Below the pieces are notes generated by a model that was given only the letters and a program-made list of their open reading frames with translations, was not told the DNA's origin and did not search any database. The position numbers and the translations under genes were made by a program. Of a stretch of 64,000 nt of DNA, positions 1 through 64,000 are shown piece by piece (position 1 is the stretch's first letter; each line of letters opens with the position of its first letter). Source of the DNA: Streptomyces sp. YIM 121038 (lineage in GTDB: Bacteria; Actinomycetota; Actinomycetes; Streptomycetales; Streptomycetaceae). Where the stretch lies: NCBI RefSeq assembly GCF_006088715.1, contig NZ_CP030771.1, positions 2,046,001 through 2,110,000 of the forward strand, given 5' to 3'.

Positions 1-436
1 CCTCCGTGGCGTGCGCCGTCCAGTCCTGGAACTCCGCGTCCGTCATGGGCCTGGCCCGCACCCCGTCGGGCAGGGCGGGCGGTGTCGGGGGCAGCGGCTT
101 GGACATGCTGCGGTTGCGCTCCACGTAGCCGAGCGCGGTGGCGAGGTCCAGTGCGCCCGGGGCGGCCGCGAGCACCTTGAGCTCGATGCGGGCGCAGCCC
201 CAGCCGCGCGCCACCTCCTCGGCGGCGAGGGCCGCCACCGTGCCGCGGCCGCGGCGGCGGTCCCGCTCGTCGATCCGCAGGTCCAGGATCTCGGCGACGC
301 GCGGGCCGAAGAGGGGGTGCGTGGCCAGCTGGATCCGGCCGACGGGGCGGCTGTTCACGCACACGTCGTACGTGCGTGACTTCGTGCCGTCAGTGCTCTG
401 CTGGAGCGGCCCGGCCGGCCGCAGAGTCGTGGTCAT
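1..436 (-). CDS. GNAT-type N-acetyltransferase, 3' end outside window
   Basis: The reading frame starts at an ATG (436-434) and runs off the left edge, so about 145 residues are visible and the C-terminus is missing. The middle contains the pattern of an acetyl-CoA binding segment (RVAEILDLRIDERDRRRGRGTV, split here as VAEILDLRIDER then RRRGRGTVAALAAEE), which is the beta4-alpha3 R/Q-x-x-G-x-G/A signature of GNAT proteins. The substrate cannot be predicted. It is the first of three GNAT genes in the window, and they are not close paralogues by eye. It is transcribed the same way as pabC but with a 65-bp gap, so co-transcription is possible but not shown. Confidence 0.7.
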   Translation of the reverse strand, partial: MTTTLRPAGPLQQSTDGTKSRTYDVCVNSRPVGRIQLATHPLFGPRVAEILDLRIDERDRRRGRGTVAALAAEEVARGWGCARIELKVLAAAPGALDLATALGYVERNRSMSKPLPPTPPALPDGVRARPMTDAEFQDWTAHATE

Positions 437-501
437 CACGGGAGTTGTACCCATCCCGCGCCCCCGCGTCATCTGTTTTTCCCGTCGGCCGGGCCGGTCC
501 C

Positions 502-1323
502 TCACGGGTCCAGGTCGTCGGCTGCGCGCTCGTCGAAGACCCGCATGGCCTTGGCGGTCACCGGGCCGGGGGCGCCGGGCAGGTCACGGCCGTCGACGCG
601 GTGGACGGCCTGCACGTCACGCAGCGTGGAGGTGAGGAAGACCTCCTCGGCCCGGTCGAGGACGTCGAAGGGCAGGTCGGTCTCGTGCGCGCCGGTCCAT
701 TCGACGGCCAGCGCGCGCGTGATGCCCGCGAGGCAGCCGGAGGCCACCGGCGGGGTGTGGATCTCGCCGTCGAGGACGACGAAGACGTTGGACCCCGTGC
801 CCTCGCACAGCCGCCCCACGGTGTTCGCGAACAGTGCCTCGCTCGCGCCCTGTTCGGTGGCGCGGGCGAGCGCGAGCACGTTCTCCGCGTACGAGGTGGT
901 CTTCAGGCCGGTCAGGGCGCCGCGTTCGTTGCGGGTCCACGGGACCGTGATCACGGCGGTGGCATCGGGCCTGCGCCCGGTCTCGCCGAGGGCGACGACG
1001 AGGGTCGGGCCGTGGTCGCCGCGGTCGGAGCCGAGCGGGGAGAGGCCGCCGGTGTAGGTGATGCGCAGGCGGCCGAGGGCCATGGGGTTGGCGTCCAGGA
1101 CGGCGGCGCAGGCCCGGCGGACCTCGTCCAGGTCCGGCTCGGGCAGGCCGAGGCCGCGCGCCGAGCGGGCGAGCCGGTCGAGGTGGCGGGTGAGCGCGAA
1201 GGGCCGTCCGGCGACCGCCTTCACCGTCTCGAAGATGCCGTCGCCGACGGTCAGGCCGTGGTCGAGGACGGAGACGCGCGCGGTTTCGAGGTCGTGCAGG
1301 CCGCCGTTGAGCCATATCTTCAC
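502..1323 (-). CDS. pabC: Aminodeoxychorismate lyase (class IV aminotransferase)
   Basis: Predicted PLP enzyme that removes pyruvate from 4-amino-4-deoxychorismate to give p-aminobenzoate for folate. The protein (273 aa) has the class IV fold pattern: MKIWLNGGLHDLETARVS at the N-terminus, then LTVGDGIFETVKA, a central KTTSYAENVLALARA with the PLP lysine (near residue 145), and EALFANTVGRLCEGTGSNVF. The start is the GTG at 1323, because the upstream gene's TGA overlaps it in a GTGA arrangement and homologues begin with MKIWLNG. The overlap with pabB implies translational coupling and the same pathway. Class IV family members also include branched-chain and D-amino acid aminotransferases; the pabB neighbour is the main reason for choosing PabC. 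Confidence 0.85.
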   Translation of the reverse strand: MKIWLNGGLHDLETARVSVLDHGLTVGDGIFETVKAVAGRPFALTRHLDRLARSARGLGLPEPDLDEVRRACAAVLDANPMALGRLRITYTGGLSPLGSDRGDHGPTLVVALGETGRRPDATAVITVPWTRNERGALTGLKTTSYAENVLALARATEQGASEALFANTVGRLCEGTGSNVFVVLDGEIHTPPVASGCLAGITRALAVEWTGAHETDLPFDVLDRAEEVFLTSTLRDVQAVHRVDGRDLPGAPGPVTAKAMRVFDERAADDLDP

Positions 1324-2363
1324 GAAGGGGTCCCTCCCGTTGGTTCGTACGTTCCCGACGCTACCGCCAGCAGCCGCTCGGCCTTCAGCTCGGTCTCGCG
1401 CCACTCCCCCTCGGGGTCGGAGCCCCAGGTGATGCCGGCGCCCGTGCCGAACCGCAGGACGCCGTCGGCGCGGTCGATCCAGAACGTGCGGATGCCGACG
1501 GCCAGCTCGCCCGTGCCTCGATCGGCGTCCACCCAGCCGACGCCGCCGCAGTAGGGGCCGCGGGGCGCCGTCTCCAGTGCCTCGATGATCCGCAGGGCGC
1601 TGGACTTGGGGGCGCCGGTGACGGAGCCGGGCGGGAAGGCCGCGTCCAGGAGCTCCGGCCAGCCCGCCCCGGGGCGCAGCTCGCCGTGGACGGTGGAGAC
1701 GAGGTGGACCAGGCCCGGGTGCTTCTCGACGACGCACAGCTCGGGCACGGTCACGGTGCCGGTGGCGCAGACCCGTCCGAGGTCGTTGCGGACGAGGTCC
1801 ACGATCATCACGTTCTCGGCGTAGTCCTTGTCCAGGAGGTCCGCCTCGGTCCGCCCGGTGCCCTTGATCGGACCCGACGCGACGGCGCCGCCCGTGCGCC
1901 GCAGGAACAGCTCGGGCGAGGCGGTGGCGACCTCCACGCCGTGCGCGGGCAGACGAATCGTTCCGGCGTACGGAGCGGGGTTCCCGCGCGCGAGGAGGGC
2001 GGTCAGCGCGTCGATGTCGGCGTCGTGCGGGACGGGCGCGGACAGGACCCGGCAGAGGTTCGCCTGGTAGACGTCCCCGGCCGCGATGTGCGCGCGGATC
2101 CGGCGTACGCCGTCCGTATACGCGGCGCGGTCGAGGGAGGACGTCCAGTCACCGGCGGCCGGGCCGTGCCAGGCGCCGGGCACCGGGGCGGGCACCGGCT
2201 CCTTGCGCACCCGCCCGAAGCGGGCGCACACCAGGCGGCCCTCGAAGTCCGCGCAGACGACCCAGAAGCCGCTGCTGTCCAGGGCGGAAGGGTCGCTGGT
2301 CACGTCGCGTAGATCGGTCGCGACAAGGCCGCCGAAGCGGGCCAGGGGAGACAGGTCGTGCAC
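1320..2363 (-). CDS. pabB: Aminodeoxychorismate synthase component I (chorismate-binding)
   Basis: Chorismate-binding enzyme that, with a glutaminase partner, aminates chorismate to 4-amino-4-deoxychorismate. The 347-aa protein has the anthranilate synthase I/PabB core: GPIKGTGRTEAD, VMIVDLVRNDLGR, HLVSTVHGEL, PPGSVTGAPK and FGTGAGITWGSDPEGEW. The lysine in PIKGT is typical of PabB, whereas TrpE proteins have alanine there. I placed the start at the GTG at 2363, where the conserved VHDLSPLARFGG sequence begins; an upstream in-frame extension exists but is basic and unconserved-looking. It is shorter than E. coli PabB and lacks the TrpE-type N-terminal domain. No pabA glutaminase lies in the window, so it must be elsewhere. 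The 3' end overlaps pabC by 4 nt. Confidence 0.85.
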   Translation of the reverse strand: MHDLSPLARFGGLVATDLRDVTSDPSALDSSGFWVVCADFEGRLVCARFGRVRKEPVPAPVPGAWHGPAAGDWTSSLDRAAYTDGVRRIRAHIAAGDVYQANLCRVLSAPVPHDADIDALTALLARGNPAPYAGTIRLPAHGVEVATASPELFLRRTGGAVASGPIKGTGRTEADLLDKDYAENVMIVDLVRNDLGRVCATGTVTVPELCVVEKHPGLVHLVSTVHGELRPGAGWPELLDAAFPPGSVTGAPKSSALRIIEALETAPRGPYCGGVGWVDADRGTGELAVGIRTFWIDRADGVLRFGTGAGITWGSDPEGEWRETELKAERLLAVASGTYEPTGGTPS

Positions 2364-2449
2364 GGCTGCGAGTCTATGACCGGCGCTTCCACGGCGCCCC
2401 GGACGCGGGTGACCAGGGCGGCAGCGCAGCACGCTGCGCAAACGCGTTT

Positions 2450-2477
2450 TTGTACTGGCCCAGGAATCCGCTAGAGT
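2450..2477 (+). promoter_or_regulatory. Probable promoter of the tRNA array
   Basis: TTGTAC at 2450-2455 and TAGAGT at 2472-2477 are separated by 16 bp. They resemble -35 and -10 hexamers of the main vegetative sigma factor and lie about 40 bp before the first tRNA. Confidence 0.5.
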
Positions 2478-2519
2478 TCAACACGTCGCCGGGACGCGCA
2501 AGCGGACCGGGAAAGACAA

Positions 2520-2592
2520 GCGGACGTAGCTCAGTTGGTAGAGCGCAACCTTGCCAAGGTTGAGGTCGCCAGTTCGAACCTGGTCGTCCGCT
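2520..2592 (+). tRNA. tRNA-Gly (GCC)
   Basis: A 73-nt cloverleaf. Acceptor GCGGACG pairs with CGTCCGC, the D-stem is GCTC/GAGC, the anticodon loop TTGCCAA sits on CAACC/GGTTG, and the T-stem is GCCAG/CTGGT around TTCGAAC. The anticodon GCC reads the favoured glycine codon GGC. CCA is not encoded. Confidence 0.97.
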
Positions 2593-2632
2593 CGCAGGAA
2601 CGCGGGGGATCTTCCCGAAACCCCGTACTCCT

Positions 2633-2703
2633 GGTGGAGTGGCCGAGAGGCGAGGCAACGGCCTGCAAAGCCGTCTACACGGGTTCAAATCCCGTCTCCA
2701 CCT
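2633..2703 (+). tRNA. tRNA-Cys (GCA)
   Basis: A 71-nt cloverleaf. Acceptor GGTGGAG pairs with CTCCACC, the anticodon loop CTGCAAA has anticodon GCA on ACGGC/GCCGT, and the T-loop is TTCAAAT. The discriminator is T, as expected for cysteine tRNA. CCA is not encoded. Confidence 0.97.
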
Positions 2704-2707
2704 CCAA

Positions 2708-2779
2708 GGACGATTAGCTCAGCGGGAGAGCGCTTCCCTGACACGGAAGAGGTCACTGGTTCAATCCCAGTATCGTCCA
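2708..2779 (+). tRNA. tRNA-Val (GAC), copy 1
   Basis: A 72-nt cloverleaf with anticodon GAC in loop CTGACAC. Its acceptor stem is GGACGAT/ATCGTCC. It begins only 4 nt after tRNA-Cys, so the two come from one transcript. The body is identical to copies 2 and 3, but the acceptor stem differs. Confidence 0.96.
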
Positions 2780-2831
2780 CTGGAATCTCTGATCATGAGG
2801 CCCCCGGGTCTTCGATCACCGAGGTTTCCCC

Positions 2832-2903
2832 GCGCGATTAGCTCAGCGGGAGAGCGCTTCCCTGACACGGAAGAGGTCACTGGTTCAATCCCAGTATCGC
2901 GCA
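2832..2903 (+). tRNA. tRNA-Val (GAC), copy 2
   Basis: A 72-nt cloverleaf with anticodon GAC. The acceptor stem is GCGCGAT/ATCGCGC, and the remainder is identical to the first valine tRNA. It is separated from copy 1 by a 52-bp spacer. Confidence 0.96.
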
Positions 2904-2946
2904 CGCAGCACCTACCACCTGCGGGTATACACTCGCTGATGGTCCC

Positions 2947-3018
2947 GCGCGATTAGCTCAGCGGGAGAGCGCTTCCCTGACACGGAAGAGGTCACTGGTT
3001 CAATCCCAGTATCGCGCA
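2947..3018 (+). tRNA. tRNA-Val (GAC), copy 3
   Basis: A 72-nt cloverleaf identical in sequence to copy 2 (acceptor GCGCGAT/ATCGCGC, anticodon GAC), 43 bp downstream of it. It is the last tRNA of the array. Confidence 0.96.
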
Positions 3019-3029
3019 CCACCTCCACG

Positions 3030-3060
3030 AAGCCCCCGGCCGTTCCCCGGCCGGGGGCTT
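3030..3060 (+). terminator. Hairpin terminator after the tRNA array
   Basis: A perfect 12-bp inverted repeat (AAGCCCCCGGCC / GGCCGGGGGCTT) with a 7-nt loop begins 12 nt after the last tRNA. There is no long T-run, which is usual for Streptomyces terminators. Confidence 0.8.
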
Positions 3061-3141
3061 CGTCGTGCGTGCGCCTCGGGGTGGACGGCGGCGCTCCCGC
3101 CCGGCGCCGGCCCCGTCGGCCCGCGCCGGGCGAGGCCGGGA

Positions 3142-3444
3142 TCAGGAGGAGAACAGCATGTGGCCGAAGCTCTTGTGCCGCTTGTGACCGTGGTGGCCGT
3201 GGTGCTCGTGGTGGCCGCCGTGGTGCGGGGTGCCCCAGGCGGGGGCGGGCGCGGCCGGGTAGCCCTGGGGCGTGCCGGGCGGCACGGGCGGGGCCTGGTG
3301 GCCGCTCCACTGGCCCTCAAGGCGCGTCAGGGCCTCCAGCTCGCCGTAGTCGAGGAATATCCCGCGGCAGCCGCTGCACTGCTCGATCTGAACGCCGTTG
3401 CGGTTGTACGTGTGCATCGCTGCGTGGCACTTGGGACAGTGCAT
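3142..3444 (-). CDS. Small TFIIB-type zinc-ribbon protein with His-rich tail
   Basis: A 100-aa protein. The N-terminal 45 residues carry CPKC (from residue 3) and CSGC (near residue 23), followed by RGIFLDYGELEAL, which is the zf-TFIIB (PF13453-like) zinc-ribbon pattern. The middle is proline-rich (residues 47-70), and the tail is a histidine/glycine-rich metal-binding-like segment (HHGGHHEHHGHHGHKRHKS). Zinc binding by the four cysteines is expected from the family; a role for the His tail in metal storage or chelation is inference. Its function is unknown. It has its own start ATG at 3444 and is flanked by the tRNA array and a phosphotransferase-like gene on the same strand. Confidence 0.8.
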   Translation of the reverse strand: MHCPKCHAAMHTYNRNGVQIEQCSGCRGIFLDYGELEALTRLEGQWSGHQAPPVPPGTPQGYPAAPAPAWGTPHHGGHHEHHGHHGHKRHKSFGHMLFSS

Positions 3445-3513
3445 GGGCGGCTCAACTCCTAGCCGGTCGTGACAGGTTCGCCGGATGTCTGCCCGGCTTC
3501 GGTGCGTTGCACC

Positions 3514-4467
3514 CTACTTCGGGCCGATCGGCGCCGGATCGGGAGGGAGGGCGGCCATCCGGCGGCAGGCGTCGACGACGTCCCGCTCCACCTCGTCCAG
3601 GTCACGGCCCCCCGCCCGCGCCTTGGTGATCGCGAGCGCGGCCGTCTGCACGGTCAGCGCGCGGGCCGGGACGTCGAGCACGGGCCACGGGTCGCCGTCG
3701 GCGGGGACGGCCGGGCCGCCCGCCGCGCGGTAGGCGTCCAGGAACCGCGTCCACTCCCCCGTGCCGAGCAGGCCGCAGGCGTACCAGGCGGCCGGGCGCG
3801 CCAGGTCCCAGGCCGGGTCGCCGAGGCCCAGGTCGTCGATGTCGATCAGCAGCCAGCGGCCGTCGGGCGCGCGGACGAGCTGGCCGAGGTGCAGATCGCC
3901 GTGGCACAGCGACGGCGGGCCCGGCGGCGGGGCCTCGGCCCGTGCCCAGGGGGGCAGGGCCGCCCAGGCGCCCTCGACGGCGGGGGCGCCCGGGTGCGGG
4001 GCCTGTGCGGTGGCCGCGCGCAGACGGGCGACGGCCCGGGCCGCCTTCTCCGGGCCCCGCATGCGGGGCAGGCCGGACGGCAGCCGGGCGGGCGGGGTGC
4101 GGTGCAGCCGGGCCAGGAGGGTCGCGACCGCCTCCCAGGGGGCGGCGTCCGGGTCTTCCCGGTCGACGGGCGTGCCGTGCGGCCAGAGCGTGACCAGGCG
4201 GCCCTCCAGGAGCGCGGGGCGCGGGTCCAGCGGGGCCAGCAGGGTGTCCGCGAGGGCGGGGAGGGCCGCGGTGGCCAGGCGGGCGGCCAGGGGGCGCTCG
4301 GGGGTACCGGGGGCGTGGGCCTTGGCCACGGTGTCGGCGTGCCGGACGACGGTGGCGTCGGGGCGGTCGGCCAGGACGGCGGCGGGCGGGGCGCAGGGGC
4401 AGGCGTGCCGGGCGGGGGCGTGGGCCCGTCGCTCGGCGTGGCCTGCCAGGGCGGGGAGGAGGGTCAC
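3514..4467 (-). CDS. Aminoglycoside phosphotransferase (APH)-like family protein
   Basis: A 317-aa protein of the APH/choline kinase-like superfamily. The catalytic motif is LCHGDLHLGQLVRAPDG (the HGDxHxxN region, with Q in place of the usual N), followed by WLLIDIDDLGLGDPAWDLA, which matches the metal-binding D-x-D/DxG element. The N-terminal ATP-lobe glycine loop is weak. The substrate is not predictable; many Streptomyces family members are not resistance enzymes. I placed the start at the GTG at 4467. The frame stays open another 370 nt upstream, but that part overlaps a hairpin terminator and codes for an unconserved-looking basic stretch. The replacement of the usual Asn by Gln after HGDLH is the only oddity. 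Confidence 0.75.
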   Translation of the reverse strand: MTLLPALAGHAERRAHAPARHACPCAPPAAVLADRPDATVVRHADTVAKAHAPGTPERPLAARLATAALPALADTLLAPLDPRPALLEGRLVTLWPHGTPVDREDPDAAPWEAVATLLARLHRTPPARLPSGLPRMRGPEKAARAVARLRAATAQAPHPGAPAVEGAWAALPPWARAEAPPPGPPSLCHGDLHLGQLVRAPDGRWLLIDIDDLGLGDPAWDLARPAAWYACGLLGTGEWTRFLDAYRAAGGPAVPADGDPWPVLDVPARALTVQTAALAITKARAGGRDLDEVERDVVDACRRMAALPPDPAPIGPK

Positions 4468-4764
4468 GGAGGTCCTGGGAGGGTGCGGGTGTGCCGTGAG
4501 CGTACGGGGTGGGGCCGCGCGGGCGTGCCCCCGGTCCCGCCCCGCCCTCACGCCGTGGCCAGGGGGCTGCCCCCACCGGGCCCGCCCTGCGGCTCGTATC
4601 GACGCTGGTACTGCGCTCGTACGACGCTCGTACGGCGGGGAGGGAAGACCTCGCGCGCTGGGCGGCGAGGGCTCACGTGGGGTGGGGCGAGGAAGCACGC
4701 GGCGCGCAGACCGGAGAGAGAGGGCCGTGGAGATCAGGCCGTGGAAAAACCAGGGGAGAAAAGA

Positions 4765-4798
4765 ACAGCCCGCGCAGCTCCCCAGCTGCGCGGGCTGT
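4765..4798 (-). terminator. Strong intrinsic terminator of the small membrane-protein gene
   Basis: A perfect 15-bp stem (ACAGCCCGCGCAGCT / AGCTGCGCGGGCTGT) with a CCCC loop. On the minus strand it is followed by TTCTTTTCTCC, so it terminates leftward transcription coming from the gene at 4884-5087. Confidence 0.85.
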
Positions 4799-4883
4799 GT
4801 GCCGTCCGCCGCACCCCCGTCCCCACGGGGTTTCATGGCCGGATGTCCCCGCCCGGACCGCTCTTCCGGGCCTGGGGCGCCGC

Positions 4884-5087
4884 TCAGCGCCCCAGCATCT
4901 CGCCCACGGACGACGCTTGTGTGAGCACTGCCTCCCAGCCGCCGAAGGCGACGATCAGCAGCGCTGCCAGGGGGAGGACCATGAGCGTGGCCACCAGCGG
5001 GTGGCGCGTTCCGGAAGGCCGGACGCCCAGGGTGGAGAGCCTGCGTCCCCGTGTGCGGATCATGGTCCGCGGCGCGGTGTCCGCCAT
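4884..5087 (-). CDS. Small single-pass membrane protein, unknown function
   Basis: A 67-aa protein. The basic N-terminal part (residues 1-30, TMIRTRGRRLSTLGVRPSG) is followed by one hydrophobic helix, LVATLMVLPLAALLIVAFGG, and a short tail. I chose the ATG at 5087 because GGAAGGGAGAG lies just upstream; a longer in-frame opening exists but lacks a ribosome site. The gene is monocistronic, with its own strong terminator (4765-4798). The family is not one I recognise. Confidence 0.6.
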   Translation of the reverse strand: MADTAPRTMIRTRGRRLSTLGVRPSGTRHPLVATLMVLPLAALLIVAFGGWEAVLTQASSVGEMLGR

Positions 5088-5346
5088 GGCCGCTCTCCCT
5101 TCCTGACTTTGTTGTTGTGCATGGAGGTTCATGGGCAGCGGCGGGTGTCTGACCTCGGGGGACGAGTGCTGCACCCGCCGCTTGACCTCAAATTTAGGCG
5201 TGTGGGGCGCGCCGCACGTCATGCCCTCGTATCGATTGGCGGGCCTCCCGGAGGATGACCGCTCGTCACACAAGTACTCCCGTGGGTGGAGATGGAGACC
5301 TAGGTCCGTCCTAGGACTCAGGGTCTTCCCTGAAGGGACGTCCGAT

Positions 5347-5577
5347 TCACTCGGAGCTGTCCTCTCTCGGGACGGGCTGCTCGACCAGGGCCAGGACGCG
5401 GGTCGCCATGAACCGCGCGGTGCGCACGACGGAGCCGCTGCGGGTGACTTCGCTCACTTCGACCACTCCCCTGCGGACGGCGGTCTCCACACGGCGGCCC
5501 GCCCTGCTCGCCACCACTTCGTACGTACGCGTCGTGTCCCCGGCGTCCACGACTATCTCCACACGATCACCCTTCAC
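5347..5577 (-). CDS. Conserved small hypothetical protein (76 aa)
   Basis: Starts at the GTG at 5577, preceded by AAGGGGG at a suitable distance. The sequence is rich in beta-prone charged segments (VKGDRVEIVVDAGDTTRTYEVV, split here; then TAVRRGVVEVSEVTRSGSVV) and ends in an acidic PREDSSE tail. There is no signal peptide or membrane segment. It looks like a small folded beta domain. It is divergent from the Ser/Thr kinase gene, and the shared upstream region (5578-5773) must hold both promoters. The function is unknown. Confidence 0.65.
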   Translation of the reverse strand: MKGDRVEIVVDAGDTTRTYEVVASRAGRRVETAVRRGVVEVSEVTRSGSVVRTARFMATRVLALVEQPVPREDSSE

Positions 5578-5773
5578 GGGATCAATCCCCCTTCGACGGT
5601 GGGTGGTTGGGGGTGCGGGTGGCGGCGATGAGCCCTGGGCGCGCGCCACCTGACCACTTTTCAAGTTTCGCACCGGGCACTGACAATCGATCGGCCCGTG
5701 AGGGCGCGGCCTCTGCACGGCCCGGGCCGTGGAAACGTAAGCTGTGGCTCGTCAGACGGACCGGGCAGCGGGG

Positions 5774-7099
5774 ATGAACATGGCGATGATGCGCCTGAGG
5801 CGCGAGGACCCGCGTGTCGTCGGCTCGTTCAGGCTGCACAGGCGGCTGGGCGCCGGCGGGATGGGTGTCGTCTATCTGGGCTCCGACCGTCGCGGGCAGC
5901 GTGTGGCGCTGAAGGTGATCCGGCCCGACCTGGCCGAGGACCAGGAGTTCCGTTCGCGCTTCGCGCGGGAGGTCTCGGCCGCCCGGCGCATCCGCGGCGG
6001 GTGCACCGCCCGGCTCGTCGCCGCCGATCTGGAGGCCGACCGGCCCTGGTTCGCCACGCAGTACGTGCCCGGTCCCTCGCTGCACGACAAGGTCGCCGCC
6101 GAAGGGCCGCTGTCCGCCGCCGAGGTCGCCGTCGTCGGCTCCGCGCTCTCCGAGGGGCTCGTCGCCGTGCACGAGGCCGGTGTGGTGCACCGGGACCTCA
6201 AGCCGTCGAACATCCTGCTGTCCCCGAAGGGGCCGCGGATCATCGACTTCGGGATCGCCTGGGCCACCGGCGCCTCGACCCTGACGCACGTCGGCACGGC
6301 CGTCGGCTCGCCCGGCTTCCTGGCGCCCGAGCAGGTGCGCGGCGCCGCGGTCACGCCCGCCACGGACGTCTTCGTGCTCGGGGCGACCCTCGCGTACGCG
6401 TCGATGGCGGACTCGCCCTTCGGGCACGGCAGTTCCGAGGTCATGCTCTACCGGGTCGTCCACGAGGAGGCCCAGCTGCGCGGCGTGCCGGACGCGCTCG
6501 CGCCGCTGCTGCGGGCCTGTCTGGCCAAGGACCCGGAGGAACGTCCCAGCACGCTCCAACTGTCGCTGCGGCTCAAGGAGATCGCGGCCCGCGAGGCGCA
6601 GGGCCTCAGCGACGTGCGGCCGCCCGCGCCGCGCCAGGAGCAGCACGAGCGCCCGACGGGCCGCCTCGCCGCCGAGTACGCCGACCAGCGCACGCAGCGC
6701 CGCCCGGCGCCGGGCACTCCCCCGCCGCGCACCGGCCCGTCCCGGACGGGTGGCTTCCGCGACGGCGATCCGCGGACGGGCGGCTCGAAGACCGGTGGTG
6801 CGCGGACCGGCGGCTCGCGGCCGTCCGCGCCGCGCGGCACCCGGGGCTCCACCGGCAGCAGGCCGGGACCGCGCAGCGGCACCGGGCGGCAGGGGCCGCG
6901 CACCACCGGCACGCGGCTGCGGCCCGCCAACCCCCGGCTGCTGCGGCAGCGGCTCTTCGTGTTCGTGGTGGTGACGCTGCTCGTGGCCCTGGGCATCGCG
7001 GCCGCGCAGGGGTGCCAGGGGCCCACGCGCGGGCTCGGTGACGTGCGCCAGGAGCAGGGCGTCAGCGACGTACGCCAGCCGCACGGCAGCGGTTCGTGA
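5774..7099 (+). CDS. Membrane-anchored Ser/Thr protein kinase (PknB-like, no PASTA)
   Basis: A eukaryotic-type kinase of about 441 aa. The P-loop is GAGGMGVVYLG (near residue 28), the ATP lysine is in VALKVI, the catalytic loop is HRDLKPSNIL (near residue 140), the magnesium loop is DFGIAW (near 157), and VGSPGFLAPEQ follows. The kinase domain ends near residue 280. A Pro/Gly/Arg-rich linker with repeated RTGG and KTGG motifs follows, then one transmembrane helix (LFVFVVVTLLVALGIAAA, about residues 393-412) and a 30-residue outer tail starting with a cysteine. No PASTA repeats are present. A GTG 30 nt upstream is an alternative start. Its targets are unknown. The gene is divergent from the small protein at 5347. 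Confidence 0.9.
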   Translation: MNMAMMRLRREDPRVVGSFRLHRRLGAGGMGVVYLGSDRRGQRVALKVIRPDLAEDQEFRSRFAREVSAARRIRGGCTARLVAADLEADRPWFATQYVPGPSLHDKVAAEGPLSAAEVAVVGSALSEGLVAVHEAGVVHRDLKPSNILLSPKGPRIIDFGIAWATGASTLTHVGTAVGSPGFLAPEQVRGAAVTPATDVFVLGATLAYASMADSPFGHGSSEVMLYRVVHEEAQLRGVPDALAPLLRACLAKDPEERPSTLQLSLRLKEIAAREAQGLSDVRPPAPRQEQHERPTGRLAAEYADQRTQRRPAPGTPPPRTGPSRTGGFRDGDPRTGGSKTGGARTGGSRPSAPRGTRGSTGSRPGPRSGTGRQGPRTTGTRLRPANPRLLRQRLFVFVVVTLLVALGIAAAQGCQGPTRGLGDVRQEQGVSDVRQPHGSGS

Positions 7100-7156
7100 C
7101 CGCCGGGGCCGCGGGCCCCCGGCTCTGACGCTCCGGTCCGGGGGCCCGTCGGCGGG

Positions 7157-7984
7157 TCAGGACGCGGGGCGGCCCGTCGCCACGGCGTAGAAGGCCACCG
7201 CGGCCGCCGCGCCCACGTTCAGCGAGTCGACGCCGTGCGCCATCGGGATGCGCACCCATTCGTCGGCGGCGACCAGGGCCTGCCGGGACAGGCCCTCGCC
7301 CTCCGCGCCGAGCATCAGCGCGACGCGCTCCATGCGGTGGGGGGCGACCTCGTCGAGGGTCTTGGCCTTCTCGTCGGGGGTCAGGGCGAGCAGGTCGTAA
7401 CCCGCTTCGCGCACCCCTTCCAGGCCCTTGGGCCAGGAGTCCAGACGGGCGTACGGCACGGAGAAGACCGCGCCCATGGAGACCTTCACGGAACGGCGGT
7501 AGAGGGGGTCGGCGCAGTCCGGGGAGAGCAGGACGGCGTCCATGCCGAGGGCGGCGGCCGAGCGGAAGATCGCGCCGATGTTCGTGTGGTCGTTCACGGT
7601 CTCCATCACCACCACGCGGCGGTGGGTCCGCAGGAGTTCCCCGGCCGTGGGCAGCGGCTTGCGCTGCATGGAGGCGAGGGCGCCGCGGTGCACGTGGTAG
7701 CCGGTGACCCGCTCGGCGAGCTCGGGGCTGACCGCGTAGACCGGGGCGGGCACCTCGTCGATGACGTCGCGCATGACGTCGACCCACTTGGCGGAGAGCA
7801 GCATCGACCGCATCTCGTAGCCCGCGAGCTTGGCGCGCCGGATCACCTTCTCGCCCTCGGCGATGAACAGGCCCTCGGCGGGCTCGCGCTTGCGGCGCAG
7901 CTCGACGTCGGTCAGGCCGGTGTAGTCGCGCAGGCGCGGGTCGTCCGGGTCCTCGATGGTTTCGATGCTGCTGAGATCGGCCAC
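7157..7984 (-). CDS. SpoU/TrmH-family RNA 2'-O-methyltransferase
   Basis: A 275-aa protein. The N-terminal substrate-binding part (residues 1-100, FIAEGEKVIRRA) is followed by the SPOUT domain. The three SpoU motifs are visible as NDHTNIGAIFRSAAALG, LMLGAEGEGLSRQALVAAD and IPMAHGVDSLNVGAAAAV. It is expected to methylate a ribose 2'-OH in rRNA or tRNA using SAM bound in a trefoil knot. The target base cannot be read from sequence. It lies 70 bp upstream of cysG, on the same strand but reading away from the kinase. Confidence 0.88.
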   Translation of the reverse strand: MADLSSIETIEDPDDPRLRDYTGLTDVELRRKREPAEGLFIAEGEKVIRRAKLAGYEMRSMLLSAKWVDVMRDVIDEVPAPVYAVSPELAERVTGYHVHRGALASMQRKPLPTAGELLRTHRRVVVMETVNDHTNIGAIFRSAAALGMDAVLLSPDCADPLYRRSVKVSMGAVFSVPYARLDSWPKGLEGVREAGYDLLALTPDEKAKTLDEVAPHRMERVALMLGAEGEGLSRQALVAADEWVRIPMAHGVDSLNVGAAAAVAFYAVATGRPAS

Positions 7985-8054
7985 AGGGTGATACTGCCTT
8001 GTCCAGGGAGTGGTGCCAACGGCTGCGGGAGTGTTCCGTTACCGATGGTTACGG

Positions 8055-9377
8055 TTACGGGTTCCGGGGCTCGTGGTGGGGGGTTTCGCGGCCTGCTTCG
8101 GCGTCCGCCGTTCCGGTGGCGGCCACGGCCACCACGTCGCCGACGACGATGACCGCCGGGGGCTTCACCTCGTGGGTGCGCACCGCGTCGGCGACCGTCG
8201 CCAGGGTGGCGTCGACGCGGCGCTGGGCGGCCGTCGTGCCCTCCTGGATGAGGGCGACGGGGGTGTCGGCGGGCTTGCCGTGGGCGGTCAGGGCCTCGGC
8301 GATCTTGCCGATCTTGTCGACGCCCATGAGGATGACGAGGGTGCCGCGCAGCTTGGCCAGGGCGGGCCAGTCGACGAGGGAGCGCTCGTCGTCGGGGGCC
8401 ACGTGCCCGCTGACCACGGTGAACTCATGGGCCACACCCCGGTGCGTGACCGGGATGCCCGCGGCGCTCGGCACCGAGATCGAGCTGGAGATGCCGGGGA
8501 CCACCGTGCAGGGGATGCCCGCTGCGGCCAGGGCCTGGAGCTCCTCCATGCCGCGGCCGAAGACGTAGGGGTCGCCGCCCTTGAGGCGGACCACGGTCCT
8601 GCCCTGCTTGGCGTGCTCGATCAGGGCGTTGTTGATGGCCTCCTGGGCCATGAAGCGGCCGTACGGGATCTTCGCCGCGTCGATCACCTCGACGTGCGGG
8701 GGCAGCTCGGCGAGCAGGTCGCGCGGGCCCAGGCGGTCGGCGATGACCACGTCCGCCTCGGCCAGGAGCCTACGGCCGCGGACCGTGATCAGGTCCGGGT
8801 CGCCGGGGCCGCCGCCGACGAGGGAGACGGCGCCGGTGGGCGGGGTCCCGCCGGTGGGGGCGGAGCCGTGGGCGCGGGCCTGGGCGCGGTGGTGCGGGGC
8901 CACGAGGGTGCCGTCGCGCAGGCCCTCCACCACGGCGTCGCGGATGGCGGCGGTGTGGCGGGGGTCGCGTTCCTTGGCGTCCGTGGTGAGGACGGCGACG
9001 GTCACGCCCGCGCTGTGGCCGGTGGCCGGGGTCCAGGCGGTGGCCTCGTCGGCGTCGTCGGAGCGGACGCACCAGACGCGGTTCCGCTCCCCCTCGGCCG
9101 AGGCCCGGGTGTTGGCCTCGGGGTCGCTGGTGGAGATCAGGGCGTACCAGGCGCCGGTGAGGTCGCCCTCCTCGTACCTGCGCCGGTGCCAGGTGATCTC
9201 GCCTCCGGTCGCCATCGCCTCCACCGACGGGGTGGCGGACGGCGAGACGAGGTGGACGTCCGCGCCCGCCGCGATGAGGGCGGGGAGACGGCGCTGGGCC
9301 ACCTGCCCCGCGCCGAGGACCACGACGCGGCGGCCGGTGAGGCGGAGGCCTACGGGGTAGGCGGGGTGTACGGCCAT
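8055..9377 (-). CDS. cysG: Siroheme synthase / uroporphyrinogen-III C-methyltransferase
   Basis: A two-part enzyme of 440 aa. Residues 1-180 form a Rossmann domain (RRVVVLGAGQVAQRRL) of the precorrin-2 dehydrogenase/ferrochelatase type. Residues 185-425 form a SUMT domain, with VSLVGGGPGDPDLITVRG, VVRLKGGDPYVFGRGMEEL and VVPGISSSISVPSAAGIPVTHRG. It methylates uroporphyrinogen III twice to precorrin-2, then makes sirohydrochlorin and siroheme for sulfite and nitrite reductases; precorrin-2 also enters B12 synthesis. It is next to the BluB-CobT and CobL genes, which fits this branch point. The start ATG at 9377 has GAGGAG about 11 nt upstream. An AT-rich TAAAAT (9445-9450, minus) may be its -10 element. 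Confidence 0.92.
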   Translation of the reverse strand: MAVHPAYPVGLRLTGRRVVVLGAGQVAQRRLPALIAAGADVHLVSPSATPSVEAMATGGEITWHRRRYEEGDLTGAWYALISTSDPEANTRASAEGERNRVWCVRSDDADEATAWTPATGHSAGVTVAVLTTDAKERDPRHTAAIRDAVVEGLRDGTLVAPHHRAQARAHGSAPTGGTPPTGAVSLVGGGPGDPDLITVRGRRLLAEADVVIADRLGPRDLLAELPPHVEVIDAAKIPYGRFMAQEAINNALIEHAKQGRTVVRLKGGDPYVFGRGMEELQALAAAGIPCTVVPGISSSISVPSAAGIPVTHRGVAHEFTVVSGHVAPDDERSLVDWPALAKLRGTLVILMGVDKIGKIAEALTAHGKPADTPVALIQEGTTAAQRRVDATLATVADAVRTHEVKPPAVIVVGDVVAVAATGTADAEAGRETPHHEPRNP

Positions 9378-9483
9378 GGCGGTGCGGCTCCTCGTCGGGG
9401 CAGGAGGGTGGGCGCTACTGCTCTGGAGCGGCCCTGACGTGCGGATTTTAGAGGTGGCTTCAGCGTACGGCGGGGGCGGGGCA

Positions 9484-9528
9484 GGGGCGGGGCGGGCGCC
9501 GGGGCCTCCCCGTCGCCCGCTCCGCCCC
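9484..9528 (-). terminator. GC-rich hairpin downstream of bluB-cobT
   Basis: GGGGCGGGGCGGGC (9484-9497) pairs with GCCCGCTCCGCCCC (9515-9528) with a single G-T pair, starting 10 nt after the stop codon of the fusion gene. It is a probable terminator without a T-run. Confidence 0.6.
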
Positions 9529-9537
9529 GGTGCCGCG

Positions 9538-12500
9538 CTACTTCTCCGTCACGCCCGCCGAGTCGAACGTGGCCACCTCGTGCATCGCCCGTGCCGCGCT
9601 CTGGACGATCGGCAGGGCCAGGAGGGCACCGGTGCCCTCGCCCAGGCGGAGGTCCAGGTCCACCAGGGGGCGCAGGCCGAGCTTGTTCAGGGCGGCCACG
9701 TGGCCGGGCTCGGCGCTGCGGTGGCCCGCGATGCAGGCGGCGAGGACCTCGGGGGCGATGGCCCGGGCCACCAGGGCGGCCGCGCCCGCGCTGACGCCGT
9801 CCAGGATCACCGGGGTGCGCAGGGAGGCGCCGCCGAGGAGCAGGCCGACCATCGCCGCGTGCTCCAGGCCGCCGATGGCCGCGAGGACGCCGATGGGGTC
9901 GGCCGGGTCCGGCTGGTGCAGTTCCAGGGCGCGGCGGACGACCTCCACCTTGCGGGCGTGCATCTCGTCGTTGATGCCGGTGCCCCGGCCGGTGACCTCA
10001 AGGGGGTCCAGGTCCGTGTAGACGGAGATCAGGGCCGCGGACGCGGTGGTGTTGGCGATGCCCATCTCGCCGGTCAGGAGGGCCTTGTTGCCCGCCGCGA
10101 CCAGGTCGCGGGCCGTCTCGATGCCGACCTCGACGGCGGCCTTGACCTCGTCGCGGGTCAGGGCCGGGCCCGTGGTCATGTCGGCCGTGCCGGGCCTGAT
10201 CTTGCGCGGCAGCAGGCCGGGGGTGGCCGGGAGCTCGCTGGCCACGCCGACGTCGATGACGCAGACCTCGGCGCCGACCTGGGTGGCGAAGGCGTTGCAG
10301 ACCGCGCCGCCGCCCAGGAAGTTGGCGACCATCTGCCCGGTCACCTCCTGCGGCCAGGCCGTGACGCCCTGGGCGTGCACGCCGTGGTCGCCCGCGAAGA
10401 TCGCGACGGCGGCCGGCTCCGGGATCGGCGGCGGGCACATCCGGGACAGGCCGGACAGCTGCGCGGAGATGATCTCCAGCATGCCCAGCGCCCCCGCGGG
10501 CTTGGTCATGCGTTTCTGGCGCTCCCAGGCCTCGCCGAGCGCCTTGGCGTCCAGCGGGCGAATGTTGCCGACGGTCTCGGCGAGCAGGTCGTGCGGGTCC
10601 TCGCCGGGCAGCGCGCGGCGGCCGTACGTCTCCTCGTGGACGACCCACGACAGCGGGCGGCGCTTCGACCAGCCCGCCTGCATCAGCTCGGGCTCCTCGG
10701 GGAACTCGTCGACGTAGCCGACGCAGAGGTAGGCCACGACCTCCAGGTGCTCCGGCAGGCCCAGGGTGCGGACCATCTCGCGCTCGTCGAAGAAGCTGAC
10801 CCAGCCGACGCCGAGGCCCTCCGCGCGGGCCGCGAGCCACAGGTTCTCCACCGCGAGCGCGGAGGAGTACGGGGCCATCTGCGGCTGGGTGTGGCGGCCC
10901 AGGGTGTGGCGGCCGCCGCGGGTGGGGTCGGCGGTGACGACGATGTTCACCGGGGTGTCGAGGATGGCCTCGATCTTCAGTTCCTTGAACTGCTTGGCGC
11001 GGCCCTTGGGCAGCGACTTCGCGTAGGCCTCGCGCTGGCGCTGGGCCAGTTCGTGCATGGTCCTGCGGGTCTCGGCGGAGCGGATGACCACGAAGTCCCA
11101 GGGCTGGGAGTGGCCCACGGAGGGCGCGGTGTGGGCCGCCTCCAGGACGCGGAGCAGCACCTCGTGCGGGATGGGGTCGCCGCGGAAGCCGTTGCGGATG
11201 TCGCGGCGCTCGCGCATCACGCGCAGGACGGCCTCGCGCTCGGCGTCGGCGTAGCCCGGGGCGGGCGGGTCGAGCGGGGTCACGGGCTCGGCCGGTGCCG
11301 CGGCGTCGGCCGGGAGGGGCTCGGCGAGGTCGGAGGCGTCCTGGACCAGCGGGGTGCCCAGGTCCTCGGGGCCCTCCGGGGCGTCGACGAGGTGCTCGGG
11401 CAGGCCGGTGGCTTCCCCGGGGCCCGTGGGGGCGGCGAGGTCGGGTGCCGGGGGCCCGTCGGCCGGGGCGGCGGGGTCGGTCGGTTCGGCCGGGTGAGGT
11501 GCGTGCATCGGCTCGTCGGGGTCGGTCGTCTCCTGGGCGGGCGGCAGCTGGCCGTCCGCCACGGCGACGGGTGCGGGTGCCGCGGTGGCGGCGGGAGCGG
11601 CGGTGGGCCGGTCGCCGTCGCGGGGTGCGGGCACGGTGGGTACGGGCTGCTCCCCGGGCTCGGCGTGCGCCCCGGTGACGGGGGCGGCCTCGGGGGCGGC
11701 GGCCTCGGGGACGGGCCACTCCTGCGGCACGGCCTCCTCGGCGTCCGGCAGCTGGGCCGCCGGTACGGGAGCGGGGGACGCGGTGGCGTCCGGTGCGGCC
11801 CCCCGGGGCGCGGCGCCCGGGGCCGGGGCGGCGGGCGGCTCCTGCGCGACCGCCTCGTCGGGCTGCTGCGGAGCGAAGTACTCCGGAGGCACGGCGAGCG
11901 GTCGCGGGGGCGTCGGCGCCAGGTGCGGGGTGGTCGGCACCGAGCCCTCGACCGGCACGAACTGGCCCAGCGGCGGGGGCACTTGGGCGTCCTGGCCGGG
12001 GACGGCCGGGGGCAGCTGCGCGCCTGCCTCGGGCCACGGCTGGGCGGCGTCGGGGGCCTGCGGGGTGACGGCGGCGGCCTCGGGCTGCGCGGCCGCCGGG
12101 CCCGGGGACTGCGCGTCGGCGAACGGGACCGGGGCGCCCTGGTCGTCGACGACGGGCAGTGCGTGCGGCACCGGGACGCCCGGCGCGACCCGGACGGTGA
12201 CGGCTTCGGAGGCGTCGGGCACGCCGTCGGCGACCGGTCCCTCGACGCCGTCCGTGCCCACTGCGGCTGCGCCGGTGGCCTCGCCCGGGGCGTCCGCGGC
12301 GTCCTGGCCGGATGCCGCCGCTGCGGGGTCGGGGACGGCGGAATGCGCCGGCGCGTCCGCGCCGGGGGCGTGCGGAACGGCTGCGTCCGGGGGGCCGGGA
12401 GCGTCCGGGGCATCGGAGGCGAGGGCAGCGGTTTCGGCGCCTTCCGCCTGCGCGGGGCCCACGATGTGCGCCGACGGCGTCTCCTGCGCGCCCTCGGGCG

Positions 12501-13884
12501 CCACCGCGTCACCGGCCGCGCCCGATGCCTCGACCGGCTCAGGGACGGCGTCGGCGGCGGACGGCTGGTCGGACACGGGCGTGTTCTCGGGTGCGGGGGT
12601 GGCGTCTGTGACGACAGCGGTGTCCGTGCCGTCGGAGGCCTCGGTCACCGCGGAAGCGCTTGAGGCGTCCGTGACGTTGGCGGTGGCCGCGTCCGGGACG
12701 TGCGAGGCGTCTGCGATGTCTGTGGCGTGCGAGGTGCTCGGGGCGTCCGTGCTGTCCGTGGCATTCGGGATGCCCGGGGTGCTCGTGGCGTCGGTGCCGT
12801 CCGAGGAGTCCGTGACCACCAGGGCCATCGGGGCCCCCGGGGCTGCGGGGGCCATCGAGGCCGGAGAGGCGGTGGGGACAGCCGGGTCACCCGGAGCCCC
12901 CGGGGCCTCGGTGACGGCTGGGACGACCGTTTCTGCAGGCGCCCCCTGGGAGTTCTGCGCCGGTACGACCGGGGCCTGCTGGGGCTCCGCGCCCCAGGGC
13001 ATCGCGCCCTGCGGCGGGATCTCGCCGAGCTGCGGTCCTGGCAGGGCGCCGGTGTCCTCGCGCGGGACGTCCAGGTACTCGGGACCGCTGGTGGGCGGGC
13101 CCGGCCGACGTACCGGCACGGCGTTCGGACCGCTGCCCGCGGGGCCTCGGTCGGCGAGCGAGAGCACGGGCCTCGCGGCGCCGTCGGGGACGGCGGGCGC
13201 GGCCGGGCCGCGGTGCAGCGGGCGGCGGGAGGTCCCGTGGTGCGAGGCCGGGGTGTGCGCGGGGCCCGAGGGCAGCGGGACGCCGGTCAGGTCGACGGAG
13301 CCGCTGTCACGGCCCGCCGTCTCGTGCGGTCCGGGCTGGTGCGCGGCCTGCTCCTGGGCGAAGGGGGCCGGGGCCGCGACGGGCTGCGCCTGGACTGCCT
13401 GAACTGCCTGCATCGGGACCTGCGCCTGGTCGGCCTGGGCCTGACCCGCCGGTACCTGCTCCGCCTTGGCCTGATCGACCGCCCCGAGCTGCGCGGCCTG
13501 CCCGACGGGCACCGCGACCGCGGCCGCCTGGCCGAACGCCGCGGGGGCGCCCTGTGCCTGCGCGAACTGCGCCGACACCGCGCCCGGCTGGGCGGGCACG
13601 CCCGGCGCGCCGCCCTGCGGCACTCCCTGCGGCACTCCCTGCGGCGCCGGCTGGGGCGCGCCCTGGGATCCGGTCGGCGGCTGCTGCGCGATGCCCGGCT
13701 GCGCGGCCTGCGCCTCGCTCCACGCGCCCTGGGCACCCGGCATCAGCAGCAGGTCGTCGTCCTCGGCGGGGTGCTCGGAGGGATCGAGGAAGGCGAAGGG
13801 GCCCGGCGCGGGGACGCCCGACTGCTCCACCATGCCTGCGCTCTCCGGCAGCCCCTCGCCCGGGACCTGGCCGGTGTCGGTCAT
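9538..13884 (-). CDS. cobT: Fused 5,6-dimethylbenzimidazole synthase-CobT with very long disordered N-terminus
   Basis: One uninterrupted 1448-aa frame. Residues 1 to about 870 are low-complexity Ala/Pro/Gln-rich sequence with runs of TDAT/ATD-like repeats and no recognisable domain. About 875-1090 is a BluB-type nitroreductase fold (RRDIRNGFRGDPIPHEVL, TAPSVGHSQPWDFVVIR, GLGVGWVSFFDE), which would make the lower ligand DMB from reduced FMN. About 1100-1448 is CobT (AGALGMLEIISAQLSG, AGDHGVHAQGVTAWP, GEMGIANTTASAAL, catalytic glutamate in LGEGTGALLALP), which forms alpha-ribazole phosphate from nicotinate mononucleotide and DMB. The fusion puts successive lower-ligand steps in one chain. Codon use stays Streptomyces-like throughout, so I regard the long N-terminus as coding. 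The ATG at 13884 follows GAGGGG. Confidence 0.88.
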   Translation of the reverse strand: MTDTGQVPGEGLPESAGMVEQSGVPAPGPFAFLDPSEHPAEDDDLLLMPGAQGAWSEAQAAQPGIAQQPPTGSQGAPQPAPQGVPQGVPQGGAPGVPAQPGAVSAQFAQAQGAPAAFGQAAAVAVPVGQAAQLGAVDQAKAEQVPAGQAQADQAQVPMQAVQAVQAQPVAAPAPFAQEQAAHQPGPHETAGRDSGSVDLTGVPLPSGPAHTPASHHGTSRRPLHRGPAAPAVPDGAARPVLSLADRGPAGSGPNAVPVRRPGPPTSGPEYLDVPREDTGALPGPQLGEIPPQGAMPWGAEPQQAPVVPAQNSQGAPAETVVPAVTEAPGAPGDPAVPTASPASMAPAAPGAPMALVVTDSSDGTDATSTPGIPNATDSTDAPSTSHATDIADASHVPDAATANVTDASSASAVTEASDGTDTAVVTDATPAPENTPVSDQPSAADAVPEPVEASGAAGDAVAPEGAQETPSAHIVGPAQAEGAETAALASDAPDAPGPPDAAVPHAPGADAPAHSAVPDPAAAASGQDAADAPGEATGAAAVGTDGVEGPVADGVPDASEAVTVRVAPGVPVPHALPVVDDQGAPVPFADAQSPGPAAAQPEAAAVTPQAPDAAQPWPEAGAQLPPAVPGQDAQVPPPLGQFVPVEGSVPTTPHLAPTPPRPLAVPPEYFAPQQPDEAVAQEPPAAPAPGAAPRGAAPDATASPAPVPAAQLPDAEEAVPQEWPVPEAAAPEAAPVTGAHAEPGEQPVPTVPAPRDGDRPTAAPAATAAPAPVAVADGQLPPAQETTDPDEPMHAPHPAEPTDPAAPADGPPAPDLAAPTGPGEATGLPEHLVDAPEGPEDLGTPLVQDASDLAEPLPADAAAPAEPVTPLDPPAPGYADAEREAVLRVMRERRDIRNGFRGDPIPHEVLLRVLEAAHTAPSVGHSQPWDFVVIRSAETRRTMHELAQRQREAYAKSLPKGRAKQFKELKIEAILDTPVNIVVTADPTRGGRHTLGRHTQPQMAPYSSALAVENLWLAARAEGLGVGWVSFFDEREMVRTLGLPEHLEVVAYLCVGYVDEFPEEPELMQAGWSKRRPLSWVVHEETYGRRALPGEDPHDLLAETVGNIRPLDAKALGEAWERQKRMTKPAGALGMLEIISAQLSGLSRMCPPPIPEPAAVAIFAGDHGVHAQGVTAWPQEVTGQMVANFLGGGAVCNAFATQVGAEVCVIDVGVASELPATPGLLPRKIRPGTADMTTGPALTRDEVKAAVEVGIETARDLVAAGNKALLTGEMGIANTTASAALISVYTDLDPLEVTGRGTGINDEMHARKVEVVRRALELHQPDPADPIGVLAAIGGLEHAAMVGLLLGGASLRTPVILDGVSAGAAALVARAIAPEVLAACIAGHRSAEPGHVAALNKLGLRPLVDLDLRLGEGTGALLALPIVQSAARAMHEVATFDSAGVTEK

Positions 13885-14161
13885 GCGTACCCCTCGCCCA
13901 TCGGTTAGTCCTTCTGTGACCGCCCGTCATCCACAACGAGCTCGCGAGCCGCGCGGCAACGCGCCGCGTTCGGACCACAAGGCATTGTCGCGGTTGCTCC
14001 GCCACCGCGGCAGCGTGATCGGCCACGGTCCGCTGTGGACTGCGCCACGTCGCGCGTCCAGCGGTCCCGCCGTACCACACGCACCCCCCAAAACGGGCGA
14101 GCTTTCCGGACATTGAGCAAGGAATCGCCGGACACCCGGGTGCGGTACAACGATCGGCCAG
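13885..14161. other. Intergenic region upstream of bluB-cobT
   Basis: About 280 bp between the fusion gene start and the cobL terminator. It must hold the bluB-cobT promoter. I looked for a cobalamin riboswitch B12 box on the minus strand and did not find one. No gene is apparent. Confidence 0.5.
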
Positions 14162-14184
14162 CCTACCGCGCACGGCGCGGTAGG
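14162..14184 (-). terminator. Hairpin terminator of cobL
   Basis: A perfect 10-bp stem CCTACCGCGC / GCGCGGTAGG with an ACG loop, 13 nt after the cobL stop codon. Confidence 0.75.
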
Positions 14185-14197
14185 AGGGCCGCCAGGG

Positions 14198-15409
14198 TCA
14201 CGCGGTGCGGTCGAGGAGCAGCCCGGAGAGCAGGAAGACGACGCTCCGCTTCCGCTCCGTCCAGGCGCGGGTGTCGAGTTCGACGGACTGCAGGAGGGCG
14301 CACTCGACGGCGTATCCGTGCTCCGACAGGTTCCGGCCGAGGAGTTCGGCGGCGTCGCGGGTGGGGGCGTGGGTGACGATGCGCTCCGGGCGCCGGTCGG
14401 CGGCGGCGGACACCACGGCCGCTCCCCCGCCCCCGACGCGTACGACGTCGGGCTCGGGGAGGCTTTCGAGGACGTGCGGGGCGGTGCCGTGCACGACGTG
14501 GGCCGGCACCCCGAAGCGGCGCGCGACGGCCGTGGCCCGGGCGCAGGCGTCCGGGTCGCGGTCCACCGCGATGACGGCGGCGCCGAACCGCGCGGCCTCG
14601 GCGGCGAACGCGCCGCTGCCGCAGCCGATGTCCCAGACCAGGTCGCCCACGCGGGGGCCGAGGCGGGCGAGTTGGGCGGCGCGGATGCGGTCGGTCTCGC
14701 CCTCGCCGAGCTCGTGCTCACCGCCGTACGCGGCGGCGGGCAGGGCCCAGCCGCGCGGGTCCGTACCGGGGTCGCGGCCCGCGATCCAGCCGCTGTCGTG
14801 GGCGACGTGGCCGCCCATGACGATGACGACGTTGGGGTCGCGCCAGGTGTGGTCGGCCGCCTTGTCGGAGGTGACGACGGAGACCCGCTCCCGCGCGGTG
14901 CCGAGCTCCTCGCAGACGACGAAGGTGCGGTGGACGCCTTCGAGGAGCAGCCCGAGCTCCGCGGGTCCGGCGCCGGGCGAGGTGAGCACGGCGACCTTGC
15001 AGTGCGCGCGGCAGACGTTCACGGCGCGGCGCAGCGTGCGCCGGTGGGCGACCACGACCTGGGCGTCGTCCCAGGGCATGCCGGCGCGGGCGAAGGCCTG
15101 GGCGACGGCGGAGACGGCGGGGACGACCTCGACCTCCAGGCCGAACTCCGGGGCGCGCAGGGTGCGGACGACGCCGAAGAAGCCGGGGTCGCCGTCCGCG
15201 AGGACGACCGCCGTGCCGCGGTGGGCGGCGATGCGGCGGGCGGCGAGGCCGACGCTGCCGAGGCGGACGCGCTCGGCGGTCGGGGGGACCTCGGGGAGTG
15301 CGAGGTGGTGGGCGGCGCCCGCCACGAGTGTCGCGGCGCCAAGGGCGGAGCGTGCCGCGGTGGTCAGTGGCGAGCCGTCCCAGCCGATCACCGTGACCCG
15401 GTCGGCCAT
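14198..15409 (-). CDS. cobL: Precorrin-6Y C5,15-methyltransferase (decarboxylating), CbiE-CbiT fusion
   Basis: A 403-aa B12-pathway enzyme. The N-terminal half (residues 1-200) is a tetrapyrrole methylase domain of the CbiE type, with VTVIGWDGSPLT and ADGDPGFFGVVRTL (the GDP motif). The C-terminal half (about 210-400) is a class I SAM methyltransferase of the CbiT type, with VWDIGCGSGAFAAEAARFG and VIAVDRDPDACARA. It methylates C5 and C15 and decarboxylates precorrin-6B to precorrin-8x. The start ATG at 15409 has AGGAGA 11 nt upstream. It is 315 bp from bluB-cobT and transcribed in the same direction, but a terminator lies between them. Other cob genes are not in the window. Confidence 0.9.
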   Translation of the reverse strand: MADRVTVIGWDGSPLTTAARSALGAATLVAGAAHHLALPEVPPTAERVRLGSVGLAARRIAAHRGTAVVLADGDPGFFGVVRTLRAPEFGLEVEVVPAVSAVAQAFARAGMPWDDAQVVVAHRRTLRRAVNVCRAHCKVAVLTSPGAGPAELGLLLEGVHRTFVVCEELGTARERVSVVTSDKAADHTWRDPNVVIVMGGHVAHDSGWIAGRDPGTDPRGWALPAAAYGGEHELGEGETDRIRAAQLARLGPRVGDLVWDIGCGSGAFAAEAARFGAAVIAVDRDPDACARATAVARRFGVPAHVVHGTAPHVLESLPEPDVVRVGGGGAAVVSAAADRRPERIVTHAPTRDAAELLGRNLSEHGYAVECALLQSVELDTRAWTERKRSVVFLLSGLLLDRTA

Positions 15410-15448
15410 CGTCGTCTGTCTCCTGGGATCGCGGGTCGTCGGATGGGA

Positions 15449-15726
15449 GGCCGATGGGTGCGGCCCGGTGGGAGCGTACCTGGTGGTGCGCCACCGGGGA
15501 CGCCGGTCGGGCACGCACTGCCCGCCGCCGCCGACGCCGAAGCGATGTCGAGCCCGTCCGGCGCTTGAGGACGAGGCCGCAGGCCGATGGGTGCGACCCG
15601 GCTGGTGCGCCACCAGGGGGCACTGGTCGAGTGCGCGCTGCCTGCCACCGAGCGGCGGATCGCCGACGACGGTGCCGAAGCCAGATCCAGCCCGTCCGGC
15701 GCTTGAGGACGAGGCCGCAGGCCGAT
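15449..15726. repeat. Tandem pair of a dispersed Streptomyces intergenic repeat
   Basis: Two imperfect ~140-bp units. Each begins AGGCCGATGGGTGCG[GA]CCCGG and contains a GGTGCGCCACC block. Each ends in the same 38-bp segment beginning AGCCCGTCCGGCGCTTGAGG (15551-15588 and 15689-15726; identical by eye). The 38-bp segment recurs with one change at 34450-34487. It lies between the divergently placed control regions of cobL and the next gene's 3' end and does not code. Confidence 0.8.
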
Positions 15727-15751
15727 GCCCCCGCCCACGCCGCCCGAGGCG

Positions 15752-16399
15752 CTAGTTCCAGTCGGAGAACGCCGTCAGATGTTCCGGGGCGCCTTCCAGG
15801 TCCTCCGGCAGGAGGCTCCACACGATGAGGTCGGTGCGCAGGTCGATCCAGCCGCCGAGGGGGTCGCCGCCGTTTCTGATCCGCGCTATCCAGGCGCCGC
15901 GCAGGACGCCCTCGCTGATGCAGCCGATCTTCTGCGCGACCTGCTGCGCGGCGGTGTTGTCGGCGGCGGTGCGCAGCTCGATGCGCTCGAACTTCTGGTC
16001 GTGGAAGAGCCACTGGGCGGTGGCGAGCGCGGCCTCGGACGCGTAGCCCTCGCCGCGGGCCCAGGGCGCGGTCACGTAGTTGAGCTCGGTGGAGCGCACC
16101 CGCCAGTCCGTGCGGCGCAGCTGGACGGTGCCCACCAGGCGCTGGGTGAGGAACTCGGTGACGGCGAGGGAGATGCCGTGCCCCGCGGCCCGCTCGGCCG
16201 GGGCGAGCTCGGTGATCCAGGCGTGCGCGTCCGCCTCGGTGTACGGCTGGGGCGCGGCGGTCCAGGCGGTGACGAGCTCGTCGTTCATCATCTCCGCGTA
16301 CGCGGGGACGTCGGCCTCGTCGAGAGGGCGCAGCACAAGGCGCTCCGTGCTGATGGAGATGTCGGGAAAACCCGAGGAGCCCCTGGAGGCTGTAGTCAT
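15752..16399 (-). CDS. GNAT acetyltransferase, RimJ/RimL type
   Basis: A 215-aa protein that fits the Acetyltransf_3 pattern: ISTERLVLRPLDEADVPAYAEMM at the start, APWARGEGYASEAALATAQWLF as the acetyl-CoA loop, and RIELRTAADNTAAQQVAQKIGCISEGVLRG near the end. RimJ/RimL-like enzymes acetylate protein N-termini or small molecules; the substrate here is unknown. The ATG at 16399 is chosen because GGAG lies 7 nt upstream (ACGGAGCGGCGCATG). An in-frame ATG at 16420 is possible. Confidence 0.82.
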   Translation of the reverse strand: MTTASRGSSGFPDISISTERLVLRPLDEADVPAYAEMMNDELVTAWTAAPQPYTEADAHAWITELAPAERAAGHGISLAVTEFLTQRLVGTVQLRRTDWRVRSTELNYVTAPWARGEGYASEAALATAQWLFHDQKFERIELRTAADNTAAQQVAQKIGCISEGVLRGAWIARIRNGGDPLGGWIDLRTDLIVWSLLPEDLEGAPEHLTAFSDWN

Positions 16400-16510
16400 G
16401 CGCCGCTCCGTAACCTTCATGGGCCTGTCGCTCCGTGAACCTTCGTGGCCCTGGGGGGCCTTCAGGCCTGCTGAAGTGTTCAGCATGCAGCATGCTGACG
16501 GCTCGTCGCA

Positions 16511-16549
16511 CCACGGGGTCCGCTCCGCGTCGCGAAGCGGACCCCGTGG
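16511..16549 (-). terminator. Terminator of the met importer operon
   Basis: A perfect 14-bp stem CCACGGGGTCCGCT / AGCGGACCCCGTGG with an 11-nt loop, 25 nt beyond the last metQ stop codon. Confidence 0.85.
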
Positions 16550-16573
16550 GTGCGGCGCCGGTGCCGACGCGTG

Positions 16574-17401
16574 TCAGCCCGTCGTGACGGGCAGCACCGA
16601 CCCCTTGTACTTGTCCTCGATGAACTTCTTCACCTCGGGCGACTTCAGGAGCTCGGCGAGCTTCCTGACCTTCGGGTCGTCCTCGTGGCCCTTCTTCACC
16701 GCGAGGACGTTGTTGTACGGGTTGTCCTTCACCGACTCCAGGAGGATGGCGTCCTTCTTGGGGCTCAGGCCCGCCTCGAGCGCGAAGTTGTTGTTGATGA
16801 CGGCCGCGTCGACGTCCTTCAGGGAGCGCGGCAGCTGCGCGGGCTCCAACGGCTTGATCGTGAGCTTCTTCGGGTTGGCCGCGATGTCCTCGGGGGTGGC
16901 GTTCGCGCCCGCGTCCTTCTTGAGCTCGATCACGCCCTTGGAGGCGAGCAGCTGGAGCGCCCGGCCTTCGTTGGTGGTGTCGTTCGGGACGGCGACGACG
17001 GCTCCGGAGCGGAGCCGGGTGACGTCGTCGAGGTCCTTGCCGCCGTCGGCGTACACGCCCATCGGCGGCAGGTAGACCTCGGTCACCGGCACCAGGTCCG
17101 CCTTCTTGGAGGCGTTGAAGTCCTTCAAGTAGGGGGTGTGCTGGTAGAGGTTGGCGTCGAGGGAGCCCTCCTGGAGGGCGGTGTTCGGCGCGACGTAGTC
17201 GGTGAACTCGCGGATCTGGAGGTCGAGGCCCGCCTTCTCCGCCAGGTTCTGCTGGATGTACTCCAGGACCTCACCGGCCGGGGTCGGGGTGGCCCCGACG
17301 ACGAGCTTGTCGCCGTCGGAGCCGGAACCCGAGCCGCAGGCGGTCAGGCCGAGCGCCAGGGCCAGGGCCCCGGCCGCCACGGCTGTGCCCGGCGTCCGCA
17401 T
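16574..17401 (-). CDS. metQ: Methionine ABC importer substrate-binding lipoprotein, second copy
   Basis: A 275-aa NLPA-family lipoprotein. The signal peptide is MRTPGTAVAAGALALALGLTAC, with lipobox LTAC and the lipidated cysteine at residue 22. The mature protein shows LVVGATPTPAGEVLEYI, FTDYVAPNTALQEGSLDANLYQH and AVPNDTTNEGRALQLL, as expected for methionine (or methionine peptide/sulfoxide) binding. It begins one base after the stop of the first metQ (TGA C ATG), so translation is coupled. It is clearly paralogous to its neighbour, with conserved ligand-loop segments but different surface charge. The pair may broaden ligand range. Confidence 0.9.
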   Translation of the reverse strand: MRTPGTAVAAGALALALGLTACGSGSGSDGDKLVVGATPTPAGEVLEYIQQNLAEKAGLDLQIREFTDYVAPNTALQEGSLDANLYQHTPYLKDFNASKKADLVPVTEVYLPPMGVYADGGKDLDDVTRLRSGAVVAVPNDTTNEGRALQLLASKGVIELKKDAGANATPEDIAANPKKLTIKPLEPAQLPRSLKDVDAAVINNNFALEAGLSPKKDAILLESVKDNPYNNVLAVKKGHEDDPKVRKLAELLKSPEVKKFIEDKYKGSVLPVTTG

Positions 17402-17402
17402 G

Positions 17403-18236
17403 TCAGAACGCCGCGACGACGGCGCCGTCGTACTTCTTCTCGATGAACGCCTTGACCTCGGGCGAGGTGAGGAGCTTCGCGAGCTTCTTCACGCGCGGGT
17501 CGTCCTCGTTGCCCTTCTTCACGGCGAGGAAGTTGCCGTAGGGGTTGCCCTTGGCCTTCTCGGCGACGAGGGCGTCCTTGGCGGGGCTGAGGTCGGCCTC
17601 CAGGGCGTAGTTGCCGTTGATCACCGCGGCGTCGACGTCCTTGATGGTGCGCGGCAGGGCCGCGGCCTCCAGCTCCTTGAACTTCAGGTCCAGCGGGTTG
17701 GACGCGATGTCCTTGGGGGTGGCCTCGAAGCCGACGCCGTCCTTGAGCTTGATGACGCCGTTGTCCGCGAGGAGCTTCAGGGCGCGCGCCTCGTTGGTGG
17801 TGTCGTTCGGGACGGCGACCGTCGCGCCCTTCTTCAGGTCGTCGATCTTCTTGATCTTCTTCGAGTAGACGCCCAGCGGCTCCAGGTGCACCGTGCCGTT
17901 CGGGACCGGGGCGATGTCCGTCCCGTTCTTCTTGTTGAAGTCGTCCAGGTACGGCTTGTGCTGGAAGTAGTTCGCGAAGACCTCACCCTGCTGCGTCGCC
18001 GTGTTCGGCGTGACGTAGTCGGTGAACTCCTTGACCTCCAGGTCGAGGCCCGCCTTCTTCGCCAGGTTCTTCTTGACGAAGTCGAGGATCTGGCCCTGCG
18101 GGGTCGGGGTCGCGGCGACGACGAGCGCGCCGTCCTTGTCGCCCGCGGAGTCCTTGTCCGAGCCGCAGGCGGTGAGGCCCAGGGTGAGGGCTCCGGCGGT
18201 CAGGACAGCAGCGGTGATCTTGGTGGTGTTACGCAC
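17403..18236 (-). CDS. metQ: Methionine ABC importer substrate-binding lipoprotein, first copy
   Basis: A 277-aa NLPA-family lipoprotein with signal peptide VRNTTKITAAVLTAGALTLG and lipobox LTAC. The mature part has LVVAATPTPQGQILDFV, FTDYVTPNTATQQGEVFANYFQH and VAVPNDTTNEARALKLL. I use the GTG at 18236, which follows GGAGAAAGG; an ATG 30 nt upstream is in frame but would put charged residues before the signal peptide. It binds D/L-methionine outside the membrane and delivers it to MetI. It is 96 bp from metI, in the order metN-metI-metQ-metQ. Confidence 0.92.
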   Translation of the reverse strand: MRNTTKITAAVLTAGALTLGLTACGSDKDSAGDKDGALVVAATPTPQGQILDFVKKNLAKKAGLDLEVKEFTDYVTPNTATQQGEVFANYFQHKPYLDDFNKKNGTDIAPVPNGTVHLEPLGVYSKKIKKIDDLKKGATVAVPNDTTNEARALKLLADNGVIKLKDGVGFEATPKDIASNPLDLKFKELEAAALPRTIKDVDAAVINGNYALEADLSPAKDALVAEKAKGNPYGNFLAVKKGNEDDPRVKKLAKLLTSPEVKAFIEKKYDGAVVAAF

Positions 18237-18332
18237 GAAAAGTGCCTTTCTCCATGGGTGGTACACGCCCGCGGCGGTGGTGCGGGGGTGGTGCTGGGCG
18301 CCCGCTGGGCGAACTCAGCGAACTCTGGGGAC

Positions 18333-19082
18333 TCAGGAAGCCTTGGCGGGCTCCGCCTCGGCCGTGACGGTCTTCGGGGCCTTGGCGCGGAGCAGCTTCA
18401 GACGCGGTGCGGCGCCCGAGTGGCTGCCGCGCCGGTGGAGCCTGCGGGCGGCGTAGTCGCCGACGAACTGGATGATCGAGATGACCACGGCGAGGATGCC
18501 GACGGTGATCCACATCAGCTCGGTCTCGAAGCGCTGGTAGCCGTAGCGGACCGCGAGGTCGCCGAGGCCGCCGGCGCCGACGGTGCCGGTGATCGCCGAG
18601 TAGCCGATGAGGGCGACGACGGTCGTGGTGGCGCTGGAGATGAGCGACGGCAGCGACTCGGGCACGAGGACCTTGCGGACCACGGTCCAGGTGTTGCCGC
18701 CCATCGACTGCACGGCCTCGACCAGGCCGTGGTCGACCTCGCGCACGGCCGTCTCGACCAGGCGGGCGAAGAACGGGATGGCGCTGATCGCGAGCGGCAC
18801 GATCGCGGCCTCACGGCCGATGGTGGTGCCGACGATGGAGCGCGTGAAGCCCATCAGGGCGACCATGAGGATGATGAACGGCATCGAGCGGCCGATGTTC
18901 ACGACCTGCCCGATCACCTTGTTCACGACGACGTTCTGCAACAGGCCGCCGCGGTCGGTGAGCACCAGGAGCAGGCCGAGCGGCAGACCGGCGGCGACGG
19001 CGATGAGCGCCGACCAGCCGACCATGTAGAGGGTGTCCCAACAGGCCTGCTCCAGCAGGGGCTGCATTTCGTCCCAGGTCAC
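18333..19082 (-). CDS. metI: Methionine ABC importer permease
   Basis: A 249-aa MetI-type permease with five or so hydrophobic helices (for example TLYMVGWSALIAVAAGLPLG, IGRSMPFIILMVALMGF, LMWITVGILAVVISIIQFVG). The EAA loop that contacts the ATPase is VEAVQSMGGNTWTVVRKVLVPESLP, with the conserved E-A-x3-G. The C-terminal tail after residue 215 is basic and probably cytoplasmic. The ATG at 19082 overlaps the metN stop in ATGA, so the two are translationally coupled. Confidence 0.93.
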   Translation of the reverse strand: MTWDEMQPLLEQACWDTLYMVGWSALIAVAAGLPLGLLLVLTDRGGLLQNVVVNKVIGQVVNIGRSMPFIILMVALMGFTRSIVGTTIGREAAIVPLAISAIPFFARLVETAVREVDHGLVEAVQSMGGNTWTVVRKVLVPESLPSLISSATTTVVALIGYSAITGTVGAGGLGDLAVRYGYQRFETELMWITVGILAVVISIIQFVGDYAARRLHRRGSHSGAAPRLKLLRAKAPKTVTAEAEPAKAS

Positions 19083-20131
19083 TTGGCACCTTCCTTCACC
19101 AGCACGGAGTCCTGCGGTGCGGGCGTGTCGTGCCCGGCGACGTCGACCTGGAGGCCCTGCTCGCGCAGGAAGCCGATGGGCACGACGTTCTCCTCGAAGC
19201 GGCCGGGCAGCTCGATGCGCATGCGGCCGACCTGCTTGCCCCCGACGGTGTCCATGGCGGCGCCGAGGATCGAGATGTCGATGTTGTACGTGCGCGACAG
19301 CTGGGAGATGACCGGCTGGGTCGCGGCCTCGCCGTGGAAGGTGACGTCGACGACGGTGCGCTGGTCGCCGGTCGCGGCACCGCTGAGCGGGAACAGCGCG
19401 GCGGCGAGCTGCGAGCCGGGCGTGGCCAGGAGCTCGCTGACGGTGCCGGACTCCACGATCTGCCCCCGCTCCATCAGGGCGGCGGAGTCGCAGACGGTCT
19501 TGACGACGTCCATCTCGTGCGTGATGAGCAGGACGGTCAGGCCGAGCTGCCGGTTGAGGTCGCGAAGGAGCTGGAGGATGGAGCGGGTGGTCTCCGGGTC
19601 GAGGGCGCTGGTGGCCTCGTCGGAGAGCAGCACCTTCGGGTCGCCGGCGAGGGCGCGGGCGATGCCGACGCGCTGCTTCTGGCCGCCGGAGAGCTGGGCC
19701 GGGTAGGACTTGGCCTTGTCGGCGAGGCCGACGAGGTCGAGCAGGTCGAGCGCCTTGCGGGTGCGCTCCTTGCCGGACAGGCCGAGGATTTCGAGCGGCA
19801 GCTCGACGTTGTCCTGCACGGTGCGCGAGGACAGCAGGTTGAAGTGCTGGAAGACCATGCCGATGCGGCTGCGGGCGGCCCGCAGCTCCCGGCCCGCGCG
19901 CGGGCCGCGTCCGGCGAGGGCGGTGAGGTCCTGACCCGCCACCGTCACGGTGCCGGAGCTGGGGCGCTCCAGGAGGTTCACGCAGCGGATGAGCGAGGAC
20001 TTGCCGGCGCCGGACTGGCCGATGACGCCGTACACCTCGCCTTCGCGCACGTGGAGGTCGACTCCGTCGAGGGCGGTTACTTCACGACCGCGTGAGCGGT
20101 AGACCTTGGTGAGGCCGGAAGTGGTGATCAC
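19079..20131 (-). CDS. metN: Methionine ABC importer ATP-binding protein
   Basis: A 350-aa ABC ATPase. Walker A is GQSGAGKSS, the Q-loop is FQHFNLLSSRTV, the signature is LSGGQKQR, Walker B is VLLSDEATSALD, and the H-loop is LLITHEM. The last 85 residues form a NIL domain (VVDVTFHGEAATQPVISQL), which binds methionine and inhibits import when the cell is replete. I choose the GTG at 20131, where the family sequence ITTSGLTKVYRSRG begins; an ATG at 20164 would add 11 residues and neither has a clear ribosome site. About 218 nt upstream ends a short Cys/Met-rich ORF on the same strand, a likely control leader. Confidence 0.92.
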   Translation of the reverse strand: MITTSGLTKVYRSRGREVTALDGVDLHVREGEVYGVIGQSGAGKSSLIRCVNLLERPSSGTVTVAGQDLTALAGRGPRAGRELRAARSRIGMVFQHFNLLSSRTVQDNVELPLEILGLSGKERTRKALDLLDLVGLADKAKSYPAQLSGGQKQRVGIARALAGDPKVLLSDEATSALDPETTRSILQLLRDLNRQLGLTVLLITHEMDVVKTVCDSAALMERGQIVESGTVSELLATPGSQLAAALFPLSGAATGDQRTVVDVTFHGEAATQPVISQLSRTYNIDISILGAAMDTVGGKQVGRMRIELPGRFEENVVPIGFLREQGLQVDVAGHDTPAPQDSVLVKEGAK

Positions 20132-20348
20132 TGGGTTTCCGTCACTGTCGAGTGCGCGGCGCATGGTGTCGCCGGGGCACGGGGCATTCGTTCGGAACGC
20201 GGCACGGTTCTCGCGGTGGCGGTGGAACCGGAGGACGTGTGCGCGGGGGCGGGCTCTCGCTTCCGTTACGTCGCCTGCGGGCGGAACGTGGGGACGCGGG
20301 GCACGGCGGCTTCGCTTCGGGGCGCGAGGCTCGGTGGTACGGGGGCCC

Positions 20349-20435
20349 TCAGAAGGCGCACATTCGACACATACAACGAGCACCGGGCGTCGTCATCGCC
20401 TCGGTCGCAAGGGTGCGGCTGCTCGTCGTGGTCAT
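20349..20435 (-). CDS. Candidate Cys/Met-rich regulatory leader peptide upstream of metN
   Basis: A 28-codon ORF that starts MTTTSSRTLATEAMTTPG and ends ARCMCRMCAF, so three Cys and two Met codons lie in the last eight positions before the stop. An AT-rich TGTTTTACTGT element sits 4-14 nt before the ATG with no ribosome site, so the mRNA may be leaderless. It is followed by ~218 nt of untranslated leader before metN. In mycobacteria, leaderless poly-Cys ORFs are known to control sulfur operons by cysteine-dependent ribosome stalling; that this ORF works the same way for methionine import is my inference. It is too short for codon statistics to help. It could also be chance. Confidence 0.55.
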   Translation of the reverse strand: MTTTSSRTLATEAMTTPGARCMCRMCAF

Positions 20436-20527
20436 GCGGACAGTAAAACACGCGGGCGGCGTCGCACCGCCACCGTTGTCCGAATAGCGGACGTCCGATG
20501 CCCGCCTGTCGGACGCACGATGTCGCC

Positions 20528-21208
20528 TCACCGGCCCCTTCGGGCGCGCGGGACGATCTCGACCCCACCCGCCGTGGCCTGCGCCGACACCTCCGAGAGG
20601 TCCTTGACGAGGACGTCGGCGGACAGCTCGGCCGCGCGGTGCGTTGTGGTCAACGCCACGGTGGTCATGCCCGCGGCGCGGCCCGCCGTGAGACCCGCGG
20701 GGGCGTCCTCGAAGACCACGCAGCGCGCCGGGTCGACGCCGAGGGTCCGCGCGGCGAGCAGGAAGGGCTCCGGGTCGGGCTTGCCGCGGCTGATGTCGTC
20801 GGCCGCGATCAGCGTCTTGGGGCGGATGCCCACCTCGTCGAGGCGGGCCTCGGCCAGGCGGCGGGTGGCGGAGGTGACCACGGCCCAGCGCTCGGGCGGC
20901 AGCGCGGCGAGCAGGTCGAGGGTGCCGGGCAGCGCGACGACACCGCCCGCGACGTCCGAGACCTCCAGCTCCTCGATCCGCGCGACCGCCGCCGCGACCC
21001 GCTCGGCGGGCAGCAGGTCGGCCACGATCTCGGCGGCGGGGCGCCCGTGCAGCTCGACCCGCGCGAAGTCCTCCGCGGTGATGCCGCACTCCCCCGCCCA
21101 GCGCGTCCAGCAGCGCGTGACCGACTCCATCGAGGAGATGAGGGTGCCGTCGTTGTCGAACAGGAGCGCTTCGGCCCGCAGGGGCTGGGGTTCGGCCTGG
21201 GTGTTCAT
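20528..21208 (-). CDS. HAD-family sugar-phosphatase-like hydrolase
   Basis: A 226-aa protein. Motif I is LLFDNDGTLISSM (nucleophile Asp, D-x-D as DND), motif II is VVTSATRRLAEARL, motif III lysine is in ADDISRGKPDPEPFLLAA, and motif IV is CVVFEDAPAGLTAGRAAGM. This is the pattern of class I-cap HAD phosphatases such as the DogI/YfbT sugar phosphatases and beta-phosphoglucomutase relatives. The second motif I aspartate is present, so phosphatase activity is expected; the substrate is unknown. The start is set at the ATG at 21208, since the frame upstream is long but unlike the family. It is followed (93 nt) by the leader ORF of the met operon. Confidence 0.85.
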   Translation of the reverse strand: MNTQAEPQPLRAEALLFDNDGTLISSMESVTRCWTRWAGECGITAEDFARVELHGRPAAEIVADLLPAERVAAAVARIEELEVSDVAGGVVALPGTLDLLAALPPERWAVVTSATRRLAEARLDEVGIRPKTLIAADDISRGKPDPEPFLLAARTLGVDPARCVVFEDAPAGLTAGRAAGMTTVALTTTHRAAELSADVLVKDLSEVSAQATAGGVEIVPRARRGR

Positions 21209-21299
21209 GGAGATCGACGATACGTGGGCCTCACCCGCCGGGACCCGGGCCCCCGGGGCCGAGCGCATCGGGCCTTTTGGCCCGTAATAGGGTCTCCGC

Positions 21300-21659
21300 A
21301 TGCTTGTTGCCCTGACCGTCGCGACCTCCGTGGCCGCGCTCGCGCTCGCGGCCTGGTGCGGCTTCGCCGCCTACCGGGACCAGCCGACGAAGGACTGGCA
21401 CTTCATCGGCATGGGCGTGGTCACCCTCCTCGCCCTGATCCAGCTGATCGTCGGCATCGTGCAGCTGGCCCGGGGCGAGGACCCGGAGCAGGGCACGACG
21501 ATCTTCGTGTCGTATCTGATCGGCTCGTTCGCCTGCGTTCCGGCGGCGGGATTCATGTCGCTCGCGGAGCGCACCCGCTGGGGCTCGGCGACCGTCGCCG
21601 CGGGCGGCGTGGTCCTCGCCGTGCTCGAAGTGCGCCTGTACGACATCTGGGGAGGCTGA
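21300..21659 (+). CDS. Small integral membrane protein (119 aa)
   Basis: Four hydrophobic stretches: LVALTVATSVAALALAAWCG, FIGMGVVTLLALIQLIVGIV, TTIFVSYLIGSFACVPAAG and ATVAAGGVVLAVLEVRLYD. There are no charged residues in the helices, and a cytoplasmic-looking loop QLARGEDPEQG joins helices 2 and 3. The function is not known; Streptomyces genomes carry this protein next to the following membrane protein. The downstream gene begins at 21661, one base after the TGA here, so the two are co-translated and may form a complex. Confidence 0.75.
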   Translation: MLVALTVATSVAALALAAWCGFAAYRDQPTKDWHFIGMGVVTLLALIQLIVGIVQLARGEDPEQGTTIFVSYLIGSFACVPAAGFMSLAERTRWGSATVAAGGVVLAVLEVRLYDIWGG

Positions 21660-21660
21660 G

Positions 21661-22107
21661 GTGGCCGTGACCGAATCCGGATCCGGAGAGGCTCCCGAGC
21701 GCGGCGGCGGGCCGGAGCGCCAGAAGCTGATCACGGGCCCCGGCATCCTGCTGGTGTGGCTGTACGGCGTGATGGTGGTCGGCGCCGTGTCCCGCTCGGC
21801 GGTGCAGATCTCCACCGACTTCGACAAGGCGCCGCTCGCCTACACCCTGTCGGCGCTCGCCGGTGTGGTCTACGGCTTCATCACGTACTCGCTGGTGCGC
21901 GGCGGCGAGAGGGCCCGCAGGGCGGCGCTGGTGTGCTGCGCCGCCGAGCTGGCCGGCGTGCTCGGGGTCGGGGCCTGGACCCTGGCGGAGCCGTCCGCGT
22001 TCCCGGACGCGACGGTCTGGTCGGACTTCGGCATGGGGTACCTCTTCATCCCCGTGCTGCTCCCGGTGACCGCCCTGTACTGGCTGCGCAAGGCCGGGCG
22101 CCCGTAA
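21661..22107 (+). CDS. Integral membrane protein, partner of the preceding gene
   Basis: Starts at a GTG directly after the stop of the upstream gene (TGAGGTG). The 148-aa protein has an acidic N-terminal tail of about 25 residues, then four hydrophobic helices (LLVWLYGVMVVGAVSRSA, YTLSALAGVVYGFITYSL, ALVCCAAELAGVLGVGAW, LFIPVLLPVTALYWL). There is no signal peptide and no catalytic motif. Its function is unknown. The coupling to the 21300 gene suggests they act together. Confidence 0.72.
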   Translation: MAVTESGSGEAPERGGGPERQKLITGPGILLVWLYGVMVVGAVSRSAVQISTDFDKAPLAYTLSALAGVVYGFITYSLVRGGERARRAALVCCAAELAGVLGVGAWTLAEPSAFPDATVWSDFGMGYLFIPVLLPVTALYWLRKAGRP

Positions 22108-22181
22108 GCGCCCCGAAGGGGCGCGGGGAACGGCGCGACCAGCCCCAACGCGCCCGCGGACGAAACTACCGCGCGAAGCGC

Positions 22182-22694
22182 CTAGGCGCTGGCGGCGTAA
22201 GCCTCAGCCGCCACCTCCTTGGCAAGGGTCACCACCGTCAGGCGGTCGTCCACGCGCCGCGTGCCCACCGGCGCGTACCCGTGCTTGCGGTACAGCTGGA
22301 GGTTGCTCTCGCTGCGGTGCCCGGTGAACAGCTCGAAGCGGCGGGCGGCGCCGCCCTCGCCCAGCCGTCGCTCTATCGCGTCGAGCAGCCGCCCGCCCAG
22401 GCCGTGCCGCTGCATCCGGGGGTGGACGACGAGCTTGCCGACGCGCGCCGTGCCCGCCCCGTCGACGCTGGCCCGCACGGAGGCCACGACCTCGGTGCCG
22501 AGCCGCGCGACCAGGACGGTGCCCCCGGCCAGCTCCGCCTTGAGGGACTCCAGGGTCTGGGTCAGCGGCTCGATCGAGTAGTCGCCGTACAGCTCGGCCT
22601 CGCTCTGGTAGCAGAGGTACTGCAGTTTGAGGATCTGCTCGGCGGCGTCCTGGTCGTCGGCCGCCGCCTCCGAGATGGTCACGCTCATGCCCAT
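22182..22694 (-). CDS. GNAT-family N-acetyltransferase
   Basis: A 170-aa protein. The acetyl-CoA motif is VGKLVVHPRMQRHGLGGRLLDAIE (R/Q-x-x-G-x-G/A as RHGLGG), followed by RRFELFTGHRSESNLQLYRKHGYAPVG, the usual motif B region. The start is the ATG at 22694, which follows GGGAGG at 9 nt; a second ATG lies 6 nt further in. The substrate is unknown. It is downstream of the sigma factor gene on the same strand (40-bp gap), so the two may share a transcript and the acetyltransferase could be part of the sigma regulon. Confidence 0.82.
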   Translation of the reverse strand: MGMSVTISEAAADDQDAAEQILKLQYLCYQSEAELYGDYSIEPLTQTLESLKAELAGGTVLVARLGTEVVASVRASVDGAGTARVGKLVVHPRMQRHGLGGRLLDAIERRLGEGGAARRFELFTGHRSESNLQLYRKHGYAPVGTRRVDDRLTVVTLAKEVAAEAYAASA

Positions 22695-22734
22695 GTGCGC
22701 ATGCCTCCCGCTCACCTGCTCCACCGGTTGTCCC

Positions 22735-23259
22735 TCACTCCTTTCCCCACGGGCCAGGAGTCGCAACCTCTTGCGCGAGCATTCTGCGCAGGCATCCCAG
22801 GCACCGGGAACGTTCTGGCCCCAAAGATCCTTGTGACATTCCCAACTCTCCTGCGATTTCACGGTAAGTGAGGTCCTTGGGCGACAGAAGCGCAGCCAGG
22901 AGCCGAGGACACCGTCCGGGGAGCTTGCGGACGGCCGCGTGCAGGATCCGGTGCCGGTCGGCCCGCAGCACGCGCTGCTCGGGCCCGCCCTGGAGGTCGT
23001 CGGCCGGTTCGGTGACGTACGGCCGCTCGCGGCGGGCGGCGTGGCGGCTGCGGTGGGCCTCGTCGCGGACGGCGGTGCGCAGCCATCCCGCGGGGTCGGC
23101 GAGGGACCCCTTGGCGTCCAGGTGTTCGATCAGGCGCAGCCACACGGCCTGCTCGAGGTCGCCGGGTTCGGCGCCGGAGCCGTGCGCCTCCGCCGAGGCC
23201 TCCGCGGCGAGCAGCGGACGCAGGGCGGTGACGAGGTCGGGCGAGAGCGAGGGCGTCAT
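22735..23259 (-). CDS. RNA polymerase sigma-70 family factor, ECF-like
   Basis: A 174-aa protein with region 2 (EQAVWLRLIEHLDAKG and WLRTAVRDEAHRSRHAARR) and region 4 (SPKDLTYREIAGELGMSQGSLGPERSRCLGCLRRML, a helix-turn-helix pattern). Its length and spacing match extracytoplasmic-function sigma factors. The region 4 helix has an unusual CLGCL pair of cysteines just after it, which could be redox- or metal-sensitive (inference). No anti-sigma gene is adjacent. It reads in the same direction as the acetyltransferase downstream and lies next to the gene for an exported phosphodiesterase. Confidence 0.82.
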   Translation of the reverse strand: MTPSLSPDLVTALRPLLAAEASAEAHGSGAEPGDLEQAVWLRLIEHLDAKGSLADPAGWLRTAVRDEAHRSRHAARRERPYVTEPADDLQGGPEQRVLRADRHRILHAAVRKLPGRCPRLLAALLSPKDLTYREIAGELGMSQGSLGPERSRCLGCLRRMLAQEVATPGPWGKE

Positions 23260-23333
23260 ATCCGCGACGACGCGGCCGTTTCGGCGCCGGGTTTCCGAAA
23301 CGGCCGCGGCTCACTCCAACCGGGAGTTTCCCG

Positions 23334-24536
23334 TCATCGGTTGACAGTGCCGCCGTCGCGGAAGTCGGCGGCGGCGAGGAGCGCCGTGTCCGCGTTGTCG
23401 GAGAAGATCCCGTCGATGCCGGTGGCGAAGTACTTCTTGAACGCGCCGAAGGCGTCGCCGTACGCGTTGGGGTCCGTGCCCTTCTTGAAGTCGGCGGGCA
23501 GGAAGGTGTTCTCGTTGCGCATCGTGTACGGGTGCAGGATCAGGTCCTCGGCGTGCGCGTCGCGCACCAGCGTGGTCGGCTCCAGGAGCCTGCCGTCCGG
23601 GCCCTTGGGGATGATCAGGTCCAGGGTCGGGCCGATGCCCTTGGCGTACGAGGCCATCCAGCGCAGGCCCTCGGGCTTGATGAGGTCGGCGACGGTGCGC
23701 GGGTCGCCCGCCTCGACGAAGTCCCAGGGGCGGGAGTTCGCGGACGACAGCAGGACCACGCCGGGCGCGTCGACGAGCTTGCGCAGACGCTGGATGCTGC
23801 TGGGCTCGAAGGACTGCAGGAAGTTCGGCGAGTGCCTGCGGTGGCGGTTGTAGCGGCGCAGGAGCTTGGCGAGGGGCTCTTCGAGGCCGAGGCCCAGCTT
23901 GCGGAAGTAGGTGGGGTGCTTGGTCTCGATGTGCAGCCAGACCCGGCGGCCGCGCTCGCGGCCCGCGCGCTCGGCCCAGCGCAGGACCTCCTCCAGGGTG
24001 GGGACGTCCCAGCGGCCGTCGTAGAGCGTGTTGCGCTGGCGGGTGCCGGGGATGCGCTCCTTGGCGCGCAGCGTCTTCAGCTCGGCCAGCGTGAAGTCCT
24101 CGGTGAACCAGCCGGTGAGCTGGACGCCGTCCACGGACTTCGTGGTCTTGCGGCCCGCGAACTCCGGGTGCGCGGAGACGTCCGTGGTCGCGGTGATGTC
24201 GTTCTCGTGACGGCATACGAGATGGCCGTCCTTGGTGGGCACGACGTCCTGCTCGATGACGTCCGCGCCCATGTCCAGGGCGAGTTGGTAGGAGCCGAGC
24301 GTGTGCTCGGGCCGGTAGCCGCTGGTGCCGCGGTGCGCGATGACCGTGGGCACCGGCAGCTCGTCGCCGTGGCCGTGCCCGTGGCCCTTCCCGTGGCGGC
24401 CCTCGGCTCTCGCCACGCCGGGCGCGCCCGCGACGGCCGCGCCCGCACCGAGGACCGCGGCCCCCAGGACCGCCCGCCGCCCCGGGCTCGTCCCCGTCCG
24501 CCGCTCGGCCGTCGCGCCGTATTCCTCGTTCGCCAT
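23334..24536 (-). CDS. glpQ: Tat-exported glycerophosphodiester phosphodiesterase
   Basis: A 400-aa secreted enzyme that hydrolyses glycerophosphodiesters to glycerol-3-phosphate and an alcohol. The twin-arginine signal is GRRAVLGAAVLGAGAAVAG, cleaved after ARA. The catalytic domain contains AHRGTSGYRPEHTLGSY, ADVIEQDVVPTKDGHLVCRHE and WLHIETKHPTYF, which carry the HR, E-x-D and H of GDPD enzymes. It has a short His/Gly-rich linker (GHGHGHGDE) after the signal peptide that may bind metal. The ATG at 24536 follows GAGGGAG. It is divergent from the acyltransferase gene, and both act in glycerophospholipid metabolism. Confidence 0.92.
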   Translation of the reverse strand: MANEEYGATAERRTGTSPGRRAVLGAAVLGAGAAVAGAPGVARAEGRHGKGHGHGHGDELPVPTVIAHRGTSGYRPEHTLGSYQLALDMGADVIEQDVVPTKDGHLVCRHENDITATTDVSAHPEFAGRKTTKSVDGVQLTGWFTEDFTLAELKTLRAKERIPGTRQRNTLYDGRWDVPTLEEVLRWAERAGRERGRRVWLHIETKHPTYFRKLGLGLEEPLAKLLRRYNRHRRHSPNFLQSFEPSSIQRLRKLVDAPGVVLLSSANSRPWDFVEAGDPRTVADLIKPEGLRWMASYAKGIGPTLDLIIPKGPDGRLLEPTTLVRDAHAEDLILHPYTMRNENTFLPADFKKGTDPNAYGDAFGAFKKYFATGIDGIFSDNADTALLAAADFRDGGTVNR

Positions 24537-24971
24537 GAGGGCTCCCTCTTCGTGTACTGCCGTGTGCCGCCTTGCACCTGACAAAGCGGCACCGATCGTA
24601 GGTGGCGACAGGTGACGTACGGGAGACCCGGGGTCGAACGTACGGGTGACGCGCGATGGCCGAAGGCCGCGTGGGGCGTGAAGGCGCGCGCGCCCGGCGC
24701 GGGGGAACGCCGGGCTTCAAGGCGTCCGGGCCCCGGGGAGGGCTTCCGGACGCGGCCCGCGGGGAGCGTGAGAAGGGCCACTCGGACAAGCGGCGCAGTT
24801 CGTACGGCGATACGGTCGTGCTGGTAGGACCCTCGTGGGGCAAGGGGCGCGCAAACTCAGGTCAACTCTGCGTATCGGTCGCATGAACCCGATGTGCGTT
24901 CAACGGGGACCCGCGAGTATGGTCCTCACCTGCAGCGACTTGCCGTCGACCCGTTGACACCGGAGGAACCG
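24537..24971. other. Divergent promoter region between glpQ and the acyltransferase gene
   Basis: A 435-bp region with no convincing gene. It contains an 8-bp hairpin (GCCCGGCG / CGCCGGGC at 24692-24715) and must contain the two outward promoters. I cannot define the promoters with confidence. Confidence 0.5.
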
Positions 24972-25643
24972 TTGTCCCGTCTAGCGCTCCTGAAGGCAGT
25001 GCTCGGACCGATCTTGCGCCTGACGTTCCGCACGCGGGTAGAAGGTGCCGAGAACATCCCCGGGACCGGTCCCGTCATCCTGGCCGGAAACCATCTGACG
25101 TTCATCGACTCGATGATCCTGCCCGTGATCTGTGACCGGCCGGTCTACTTCATCGGCAAGGACGAGTACGTCACGGGCAAGGGCCTCAAGGGCCGCGCGA
25201 TGGCCTGGTTCTTCACCGGCGTCGGCATGATCCCGGTGGACCGCGACGGCGGCCGGGGCGGCGTGGCCGCCCTGATGACCGGCAAGCGGGTCCTGGACGA
25301 CGGCCAGATGTTCGGCATCTACCCGGAGGGCACCCGCTCCCCCGACGGCCGCCTCTACCGCGGCCGCACGGGCATCGCCCGGCTCACGCTGATGACGGGC
25401 GCGCCCGTGGTGCCGTTCGCCATGATCGGCACGGACAAGCTGCAGCCGGGCGGCAAGGGCCTGCCGCGTCCTGGCCGGGTGACGGTCCGCTTCGGCGAGC
25501 CGATGGAGTTCTCGCGCTACGACGGCATGGACCGCGACCGCTATGTGCTGCGCGCGGTGACGGACTCCGTGATGACGGAGGTCATGCGCCTGTCCGGGCA
25601 GGAGTACGTGGACATGTACGCCACGAAGGCGAAGGCGGCCTGA
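24972..25643 (+). CDS. plsC: 1-acyl-sn-glycerol-3-phosphate acyltransferase
   Basis: A 223-aa membrane-associated enzyme that adds the second acyl chain to lysophosphatidate to make phosphatidate. The acyltransferase motifs are GNHLTFIDS (HX4D), GMIPVDRDGG, YPEGTRSPDG (the EGTR motif) and GAPVVPFAMIG, at residues ~39-170. I placed the start at the TTG at 24972, because GGAGGA lies at 24962-24967 and homologues start with LSRLALLK. Its transcript would have ended in the perfect hairpin now split by the IS element (25655-25683 and 27475-27503). Confidence 0.88.
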   Translation: MSRLALLKAVLGPILRLTFRTRVEGAENIPGTGPVILAGNHLTFIDSMILPVICDRPVYFIGKDEYVTGKGLKGRAMAWFFTGVGMIPVDRDGGRGGVAALMTGKRVLDDGQMFGIYPEGTRSPDGRLYRGRTGIARLTLMTGAPVVPFAMIGTDKLQPGGKGLPRPGRVTVRFGEPMEFSRYDGMDRDRYVLRAVTDSVMTEVMRLSGQEYVDMYATKAKAA

Positions 25644-25654
25644 ACCGGGCCGCG

Positions 25655-25683
25655 ACACGGCGAAGGGCCGCACCCCACGTGGG
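25655..25683 (+). terminator. Left half of a terminator hairpin split by the IS
   Basis: 22-nt left arm at 25655-25676, then ACGTGGG. The matching right arm is 27482-27503 (22 nt, exact complement) after CCCACGT. Rejoined, they would form a 22-bp perfect stem with an ACGT loop just after the acyltransferase gene. Confidence 0.75.
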
Positions 25684-27474
25684 ATGCCGTTGGCGAATTC
25701 GGGGCTCTGCGTGACGTCGGCCTTCAAGACCTGGTTGTGGTCTTGAAGGCCGACGTTGTCGTATGGGGTGGGTGTCGATGTCGATGCGTCCGATCGGAGA
25801 TGGGGAGATCCCCGCGGAGACGGTGCGGGTGGCCCAGGCGGCGTTCCCGAAGGGCAGTCTGGCGATCCGGTTGCGGGATGAGCTGGGGGTGCTGTTCCGG
25901 GACGAGCAGTTCGCGGATCTGTTCCCGTCCCGGGGCAAGCCGGCCTGGTCCCCGGGCCGGCTCGCGCTGGTGTCGGTACTCCAGTTCGCCGAGGGGCTGC
26001 CCGATCGGCAGGCGGCCCTGGCGGTGCGGGCCCGGATCGACTGGAAATACGCCCTGGGCCTGGAGCTTACCGACCCGGGCTTCGACTACTCCGTACTCAG
26101 CGAGTTCCGCACCCGGCTGGTCGAGGCGGAAGCGGGGCAGCAGGTCTTCGACCACGTCCTGGAGTCCGCCCGGAAGGCGGGAATGCTGAAGGCGCCAGGC
26201 AGGGCCCGCACCGACTCCACCCACGTACTGGCCGCGATCCGGTCGCTGAACCGGCTGGAGTTCGTCATCGAGACCCTGCGCGCTGCGCTCAACGCACTCG
26301 CCGCTGCGGCCCCCAACTGGCTGTCCGCCCACGCTGATCCGGCCTGGTTCGACCGGTATGCCACCCGGCCGGAGGACTACTGGCTGCCCTCCGGCAAGGC
26401 CAAGCGGACCGAGTTGGCCGAGCAGACCGGCCGGGACGGCATGCGCCTGCTGGCCGACGTGCACGCCGCCGGGGCGCCCGTGTGGCTGCGCGAGCTGCCC
26501 GCCGTCCAGATCCTGCGCCGGGCCTGGGTTCAGCAGTACGTGTTCGATACGGAGGGCGAGGTGCGATGGCGGGACCCAAAAGAGTGCCCGCCGGGTGCTC
26601 TTCGCCTGGTCAGCCCCTATGACACCGACGCTCGCGCGAGTGTGAAGCGGGATATCAAGTGGGACGGTTTCAAGGTCCATTTGACCGAGACCTGCGATGC
26701 GGACACGTCTCACCTGATCACGAACGTGCTGACGCAGGACGCTACCGTCCAGGACAGCACGGCCACCAACCTGGTCCACGACGCCCTCGCCGCCAGGGAC
26801 CTTCTGCCCGGCGAGCATCTACTGGACGCTGGCTACATCGACGGACCCCGCATCGTCACCGCCGATCGTCAGTACGGCATCACCCTGACCGGCCCCATCC
26901 GCGGCAACACCACTGCCCAGGCCAGCGGCCCCTACAGCCAGAGCGCCTTCGCCATCGACTGGCAGAGCCAGACCGTGACCTGCCCGAACGGCAAGAACGC
27001 CACCCAATGGCGGGACAAGATCTCCGATCGTGGCGCCCCCATCATCATCGTCCGGTTCTCACCCGCTGACTGCCGCACTTGCCCCGCGCGCCCCGAGTGC
27101 GTGAGCTCACCCCGAGCCGCGAGAAGGGAAATCACCCTGCGGCCCCGGGCCGAACACGAGGCGATCCAACAGGCCCGTGCAGCCCAGGGCACTCCCGAGT
27201 GGCGGGAACGCTACGCGGCCCGCAACGGCATCGAGGGCACCCTCTCCCACGCTGTTCACACCGCCGGTCTGCGCCGGTGCCGCTACCGCGGACTCGCCAG
27301 AACCCGCCTCCAGCACCAGCTCACCGCAACCGCGATCAACCTTGCCCGCCTCGACGCCCACCTCACCGGAACACCCCTGGCCCGGACCCGCACCAGCCAC
27401 TTCGCACGACTTCGCCCCGCCGACCAAACGATCGACGGGGCGAAGTAGCAGGACCCCGAATTCGCCAACGGCAT
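25684..27474 (+). mobile_element. IS1182-family insertion sequence
   Basis: A 1791-bp element with exact 21-bp ends (ATGCCGTTGGCGAATTCGGGG at 25684-25704 and its complement at 27454-27474). The ends are flanked by a 10-bp palindrome CCCACGTGGG on both sides, which is either the target duplication or part of it. Because the flank is palindromic, the exact border is uncertain by a few bases. The single ORF is intact, which suggests a recent insertion. Beyond the IS, the flanking inverted sequence continues for 19 bp each way because it is host hairpin. Confidence 0.88.
25763..27448 (+). CDS. IS1182-family transposase
   Basis: A 561-aa DDE transposase. The N-terminal DUF772-like helix bundle (PAWSPGRLALVSVLQFAEG) is followed by the catalytic region. 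First Asp: GRARTDSTHVLAAIRSLNR. Second Asp: LLDAGYIDGPRIVTADRQYG. Glu: RNGIEGTLSHAVHTAGLRRCRYRGL. A cysteine cluster (DCRTCPARPEC) precedes the final catalytic stretch, as in other IS1182 proteins. The frame is complete with no stop or shift. Several ATG/GTG codons lie at the start (25763, 25772, 25778, 25784), so the exact start is uncertain. Confidence 0.92.
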   Translation: MGWVSMSMRPIGDGEIPAETVRVAQAAFPKGSLAIRLRDELGVLFRDEQFADLFPSRGKPAWSPGRLALVSVLQFAEGLPDRQAALAVRARIDWKYALGLELTDPGFDYSVLSEFRTRLVEAEAGQQVFDHVLESARKAGMLKAPGRARTDSTHVLAAIRSLNRLEFVIETLRAALNALAAAAPNWLSAHADPAWFDRYATRPEDYWLPSGKAKRTELAEQTGRDGMRLLADVHAAGAPVWLRELPAVQILRRAWVQQYVFDTEGEVRWRDPKECPPGALRLVSPYDTDARASVKRDIKWDGFKVHLTETCDADTSHLITNVLTQDATVQDSTATNLVHDALAARDLLPGEHLLDAGYIDGPRIVTADRQYGITLTGPIRGNTTAQASGPYSQSAFAIDWQSQTVTCPNGKNATQWRDKISDRGAPIIIVRFSPADCRTCPARPECVSSPRAARREITLRPRAEHEAIQQARAAQGTPEWRERYAARNGIEGTLSHAVHTAGLRRCRYRGLARTRLQHQLTATAINLARLDAHLTGTPLARTRTSHFARLRPADQTIDGAK

Positions 27475-27503
27475 CCCACGTGGGGTGCGGCCCTTCGCCG
27501 TGT
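27475..27503 (+). terminator. Right half of the split terminator hairpin
   Basis: CCCACGT followed by the 22-nt right arm (27482-27503), complementary to 25655-25676. Confidence 0.75.
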
Positions 27504-27616
27504 ACAGGCGCTTCGCCGTGTACGGGCGCTTCGCCGTGTACGGGCGCTTCGCCGTGTACGGATGCTTCGCCGTGTACGGGCGCTTCGTCAGGCGCTGGCG
27601 CTTCGCCGGGTGCGGG
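27491..27616. repeat. 18-bp tandem repeat array, about seven units
   Basis: Units of the form CGCTTCGCCGTGTACGGG. Units 1-5 (27491-27580) are near-identical. Units 6 and 7 (27581-27616) are diverged. The first unit overlaps the right arm of the terminator hairpin. On the minus strand the array lies just beyond the stop codon of the MFS gene. In one minus-strand frame it would encode EAPVHG repeats, but no gene in that frame is supported. Confidence 0.85.
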
Positions 27617-27627
27617 CGGCGGTGGCG

Positions 27628-29172
27628 TCAGGGGTGCTCGACGCCCTCCTCCAGCTTCTGCCCCTTGAGCAGGAACCAGGCCGCGACCGCCGTGGCGAGC
27701 AGTACCGCGGCGCCCACGCCCGCGGCGACCCGCAGGCCGTCGACGAAGGCCTCCTGCGCCGCCGACACCAGGGGACCCGCCGTGTGCTCCGGCAGCCCCG
27801 CGCTCGCCTCGACGGCGCCGCCGAGGGACTCGTGGGCGGCCGCCGCGGCGTCGGGCGGGGTGCCCGCCGGGGCCGTGAAGTCGCGGTAGACGCCGGTGAC
27901 GATGGAGCCGAGCAGGGCGATGCCGAGGGCCGCGCCCAGTTCGTACGCCGTCTCCGAGACCGCGGACGCGGCGCCCGCCTGCTCCTTGGGCACGCTGGAC
28001 AGGATCACGTCGGCGGTCACCGTGAAGGCGAAGCCCGCGCCGACGCCGACCACCAGGAGCGCGGCGCCGAGGAGCGGATAGCCCGTGTGCTGGCTCAGGG
28101 TGGTGAGCGCGGCGAGGGCGAGGCCCACCGCCGCGAGCCCGCCCGCGACCACGGAACGCACCGAGAAGCGGCGGGCCACCAGGCCCGCGATCAGACCCGC
28201 CGTCACCGCGCCGAGCGCGGCGGGCAGCTCGGCGAGGCCCGCCTCGAACGGCCGCCTGCCCTGCACGAGTTGCAGGAACTGCGACAGGAAGAAGACCAGG
28301 CCGGACAGGCCGAGGATGGTCAGCAGGTCGGCCAGGACCGCGGCGGAGAAGCCGCGGTTGCGAAAGAGCCGCATGTCGAGCAGCGGTGCTTCGAGGGTGA
28401 GCTGCCGCCGGACGAACCAGGTGAGCGCCGCGACCCCGACGACGCCCGCGGCGAGCACCTCCCAGCCCGCGCCGCCCGCCGCCGCCTCCTTGATCGCGTA
28501 CACCACGGCGATCATGCCGATGAGCGACAGGGCGACGCTGATCAGGTCCCAGGGGCCGGGTGCGGGGTTCTTCGACTCGGGGAGCAGCTTGATGCCGACG
28601 AGGACGAGGACCGCCATCACGGGCAGGTTGATCAGGAAGACCGAGCCCCACCAGAAGTGTTCGAGCAGGAAGCCGCCGACGACCGGGCCGATCGCCGCGC
28701 CCGCCGAGGCCATCGCGCCCCACACGCCGACGGCGATGCTGCGCTCGCGCGGGTCGTGGAAGATGTTCCGGATCAGCGCGAGGGTCGAGGGCATCAGGGT
28801 GGCGCCCGCGACACCGAGCAGCGCCCGGGCCAGGATCATCAGCTCCGGCGTGGTGGCGTAGGAGTTGAGCACGGACACCGCGCCGAAGGCGACGGCTCCG
28901 ACGAGCAGCAGCTTCTTGCGGCCGATGCGGTCGCCGAGGCTGCCCATGGACACCAGCAGACCGGCGATCACGAAGGAGTAGACGTCGCCGATCCACAGGA
29001 GCTGGGTGCCGGAGGGCTTGAGGTCCTCGCTGATGTACGGCGTCGCGAGGCCGAGGACGGTGGCGTCCACGGCGACGAGCAGGACGGCGAGGACGAGCAC
29101 GGCCAGGGCCAGCCAGCGGCCGGGCGGCCGGGCCACCTCGGCCGACGGGGTGCGCTGTGCGGTGCGGGTCAT
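27628..29172 (-). CDS. DHA2-family MFS drug exporter, 14 membrane helices
   Basis: A 514-aa major facilitator with about 14 hydrophobic helices. Motifs are LAVLVLAVLLVAVDATVLGLA in helix 1, the loop GDRIGRKKLLLVGAV (motif A, G-D-x-x-G-R-x-x), and LGVAGATLMPSTLALI and GVWGAMASAGAAIGPVVGG (motif C of the DHA2 type). It is expected to export toxic compounds by proton antiport. The ATG at 29172 overlaps the TetR stop (ATGA) and has GGAGAG upstream, so it is coupled to the regulator. The C-terminus ends in LLKGQKLEEGVEHP, followed by the 18-bp repeat array. Confidence 0.9.
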   Translation of the reverse strand: MTRTAQRTPSAEVARPPGRWLALAVLVLAVLLVAVDATVLGLATPYISEDLKPSGTQLLWIGDVYSFVIAGLLVSMGSLGDRIGRKKLLLVGAVAFGAVSVLNSYATTPELMILARALLGVAGATLMPSTLALIRNIFHDPRERSIAVGVWGAMASAGAAIGPVVGGFLLEHFWWGSVFLINLPVMAVLVLVGIKLLPESKNPAPGPWDLISVALSLIGMIAVVYAIKEAAAGGAGWEVLAAGVVGVAALTWFVRRQLTLEAPLLDMRLFRNRGFSAAVLADLLTILGLSGLVFFLSQFLQLVQGRRPFEAGLAELPAALGAVTAGLIAGLVARRFSVRSVVAGGLAAVGLALAALTTLSQHTGYPLLGAALLVVGVGAGFAFTVTADVILSSVPKEQAGAASAVSETAYELGAALGIALLGSIVTGVYRDFTAPAGTPPDAAAAAHESLGGAVEASAGLPEHTAGPLVSAAQEAFVDGLRVAAGVGAAVLLATAVAAWFLLKGQKLEEGVEHP

Positions 29173-29720
29173 GATTCCACTCTCCGTTGTGCTCCGCCGA
29201 TGAGCAGCTCGGCGATCATGTAGCTGAAGTCCTTGGTCGCGACGCGGCCGTCGAGGACGGCCCAGGCGCCGGAGCTGACGAGGCCGTACAGGGCCTCGGT
29301 GAGCCAGACCGGGGTCAGGTCGATGCGGAACTCGCCGCTCTCCTGACCGCGCCGGAACAGCTCGGCCACTCGGGTGTCGATCCGGGACCAGCCCTCGTGC
29401 TGGGTCTCGCCCTCGAACAGCGCGTTCTCCGTGACGAGGAACGCGAGCAGTCCCGCGGCGGGCTGGAGCTCCTTGACCAGGCGCCGCAGGGCGTCCGCCG
29501 CGCCGCCCGCGTCGAGACGGGCGGCGTCCAGGGCCAGCTCGCACTCCCGCAGACCGAGGTCCTCAAGCGCGCGGACGAGCGCGTCACGGCCGGCGAAGTG
29601 ACGATGGAGGGTGGCCCGGCTGACACCGGCGGCCTTCGCGACCTCGTCCATGGTCGCGGAGCCCTTGCGGGTGAGCAGGGCGGCGGCACTGCGCAGCACC
29701 TGGTCTCGGTCGACAGACAT
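29169..29720 (-). CDS. TetR-family repressor of the adjacent exporter
   Basis: A 183-aa protein. The HTH is RSAAALLTRKGSATMDEVAKAAGVSRATLHRHFAGRDAL (split: ATMDEVAKAAGVSRATLHR, then HFAGRDALVRAL), and the C-terminal ligand domain is typical. I choose the ATG at 29720, because the upstream ATG (29747) lies inside a palindromic operator (29740-29757). The gene overlaps the MFS start by 4 nt. The arrangement predicts that it represses its own operon and is released by an exporter substrate. Confidence 0.85.
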   Translation of the reverse strand: MSVDRDQVLRSAAALLTRKGSATMDEVAKAAGVSRATLHRHFAGRDALVRALEDLGLRECELALDAARLDAGGAADALRRLVKELQPAAGLLAFLVTENALFEGETQHEGWSRIDTRVAELFRRGQESGEFRIDLTPVWLTEALYGLVSSGAWAVLDGRVATKDFSYMIAELLIGGAQRRVES

Positions 29721-29739
29721 GAGACAACCATAGACCACA

Positions 29740-29757
29740 TGAGACATTTTCGTCTCA
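29740..29757. promoter_or_regulatory. TetR operator
   Basis: TGAGACATTTTCGTCTCA: 6-bp inverted repeats TGAGAC/GTCTCA with a 6-bp centre, 20 nt before the TetR start. A third TGAGAC half-site lies over the start codon region (29719-29724). Confidence 0.6.
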
Positions 29758-29801
29758 CGAGAGGCATGGGGGTCTTAGGGCTGGGGTGGAGCCGTGGTCT
29801 T

Positions 29802-30773
29802 TCAGTGCCAGGGCAGCGCGGCCCGCGTGCTCCAGTACGCGGCGGGCTCCTCGGCGAGGGCCTCGACGCGCTCCAGGTCCTGTGCGTCCAGGTCGACGGC
29901 CGTGGCGTGCAGGTTCGACACGAGCTGTACGGAGGTGGCGGCGCCGGAGAGCACGACACCGGCCCACGGCCGGCGCAGCACCAGGGCGAGGGCGACCGCG
30001 TCGCAGCCGAGCCCGGTCCGCTCGGCGACGGCGCGCAGGGCGGCCGGGGCGTGCTCGCCCGCGAGGCGGCCGTTGGCCATGCCCTCCTTGACCAGGACGG
30101 TCAGGCCCGCGTCGTGGGCCTCGGCGAGCGCGGGGCCCGCCGAGGTCTCCAGGGCGTTGTAGGTCGCCTGCACGGTGTGGAAGAGCCGCTCGCCGCCGAC
30201 GGTCACGTCCAGGGCGGCGCGGATCGCGGCGGCCTGCTGGGGGCCGCTCACGGACAGGCCGACGGTGACGCCCTCGGCGGCGAGGTCCGCGAGCCGCGCG
30301 TGCAGCTCCTTGTCGGTGAGCGCCGGGCTCTGGGGCGTGACCGAGTGGATCTGGTAGAGGTCGAGCCGCCCGCCGAGCAGCGCGGCGCTCTCGGCGCGCT
30401 GGCGGTCGTACGCGGTGACGCTGTGGTCCTTGACCTCGTGCGCGGCGGCGTCGGTGCGCCAGTCGGCCGTGTAGGTGTAGCCCCACTTGCTGCCGACGAC
30501 GACGTCGTCGATGTCGGGCCTGCTCGCCAGCCAGTCGGCGAGGAACTCCTCGGAGCGGCCGTAGGAGCGGGCCGCGTCGACGTACCGCACGCCGAGCGCG
30601 TAGGCGGCGTCGAGGAGTTCGAGCGCGCGCTCGCGCAGGGCCTCGACGCTGCGGGATCGCGGCAGGTCGGCCTCGCGGCCCAGGGTGATGTAGCCGGGCC
30701 GGCCGACGGCGGCCAGGCCGAGGCCGATGTGGGCGGTCGGGGTGGTGGCTTCGGCCAGGCGGGAGAAGGTCAT
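29802..30773 (-). CDS. Aldo/keto reductase
   Basis: A 323-aa protein of the AKR superfamily. The barrel signatures are YVDAARSYGRSEEFLADWL (catalytic Asp and Tyr), VVVGSKWGYTYTADW (Lys), and DLYQIHSVTPQSP (His of the tetrad). The NADPH site is near the C-terminus (VVLSGAATSVQLVSNL). The substrate is unknown. The start is the ATG at 30773 with GGAG 6 nt upstream. It is downstream of argH, with a terminator hairpin (30808-30836) between them. Confidence 0.87.
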   Translation of the reverse strand: MTFSRLAEATTPTAHIGLGLAAVGRPGYITLGREADLPRSRSVEALRERALELLDAAYALGVRYVDAARSYGRSEEFLADWLASRPDIDDVVVGSKWGYTYTADWRTDAAAHEVKDHSVTAYDRQRAESAALLGGRLDLYQIHSVTPQSPALTDKELHARLADLAAEGVTVGLSVSGPQQAAAIRAALDVTVGGERLFHTVQATYNALETSAGPALAEAHDAGLTVLVKEGMANGRLAGEHAPAALRAVAERTGLGCDAVALALVLRRPWAGVVLSGAATSVQLVSNLHATAVDLDAQDLERVEALAEEPAAYWSTRAALPWH

Positions 30774-30807
30774 GTGGGGCTCCACGCTTCGGGGGTGGGA
30801 CGCGGTG

Positions 30808-30836
30808 AGGGGAGTGCGCGGGCGGCGCACTCCCCT
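30808..30836 (-). terminator. Terminator after argH
   Basis: A perfect 12-bp stem AGGGGAGTGCGC / GCGCACTCCCCT with a 5-nt loop, 62 bp past the argH stop. Confidence 0.75.
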
Positions 30837-30897
30837 CCGTTCAACGTAGCCCTCCGTGGGCGGGCGGGCCCCGGCGGGGCGCCCCGGGCCCGCTTCG

Positions 30898-32397
<1,500 letters not shown>

Positions 32398-32434
32398 CTA
32401 TATGCGGCTCCGCCGCGTGAGGACTCCGCCCCGG

Positions 32435-32462
32435 ACCCCGCTCCTCAAACGCCGGAGGGGCT
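32435..32462 (-). repeat. Dispersed Streptomyces intergenic repeat, variant form
   Basis: On the minus strand: AGCCCCTCCGGCGTTTGAGG followed by AGCGGGGT, related to the AGCCCGTCCGGCG[CA]TTGAGG copies at 15551, 15689 and 34450. It lies 7 nt beyond the stop of argG. Confidence 0.7.
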
Positions 32463-32469
32463 GATTCGC

Positions 32470-33663
32470 CTACGCCAGGTCCCGCTTGGCGGCGATCTTC
32501 GACGACAGGGCGAAGATGTCGATGAAGCCCTGGGCCTTCGACTGGTCGAAGGTGTCGCCCGTGTCGTACGTCGCCAGGTTGAAGTCGTACAGCGACTGCT
32601 CGGACTTCCGGCCGGTGACGACGGCGCGGCCGCCGTGCAGGGTCATCCGGATGTCGCCGCTGACGTGCTGGTTGGCCTCGTTGATGAAGCCGTCGAGGGC
32701 CCGCTTGAGCGGGGAGAACCACAGGCCGTCGTAGACCAGCTCGCCCCAGCGCTGCTCGACCTGCCGCTTGTAGCGGGCGAGCTCCCGCTCGACCGTCACG
32801 TTCTCCAGCTCCTGGTGGGCGGTGATCAGCGCGATCGCGCCCGGGGCCTCGTACACCTCACGGGACTTGATGCCGACGAGCCGGTCCTCGACCATGTCGA
32901 TCCGGCCGATGCCCTGGGCGCCCGCCCGCTCGTTGAGCTGCTGGATCGCCTGGAGGACCGTGACGGGCCTGCCGTCGATGGCGACCGGGACGCCCTCCTT
33001 GAAGGTGAGCACGACCTCGTCGGCCTCGCGGGGGGTCGCGGGGTTGGAGGTGTACTCGTAGACGTCCTCGATCGGCGCGTTCCAGATGTCCTCCAGGAAG
33101 CCCGTCTCGACGGCCCGCCCGAAGACGTTCTGGTCGATGGAGTACGGCGACTTCTTGCTGGTCGCGATCGGCAGGCCCTTGTCCTCGCAGAAGGCGATGG
33201 CCTTGTCCCGCGTCATCGCGTAGTCCCGCACGGGGGCGATGCACTTCAGGTCAGGGCCGAGCGCCTGGATGCCGGCCTCGAACCGCACCTGGTCGTTGCC
33301 CTTGCCGGTGCAGCCATGGGCCACGATGCCCGCGCCGTGCTTGTTCGCGGCGGCCACCAGGTGCTTGACGATGGTCGGCCGGGAGAGGGCGGAGACCAGC
33401 GGATACCGGTCCATGTAGAGGGCGTTGGCCTTGATCGCCGGGAGGCAGTACTCGTCGGCGAACTCGTCCTTGGCGTCCGCGACCTCGGCCTCGACGGCAC
33501 CACAGGCGAGCGCGCGCTTGCGGATGACGTCCAGGTCCTCGCCGCCCTGGCCGACGTCCACGGCGACGGCGATGACCTCGGCGCCCGTCTCCTCGGCGAT
33601 CCAGCCGATGGCGACGGAGGTGTCCAGGCCGCCCGAGTAGGCGAGTACGACGCGCTCGGTCAC
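32470..33663 (-). CDS. argG: Argininosuccinate synthase
   Basis: A 397-aa enzyme that joins citrulline and aspartate using ATP. The N-terminal nucleotide loop is [16 protein letters not shown], the citrulline/aspartate region is [17 protein letters not shown], and [19 protein letters not shown] is the family-conserved middle. The GTG at 33663 is the start ([16 protein letters not shown]) and has GAGGAG 6 nt upstream; the frame is open to an ATG at 33705 but that lies in the operator region. ArgR boxes (33677-33726) precede it, so it is expected to be repressed by arginine. Confidence 0.96.
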
Positions 33664-33676
33664 GGGTTTCTCCTCA

Positions 33677-33726
33677 CAGTGCATTCGCTCGCTCAGTGCA
33701 TTCACTGATATGCATGAGTATGCACT
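33677..33726. promoter_or_regulatory. ArgR operator (ARG boxes) of argG
   Basis: A cluster of TGCAT/ATGCA half-sites: CAGTGCATTC (33677), CAGTGCATTC (33694), TGCATTCACTGATATGCA (33697-33714) and TATGCATGAGTATGCA (33709-33724). Two overlapping pseudopalindromes of about 18 bp fit the tandem arrangement ArgR hexamers bind. Confidence 0.75.
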
Positions 33727-33864
33727 GCGCCGTATGTTTCGTCAATCCAGGGCGCGAAGGGCCGCCGCCCACCCCTCACAACTCCGCCCGGCGGCACAGG
33801 ACACTCCGTCCGGGCCGAACGGGACACGTGTAGCGACCACATATCGAGACGGGGTTGCGCCCCC

Positions 33865-34467
33865 GTGGCCGCTGGACGGGCCCCGAGCGGTACCGACCGG
33901 GCCGCGCGCCGGGCCGTCACCGTCTTTCCCGTCCTGGTGCTCGCCGCGGGCGCCGTCGGGCTCGCGGCCCCGGACGCCTTCGCGGGCTGGAAGCCGGGCG
34001 TGCCGTATCTGCTCGGCGTGGTGATGTTCTGCTCGCCGCTGACCCTGCTGCTCGCGGGCGAGTACCTGCCGGTGGACACCGGCTCGATGGTGACGGACAT
34101 CCTCAAGACGGTGCTACTGCCCGTCGTCGCGGGCCTGCTGGTGCGGCTGTTCCTCGGCCGGTACGTGGACCGGGCGCTCGGCGCGCTGCCGTGGCTGTCC
34201 GCCGCCACCATCGCCGTCATCGTGGCGGTGGTCGTCGCGGGCAGCGCGGCGGCCATCAAGTCGGCCGCCGCGCTCGTGCTGCTCGCGGTGGTGCTGCACA
34301 ACGGGGCGTCCCTGGCCACCGCCCACTTCGGCCCGCTGGCGGCGCTGCCCGCCGCGGTCTTCTCGGTCTGGCACAACGTGTCGGGCTCGCTGGTGGCGGC
34401 GTGGATGGCCCACAGGCACCGGAACAGCCCGACGGACAGCGACCTCTCAAGCCCGTCCGGCGATTGA
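33865..34467 (+). pseudogene. BASS-family (bile acid:sodium symporter) transporter, internally deleted
   Basis: A 200-aa open frame (GTG start at 33865). Parts are clearly from a BASS-family transporter: FPVLVLAAGAVGLAAPDAFAG and KPGVPYLLGVVMFC at the N-terminus; PLTLLLAGEYLPVDTGSMV, LKTVLLPVVAGLLVRLF, IAVIVAVVVAGSAAAIKSAA and LVLLAVVLHN in the middle; ASLATAHFGPLAALPAAVFS and WHNVSGSLVAAWMA at the end. Full proteins are around 300-330 aa. From memory of the family, about 85 residues are missing between VMFC and SPLTLL, and about 40 between VVLHN and ASLATAH; both cuts keep frame. It may be non-functional or a reduced protein. The stop codon is supplied by the repeat at 34450. It faces argG divergently. 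Confidence 0.6.
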
Positions 34468-34487
34468 GGACGAGGCCGCAGGCCGAT
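34450..34487 (+). repeat. Dispersed Streptomyces intergenic repeat
   Basis: A 38-bp copy beginning AGCCCGTCCGGCGATTGAGG and ending ACGAGGCCGCAGGCCGAT. It matches 15551-15588 and 15689-15726 with one base different (GCGATTG against GCGCTTG). Its TTGA supplies the TGA stop of the transporter gene. Confidence 0.85.
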
Positions 34488-34515
34488 CAAGCCGAGCCAA
34501 GGCCAGGGGCCAGCC

Positions 34516-35061
34516 TCAGTGCTCGTTGGACGCAAGGCGCAGCAGATGGTCGGCCAGGGCCTGGCCCCCCGTCGCATCCCTGCTGATGAGCATCACCGTG
34601 TCGTCGCCCGCGATCGTGCCCAGGATGTCGTGCAGCTCGGCCTGGTCGATCGCGGAGGCCAGGAACTGGGCCGCTCCCGGCGGAGTGCGCAGCACCACGA
34701 GGTTGGCGGAGGCCTCGGCGGAGATGAGGAGCTCGCCGGACAGGCGCCGCATCCGCTCCTCCTTGGCCGACTCGCCGAGCGGGGCGCGCGGGGTGCGGAA
34801 GCCGCCCTCGCTCGGCACGGCGTAGATGAGGTCGCCCTCGGCGTTGCGGATCTTGACGGCGTTCAGCTCGTCGAGGTCGCGCGAGAGGGTCGCCTGGGTG
34901 ACGCTCAGGCCGTCGTCGGCCAGGAGCTTCGCCAGCTGGCTCTGCGAGCGCACCGGCTGCCGGTTGAGGATGTCGACGATCCTGCGGTGGCGTGCGGTGC
35001 GGGTCTGCGGCACCGCGGGCCCGGCGGACTCCCCTCGCTCGTTGCGCTGCGCATGGCTCAT
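34516..35061 (-). CDS. argR: Arginine repressor
   Basis: A 181-aa regulator. The winged helix at residues 25-95 ([40 protein letters not shown] with the SR motif of ArgR) binds ARG boxes. The C-terminal hexamerisation and arginine domain includes [15 protein letters not shown] and [12 protein letters not shown] (GD-D pair contacting arginine). It begins 7 nt after the argD stop, so it is the last gene of argCJBDR and is autoregulated through the argC operator. Expected to repress argC and argG. Confidence 0.95.
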
Positions 35062-35068
35062 CGTCGTC

Positions 35069-36301
35069 TCATTCTCCGGATCGTCCGTCCCCGTTCGCCG
35101 CGGCCGCGGCCTGGTCGAGGACGCCGGGCAGGGCCCGGAGGAAGGCGTCCACCTCGGTGTCGCCCACGTTCAGGGCCGGCATGAGCCGTACGACATCGGG
35201 GGCGGGCGCGTTGACCAGGAAGCCGGCGTCCTGAGCCGCCCGCTGCACCTGCGCGGCCAGCGGCTCGGTGAGCACCATACCCAGCAGGAGGCCCGCGCCC
35301 CTGACATGGTCGACCAAGCCGTGCCCCGCTGACTCGATTCCGTCCCGGAGCCGTTCGCCCGCGCGCTGGGTGCGGTCGAGCAGTCCCTCGGCGGCGATCG
35401 TGTCGAGCACGGCGAGCCCGGCGGCGCAGGCGACGGGGTTGCCGCCGAAGGTCGTGCCGTGCTGGCCCGGCCGCAGCAGGGCCGCGGCCTCGCCGAAGGC
35501 GACGGTGGCGCCGAGCGGCAGACCGCCGCCGAGCCCCTTGGCGAGGGTGACGACGTCGGGGAGCACGTCCTCGTCCGCGAAGTGCGCGAACCAGTGGCCC
35601 GTACGGCCGACGCCGGTCTGCACCTCGTCGAGGACGAGGAGGGTGCCGGTGGCGCGGGTGATCTCGCGGGCGGCCCGCAGATAGCCGGCGGGCGGCACGA
35701 CGACGCCGTTCTCGCCCTGGACCGGCTCGATGATCACGAAGGCCGTGTCCTCGGTGACCGCCGCGCGCAGGGCGTCGGCGTCTCCGTACGGTACGTGCGT
35801 CACGTCCCCGGGCAGCGGCAGGAACGGCTGCTGCTTGCCGGGCTGGCCGGTGAGGGCGAGCGCGCCCATCGTGCGGCCGTGGAAACCGCCGTCGGTGGCG
35901 ACCATGTGCGGCCGGCCCGTCAGCCGGCCGATCTTGAAGGCGCCCTCGTTGGCCTCCGCGCCGGAGTTGCAGAAGTACACGCGGCCGTCGCGGCCGAAGA
36001 GCTGGAGCAGCCGCTCGGCGAGCGCGACGGGCGGCTCGGCGACGAAGAGGTTCGAGACGTGGCCGAGCGCGGCGATCTGCCGGGAGACGGCGTCCACCAC
36101 GGCCGGGTGTCCGTGGCCGAGGGCGTTCACCGCGATGCCGCCGACGAAGTCGACGTACTCCTTGCCGTCCGCGTCCCAGAGCCTGCTGCCCGCGCCGCGC
36201 ACCAGGGGCAGGCGCGGCGTGCCGTAGTTGTCCATGAGCGCGCCTCGCCAGCGCTCGGTCAGGGACTGGTTGGCGTCGGTGGACGGGGTGGCGGCGGTCA
36301 T
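35069..36301 (-). CDS. argD: Acetylornithine aminotransferase
   Basis: A 410-aa class III PLP aminotransferase that makes N-acetylornithine from N-acetylglutamate semialdehyde. Motifs: [64 protein letters not shown], and [16 protein letters not shown] with the PLP lysine at about residue 260. The ATG at 36301 overlaps the argB stop (ATGA). Confidence 0.95.
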
Positions 36302-37215
36302 GCCGTGGCTCCCTCGGTCAGCTCGTCGGGCACGACCATCGTGCCGATTCCTTCATCCGTGAAAATCTCAAGCAGGATCGAGTGCTGTACGCGGCCGTCG
36401 ATGACGCGGGCCGTCTGCACGCCGTTGCGCACCGCGTGCAGACAGCCCTTCATCTTGGGCACCATGCCGCTGGACAGCTCGGGCAGGAGCTTCTCCAGCT
36501 CGGCGGCGGTGAGGCGGCTGATCACCTCGTCGCTGCGCGGCCAGTCCTCGTAGAGGCCCTCCACGTCGGTGAGGACCATCAGCGTCTCGGCACCAAGCGC
36601 CGCAGCGAGTGCCGCAGCCGCCGTATCAGCATTGACGTTGTAGACATGCCCGGTGTCACCTTCGTCCTGGGAGCGGGCGATCGAGGAGACGACCGGGATG
36701 CGGCCGTCGGCGAGGAGCGCCTCGATGGCGCCGGTGTCGATGCCGGTGACCTCGCCGACCCGCCCGATGTCGACGGGCTCGCCGTCGATCAGCGGGCGGT
36801 GCCGGGTCGCGGTGATGGTGTGCGCGTCCTCACCGGTCAGCCCCACGGCCAGCGGGCCGTGCTCGTTGAGCAGCCCCACGAGCTCCCGCTGCACCTGCCC
36901 GGCGAGGACCATGCGGACGACGTCCATGGCCTCCGGCGTCGTGACGCGCAGGCCCGCCTTGAACTCGCTGACCAGGCCCTGCTTGTCGAGCTGGGCGCTG
37001 ATCTGCGGGCCACCGCCGTGCACCACGACGGGGCGCAGGCCCGCGTGGTGCAGGAAGACGACGTCCTGGGCGAAGGCCGCCTTGAGGTCGGCGTCCACCA
37101 TGGCGTTGCCGCCGAACTTGATGACGACGGTCTTGCCGCGGTGCCGGGTCAGCCAGGGCAGCGCCTCGATGAGGGTCTGCGCCTTGGGCAGAGCGGTGTG
37201 CTTGCGGGTGCTCAT
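36298..37215 (-). CDS. argB: Acetylglutamate kinase
   Basis: A 305-aa amino-acid kinase, second step of arginine synthesis. [19 protein letters not shown] and [19 protein letters not shown] carry the ATP glycine loops. [19 protein letters not shown] and [12 protein letters not shown] are the substrate and magnesium region. The N-terminal helix ([20 protein letters not shown]) is the extension that makes the enzyme arginine-sensitive and hexameric. It overlaps argD by 4 nt; the gap to argJ is 66 bp. Confidence 0.95.
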
Positions 37216-37281
37216 GGGGTGTTCAGGGTCCTCGGGTTCAGGACGGGCCGCCCGGGGCGGGACCGTGCGGTCCCGCCGGGC

Positions 37282-39511
<2,230 letters not shown>

Positions 39512-39571
39512 GGAGATCTTGTGCCGCCCGGTCTCCCGGGCGGCACCGGTGTCCGGTGGCCAAGACACGAC

Positions 39572-39601
39572 CGCCCCGGTCGGCGGTTGCCGACCGGGGC
39601 G
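39572..39601 (-). terminator. Terminator of icd
   Basis: A perfect 13-bp stem CGCCCCGGTCGGC / GCCGACCGGGGCG with a GGTT loop, 39 bp past the icd stop. Confidence 0.85.
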
Positions 39602-39640
39602 AGCGGTGCTTGCCTCATGACACCTGGCAGGCGGGCGTCG

Positions 39641-41995
<2,355 letters not shown>

Positions 41996-42415
41996 TCAGG
42001 GAGGCGGGGTCGGGGCCCAGACCCCCGCCGCCGTGCCCTCGCGCACGTGCTTCTCGTACGCCATGACCTTGCCGTGGATGATCTCCAGGGCGGCGTCGAG
42101 TTCCGCCCTGCGCGTACGGACGGCGCGCTCGTGCTCCTGGAGCAGGGCGAGCCGCTCCGGCTCGTTGCCCGGCCCGGAGCGGACGAGGCGGGCGAAGCGC
42201 TTGAGGGTCGCGATCGGCATCCCGGACTCGCGCAGCCGGTTGCACAGCAGGAGCCACTCCACGTCGGCGGGCTCGTACACGCGCCGCCCGCCACCGGTGC
42301 GCGGCACCGGCCGCAGGAACAGCTCCTCGCGCTCGAAGAACCGCAGCGCGTGCACGCTGACCCCGGTCGCCTCGGCGACCTGCCCGATGGACATCCCCTC
42401 GGCGCGCTGCGCCAC
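41996..42415 (-). CDS. MerR-family transcriptional regulator
   Basis: A 139-aa protein. The winged helix MSIGQVAEATGVSVHALRFFEREELF is followed by RRVYEPADVEWLLLCNRLRESGMPIATLKRFARLV and a coiled-coil helix (ERLALLQEHERAVRTRRAELDAALEII). The C-terminal end is short, with no effector domain and no cysteine suited to metal binding. It starts at a GTG (42415) with GGAGG 7 nt upstream. It is divergent from an SDR gene whose promoter has the long spacer MerR proteins act on, so it probably controls that gene. Confidence 0.88.
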   Translation of the reverse strand: MAQRAEGMSIGQVAEATGVSVHALRFFEREELFLRPVPRTGGGRRVYEPADVEWLLLCNRLRESGMPIATLKRFARLVRSGPGNEPERLALLQEHERAVRTRRAELDAALEIIHGKVMAYEKHVREGTAAGVWAPTPPP

Positions 42416-42496
42416 CTTCGCCCTCCGCGGGTGCTCGGCTTGATCCGGATCACGGCTCTCGATCCGGATCGCAGTGCTCGAACCAGAGCACGGTCC

Positions 42497-42527
42497 TTGA
42501 TCTAGATCGCAGTCTAGGTCCTAGCGT
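42497..42527 (+). promoter_or_regulatory. MerR-type promoter of the SDR gene, with operator in a 19-bp spacer
   Basis: -35 TTGATC (42497-42502) and -10 TAGCGT (42522-42527) are 19 bp apart, which is the non-optimal spacing MerR activators untwist. Between them lies CTAGATCGCAGTCTAG (42502-42517), an inverted repeat. The start codon follows 7 nt after the -10, so the mRNA is probably leaderless. Confidence 0.6.
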
Positions 42528-42534
42528 TCCCGCC

Positions 42535-43521
42535 ATGACGACCACGACAGCAGAGCAGCGCAGGATCGGTTCCGGGCACGGCGCGTGGAGCACCGCCGAC
42601 GACGTCCTGAAGGGCATCTCCCTGGAGGGCAGGACCGCGATCGTCACCGGCGGCTACTCCGGCCTCGGTCTGGCGGCGACCCGGGCGCTTGCCCGCGCCG
42701 GTGCCCGGGTGCTCGTCCCCGCGCGCAGGCCCCGGGCGGCCACGGCGGCCCTCGACGGCGTGCCCGGCACGGAGGTGGCCGCCCTGGACCTCGCCGACCT
42801 GGAGAGCGTGCGCGCCTTCGCCGACCGGGTCCTGGACGCGGGGCGCGCCGTCGACCTGCTGATCGCGGGCGCGGGCGTCATGGCCTGCCCCGAGACCCGG
42901 GTGGGCCCCGGCTGGGAGGCGCACTTCGCGGTCAACCACCTGGGCCACTACGCCCTGGTCAACCGGCTCGCCCCGGCGCTGACGCCAGGGCGGGCCCGGG
43001 TCGTGGCGGTGGCCTCCTCGGGGCACTTCCTGTCCGGTGTCCGCTGGCACGACCCGCACTTCCACGAGGGCTACGACCGCTGGCTCGCGTACGCGCAGTC
43101 GAAGACCGCCAACGCGCTGTTCGCCCTGCACCTGGACCGGCTCGCCGGGCCCCGGGGGCCGCGCGCCTTCGCCGTGCACCCGGGCAGCGTCCTCACCCCG
43201 CTGCAGCGGCACGTGCCGCGCGAGGAGCAGCTCGCCCAGGGCTGGTTCGGTCCTGACGGCACTCCGGCGGAGGGCTTCAAGTCCCCGGCGCAGGGCGCGG
43301 CGACGGCCGTGTGGGCCGCCACCTCGCCGCTGCTCGCGGACCACGGCGGCGCCTACTGCCAGGACTGCGACGTCGCCGAGCCCGCCACCACCGACGACAT
43401 GCTGATCGGCGGGGTCAAGCCCTGGGTCAGGGACCCGGAGGCGGCGGCCCGGCTGTGGCAGCTGTCCGCCGAACTCACCGGCGTGGACCACTTCGCGCGG
43501 CGCGCGCCGTCGGGCAGGTGA
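42535..43521 (+). CDS. Short-chain dehydrogenase/reductase
   Basis: A 328-aa SDR. The cofactor loop is AIVTGGYSGLGLAATRALA, the structural AGAG is in LLIAGAGVMACPE, Ser is in VVAVASSGHFLSG, and the catalytic pair is YAQSK. The N-terminal 30 residues extend beyond the minimal SDR core. The substrate is unknown; MerR control suggests a response to an organic or redox stress. The last 47 bp overlap the convergent hydrolase gene. Confidence 0.87.
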   Translation: MTTTTAEQRRIGSGHGAWSTADDVLKGISLEGRTAIVTGGYSGLGLAATRALARAGARVLVPARRPRAATAALDGVPGTEVAALDLADLESVRAFADRVLDAGRAVDLLIAGAGVMACPETRVGPGWEAHFAVNHLGHYALVNRLAPALTPGRARVVAVASSGHFLSGVRWHDPHFHEGYDRWLAYAQSKTANALFALHLDRLAGPRGPRAFAVHPGSVLTPLQRHVPREEQLAQGWFGPDGTPAEGFKSPAQGAATAVWAATSPLLADHGGAYCQDCDVAEPATTDDMLIGGVKPWVRDPEAAARLWQLSAELTGVDHFARRAPSGR

Positions 43522-45055
43522 CGTCCTCGCGCGGCAGGCCGCCCCCGCCCAGATAGGCGTTCACGGCCCGGTCGGCGCACGGCACCGGGTCGAGTCCGTC
43601 GACCGCGCGGCCGTAGACGCCGTGCCCGCGGATGTCCGCCGTGACCATGCGGGAGCCGCGCAGCGCCCGGTGCATGGCGAGCGCGTCGCGGTACGGGGTG
43701 TGGTCGCGCCGGGCCTGGAGCAGCAGGACGGGCACGTCGTTGCCGATGGTGACGGCGGGCTCGCGCGGCGGCTCGGGGAAGTACGCGCAGGGCGCGGTCA
43801 TGCCGTTCACGAACGGCCCGAAGACGGGCTCGGTGGCGCGGCTGCGCTGGCTGTTCCTCCAGTACGTCGCCGGTGAGCCGGGCCAGCCACCGGCGGGCCA
43901 GCCGCCGTCGCCGCACATGAAGAGCACGCCGCCGAGCATGCCGTCCGCGAGCTCGGGCGACTTCAACAGCGCGATCATGCGGGCGAGTTCGGGCCCCGGC
44001 TCCACGGGACGGCCGTGCGAGGCGGCGACCAGGTCCCGGACGACGGCCGCCGCCGTCGGGTCGTTCTCGCCCTGGACGAGGGGCTGTTTGAGGATCATCC
44101 GCAGCAGCGGCGCGTTCAGGCGCAGCCCGTCGACGCGCGGCGGCCGCCGCTCGGCGCGGGCGAGCAGCGCCTCCACCCGGTGGCGGACCGCGGCGGCCGT
44201 GCGGCCCAGGTGGTAGGTGCCGTCGCGGCGGGCCGTCCACGCCGCCCACTCGTCCAGGGCCGCCTCGGCGGGCCTGCCGGAGCGCTGGAACTGCTCGTAC
44301 TGCGTGGCGGCCGGGTCGGTGACGGAGTCGACGACGAAGCGGTCCACGCGGCGCGGGAACAGCTGCGCGTAGGTGGCGCCCAGGTCGGCGCCGTACGACA
44401 CGCCGTAGTACGAGAGGCGGCGCTCGCCGAGGGCCGCGCGGATCACGTCCATGTCGCGGGCGACGTTGCGCGAGGAGGCGTGCGGGAGGAGCCGGGCGTT
44501 GTCGCCGCGCGCGTGGCAGCGGCGGGCGTCCTCGCGGGCGGCGGCCAGGGACTCCTCGAAGTCCCTGCGCGGCGTGGTGGTCGGCCCCGGCTCGGCGGGT
44601 TTGCGGGCCGGGTCGCAGGTCAGCGGGCTGCTCTCGCCGAGGAAGCGCGGGTCGAAGCCGATGAGGTCGTAGGCGCCCGCCACCCGCTCCAGGGCCGGGC
44701 GCAGGGCGAGGGTGTAGGCGAGGCCGGTGCCGCCGGGCCCGCCCGGGTTGGACAGCAGGACGCCGCGCCGCCGGTCCGCCGGGACCTCGGCCCGGATGCG
44801 GGAGACCGCGATGCGCAGGGTGCGGCCCCCGGGGTCGGCGTAGTCGAGCGGCACGGTGACGTGGGTGCACCGGGCGCCCGCCGCCCGCAGCTCCTTCTGC
44901 GCGGGTGAGCAGGCGCCCCAGGTCAGGTGCTGGTTCTCGTAGGCGGCGAGGGCGGCTGTGCCGGTGGGGTGCGGCGACCTGGCGGCGGCGGGCACACCGC
45001 CCGCGAGCAGGACGGCGAGCCCGAGGCCCGCCGTGGTGAAGGTGACGGCACGCAT
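43475..45055 (-). CDS. Secreted alpha/beta hydrolase, tripeptidyl aminopeptidase (SlpD/SlpE) type
   Basis: A 526-aa exported protein. The signal peptide [20 protein letters not shown] ends near AAA. The oxyanion loop is [13 protein letters not shown], the nucleophile elbow is [11 protein letters not shown] (Ser in GVSYG), and the C-terminal TAP-like domain supplies Asp ([16 protein letters not shown]) and His (DIRGHGVYG). Family enzymes remove tripeptides from exported proteins, but the specific substrate is uncertain. The 3' end overlaps the SDR gene by 47 bp, reading the other way. Confidence 0.86.
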
Positions 45056-45205
45056 GACGCTCCGGGGTGTGGCGAGGAGGGGCAGGACGGTCCGCGAACG
45101 CCGATCACGCTACGAACGCGCGCACCGGACGGCCATCCGGCCAGCCCCAGCCCCGGCCCTGCGGCCACCCGGAGCGACGACAGGGGGGCGGGCCCCAGCC
45201 GGGCG

Positions 45206-45301
45206 GCGCTTGCGTCGGGGCGCGCTTGCGTCGGGGCGCGCTTGCGTCGGGGCGCGCTTGCGTTGGAGCGCGCTTGCGTTGGAGCGCGCTTGCGTTGGAG
45301 C
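45206..45301. repeat. 16-bp tandem repeat, six units
   Basis: Three copies of GCGCTTGCGTCGGGGC followed by three of GCGCTTGCGTTGGAGC, exact within each type. The last unit leads straight into GCGCTCCAAC, which completes the palindrome GTTGGAGCGCGCTCCAAC (45294-45311). It lies just upstream of the next gene's promoter. Confidence 0.9.
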
Positions 45302-45320
45302 GCGCTCCAACTCCTACTGT
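45290..45320 (+). promoter_or_regulatory. Probable MerR-type promoter of the aldo/keto reductase gene
   Basis: TTGCGT (45290-45295) and TACTGT (45315-45320) are 19 bp apart, with the 18-bp palindrome GTTGGAGCGCGCTCCAAC across the spacer. This is the MerR arrangement; no MerR gene is adjacent. Confidence 0.5.
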
Positions 45321-45383
45321 CACGGCCGTGATCACCGCACCGCGGGGATCCGCGCAGACCACCGCACCACCTGGAGGTACGAC

Positions 45384-46373
<990 letters not shown>

Positions 46374-46424
46374 GGCGGCAGCCCGGCCGGGCGGATCCGG
46401 GCGCGGGCCGCGTACGCTGCGGAC

Positions 46425-46889
46425 ATGCCCTTCCCCGTGCCCGACGCCCTCGCCCATCTCGCCGGCGAGTGGCGCGTGGAGCGGACCGTACGGGACTTCG
46501 CCGCGGGCGCGGACGGACCGGTGGAGGGCCGCTTCAGCGGCACGACCCGGTTCACGCCGCTGACCGGTGCGGCCGCGCGGGACGGCGGTCTGCTGCACCA
46601 CGAGTCCGGCACGTTCACCTGGCGGGGCACCCCGCGCCCCGCCGAGCGCACGCTGCGCTTCCTGCCGGGCGAGCCCGCGGGCACCGTGCTCGTGCACTTC
46701 GCCGACGGGCGCTTCTTCCACGGCCTGGACCTGCGCACCGGCCGCCACACCGCCGACCACCCGTGCGCGGCGGACCGCTACCGGGGCGACTTCACGGTGG
46801 CCGACGCGGACTCCTGGCAGACGTGCTGGCGGGTCCGGGGCCCGGCCAAGGACCTGCTCCTGACGACGGACTACGCCCGCGTGCGCTGA
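46425..46889 (+). CDS. DUF6314-family protein
   Basis: A 154-aa soluble protein that fits DUF6314: DALAHLAGEWRVERTVRDFA at the N-terminus, GRFSGTTRFTPLTG, TFTWRGTPRPAERTLRFLP and the C-terminal WRVRGPAKDLLLTTDYAR. It looks like a lipocalin-like beta barrel, since several GxW and ThrArg beta segments occur in order. The function is not known. It begins 51 bp after the AKR gene on the same strand, so it may be in that transcript. Confidence 0.78.
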   Translation: MPFPVPDALAHLAGEWRVERTVRDFAAGADGPVEGRFSGTTRFTPLTGAAARDGGLLHHESGTFTWRGTPRPAERTLRFLPGEPAGTVLVHFADGRFFHGLDLRTGRHTADHPCAADRYRGDFTVADADSWQTCWRVRGPAKDLLLTTDYARVR

Positions 46890-46897
46890 GCCCGCGC

Positions 46898-48334
46898 TCA
46901 GCCGGTCACCTCGTCGCACGCCTGCGCGAGGCGACGCACGCCTTCGGCGATCTCGGCCGTCCCCGCGAGGGCGGCGAAGCTGAGGCGGATGTGCCCGGCG
47001 GGAGGCTCCGCCGCGAAGTAGGGGCGCCCGGGGGCGACCGCGACCCCGGCGCGCAACGCGGCCACCGCCAGGGCGAGTTCGTCGGTGCCGTCGGGAAGCC
47101 GCAGCCACAGGTGGTAGCCGCCCGCGGGGACGTGCGGCAGGGCGAGCGCGGGCAGCCGCAGCCGCAGCGCGGTCACCAGGGCGTCCCTGCGCTCCTTCAA
47201 CTCCCCCGCCACGGCCCGCAGATGGCGGGGCCAGGCCGGGGAGCCGACGAGTTCGAGCGCGGCCTCCTGCAGCGGCCTCGGCACGAAGAAGTGGTCGACG
47301 ACCTGGATGGTGCGCAGCCGCTCCAGGACGGGGCCGCGCGCGACGAGCGCGCTGACCCGGAAGCTCGGCGAGGTGGCCTTGGTGAGCGAGCACACGTGCA
47401 CGACGACGCCGTCCCGGTCCTCGGACGCCAGCGGCCTCGGCAGCGGCCCCGCGTCCTCGTGCACGAGGCGGCGCACGAAGTCGTCCTCGACGACGAAGGC
47501 CCCGGCGGCGCGGGCGATCCGCAACACCTCGGGGCGGCGCTCGGCGGACAGCACGGCGCCGGTGGGGTTCTGGAACAGCGGCTGGCAGACGAACACCCGC
47601 GCGCCGGTCGCCTCGAACGCGGCGGCGAGCAGGTCGGGGCGCACCCCGTCGGTGTCCACCGGCACCGGCACCGGCCTGAGCCCGGCGGCCCGCGCGATCG
47701 CGAGCAGCCCCGGGTACGTGGGCGATTCGATGAGCACCGGCGCGCCGGGCGGGGCGAGCGCCCGCAGCGCGGTGGTCAGGGCGCTCTGCCCGCCCGCGGT
47801 GATCAGGACCTCGGCCGCGGTGATCGCGCCGCCGATGCCGCGCGCGAACCACTCGCGCAGCTCGGGCAGGCCCTCGACCGGCGGCCGCTCCCAGGCGCCG
47901 GGGCGCCGCCCGGCCCGGGCTAGGGCGGCGGCCATCGCGCGCTCGGGCTGGAGCGAGGGGTGCAGATAGCCGCCGTTGAACTCGATGACGCCCGGGCCCG
48001 GCGCGGCGAGCGTGGCGAGCACCCCGGAGGCGTCCACCGAGCGCGGCACGACATCGGCCGTGGCGTCGGCGCTCAGGGACACCTCCTGCCACGAGGTGTC
48101 ACCCACCGGGACGGCGGCGCCCGGCGCCTCTGCCCGGAAGGCACCGGCGCCGGGCCGGGTGACGACCAGGCCCTCGGCGGCGAGCTGGGCGAGGGCGCGC
48201 GACACGGTCACCGGGCTCACCCGGAACCGCTCGACCAGGGCCCGACTGGAAGGCAGCTTTCCACCTGGAGAGTAGCGGTCCAGCTCATTTCGCAGCTGAT
48301 ACGCCAACTCACCCACACTGCTACGCTGTTGCAT
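46898..48334 (-). CDS. MocR/PdxR-family regulator (GntR HTH fused to class I aminotransferase)
   Basis: A 478-aa protein. A GntR-type winged helix (GKLPSSRALVERFRVSPVTVSRALAQLAAEGLV) at residues 20-70 is joined by a linker to an aminotransferase fold (LITAGGQSALTTALRALAPPG, ESPTYPGLLAIARAAG, VCQPLFQNPTGAVLS, HVCSLTKATSPSFRVS, where Lys of SLTK is the PLP lysine). It probably senses PLP or an amino acid. The ATG at 48334 is used because residues 1-12 (MQQRSSVGELAY) start the GntR fold. It overlaps the divergent EamA start by 2 bp. Confidence 0.88.
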   Translation of the reverse strand: MQQRSSVGELAYQLRNELDRYSPGGKLPSSRALVERFRVSPVTVSRALAQLAAEGLVVTRPGAGAFRAEAPGAAVPVGDTSWQEVSLSADATADVVPRSVDASGVLATLAAPGPGVIEFNGGYLHPSLQPERAMAAALARAGRRPGAWERPPVEGLPELREWFARGIGGAITAAEVLITAGGQSALTTALRALAPPGAPVLIESPTYPGLLAIARAAGLRPVPVPVDTDGVRPDLLAAAFEATGARVFVCQPLFQNPTGAVLSAERRPEVLRIARAAGAFVVEDDFVRRLVHEDAGPLPRPLASEDRDGVVVHVCSLTKATSPSFRVSALVARGPVLERLRTIQVVDHFFVPRPLQEAALELVGSPAWPRHLRAVAGELKERRDALVTALRLRLPALALPHVPAGGYHLWLRLPDGTDELALAVAALRAGVAVAPGRPYFAAEPPAGHIRLSFAALAGTAEIAEGVRRLAQACDEVTG

Positions 48335-49301
48335 GAGAGCACAGGATAGCGCTACTGAACGACAGGGGATAGCGGTCCCGCCCTCCGCCTCCCCGGCGGC
48401 CCGGGCGACCGCGCGGCCGCAGGTCCCGCAGGCGGCTCCCGTATCCCGCCGGGTCGGCACGCTCCAGGCCGCCCTCGGCGTCACCGCGTTCTCGCTCACG
48501 TTCCCCTCCACCGCCTGGGGCCTCGAAGGGATCGGCCCCTGGAGCTTCGTCGCCCTGCGCTGTGTGCTGAGCGCCCTCGTCGCGGGCGCCTGTCTGCTCG
48601 CGCTGCGCGTGCCGCCGCCCCGGCGCGCCGACTGGCCCGGCCTCGCCGTCGTCGCGGCCGGCACGGTGATCGGCTTCCCCCTGCTCACGACGCTCGCCCT
48701 CCAGACGTCGAGCACCGCGCACGCGGCCGTCGTCGTCGGACTGCTGCCCCTGACCACGGCCGTGTTCTCCGTCCTTCGCACCGGCGCCCGGCCCTCGCGC
48801 GCCTTCTGGGCGGCGGCGCTCGCGGGCGCCGCCGCCGTGGTCGGGTTCACCATCCAGCAGAGCGGCGGCGCCCTGACGACCGCCGATCTGTATCTGTTCG
48901 GCGCGCTGGTGGTCTGCGCCGCCGGCTACACCGAGGGCGGCCGTCTGGCCCGGCACATGCCGGGCTGGCAGGTCATCGGCTGGGCGCTCGTCCTGTGTCT
49001 GCCGCTCGGCGTCCTCTGGGCGGCGCTCGCCCTGCCGCACGAGTCGTTCGCGCTCACCGCGCACAGCACGGCGGGCCTGCTGTACGCGGCGATCGGCTCG
49101 CAGTTCCTCGGCCTGGTCGTCTGGTACCGGGGCATGGCCGTGATCGGCATCCCCAAGGCCAGCCAGCTCCAGCTCGCCCAGCCCCTGCTCACGCTCGTCT
49201 GGTCGGTGTTCCTGCTCGGCGAGGCGCTGACCCCGGCCGCGCCGCTCACGGCCGTCGCCGTCCTGGTGTGCATCGCCGCCACCCAACGGGCGCGCGGGTA
49301 G
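48333..49301 (+). CDS. EamA-family (DMT) transporter
   Basis: A 322-aa protein with ten hydrophobic helices in the two-EamA-repeat pattern (for example VGTLQAALGVTAFSLTFPST, LPLTTAVFSVLRTGARPSRA, LYLFGALVVCAAGYTEGG, ALTPAAPLTAVAVLVCIAAT). The first ~35 residues are hydrophilic. The ATG at 48333 shares two bases with the MocR start. A TACGCT element 5 nt before it suggests a leaderless mRNA. MocR-linked EamA proteins usually export amino acids or amines; the substrate here is inferred only from the neighbour. Confidence 0.85.
   Translation: MRAQDSATERQGIAVPPSASPAARATARPQVPQAAPVSRRVGTLQAALGVTAFSLTFPSTAWGLEGIGPWSFVALRCVLSALVAGACLLALRVPPPRRADWPGLAVVAAGTVIGFPLLTTLALQTSSTAHAAVVVGLLPLTTAVFSVLRTGARPSRAFWAAALAGAAAVVGFTIQQSGGALTTADLYLFGALVVCAAGYTEGGRLARHMPGWQVIGWALVLCLPLGVLWAALALPHESFALTAHSTAGLLYAAIGSQFLGLVVWYRGMAVIGIPKASQLQLAQPLLTLVWSVFLLGEALTPAAPLTAVAVLVCIAATQRARG
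48341..48374. promoter_or_regulatory. Direct repeats, likely MocR operator
   Basis: ACAGGATAGCG (48341-48351) and ACAGGGGATAGCG (48362-48374) are 21 bp apart, two helical turns, as in MocR direct-repeat sites. The first overlaps a -10-like TATCCT (minus, 48343-48348) of the MocR gene. Both lie inside the EamA frame if the ATG at 48333 is used. Confidence 0.5.
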
Positions 49302-49381
49302 GCGCCAACCGGGGCCACCGGTCGTACACTGTCCGCCACGCACCGCCACCAACAGCGACGCGGACGAGGAGGTCACTCCCC

Positions 49382-49576
49382 ATGCAAGCATCCGTGGGCG
49401 ACCGGCTGCTGATCCACGGCAGGATCGTGGGACAGCACGACCGGAATGCGGAAGTCATCGAGGTCCTCGGAGCGGACGGCGGCCCGCCGTACCGCGTGCG
49501 GTTCGAGGACGGTCACGAGACAGTGATGTCCCCGGGCCCCGACACGGTCGTGCGCCCCTTCGCCGCCAACGACTAG
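49382..49576 (+). CDS. DUF1918 protein
   Basis: A 64-aa protein (QASVGDRLLIHGRIVGQHDR, then VLGADGGPPYRVRFEDGHE) of the DUF1918 family, which adopts a small SH3-like barrel. The family is very common in Streptomyces, and its role is unknown. The ATG at 49382 follows GAGGAGG at ~11 nt. It lies 80 bp after the EamA gene on the same strand. Confidence 0.85.
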   Translation: MQASVGDRLLIHGRIVGQHDRNAEVIEVLGADGGPPYRVRFEDGHETVMSPGPDTVVRPFAAND

Positions 49577-49602
49577 CCGCACGCCCCTTCGGCCCGCGGC
49601 CG

Positions 49603-50826
49603 CTAGGGGGCGGGGTACGTGTAGTGGTCGTCGACAACGCGCCGCATCGCGCCGATCCTGTCGGCGACCACGTGCTTCGCCGAGTAGAACACGTGCCCGC
49701 GCACCCGCGGGAAGTCCTTCGCGTACGTGAGGTGGCGGGACAGCTCGGTCGGGTCCTGCCAGGGCGCGGGCTGCGCCGGGTCGCCCGCCTTGTACAGCGC
49801 CTCCCCCACGTACAGGCGCACGCCCGTCCCCCGGGCGACCTCGTCCCACCAGGGCACCAGCTTCGCGTAGTCGGCGGCGGGCAGGCCGATGTGCCAGTAG
49901 AGCTGCGGACAGATGTAGTCCAGCCAGCGCTTGCGCACCCAGCCGCGGGTGTCGGCGTACAGGTCGTCGTAGGTCTGCACGCCCGCCCGCGTGTCCGATC
50001 CCGTGGGGTCGGTGGCCGCGTTGCGCCAGACGCCGAAGGGGCTGATCCCGAACTGCGTGCCCGGGCGGACCTTCTTGATCCGGGTGCCCATCTCGCGCAC
50101 GAGGCGGTCGATGTTGTCCCGCCGCCACGCGGCCCGGTCGGGGAAGGCGCCGCCGTAGCGCGCGAAGGCGTCGTCGTCGTCGAAGACCTGGCCCGCCACC
50201 GGATACGGGTAGAAGTAGTCGTCCCAGTGCACGGCGTCGAGGCGGTAGCGGCGCACCGCGTCGAGCATCGCCTGCTGCACGAACCGCCGCACCTCGGGCA
50301 GGCCGGGGTTGTAGAACAGCTTCCCGCCGTACGGCACCACCCACTCGGGGTGCACGCGCGCGGGGTGGGTCGGCACGAGGCGGGAGGGGTCGGCGTGCAT
50401 GGCGATCCGGAACGGGTTGAACCAGGCGTGCAGCTCCAGGCCGCGGTAGTGCGCCTCGCGCACGGCGGTGCCCAGCGGGTCCCAGCCCGGGTCCTTGCCC
50501 TGGGTGCCGGTGAGGTACTCCGACCACGGCTCGTACGTCGAGGGCCAGAACGCGTCGGCCGTCGGGCGCACCTGGAGGACCACCGCGTTCAGCCTGCGGC
50601 GCACCGCCTCGTCGAGGTAGGCGATCAGCTCCGCGCGCTGCTGGTCCGGTGACAGGCCCGGCTTGGAGGGCCAGTCGATGTTCACCACCGTCGCCACCCA
50701 CATGCCCCGCATCTCGCGCCCCCTGCGTCTGGAGTCCGCCCCCGCGGCCGCGTCCCCGGCTGTCGCGAGCCCCGCGGCCACCGATGCCGCCGCCACGGTG
50801 AAGGCCCGACGTGACATACGCCTCAT
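49603..50826 (-). CDS. Tat-exported GHL10 glycosyl hydrolase-like protein
   Basis: A 407-aa secreted protein. The twin-arginine signal is MSRRAFTVAAASVAAGLATA. The mature part begins MRGMWVATVVNIDWPSKPG and carries VVLQVRPTADAFWPSTYEPWSE, LHAWFNPFRIA and AVHWDDYFYPYP, with DD and WDDYFYP as the carboxylates near the active site of the GHL10 (PF02638) (beta/alpha) barrel. It is probably lipid- or glycan-directed on the cell surface. The ATG at 50826 or the one at 50817 may be the start. Confidence 0.85.
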   Translation of the reverse strand: MRRMSRRAFTVAAASVAAGLATAGDAAAGADSRRRGREMRGMWVATVVNIDWPSKPGLSPDQQRAELIAYLDEAVRRRLNAVVLQVRPTADAFWPSTYEPWSEYLTGTQGKDPGWDPLGTAVREAHYRGLELHAWFNPFRIAMHADPSRLVPTHPARVHPEWVVPYGGKLFYNPGLPEVRRFVQQAMLDAVRRYRLDAVHWDDYFYPYPVAGQVFDDDDAFARYGGAFPDRAAWRRDNIDRLVREMGTRIKKVRPGTQFGISPFGVWRNAATDPTGSDTRAGVQTYDDLYADTRGWVRKRWLDYICPQLYWHIGLPAADYAKLVPWWDEVARGTGVRLYVGEALYKAGDPAQPAPWQDPTELSRHLTYAKDFPRVRGHVFYSAKHVVADRIGAMRRVVDDHYTYPAP

Positions 50827-50998
50827 GTTCCCGTCCCCTGATGCTCGAAATCCCCGGACAAGCCCTGGCCGTTCGGGGACAGCATGCCCGACCCGGGCGG
50901 CCGCGCACCGCGACGCGCGGAGTAACGTTCACCGGCGAGGCAGGGACCGGTACCGCACGGGGGACCTGCCGCCCCTGTAGATGAGCGAAAGGCACGAG

Positions 50999-51871
50999 GT
51001 GACCGACTCTATGGCCGACATTGCGCGCGTCGGAGTGGTGGGCTGTGGCCAGATGGGCGCCGGGATCGCAGAGGTCTGCGCCCGCTCCGGCCTGGACGTG
51101 AAGGTCGCGGAGACCACCGGAGAGGCCCTGGAGATCGGCCGCACGCGGCTGTACAACTCCCTGTCCAAGGCGGCCGAGCGCGGCAAGATCTCGGAGGAGG
51201 AGCGGGACGAGACGATCGCGCGGCTCAGCTTCACCACGGATCTGGGCGAATTCGCCGACCGCGACCTCGTCATCGAGGCCGTCGTGGAGAACGAGCAGGT
51301 CAAGACCGAGATCTTCCAGGTGCTCGACCAGGTGGTGACGCGCCAGGACGCGATCCTCGCCTCCAACACCTCCTCGATCCCCCTGGTGAAGCTGGCCGTG
51401 GCCACGTCCCGGCCCGACCAGGTCATCGGCATCCACTTCTTCAACCCGGCCCCCGTGCAGCAGCTCGTCGAGCTGATTCCGGCGCTGACCACGTCGGAGG
51501 GCACGCTCAGCCGGGCGCAGCTGTTCACGGAGAAGGTGCTCGGCAAGCACGCCATCCGCGCCCAGGACCGCTCCGGGTTCGTCGTGAACGCGCTCCTCAT
51601 CCCGTATCTGCTCTCCGCGATCCGGATGTTCGAGTCGGGCATCGCCAGCCGCGAGGACATCGACAACGGCATGGAGATGGGCTGCGCCCACCCGATGGGC
51701 CCGCTCAAGCTGGCCGACCTCATCGGCCTCGACACGGTCGCCTCGGTCGCCGACTCGATGTACACGGAGTACAAGGAGCCCCTGTACGCCGCTCCCCCGC
51801 TCCTCCAGCGCATGGTCGACGCGGGCCGCCTCGGCCGCAAGTCGGGCTCGGGCTTCTACCCGTACGACTGA
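50999..51871 (+). CDS. 3-hydroxybutyryl-CoA dehydrogenase
   Basis: A 290-aa NAD(P)H-dependent enzyme that interconverts acetoacetyl-CoA and 3-hydroxybutyryl-CoA. The Rossmann loop is VGVVGCGQMGAGIAEVCARS, the catalytic segment is SNTSSIPLVKLA and GIHFFNPAPVQQLVELIP (His-Asn pair), and the C-terminal domain ends GLDTVASVADSMYTEYKEP. The GTG at 50999 is used, since AAAGG precedes it; ATGs at 50981 and 51011 are in frame. It is probably the short-chain dehydrogenase of butyrate/PHB-like metabolism. A terminator follows (51983-52015). Confidence 0.9.
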   Translation: MTDSMADIARVGVVGCGQMGAGIAEVCARSGLDVKVAETTGEALEIGRTRLYNSLSKAAERGKISEEERDETIARLSFTTDLGEFADRDLVIEAVVENEQVKTEIFQVLDQVVTRQDAILASNTSSIPLVKLAVATSRPDQVIGIHFFNPAPVQQLVELIPALTTSEGTLSRAQLFTEKVLGKHAIRAQDRSGFVVNALLIPYLLSAIRMFESGIASREDIDNGMEMGCAHPMGPLKLADLIGLDTVASVADSMYTEYKEPLYAAPPLLQRMVDAGRLGRKSGSGFYPYD

Positions 51872-51982
51872 CCCGGGTCCGGCCCGCCCGGCGTACGGGT
51901 GGGCGCTCGCGGCATCTGGATCGGTGGGCTCCGCTAGCGACTACGCTGCGTTGCTGAATTCAAGTCAATTTCCGGCCAGTTC

Positions 51983-52015
51983 ACGGGCCCGGCACTCGCT
52001 GAGTGCCGGGCCCGT
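51983..52015 (+). terminator. Terminator after the hydroxybutyryl-CoA dehydrogenase gene
   Basis: A perfect 15-bp stem ACGGGCCCGGCACTC / GAGTGCCGGGCCCGT with a GCT loop. Confidence 0.85.
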
Positions 52016-52147
52016 ACCGTTCACACACCGTGTGCGCGGTGGGCTCGCATATGCCCTGCGCACACTCTCCCGCCGCGACGACCAGGCGAGTTGACTTTCC
52101 GCTGCGTACAGGGGGGATGTGACCCCACTACTGAGAGGAGCGGAGTC

Positions 52148-52405
52148 GTGACCACCGACCCCGAGCGTCCCGTGGTCCCGGAAGAACTCGCAGAGTTACG
52201 TCGGGGCTTGGACGTGGGTCTCGCCCGCGTCGACGGACAGCTCGCGTTACTCACCCAGCGCGACGTTCAGCACACCAAGGACCAGGACGACCTGTCCGTA
52301 CGGATCGCGGCCCTGGAACACACCCGTTGGCCACTGCCCGCCCTCGCCGCGCTCACCGCGGTCGGTGCGCTGGTCGTGGCGGTCTGGCAGGCCCTCGGAC
52401 ACTAG
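52148..52405 (+). CDS. Small coiled-coil membrane protein (85 aa)
   Basis: Starts at a GTG (52148) after GAGGAGCGGAG. The N-terminal 60 residues are charged and heptad-like (LAELRRGLDVGLARVDGQLA, QHTKDQDDLSVRIAALE), and the C-terminal end is a single hydrophobic helix (LPALAALTAVGALVVAVWQA). The pattern fits a tail-anchored oligomer, but the family and role are unknown. Confidence 0.65.
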   Translation: MTTDPERPVVPEELAELRRGLDVGLARVDGQLALLTQRDVQHTKDQDDLSVRIAALEHTRWPLPALAALTAVGALVVAVWQALGH

Positions 52406-52426
52406 GCCAGGGCCGCGTCCGAGCGG

Positions 52427-52969
52427 TCAGCGCGCGTCCTCGCCGAGGCGCAGATGGTGCAGCAGGAGGAGCGCCGCCGCCATGTTGGCGGCCGGGACCT
52501 CGCCGCGCGCCACCATGTCGGGAACGAGCTTGAGCGGCACCCACTCGCGTCGGTCCGACTCGAAGTCGTCCTCGGGGTGGCCGATGTAGGTCCCCTCGTC
52601 CGACCAGTAGATGTGGTGCCGGGCGTCCGTGAGCCCGTTGGACGGCTCGACGCTCATCAGGTGCCGCAGGGGCCCCGGCCGCCAGCCGGTCTCCTCCTCC
52701 ATCTCACGCGCCGCCGCGACGGCGATGTCCTCTCCGTCCTCCACCACCCCCGCCGCGAGCTCCCAGCCCCAGCTGTCGGTGATGAAGCGGTGCCGCCACA
52801 GGAGCAGCACCTCGTTGGCCTCGTTGACCACCGTGGCGATGGCCACCGGACGGAGCCTTATCAGGAAGTGGTCGAGGTGCCGGCCGTCCGGCAGCTCGAC
52901 GTCTGCGAGATTGACGGTGAACCATCGGTTTCCATACACAGTCTGTTCGCTCTGTTTCGTCCACTGCAC
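52427..52969 (-). CDS. Nudix hydrolase
   Basis: A 180-aa protein. The Nudix box GVVEDGEDIAVAAAREMEEETGW gives G-x5-E-x7-REMEEETG, with all acidic residues present. It starts at a GTG (52969). The family cleaves nucleoside diphosphates linked to other groups; the length and motif suggest an ADP-ribose-pyrophosphatase-like member. The exact substrate is unknown. Confidence 0.88.
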   Translation of the reverse strand: MQWTKQSEQTVYGNRWFTVNLADVELPDGRHLDHFLIRLRPVAIATVVNEANEVLLLWRHRFITDSWGWELAAGVVEDGEDIAVAAAREMEEETGWRPGPLRHLMSVEPSNGLTDARHHIYWSDEGTYIGHPEDDFESDRREWVPLKLVPDMVARGEVPAANMAAALLLLHHLRLGEDAR

Positions 52970-53141
52970 GGTTCTGCCACCTTCCGCCGAGTAGATGGCA
53001 ATATCGCAGCAGGAGGGTGGGAGAGCACTCGGCGCACGGCGGAGCGACGTAGCACGTGTCAGGCGTCGTTCCGCCCCCGCGCCCCCGATGTCACGACGTC
53101 ACGGCGTCACGGAGAACCGCGCCGCACTGCGCCCCCGCTCC

Positions 53142-54491
53142 TCACAGCGGCACCCGCAGCGCTCCGTCGATCAGCTCGGCGGCCTCGGAGGTGCCCGCGC
53201 AGTCGCTGCGGACCAGGTACTCGCGCACCGCGCGCAGCCGGTCGCGCAGGCGCTGGGACTCCATCCCGCGCGCCTGCTCCGCCATCTCCACCGCCGTGGC
53301 CACCGCCTCGTCGGTGTTGCCCTGGCGCAGCTCGATCTGGCTGAGCATGGCGAGCCGGTGCACCCGGCCCCGGTCGTGCGCCGGGGTGTCCACCGCGGCG
53401 GCGGCGTGTTCCCGCGCCGCCGCGAGATCGCCGAGGCTGAGCAGCGCCTCCGCCACCTGCACATTGACCAGGCCCGGCTGGACATAGCCCGTCTCGTCCG
53501 GCTCCCGGCCGCGCCGGATGCGCTCGGCGGCCACCTCGGCCCGCCGGATGCAGGACAGCGCGCTGCTGCCGTCGCCCAGGTGGGCGTACGCCTTGGCCTG
53601 CATCGCGTACAGATCGGACGCGAGGGCGGGCGTGATGTCCCGGCCCGCGGCGCGCAGCGCGGCCTCCGCGAAGGCCACCGCCTGGCGGAACTCGCGCATG
53701 AACAGGGACTGGTTGACGAGCAGCGCGATCACGTACGCGCCGAGCCCCCGGTCCCCGCTGGCCTTCGCCAGGCGCAGCGCCTGGTGGAAGTAGCGCTGAG
53801 CGAGGCCGTGCGCGTCCGAGTCGTAGGCGCAGATGCCCGCTATCGCCACCAGGCCGCCGGTCGCGCGGTGCAGCTGACGCCCCATCGCGTCGGTGTAGCT
53901 GCCGCGGAGCAGCGGCGCCGCCTCCGCGTTGAGGAAGCCGACGATGCGGGTGCGGGTCGCGATGCCACCGGTCTTGCGGTACATCTGCTCGTAGTGCGTA
54001 CGGGCCGCGCGCAGCATCTCCAGGTCCGCGATGCTCACCGGGTGGCGGCCGCCGCGCGAGACGTCCGTGTCCTCGGGCGGGTTCTCCCACTCCCACACCG
54101 GCATCACGGCGGGCGTCCCGGTCACCGCGGGCGCGCCGAGCAGATGCGGGCGCTGCTGCTCGTCCGACCGCCACAGCGCCGTCGCCCGCTCGACGAACCC
54201 GGAGAGCGTGGAGGCCATCGTGCCCCCGCGCAGGGCCGGGCCGCCGGGCACGCCGAGGCCGATGTCGTCGAGCGTGACGGTGCGCTGCAACCGCGCGGCG
54301 AGCACCTCGCAGATCAGGTCGGGCACCTGGCCGCGCGGGCGCTGGCCCTTCAACCAGCGGGCCACGGCGGTGTGTTCGTATCTCAGGGAGAGGCCGCGGG
54401 CCTTGCCCGCCTGGTTCACATGGGCGGCCAGGCCCGCGTGCGAGATGCCGGCTTCGTCGAGGATCGCGTCGAGCAGGGTGTTGGGCTGCAT
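53142..54491 (-). CDS. NsdA-like Streptomyces regulatory protein with TPR repeats
   Basis: A 449-aa protein. The N-terminal 70 residues (LLDAILDEAGISHAGLAAHV, LRYEHTAVARWLKGQRPRG) form an HTH-like DNA-binding segment. Helical tetratricopeptide-like repeats follow from residue 160 on (ADLEMLRAARTHYEQMYRK, YFHQALRLAKASGDRGLGAY, AYAHLGDGSSALSCIRRAE). This matches NsdA, a negative regulator of sporulation and antibiotic production in Streptomyces coelicolor, and relatives. Whether this is the true NsdA orthologue or a paralogue cannot be told. The ATG at 54491 has GAGGGG close upstream. It is divergent from nothing; it reads into the Nudix gene direction. Confidence 0.75.
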   Translation of the reverse strand: MQPNTLLDAILDEAGISHAGLAAHVNQAGKARGLSLRYEHTAVARWLKGQRPRGQVPDLICEVLAARLQRTVTLDDIGLGVPGGPALRGGTMASTLSGFVERATALWRSDEQQRPHLLGAPAVTGTPAVMPVWEWENPPEDTDVSRGGRHPVSIADLEMLRAARTHYEQMYRKTGGIATRTRIVGFLNAEAAPLLRGSYTDAMGRQLHRATGGLVAIAGICAYDSDAHGLAQRYFHQALRLAKASGDRGLGAYVIALLVNQSLFMREFRQAVAFAEAALRAAGRDITPALASDLYAMQAKAYAHLGDGSSALSCIRRAEVAAERIRRGREPDETGYVQPGLVNVQVAEALLSLGDLAAAREHAAAAVDTPAHDRGRVHRLAMLSQIELRQGNTDEAVATAVEMAEQARGMESQRLRDRLRAVREYLVRSDCAGTSEAAELIDGALRVPL

Positions 54492-54762
54492 GGATGCCCC
54501 TCCGGTGGCTCGGTGCGCCCAGCCTAGTGGAGCGCCCTTCACACGGGGTGTGAACGGAGTGCTCGCATCCGGGGGGCACGCGCTCTGCCGCACGGGGCGC
54601 GCGGTCGGTTGACTGAGGGTCCTCACCAGGAGGCGGCCGGGCCGTCGGCTCCCCCCTCACTCAGCGCGGCGGCCCCTTTTCGGCGCCGTCCGTTCGTCCG
54701 TCGTCTGCCCGGCAGTTCCGCGACGGCGCGGACGGCGCGGGCCGCACCACACCGGGCGGTGT

Positions 54763-55920
54763 TCAGCTCATGGTGCGGGCGCACCGCCCGGTCTCCGTCT
54801 GCTGCCGGGGGACCCTCTTGCGGTCGTTGCGCAGCACGAGCAGCGCCGCGTCGTCGGACGGGAGGCGGCCGATGTGCCGCAGGAGCCGGGCGTACACGGA
54901 CTGGATCACCTGCTGCGGCGACACCGGCTGGGTCCTTGCCGCCTCGCCGAGCACGGCCTGGAGCGGGAAGAACCGCCCGGAGCCGTCGCGCGCGTCCTCC
55001 ACGCCGTCCGTGTGCAGCACCAGGGCGTCGCCCGGCAGCAGCCTGCCGCAGAGCTGCACGGGCAGTTCGGCGGGCAGCGGGAAGGGGCCGAGCGGCGGCA
55101 GCGGCTCGCCGCCGGAGAGCAGCTGGGCGCGGCCGCGCAGCCGGTAGGGCCACGGGTGGCCGCAGTTGAGGGCCCACACCTCCCCGTCCCGGCCGATCTC
55201 CACCAGGAGGACGGTCACGAACTCCTCGGCGACCGGGCTGTCCGGCGCCGCCGCGCCGCTCGCCGGGTGCTCGGCGCGGGAGCGCTCCCGCAAGTGCCGG
55301 GCCAGGGCCCGCTCCAGGCGCCGCAGCACCTGCGGCAGTTCGGGCTCGTCGTGGGCGGCCTCGCGGAAGCTGCCGAGCACCGCGGCGACGGTGCCGATCG
55401 CGGCGAGGCCGTGGCCGCGTACGTCGCCCATGACGAGGCGGACGCCGTGGTCGGTGGCGGCGACCTCGTACAGATCGCCGCCGACGGAGGCCCCCAGCGA
55501 GGCGGAGAGGCGGCCCGCGGCCAGGGCGAGCCCGTCGACGCGCGGCGGCAGCGGCCGGAGCAGGACGTTCTGCGCGGCGCCCGCGACCTCGCGGATCTGC
55601 CGCAACTCCCGGATCAGCGCGCGCCGCACCTGGAATATGAGTCCCGTGCCGACGGCGAAGAAGACGGCGCTGGTGACGATCCGCGCCCCCAGGCCGTGCT
55701 GCTGCGCGAGCGGACAGACCAGTTTGTACGTGATGGCGACGGCGCCCCACACCGTCGGCAGGCCGAGCCCGAGCGCCCGCCGCAGCCGACGGCGGCACGG
55801 CCGCTCGAACGCCGCTGACGGACGCTCGTCGCAGCCCTCGCCGGAACCGCGGGCCCGCCGCCGCGGTCCGCGCCGGGTCCCGGCGCCGCGGCGGGGCGTA
55901 CGAGGCTTGATACGGATCAT
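54763..55920 (-). CDS. PP2C-type (SpoIIE) serine phosphatase with membrane segments
   Basis: A 385-aa protein. A basic N-terminus (RRRARGSGEG) and two hydrophobic helices (LGLPTVWGAVAITYKLVCPL, IVTSAVFFAVGTGLIF) precede the phosphatase domain from residue ~125. Its motifs are GASVGGDLYEVAATDHG, VRLVMGDVRGHGLAAIG (metal Asp), ALNCGHPWPY and VLHTDGVEDARDGSGRFFP (D-G-V-x-D-A). It should dephosphorylate phosphoserine in an anti-sigma pathway. No anti-sigma or sigma gene is near. A GDDALVL-like final metal motif (SDDAALLVLR) is intact. Confidence 0.85.
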   Translation of the reverse strand: MIRIKPRTPRRGAGTRRGPRRRARGSGEGCDERPSAAFERPCRRRLRRALGLGLPTVWGAVAITYKLVCPLAQQHGLGARIVTSAVFFAVGTGLIFQVRRALIRELRQIREVAGAAQNVLLRPLPPRVDGLALAAGRLSASLGASVGGDLYEVAATDHGVRLVMGDVRGHGLAAIGTVAAVLGSFREAAHDEPELPQVLRRLERALARHLRERSRAEHPASGAAAPDSPVAEEFVTVLLVEIGRDGEVWALNCGHPWPYRLRGRAQLLSGGEPLPPLGPFPLPAELPVQLCGRLLPGDALVLHTDGVEDARDGSGRFFPLQAVLGEAARTQPVSPQQVIQSVYARLLRHIGRLPSDDAALLVLRNDRKRVPRQQTETGRCARTMS

Positions 55921-56082
55921 GCCGACGGCCCCCCTAAGGCCCGGTTCAGCGTGCGGGCCGTGTACGGGAGCCGGTCCCCACGGCCGGATTGATTCTGTCG
56001 ACCGGATGGCCGGATCGGGTCAGATCACCGGCAGTTGTCACTCAAACGAGTGAGCGGTCTCGGGGTGTCCCCGGAGACGCCG

Positions 56083-56118
56083 GAGGGGGCGCATCCGCTT
56101 TCGCGGACACGCCCCCTC
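56083..56118 (-). terminator. Terminator of pheST
   Basis: GAGGGGGCG (56083-56091) pairs with CGCCCCCTC (56110-56118), with a second inner stem CCGC/GCGG. It lies 29 bp past the pheT stop. Confidence 0.8.
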
Positions 56119-56146
56119 AGCAGCACCTCTGTGCGCCGGGCCGGTA

Positions 56147-58689
56147 CTAGGCCCCGCGCAGCACCGCGCCGGTCGTCTCGGCGGCGCGCGCCACCGCCGC
56201 GTCACGGGCGGCCGAGGCCTCCTCGACCGTCAGCGTGCGGTCGGGGGCGCGGAAGCGCAGCGCGTACGCGAGCGACTTCTTGCCCTCGCCCAGCTGCTCG
56301 CCGGTGAAGACGTCGAACAGGCGGATGTCCTCGAGGAGTTCACCCGCGCCGTCGCGCAGATACGCCTCGACGACGGCCGCGGGCACGTCCTGGTCGACGA
56401 CCAGGGCGACGTCCTGCGTGGCCACCGGGAAGGTCGAGATGCGCGGCGCCCGCAGCGGGCCCTCGCCCGCCTCCTGGAGCAGGTCCAGGTCCAGCTCCAT
56501 CGCGCAGGTGCGGGCGGGCAGGCCGAGCGCCTTGGTGACGCGCGGGTGCAGCTCGCCCGCGTGACCGATGGAGACCAGGTCGCCCTGCTCGCCGTTCGGC
56601 CCCTCGGCGCTGTCCAGGAACACCAGGAGCTCGGCGCAGCGGCCCGGGTGCCAGGGGCCGTACTGGCCCTGCTGGACGATGAGTTCGGCACCGGCCTCGC
56701 GGGCCAGGGTGCGCGCCGCCTCGACGGCGTCCGCCCAGTCGGCAGGACGGCCCTTGCCCCACCAGCCGGACCGCTCACGGGCGCCCGCGAGCACGACCGC
56801 GGCGTGCCGCGGCTGCTCGGGCAGGGCGCTGTTGAGTGCGGCGATCTCCTCGTCCGTGGGACGCCGGCCCGCGGGCAGGTCCGCCGGCACGCCCGCCGAG
56901 CCGGAGGCGTGGGGGTGGAAGACCAGACCGGTCTCGAACAGGGCCAGGTCGTGGCTGCCCCGCCCGTCGTTGCGGCGCAGCGCGGCGAGGAGGCCGGGGA
57001 GCAGCGTCGTACGGAGCGCGGGCTCCTCGTCCGACAACGGGTTGACGAGCTTGACGACGCGGCGGTTCGGGTCGTCGGCGTCCAGGCCGAGCTGGTCGAA
57101 GACCTGCTCGCTCACGAACGGGTAGTTCGGCGCCTCGACGTAACCGGCGCCCGCGAGCGCGCGACCGATCCTGCGGTGCAGCCGCTGCCGCCCGGTCAGA
57201 CCGCGCCCGGCCGGGGGCTTCGGCAGCGTCGAGGGCAGGTTCTCGTACCCCTCGAGGCGGATGACCTCCTCGGCGAGGTCGTTGACCTCGGCGAGGTCGG
57301 GGCGCCACGACGGCACGGTGACGGTCAGGACGTCCTGGCCGTACACGTCACAGCCGACCTGCTGGAGGCGGCGCACGACCGTCTCGCGGCCGTACGCGAC
57401 ACCCGCGACGCGGTCCGGGTGGTCGGCGGGCATCGTGATGGTGTGCGGCGCGGAGGGCGCGATGACCTCCGTGACGCCCGCCTCCGCGGTGCCGCCCGCG
57501 AGCAGCACGAGGAGGTCGACGGTGCGCTGCGCGGCGGCGGACGCGGCCTGCGGGTCGACGCCCCGCTCGAAGCGCCGGGCCGCCTCGGAGGACAGCTTGT
57601 GGCGACGGGCGGTGCGGGCCACCGTGACCGCGTCGAAGTGCGCGGCCTCGATGACGACGTCGGTGGTGCCCTCTTCCTCGGCGTGGTCGGCGATCTCCGT
57701 GTTGGCGCCGCCCATGACACCGGCGAGGCCGATGGGGCCGCGCTCGTCGGTGATCACCAGGTCCTCGGCGTCGAGCACGCGCCGGGTGCCGTCGAGGGTG
57801 GTGAACTTCTCGCCCTGCTCGGCGCGGCGGACGCCGATGGTGCCCTGGACGCGGGAGCGGTCGTAGGCGTGCAGCGGCTGGCCGAGCTCCAGCATCACGT
57901 AGTTGGTGACGTCGACGGCCAGCGAGATCGGGCGCATGCCCGCCTTCTGCAGGCGGCGCTGGAGCCAGATCGGCGAGCGGGCGTCGGGGCTGAGGCCGGT
58001 GACGGTGCGCGCGGTGAAGCGGTCGCAGCCGGCCGGGTCGCTGACCTGCACCGGGTACCCGAACGAGTTCGGGGCCGGGACGTCGAGCAGCGCCGGGTCG
58101 CGCAGCGGCAGGCCGTACGCGGTGGCCGTCTCGCGGGCGACGCCGCGCAGCGACAGGCAGTAGCCGCGGTCGGGCGTGACGGCGATGTCCAGGACCTCGT
58201 CGACGAGTTCGAGCAGCTCGATGGCGTCGGTGCCGGCCTCGTGCTCGGGCGGGAGCACGATGATGCCGCCGCTGCCGTCGTCGCCCATGCCCAGCTCGTC
58301 GCCGGAGCAGATCATGCCGTGCGACGTCTTGCCGTACGTCTTGCGCGCGGAGATCGCGAAGCCGCCGGGCAGCTCGGCGCCCGGCAGGACCACGACGACC
58401 TTGTCGCCGACGGCGAAGTTCCGGGCGCCGCAGACGATCTCCTGCGGCTCACCCGTGCCGTTGGCCGTGCCGACGTCCACGGTGCAGAAGCGGATGGGCT
58501 TCTTGAAGCCCTCCAGCTCCTCGATGGTGAGGACCTTGCCGACGACGAGCGGGCCCTTCAGGCCCGCGCCGAGCTGCTCGACGGACTCGACTTCGAGGCC
58601 CGCGGAAATCAGCTTGGCCTGCACGTCGCGGCCGGTCTCGGTGGCGGGGAGGTCGACGTACTCCCGCAGCCAGGAAAGCGGGATGCGCA

Positions 58690-58690
<1 letters not shown>
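56147..58690 (-). CDS. pheT: Phenylalanyl-tRNA synthetase beta chain
   Basis: An 847-aa subunit of the alpha2-beta2 enzyme that charges tRNA-Phe. Residues 39-150 form the tRNA-binding EMAP-like domain, followed by B3/B4 editing and B5 domains and a C-terminal anticodon-binding fold. Conserved blocks: [54 protein letters not shown] and [13 protein letters not shown]. It overlaps the pheS stop by one base (TGATG), so translation is coupled. Confidence 0.95.
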
Positions 58691-59865
<1,175 letters not shown>

Positions 59866-59975
59866 TCAACGAGTCGGAGACGAGTTGTCCCGAAAATGGG
59901 GACACAAAGGTGCCAACGACCGAGTCTAACGGGGTGGTGGTGAACGGATGCGCCCGCGGGCTGCTCAGGGCGTCC

Positions 59976-61124
59976 TCACTGGAGGTACGCCGGAGCCCCC
60001 ACGGGCAACGTAAATCGGAACTGGGCGCCGCCGCTCGCCGCGCGGCCGACGGTGATCGTGCCGCCGTGTGCCTCGACGATGCCCTTCACGATGTACAACC
60101 CCAGTCCCGTCCCGCCGCGTTTGCTGCCCCGCCAGAAGCGGGTGAACACCCGGCCCATCGACTCCTCCGGAATGCCGGAACCCTCGTCGCTGACGGTGAC
60201 CGCGGTGTCGGTCGCTCCCCGCACCCGCAGGGACGGCGAGGGCGCCACGTCGATGGTGACAGTTCCCTCGCCGTGGCGCACCGCGTTTTCCAGCAGGTTG
60301 CTGAGCACCTGGTCGATCTTGTCCGGGTCGGCCCACAGGTCGGGCAGCGGCTGCTGGAGGCGGACGAGGAAGCGGTCCGCGTCCTGTCCCGCGGCGACGT
60401 GGGCCTGGATGTGGCGCCCGACGGCGGCCCCGATGTCGACGGGCTGGCGGCGCAGCTCCAGGCGGCCCGAGTCGATGCGCGAGATGTCGAGGAGCTCGGC
60501 GATCAGCCGGGTCACCCGGTTCGCGTCGGCGTCGACGGTCTCCAGCATCAGCCGCTTCTGGTCGTCGGTGAACCGCTCCCACTTGGCGAGCAGCGTGGCG
60601 GTGAAGCCCTTCACGGACGTCAGCGGGGAGCGCAGCTCGTGGGCGACCGTCGCGATCAGCTCGGCGTGGCTGCGCTCGGTGCGCCGCCGGGCCTCGGTGT
60701 CGCGCAGCGAGACGACGAGGCGGCTCAGCGGGCCCTTCGGCCGCGACCGTACGTAACGGGCGGAGACGAGCACTTCCCGGCCGCCGGGCAGCAGCAGATT
60801 GCGCTCGGGCTGGGCGACGCGCGTGACGAGGCCTCCGTAGGGGTCGGTCACCTGCCACCACCGGCGCCCTTCGAGGTCCTCCAGGGGCAGGGCGCTCTCG
60901 ATGCGGATGCCGAGCGCGTCGGCGGCGCGCACGGCGGTGATGCGCGCCGCGGCGGCGTTGAAGCAGATGACGCGCCCGCTCTCGTCGGCGACGACGAGGC
61001 CGTCGGGCAGGTCGTCCGGGTCGATGCCGAGCTCTCCGAGACCGGGCCCCGCCGGGCCCGCGTGGCCCGCGGGAGGGCACAGGATGCCCCGCACTCCCGG
61101 TGCTCTGCTCGTGCCGACGCTCAT
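59976..61124 (-). CDS. PAS-domain sensor histidine kinase
   Basis: A 382-aa kinase. A PAS fold (DLPDGLVVADESGRVICFNAAAARITAV) at residues 35-80 leads to a HisKA domain with the phospho-acceptor in VAHELRSPLTSVKGF (H at about 160), then HATPase motifs N (LSNLLENAVRHGEG), G1 (VSDEGSGIP), F (RFWRGSKRGGTG) and G2 (GLGLYIVKGIVEAHGG). There is no membrane segment, so it senses something inside the cell. No response regulator is adjacent (an orphan). It is upstream of pheST but separated by ~130 bp. Confidence 0.88.
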   Translation of the reverse strand: MSVGTSRAPGVRGILCPPAGHAGPAGPGLGELGIDPDDLPDGLVVADESGRVICFNAAAARITAVRAADALGIRIESALPLEDLEGRRWWQVTDPYGGLVTRVAQPERNLLLPGGREVLVSARYVRSRPKGPLSRLVVSLRDTEARRRTERSHAELIATVAHELRSPLTSVKGFTATLLAKWERFTDDQKRLMLETVDADANRVTRLIAELLDISRIDSGRLELRRQPVDIGAAVGRHIQAHVAAGQDADRFLVRLQQPLPDLWADPDKIDQVLSNLLENAVRHGEGTVTIDVAPSPSLRVRGATDTAVTVSDEGSGIPEESMGRVFTRFWRGSKRGGTGLGLYIVKGIVEAHGGTITVGRAASGGAQFRFTLPVGAPAYLQ

Positions 61125-61181
61125 TCCCCTTATCCCCGCCTCTCGGAGCTGGCGCAGTGGGCCCCCGAGCCCGACACACTA

Positions 61182-62039
61182 CTAGCCGGGGGTGACGGAG
61201 CGGCACCCTCCGGCGGCACGCTGTGCACGGGCGGACGCATAGAGGCATACGGCTGCCGCGGTCGCGAGGTTCAGGCTCTCCGCGCTGCCGTGGATCGGAA
61301 CGCGCACCACGGCGTCGGCGAGTGCGCGGGTCTCCTCCGGCAGCCCCCAGGCCTCGTTGCCGAAGATCCAGGCGGTCTCGGTGCCCATGGTGCCCTGGTC
61401 GAGCTCGGCGTCCAGGTCGTGCTCGCCCGCGCCGTCCGCGGCCAGGACGCGTACGCCCGCCGCCTTCAGGCCGCGTACGGCCTGCTCGACGGGGACGCCC
61501 ACGGCCACCGGCAGATGGAAGTGCGAGCCGACGGAGGCGCGCACCGCCTTGGGGTTGTACAGGTCCACCGACGCGTCGGTGAGCACCACCGCGTCGGCGC
61601 CCGCGGCGTCCGCGCAGCGCAGCACGGTGCCCGCGTTCCCGGGGTCGCGTACGTGCGCGAGCACGGCCACCAGCTTGGGGCGGCCGGCGAGGATCTCCTC
61701 GAACGGCACGTCGAGGAAGCGGCACACCCCGACGAGCCCCTGCGGCGTGACGGTGGTCGAGATGTCGGCGATCACGCTCTCGTCGGCGAGGTGCACCCGC
61801 GCCCCGGCGGCGCGCGCGTCCGCCACGATGTCCGCGTACCGCTCGGCGGCCTCGACGGTCGTGAACAGCTCCACGAGCGTGGCCTCGCCGCCGCCGCGGT
61901 GCCCGGCCGCCTCCCGCACCGCCTGCGGACCCTCCGCGAGGAAGAGCCGCTCCTTCCCCCGGAAGTTCCGCTTGCCAAGCCGCCGCGCGCCACTGACGCG
62001 CGGCGAACGCGGGGAGATCAGTTCGGGACCGTGTGCCAT
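61182..62039 (-). CDS. TrmH-family rRNA methyltransferase (TsnR/RlmB-like)
   Basis: A 285-aa SPOUT enzyme. Residues 1-100 form the substrate-binding domain (RNFRGKERLFLAEGPQAVREA), then the knot motifs: VLAHVRDPGNAGTVLRCADAAG, WIFGNEAWGLPEETRALAD and VPIHGSAESLNLATAAAVCLY. DPGNAG and NLATAAAV are the SAM site motifs. It is expected to methylate a ribose in 23S rRNA. TsnR-type relatives give thiostrepton self-resistance, but nothing here points to that. It is downstream of the infC-rpmI-rplT terminator, on the same strand. Confidence 0.88.
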   Translation of the reverse strand: MAHGPELISPRSPRVSGARRLGKRNFRGKERLFLAEGPQAVREAAGHRGGGEATLVELFTTVEAAERYADIVADARAAGARVHLADESVIADISTTVTPQGLVGVCRFLDVPFEEILAGRPKLVAVLAHVRDPGNAGTVLRCADAAGADAVVLTDASVDLYNPKAVRASVGSHFHLPVAVGVPVEQAVRGLKAAGVRVLAADGAGEHDLDAELDQGTMGTETAWIFGNEAWGLPEETRALADAVVRVPIHGSAESLNLATAAAVCLYASARAQRAAGGCRSVTPG

Positions 62040-62087
62040 CGAGTCGCTTTCCGGTGTACGGGGTCGGGAGGAGGAAGGGGCGAACGC

Positions 62088-62126
62088 GACTGGACCCGCA
62101 GGCTCAGAGCGCCTGCGGGTCCAGTC
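62088..62126 (-). terminator. Terminator of the infC-rpmI-rplT operon
   Basis: A perfect 16-bp stem GACTGGACCCGCAGGC / GCCTGCGGGTCCAGTC with a TCAGAGC loop, 22 bp past the rplT stop. Confidence 0.88.
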
Positions 62127-62148
62127 ACGGTTCGAGCTCAGTGCGACG

Positions 62149-62532
62149 TCACGCGGCCTTGGGGGCGTTGACGTCCGAAGGCAGCGCCTTCTGGGCGACC
62201 TCGACGAGCGCCGCGAAGGCGTTGGCGTCGTTGACGGCCAGCTCGGCCAGGATCTTGCGGTCCACCTCGATGTTGGCGGCCTTCAGACCCTGGATGAAGC
62301 GGTTGTAGGTGATGCCGTTGGCGCGGGCAGCGGCGTTGATGCGCTGGATCCACAGCTGACGGAAGTCGCCCTTGCGCTTCTTGCGGTCGTTGTAGTTGTA
62401 GACGAGGGAGTGGGTGACCTGCTCCTTCGCCTTGCGGTACAGACGCGACCGCTGGCCGCGGTAGCCGCTGGCCTGCTCGAGGATCGCCCGACGCTTCTTG
62501 TGCGCGTTGACTGCGCGCTTGACGCGTGCCAC
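62149..62532 (-). CDS. rplT: 50S ribosomal protein L20
   Basis: A 127-aa protein with the L20 pattern: [20 protein letters not shown] and [17 protein letters not shown] at the N-terminus, then [20 protein letters not shown] and [17 protein letters not shown]. It binds 23S rRNA domain II early in assembly. In other bacteria L20 represses this operon; whether it binds the infC leader here is not known. It is the last gene, 104 bp from rpmI. Confidence 0.97.
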
Positions 62533-62636
62533 TTGTTAACTCCTTGTAGCGGGGCCGTGGTGGTCGTCACACGGCCCGATTCGACTGATGTCCCGGTCCT
62601 GGCGTCACGTGACCCCCGTCACCGGGGGTCGCGACG

Positions 62637-62831
62637 TCACTTGCCGAGAAGCTTCTTGATCTTCTTGGCGTCGCCCGGGGCCATCTCGGCGTTGCCGGTG
62701 AGGCGACGCGTCAGACGGGACGACTTGTGCTCGAGCAGGTGGCGCTTGCCGGCGCGCTCGCGGAGCACCTTGCCGGAGCCGGTGATCTTGAAGCGCTTGC
62801 TGGCACCGCTGTGCGTCTTGTTCTTCGGCAT
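62637..62831 (-). CDS. rpmI: 50S ribosomal protein L35
   Basis: A 64-aa protein: [20 protein letters not shown], then [21 protein letters not shown] and a KKIKKLLGK end, the L35 pattern. It has its own ATG at 62831, 105 bp after the infC stop. Confidence 0.97.
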
Positions 62832-62936
62832 AGCGCCGTTCTCTCCTCGTCAGTGGCGCTCCGATGCCCGGTCGCGAAACCGGGCATCCGGGAGCGTCAT
62901 GTGTTCGGTTGGCATCCCTGGACTCGCGTCCGGGGA

Positions 62937-63596
62937 TCAGGCCTCGGCGGGGGCCTCGGCCGGGGCCTCGGCGGGAGCCTCGGAAAGCTCGCCCTCGGCG
63001 GCGTTCTGCGACTTGCCGGGGTTGGCCTTCGCGTCCGCCTTGCGGGCCGCCTGGGCCTCACGGGCCTCGGCCATCGCCTCGGTCTTCTTCTTGTGCGGAC
63101 CGAGGACCATGATCATGTTGCGGCCGTCCTGCTTCGGGTTCGACTCGATGAACCCGAGGTCCTGGACGTCCTCGGCGAGGCGCTGCAGCAGTCGGTAGCC
63201 GAGCTCCGGCCGGGACTGCTCGCGACCACGGAACATGATCGTGATCTTGACCTTGTCGCCCTGCTTGAGGAACCGGACGACGTGACCCTTCTTGGTGTCG
63301 TAGTCGTGCGGGTCGATCTTCGGCCGGAGCTTCATCTCCTTGATGACCGTGTGCGCCTGGTTCTTGCGCGCTTCACGGGCCTTCATGGCCGACTCGTACT
63401 TGAACTTCCCGTAGTCCATGAGCTTGCACACGGGCGGACGGGCGTTCGCCGCGACCTCGACCAGGTCCAGGTCGTACTCCTGCGCAAGCTCCAGGGCCTT
63501 GGCAAGCGGGACAATCCCGACCTGCTCGCCGCTGGGACCGACAAGTCGCACCTCGGGAACGCGAATCCGGTCGTTGATGCGGGGCTCGGCGCTGAT
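62937..63596 (-). CDS. infC: Translation initiation factor IF3, starting at a non-standard AUC codon
   Basis: A 219-aa factor with the IF3 N-domain ([33 protein letters not shown]) and C-domain ([23 protein letters not shown], split; [28 protein letters not shown]). The first in-frame candidate is ATC at 63596-63594, 4 nt after AGGAGG (63606-63601); no ATG, GTG or TTG occurs in frame between it and the ribosome site. IF3 genes are known to use such codons to repress their own translation. The tail is an Ala/Glu-rich repeat ([13 protein letters not shown]). Its leader holds a terminator (63679-63708). Confidence 0.93.
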
Positions 63597-63678
63597 GGAT
63601 CCTCCTCGGTAGCACCACGCGACGGTCTGGCGGACAGCCGCGTAACGTCTGTTTTCTCGACCAACCCGCCGGAGGCAC

Positions 63679-63708
63679 AAAAAATGCCCCGGCTGATCAC
63701 AGCGGGGC
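63679..63708 (-). promoter_or_regulatory. Transcription attenuator in the infC leader
   Basis: Stem GCCCCGCTG / CAGC-CGGGGC with loop TGAT (one bulged C), 63686-63708, followed on the minus strand by ATTTTTTG (T6 at 63679-63684). It is 80 nt before the infC start, inside the leader, so it can stop transcription before the operon. Confidence 0.75.
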
Positions 63709-63890
63709 TCCACACAACTACCGGAGCACCTCCGTGGTGATCACGGGGCGCATCGGGCGGGCCTGCACGCTCGGTGCGGTCCGCCTGACCGGTGACCCGC
63801 CGCTCGGGGAGCGGCCAGGTGGGAGTTCGGAGCCTCCACTTGTGGGCCGGATCCCTCGTCGTACGTGGGCGTCCGGCCGGTCGTCACCCA

Positions 63891-63920
63891 AGGTTAGCAG
63901 CTCCCGGGGGGTGGGGCTAA
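63891..63920 (-). promoter_or_regulatory. Probable promoter of the infC operon
   Basis: TTAGCC (63915-63920, minus) and TAACCT (63891-63896, minus) separated by 18 bp. They would start transcription about 285 nt before the infC AUC. Confidence 0.4.
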
Positions 63921-63950
63921 CGGCTCGCGGGCGGCTCTAGGGTGTGGGAC

Positions 63951-64000
63951 ATGAGTGACACAAGCCCCACGCCATCGCCGACCCCTTCGGCCGCCTCCGC
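63951..64000 (+). CDS. Start of an unidentified gene, runs off the right edge
   Basis: An ATG at 63951 opens a frame coding MSDTSPTPSPTPSAAS before the window ends. It is too short to identify. TAGGGT (63938-63943) lies 7 nt before the ATG with no ribosome site, so the mRNA may be leaderless. In Streptomyces the gene across from infC is often an SseB-like protein; that is only a guess from gene order. Confidence 0.5.
   Translation, partial: MSDTSPTPSPTPSAAS

Follow-up and report, generated by a model that had tools for sequence, protein, structure and literature searches.

Two kinds of published leader are among the closest to the one described here. In Streptomyces lividans TK24 the leader gene metL (SLIV_29928) precedes metNIQ and encodes the peptide MSTTSDRTPATEATTTPGARCMCRRMCAF. 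It was found by RNA-seq to be leaderless and was labelled methionine-dependent, with "several methionines and threonines"; how transcription terminates was left unclear, and no typical terminator was recognized (PMC8079986). In mycobacteria, leaderless ORFs rich in cysteine codons, known as polycysteine ORFs, have been reported (Canestrari et al. 2020, cited through PMC13236596, PMC9094748 and PMC4633059), and the case in M. smegmatis is described as translation attenuation (PMC13236596). Cysteine leaders without terminators were also predicted in mycobacteria and some other organisms, and nothing conserved was reported before methionine operons in the excerpts covered of that paper (PMC1262725). 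Expression data bear on the same genes. In S. coelicolor, metN, metI and metQ rose 5.2, 3.5 and 2.3 fold under oxidative stress, together with cysteine biosynthesis genes, and this induction was lost in an hbpS-senS-senR mutant (PMC4991794). In plasmid-less S. clavuligerus the metNIQ orthologues were the most upregulated genes of a group (PMC5702194). Here and below, statements cited from papers refer to the excerpts that the literature search covered.

The locus that we describe lies within a 64,000-nucleotide stretch of DNA, called the window. It carries a leader whose peptide is, by eye, closely similar to that of S. lividans metL, and both lie directly 5' of metNIQ. A preliminary description of the window had called such an element undescribed. 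For the element itself this does not hold, since metL is in print (PMC8079986), and for the combined cysteine and methionine reading it does hold within the literature searched. In the excerpts of PMC8079986, the Cys codons, the CGA-AUG core, conservation across species and covariation are not mentioned for metL. A literature search whose scope lay outside most subscription journals returned no other paper on the leader among the matches listed, and the leader's Cys codons and CGA-AUG core are undescribed in the texts covered. We consider it probable (roughly 0.6) that this leaderless, translated leader is a ribosome-mediated attenuator by which metNIQ answers to the supply of charged Cys- and Met-tRNA. 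Its conservation makes it probable that the leader allows the importer to be tuned to how much of these sulfur amino acids the cell has.

The leader ORF and the metNIQ operon

The leader, its promoter element and the genes that follow are these:

20349..20435, minus strand: leader ORF of 28 codons, ATG to TGA, orthologue of S. lividans metL
20442..20450, minus strand: extended -10 element, TG-T-TTTACT, 6 nt 5' of the leader ATG
19079..20131, minus strand: metN, ABC ATPase with NIL domain (PF00005, PF09383)
18333..19082, minus strand: metI, permease (PF00528, BPD_transp_1)
17403..18239, minus strand: metQ-like NlpA lipoprotein 1, start assumed (PF03180)
16574..17401, minus strand: metQ-like NlpA lipoprotein 2 (PF03180)

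Translation of 20435-20349 on the minus strand gives the peptide MTTTSSRTLATEAMTTPGARCMCRMCAF, with the C-terminal end CMCRMCAF, in agreement with the three Cys and two Met that had been reported among the last eight codons. Cys and Met together make up 1.9% of the residues (40 of 2,075) in eight window genes, and at this background the chance of finding at least five of them in 12 codons is P ~2e-6. Judged on orthologous sequences, conservation is stronger evidence for the leader than this calculation. No NCBIfam family matches the leader peptide. The AT-rich element noted earlier is indeed present 4 nt 5' of the leader ATG (TGTTTTACTGT). It can be parsed as an extended -10 (TG-N-TTTACT) with a spacing of 6 nt to the ATG, which fits the expectation for a leaderless start. 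A TGN-hexamer stands 6-7 nt 5' of the ATG in 70 of 72 loci, the start having been mapped in S. lividans only. The leaderless start that had been proposed agrees with promoter spacing and with the published S. lividans RNA-seq (PMC8079986). The reading frame is open far 5' of the ATG, to 21089, so that the start call rests on the promoter and on conservation and not on the ORF.

Pfam matches give the order metN-metI-metQ-metQ after the leader, all on the minus strand. The two MetQ-like NlpA lipoproteins are encoded in tandem (16574-18239, minus strand) within one operon, and might perhaps serve different sulfur amino acids. Elsewhere in the window, Rfam matches mark the Streptomyces sRNA Scr1601 at 63679-63885 (minus strand) and a cluster of five tRNA genes at 2520-3018 (plus strand).

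Conservation of the leader and its tail codons

Orthologues of metN were gathered with their upstream DNA, and 53 of the loci L001-L110 were examined for a leader (L001-L050, L089, L099 and L103). A leader of the same kind lies upstream of metN in all 47 of L001-L047, a set made up of Streptomyces, two Kitasatospora and one Actinomadura; in L022 and L042 the CGA-ATG frame is present and the starts were identified separately from the scripted start rule. No CGA-ATG ORF was seen at L048, L089, L099 or L103, and L049 and L050, which are not Actinobacteria, have no such leader upstream of metN. The scripted rule, which accepted any Arg codon and required ATG as the start, R-M at the end and one Cys, found a leader in 73 of 75 loci, and all 72 loci with metN more than 70% identical conform to it. 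The two that fail, L151 and L152 (the same places as L163 and L164), have a distant metN with 63% identity. They carry Cys/Met ORFs on looser inspection and escaped the rule through its insistence on ATG as the start and R-M at the end.

An independent profile search, with 20 leader peptides against 296 genomes of the class (a sample from which the second family described below is absent), found a single match at E <= 1e-5 in each of the 28 Streptomyces genomes, always 165-293 nt 5' of metN. The best match outside Streptomyces had an E of 0.007, so the profile is blind to distant leaders. A genus-wide pattern search at 3 mismatches was rejected as a tally, since its backwards control matches equally often; among the matches listed, the rows with zero mismatches all have CGA, though the pattern permitted CGN.

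Alignment A1 comprises 37 of the 47 loci L001-L047, and in all 37 rows the gap runs within the aligned ORF are 3, 6 or 12 nt. The distance from the stop to metN is not bound to a frame (23, 24 and 25 of 72 in the three classes modulo 3), and the stop itself alternates between TGA and TAG among orthologues. Counts on 60, 61, 45 or 56 sequences refer to distinct leaders, less duplicates, odd lengths or missing motifs. The leader is real, not the product of chance, and deeply conserved.

Two features define the tail:

20358..20375, minus strand: putative regulatory codons 21-26, TGT ATG TGT CGA ATG TGC (C M C R M C)
20361..20366, minus strand: invariant CGA-ATG codon pair, with three sense codons between it and the stop

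Conservation extends to the tail's Cys and Met codons, a point on which the preliminary description had made its reading depend: at least two Cys fall within the last 13 codons in 71 of 72 leaders and a Met in 72 of 72, a composition partly built in, as the R-M pair and one Cys belonged to the ORF-finding rule. CGA precedes the last Met in 73 of 73 leaders found by the scripted rule, and exactly three sense codons separate that Met from the stop in 72 of 72 closer loci, while CGA accounts for 2 of 129 Arg codons in the eight window genes. TGT makes up 145 of the 203 Cys codons in the tails of 72 leaders, as against 1 of 13 in those genes. Cys in the tail alternates with Met and Arg, and no uninterrupted stretch of Cys codons precedes the stop. 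Among 45 distinct leaders, 13 have Arg at codon 26 and 8 have a residue other than Met at codon 22; the three residues after the core Met are variable (C/R, A/D, F/C/R/I). The Cys and Met codons vary more than codons 10-13 and 17-20, which are near-frozen even at silent sites, and this counts against attenuation at the tail codons.

Leaders outside Streptomyces

In a second family of the same order, a Cys/Met-rich leader lies before metN in 7 of 7 loci read. An example is MIDTQSSRTSAATKAPRMMCGCMPSCRMCSC, with tails such as MMCGCMPSCRMCSC, placed 7 nt after TATAGT. These leaders also have CGA-ATG three codons before the stop, and in 3 of the 4 that were scored there are five Cys in the last 12 codons. 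By eye, the surrounding RNA shows no relation to the Streptomyces leader RNA, and for this reason the second family offers the strongest argument that the tail is selected as codons. In most of its predicted folds, stems close near the CGA on one side and take in the stop on the other, so that AUG-UGY is left in the middle. As a separate observation, the leader stop in L115-L120 and L124, which belong to this family, lies inside a predicted multi-branched RNA, unlike that of the Streptomyces leader, and there are apparent compensatory changes by eye (GAGTC/GACTC, GAGGC/GCCTC, GAGC/GCTC). No close metN was found in the second-family genomes G038, G040, G044, G045, G047, G048 and G051, and no such leader was seen at L121 or L122.

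The one Actinomadura locus among L001-L047 likewise has a Cys/Met-rich leader before metN. From other families 28 regions were read (L163-L190, one merely 103 nt long), and by eye a Cys/Met leader is present in nine (L163, L164, L165, L168, L169, L170, L174, L176 and L178), with CGA-ATG in four of these (L163, L169, L174 and L178). The remaining 19 hold no acceptable Cys/Met leader by eye. Beyond the two families and Actinomadura, the distribution of the leader is patchy. The leaders at L164, L165, L168 and L170, from another family, end in CAMGGMPSMR, a Met-rich terminus without CGA-ATG, as if the input had moved toward methionine.

A specific form of attenuation may be put forward tentatively, namely that the charging of Cys- and Met-tRNA is read together and that the rare CGA before the last AUG is a built-in brake; we regard this as possible rather than probable. 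The brake, at its fixed distance of three codons from the stop, would set the place where the ribosome waits. If this were true, methionine import would be coupled to cysteine shortage, for example under thiol or oxidative stress. A rival proposal is an attenuator that answers to methionine alone, the reading in print for S. lividans metL, with the Cys codons incidental or present for RNA pairing. The CGA-AUG pair (R24, M25) is the sole invariant part of the tail, the operon encodes a methionine-type importer by Pfam, and the published label is methionine-dependent (PMC8079986), all of which agree with that proposal. However, Cys codons are at least as numerous as Met codons (203 in 72 tails, with at least two in 71), and 3 of the 4 scored second-family leaders have five Cys in the last 12 codons. 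We judge dependence on methionine alone to be unlikely.

Constraint on the leader RNA

Across 45 distinct 28-codon leaders, identity at the third positions of codons 2-20 is 96.3%, compared with 79.1% for metN codons 2-41 in the same 45 loci. This near-freezing of third positions implies that selection holds much of the leader ORF at the RNA level in addition to the peptide. The preliminary description missed this constraint, and by this measure the codons tell only part of the story. The paired and conserved elements are the following:

20373..20429, minus strand: stem P1 inside the ORF, ACGACGAGC (20429-20421) with GCTCGTTGT (20381-20373)
20382..20405, minus strand: in-ORF hairpin, ACCGaGGCG..CGCC-CGGT, 97.6% of cells paired
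20310..20329, minus strand: hairpin H2 after the stop, CTCGC-GCCCCGAA-GCGA(a)G, three pairs with two-sided changes
20152..20180, minus strand: hairpin H3, 5' of the ribosome site of metN, two-sided changes in 5 of 7 pairs
20136..20152, minus strand: CTCGACAGTGACGGAAA, a highly conserved block 5' of the metN start

The fold predicted for the window leader is a multi-branched structure within the ORF. Stem P1, whose 3' arm ends within the first Cys codon, is present in the minimum-energy fold and has 93-94% of cells paired with no two-sided changes; the in-ORF hairpin has a two-sided change at one pair. A relaxed H2 motif occurs in 56 of 60 distinct leaders. Over the whole structure 93.9% of cells are paired and two-sided changes occur at 10 of 36 pairs, 8 of which belong to H2 or H3, the hairpins that follow the stop and precede metN, respectively. 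Shuffled alignments give a mean of 3.7 two-sided pairs, with none of 500 shuffles reaching 10, and slid controls give 2-6; in these comparisons the shuffles are uncorrected and the slid controls corrected for relatedness, and the alignment tested is also the one that yielded the structure. When the arms of the in-ORF stem were swapped between leaders, the mean energy was -21.8 kcal/mol on the diagonal versus -21.2 kcal/mol off it. A leader's own arms were best in the diverged L042, L046, L117, L118, L124, L147, L149 and L150, and not best in L003, L004, L006, L011, L043, L044, L119, L120 and others.

These data invite the idea that the leader is a structured RNA switch or a protein-binding RNA with an incidental ORF, in which a ligand or protein is sensed instead of codons being decoded. 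The contrast in third positions, the covariation in H2 and H3 and the multi-branched fold predicted within the window ORF are all what such an element might display. But Rfam gives no match at the leader region 20080-20540, at the gathering score or at E <= 10, and on this ground a SAM or other known riboswitch was rejected. Moreover, the second family retains the Cys/Met tail within RNA that is unrelated by eye, and the frame, start spacing and stop are all conserved. A switch independent of decoding is accordingly improbable.

From the leader to metNIQ

Returning to attenuation by the ribosome, the leader ORF, the untranslated stretch and the conserved hairpins, taken as sequence features, point to ribosome-mediated control. 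Under a shortage of Cys-tRNA or Met-tRNA, the ribosome would pause on the Cys and Met codons immediately ahead of the stop, and the place it occupies on the leader would keep metNIQ expressed. With both tRNAs plentiful, the ribosome would terminate and leave, and metNIQ would be held down. Repression might follow either of two routes: the untranslated C-rich leader could be exposed to Rho, or the 3' end of the ORF could refold with the metN initiation region. Both concern the same stretch of RNA:

20132..20348, minus strand: 217-nt untranslated stretch, C-rich and G-poor (C 47%, G 28%)

The length had been given as 218 nt, and the actual distance to the metN GTG (20131) is 217 nt. C exceeds G in 61 of 61 orthologues. 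The value for the window leader ranks in the top 0.9% of 190-nt stretches, whereas the best 78 nt within it reach no higher than the top 6% of window stretches. A C-rich, G-poor leader of this composition would suit Rho-dependent termination of the tnaC kind. Among the features of classical attenuators the leader has one, a richness in codons for the putative regulating amino acids. No terminator-like site was found 3' of the ORF, both matches found being upstream of it. A classical terminator/antiterminator was rejected, given this lack of a terminator and the presence of H2 in every simulated state. Among the 56 leaders of 60 that have the H2 motif, the mean probability of H2 is 0.78 in free RNA, 0.88 with a ribosome at the stop and 0.91 with one stalled at the AUG; it forms in all four simulated states (P 0.78-0.91), and therefore H2 is not switched by ribosome position in these simulations.

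Simulated cover on the end of the ORF raised accessibility of the metN ribosome-binding site (RBS) by more than 0.05 in 27 of 60 leaders and lowered it in 2, and cover on the whole ORF raised it in 29 and lowered it in 1. The gain is modest, with a mean of about +0.04 to +0.05 (control, 4 up and 3 down). Stalling the simulated ribosome on the Cys and Met codons changed accessibility less than placing it at the stop, with 22 leaders up and 8 down of 60. For the second family, simulated cover on these codons reduced RBS accessibility in 5 of 7 loci and slightly raised it in 1. In the simulations, then, exposure of the RBS on occupancy of the ORF end would suit translational control, and it failed in the second family. 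Sequestration of the SD sequence by the start of the ORF (CCGCAC with GTGaCGG) was considered and rejected: the pairing is possible in about 35 of 37 leaders and hardly varies, and covering the first 45 nt left the RBS unexposed (18 leaders up and 15 down of 60). A pairing between TGT-CGA and the TCGACA ahead of metN is retained as no more than a lead, being exact in 44 of 60 with a median rank of 0.70 among leader windows and no compensation by eye.

A further possibility is an arrest peptide or slow-codon element, in which the nascent chain or the CGA itself stops the ribosome and the input is something other than charged tRNA. The constancy of CGA (73 of 73), its rarity in window genes (2 of 129) and the fixed distance from Met to stop (72 of 72) are compatible with it. 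Arrest peptides are expected to show less residue variation than is observed in the leader. Here the residues after the core Met vary (C/R, A/D, F/C/R/I) and those before it differ between families, and we consider such an element quite improbable.

A possible operator lies farther upstream:

20478..20492, minus strand: conserved palindrome GTCCGCTATTCGGAC upstream of the leader promoter

The perfect palindrome GTCCGCTATTCGGAC is retained in 57 of 60 distinct orthologous leaders, and the genome holds seven perfect GTCCGNNATNCGGAC sites. It was rejected as the operator of a sulfur regulon: ORFs were listed at 3 of the six other sites and, with their translations judged by eye, none is clearly sulfur-related. 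One site (L194) lies among ribosomal-protein-like ORFs and another (L195) upstream of a solute-binding-like ORF; the third is L196. In addition, the exact letters of a SenR-like site predicted before SCO1559 (PMC4991794) occur at 20193-20207 (minus strand), inside the presumed transcribed leader, about 228 nt past the presumed start and not at the promoter. Given the loss of induction in the hbpS-senS-senR mutant, the rise of metNIQ may be a transcription-factor effect. Yet promoter control through the palindrome or SenR, with a minor role for the leader, is very improbable despite that dependence, the predicted site and the conserved palindrome, since the SenR-like letters lie downstream of the presumed start and a promoter site alone leaves the constrained ORF unexplained.

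Discussion

A ribosome-mediated attenuator usually answers to a single amino acid or to a narrow group of related ones. A mixed Cys/Met leader would be a simple sensor of the overall supply of sulfur amino acids. Sensing of both would also offer a reason for the rise of S. coelicolor metNIQ together with cysteine genes under oxidative stress, and the invariant CGA-AUG pair provides a handle on whether codon identity times the ribosome. What is known, in the excerpts covered, is the leader in one species, S. lividans; its double Cys/Met make-up and CGA-AUG core went unremarked there.

Comparison with other systems places the leader more precisely. The LEU element of leuA in Actinobacteria (PMC1262725) likewise carries its codons in a conserved fold and may pair with a downstream ribosome site. 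It has Leu codons, however, and in the present leader the complementarity of UGUCGA and UCGACA is exact in only 44 of 60, with a moderate rank (0.70). The uORFC-8-2 motif before cysS (PMC8632094) is likewise a structured leader ORF with Cys codons in its first stem, but it ends with an intrinsic terminator, whereas none was found 3' of the metN leader ORF. Like the mycobacterial polycysteine ORFs (PMC13236596, PMC9094748, PMC4633059), the Streptomyces leader is Cys-rich, placed before sulfur genes and probably leaderless. Whereas those ORFs are polycysteine and precede cysteine genes, the Streptomyces leader mixes Cys with Met and precedes a methionine importer.
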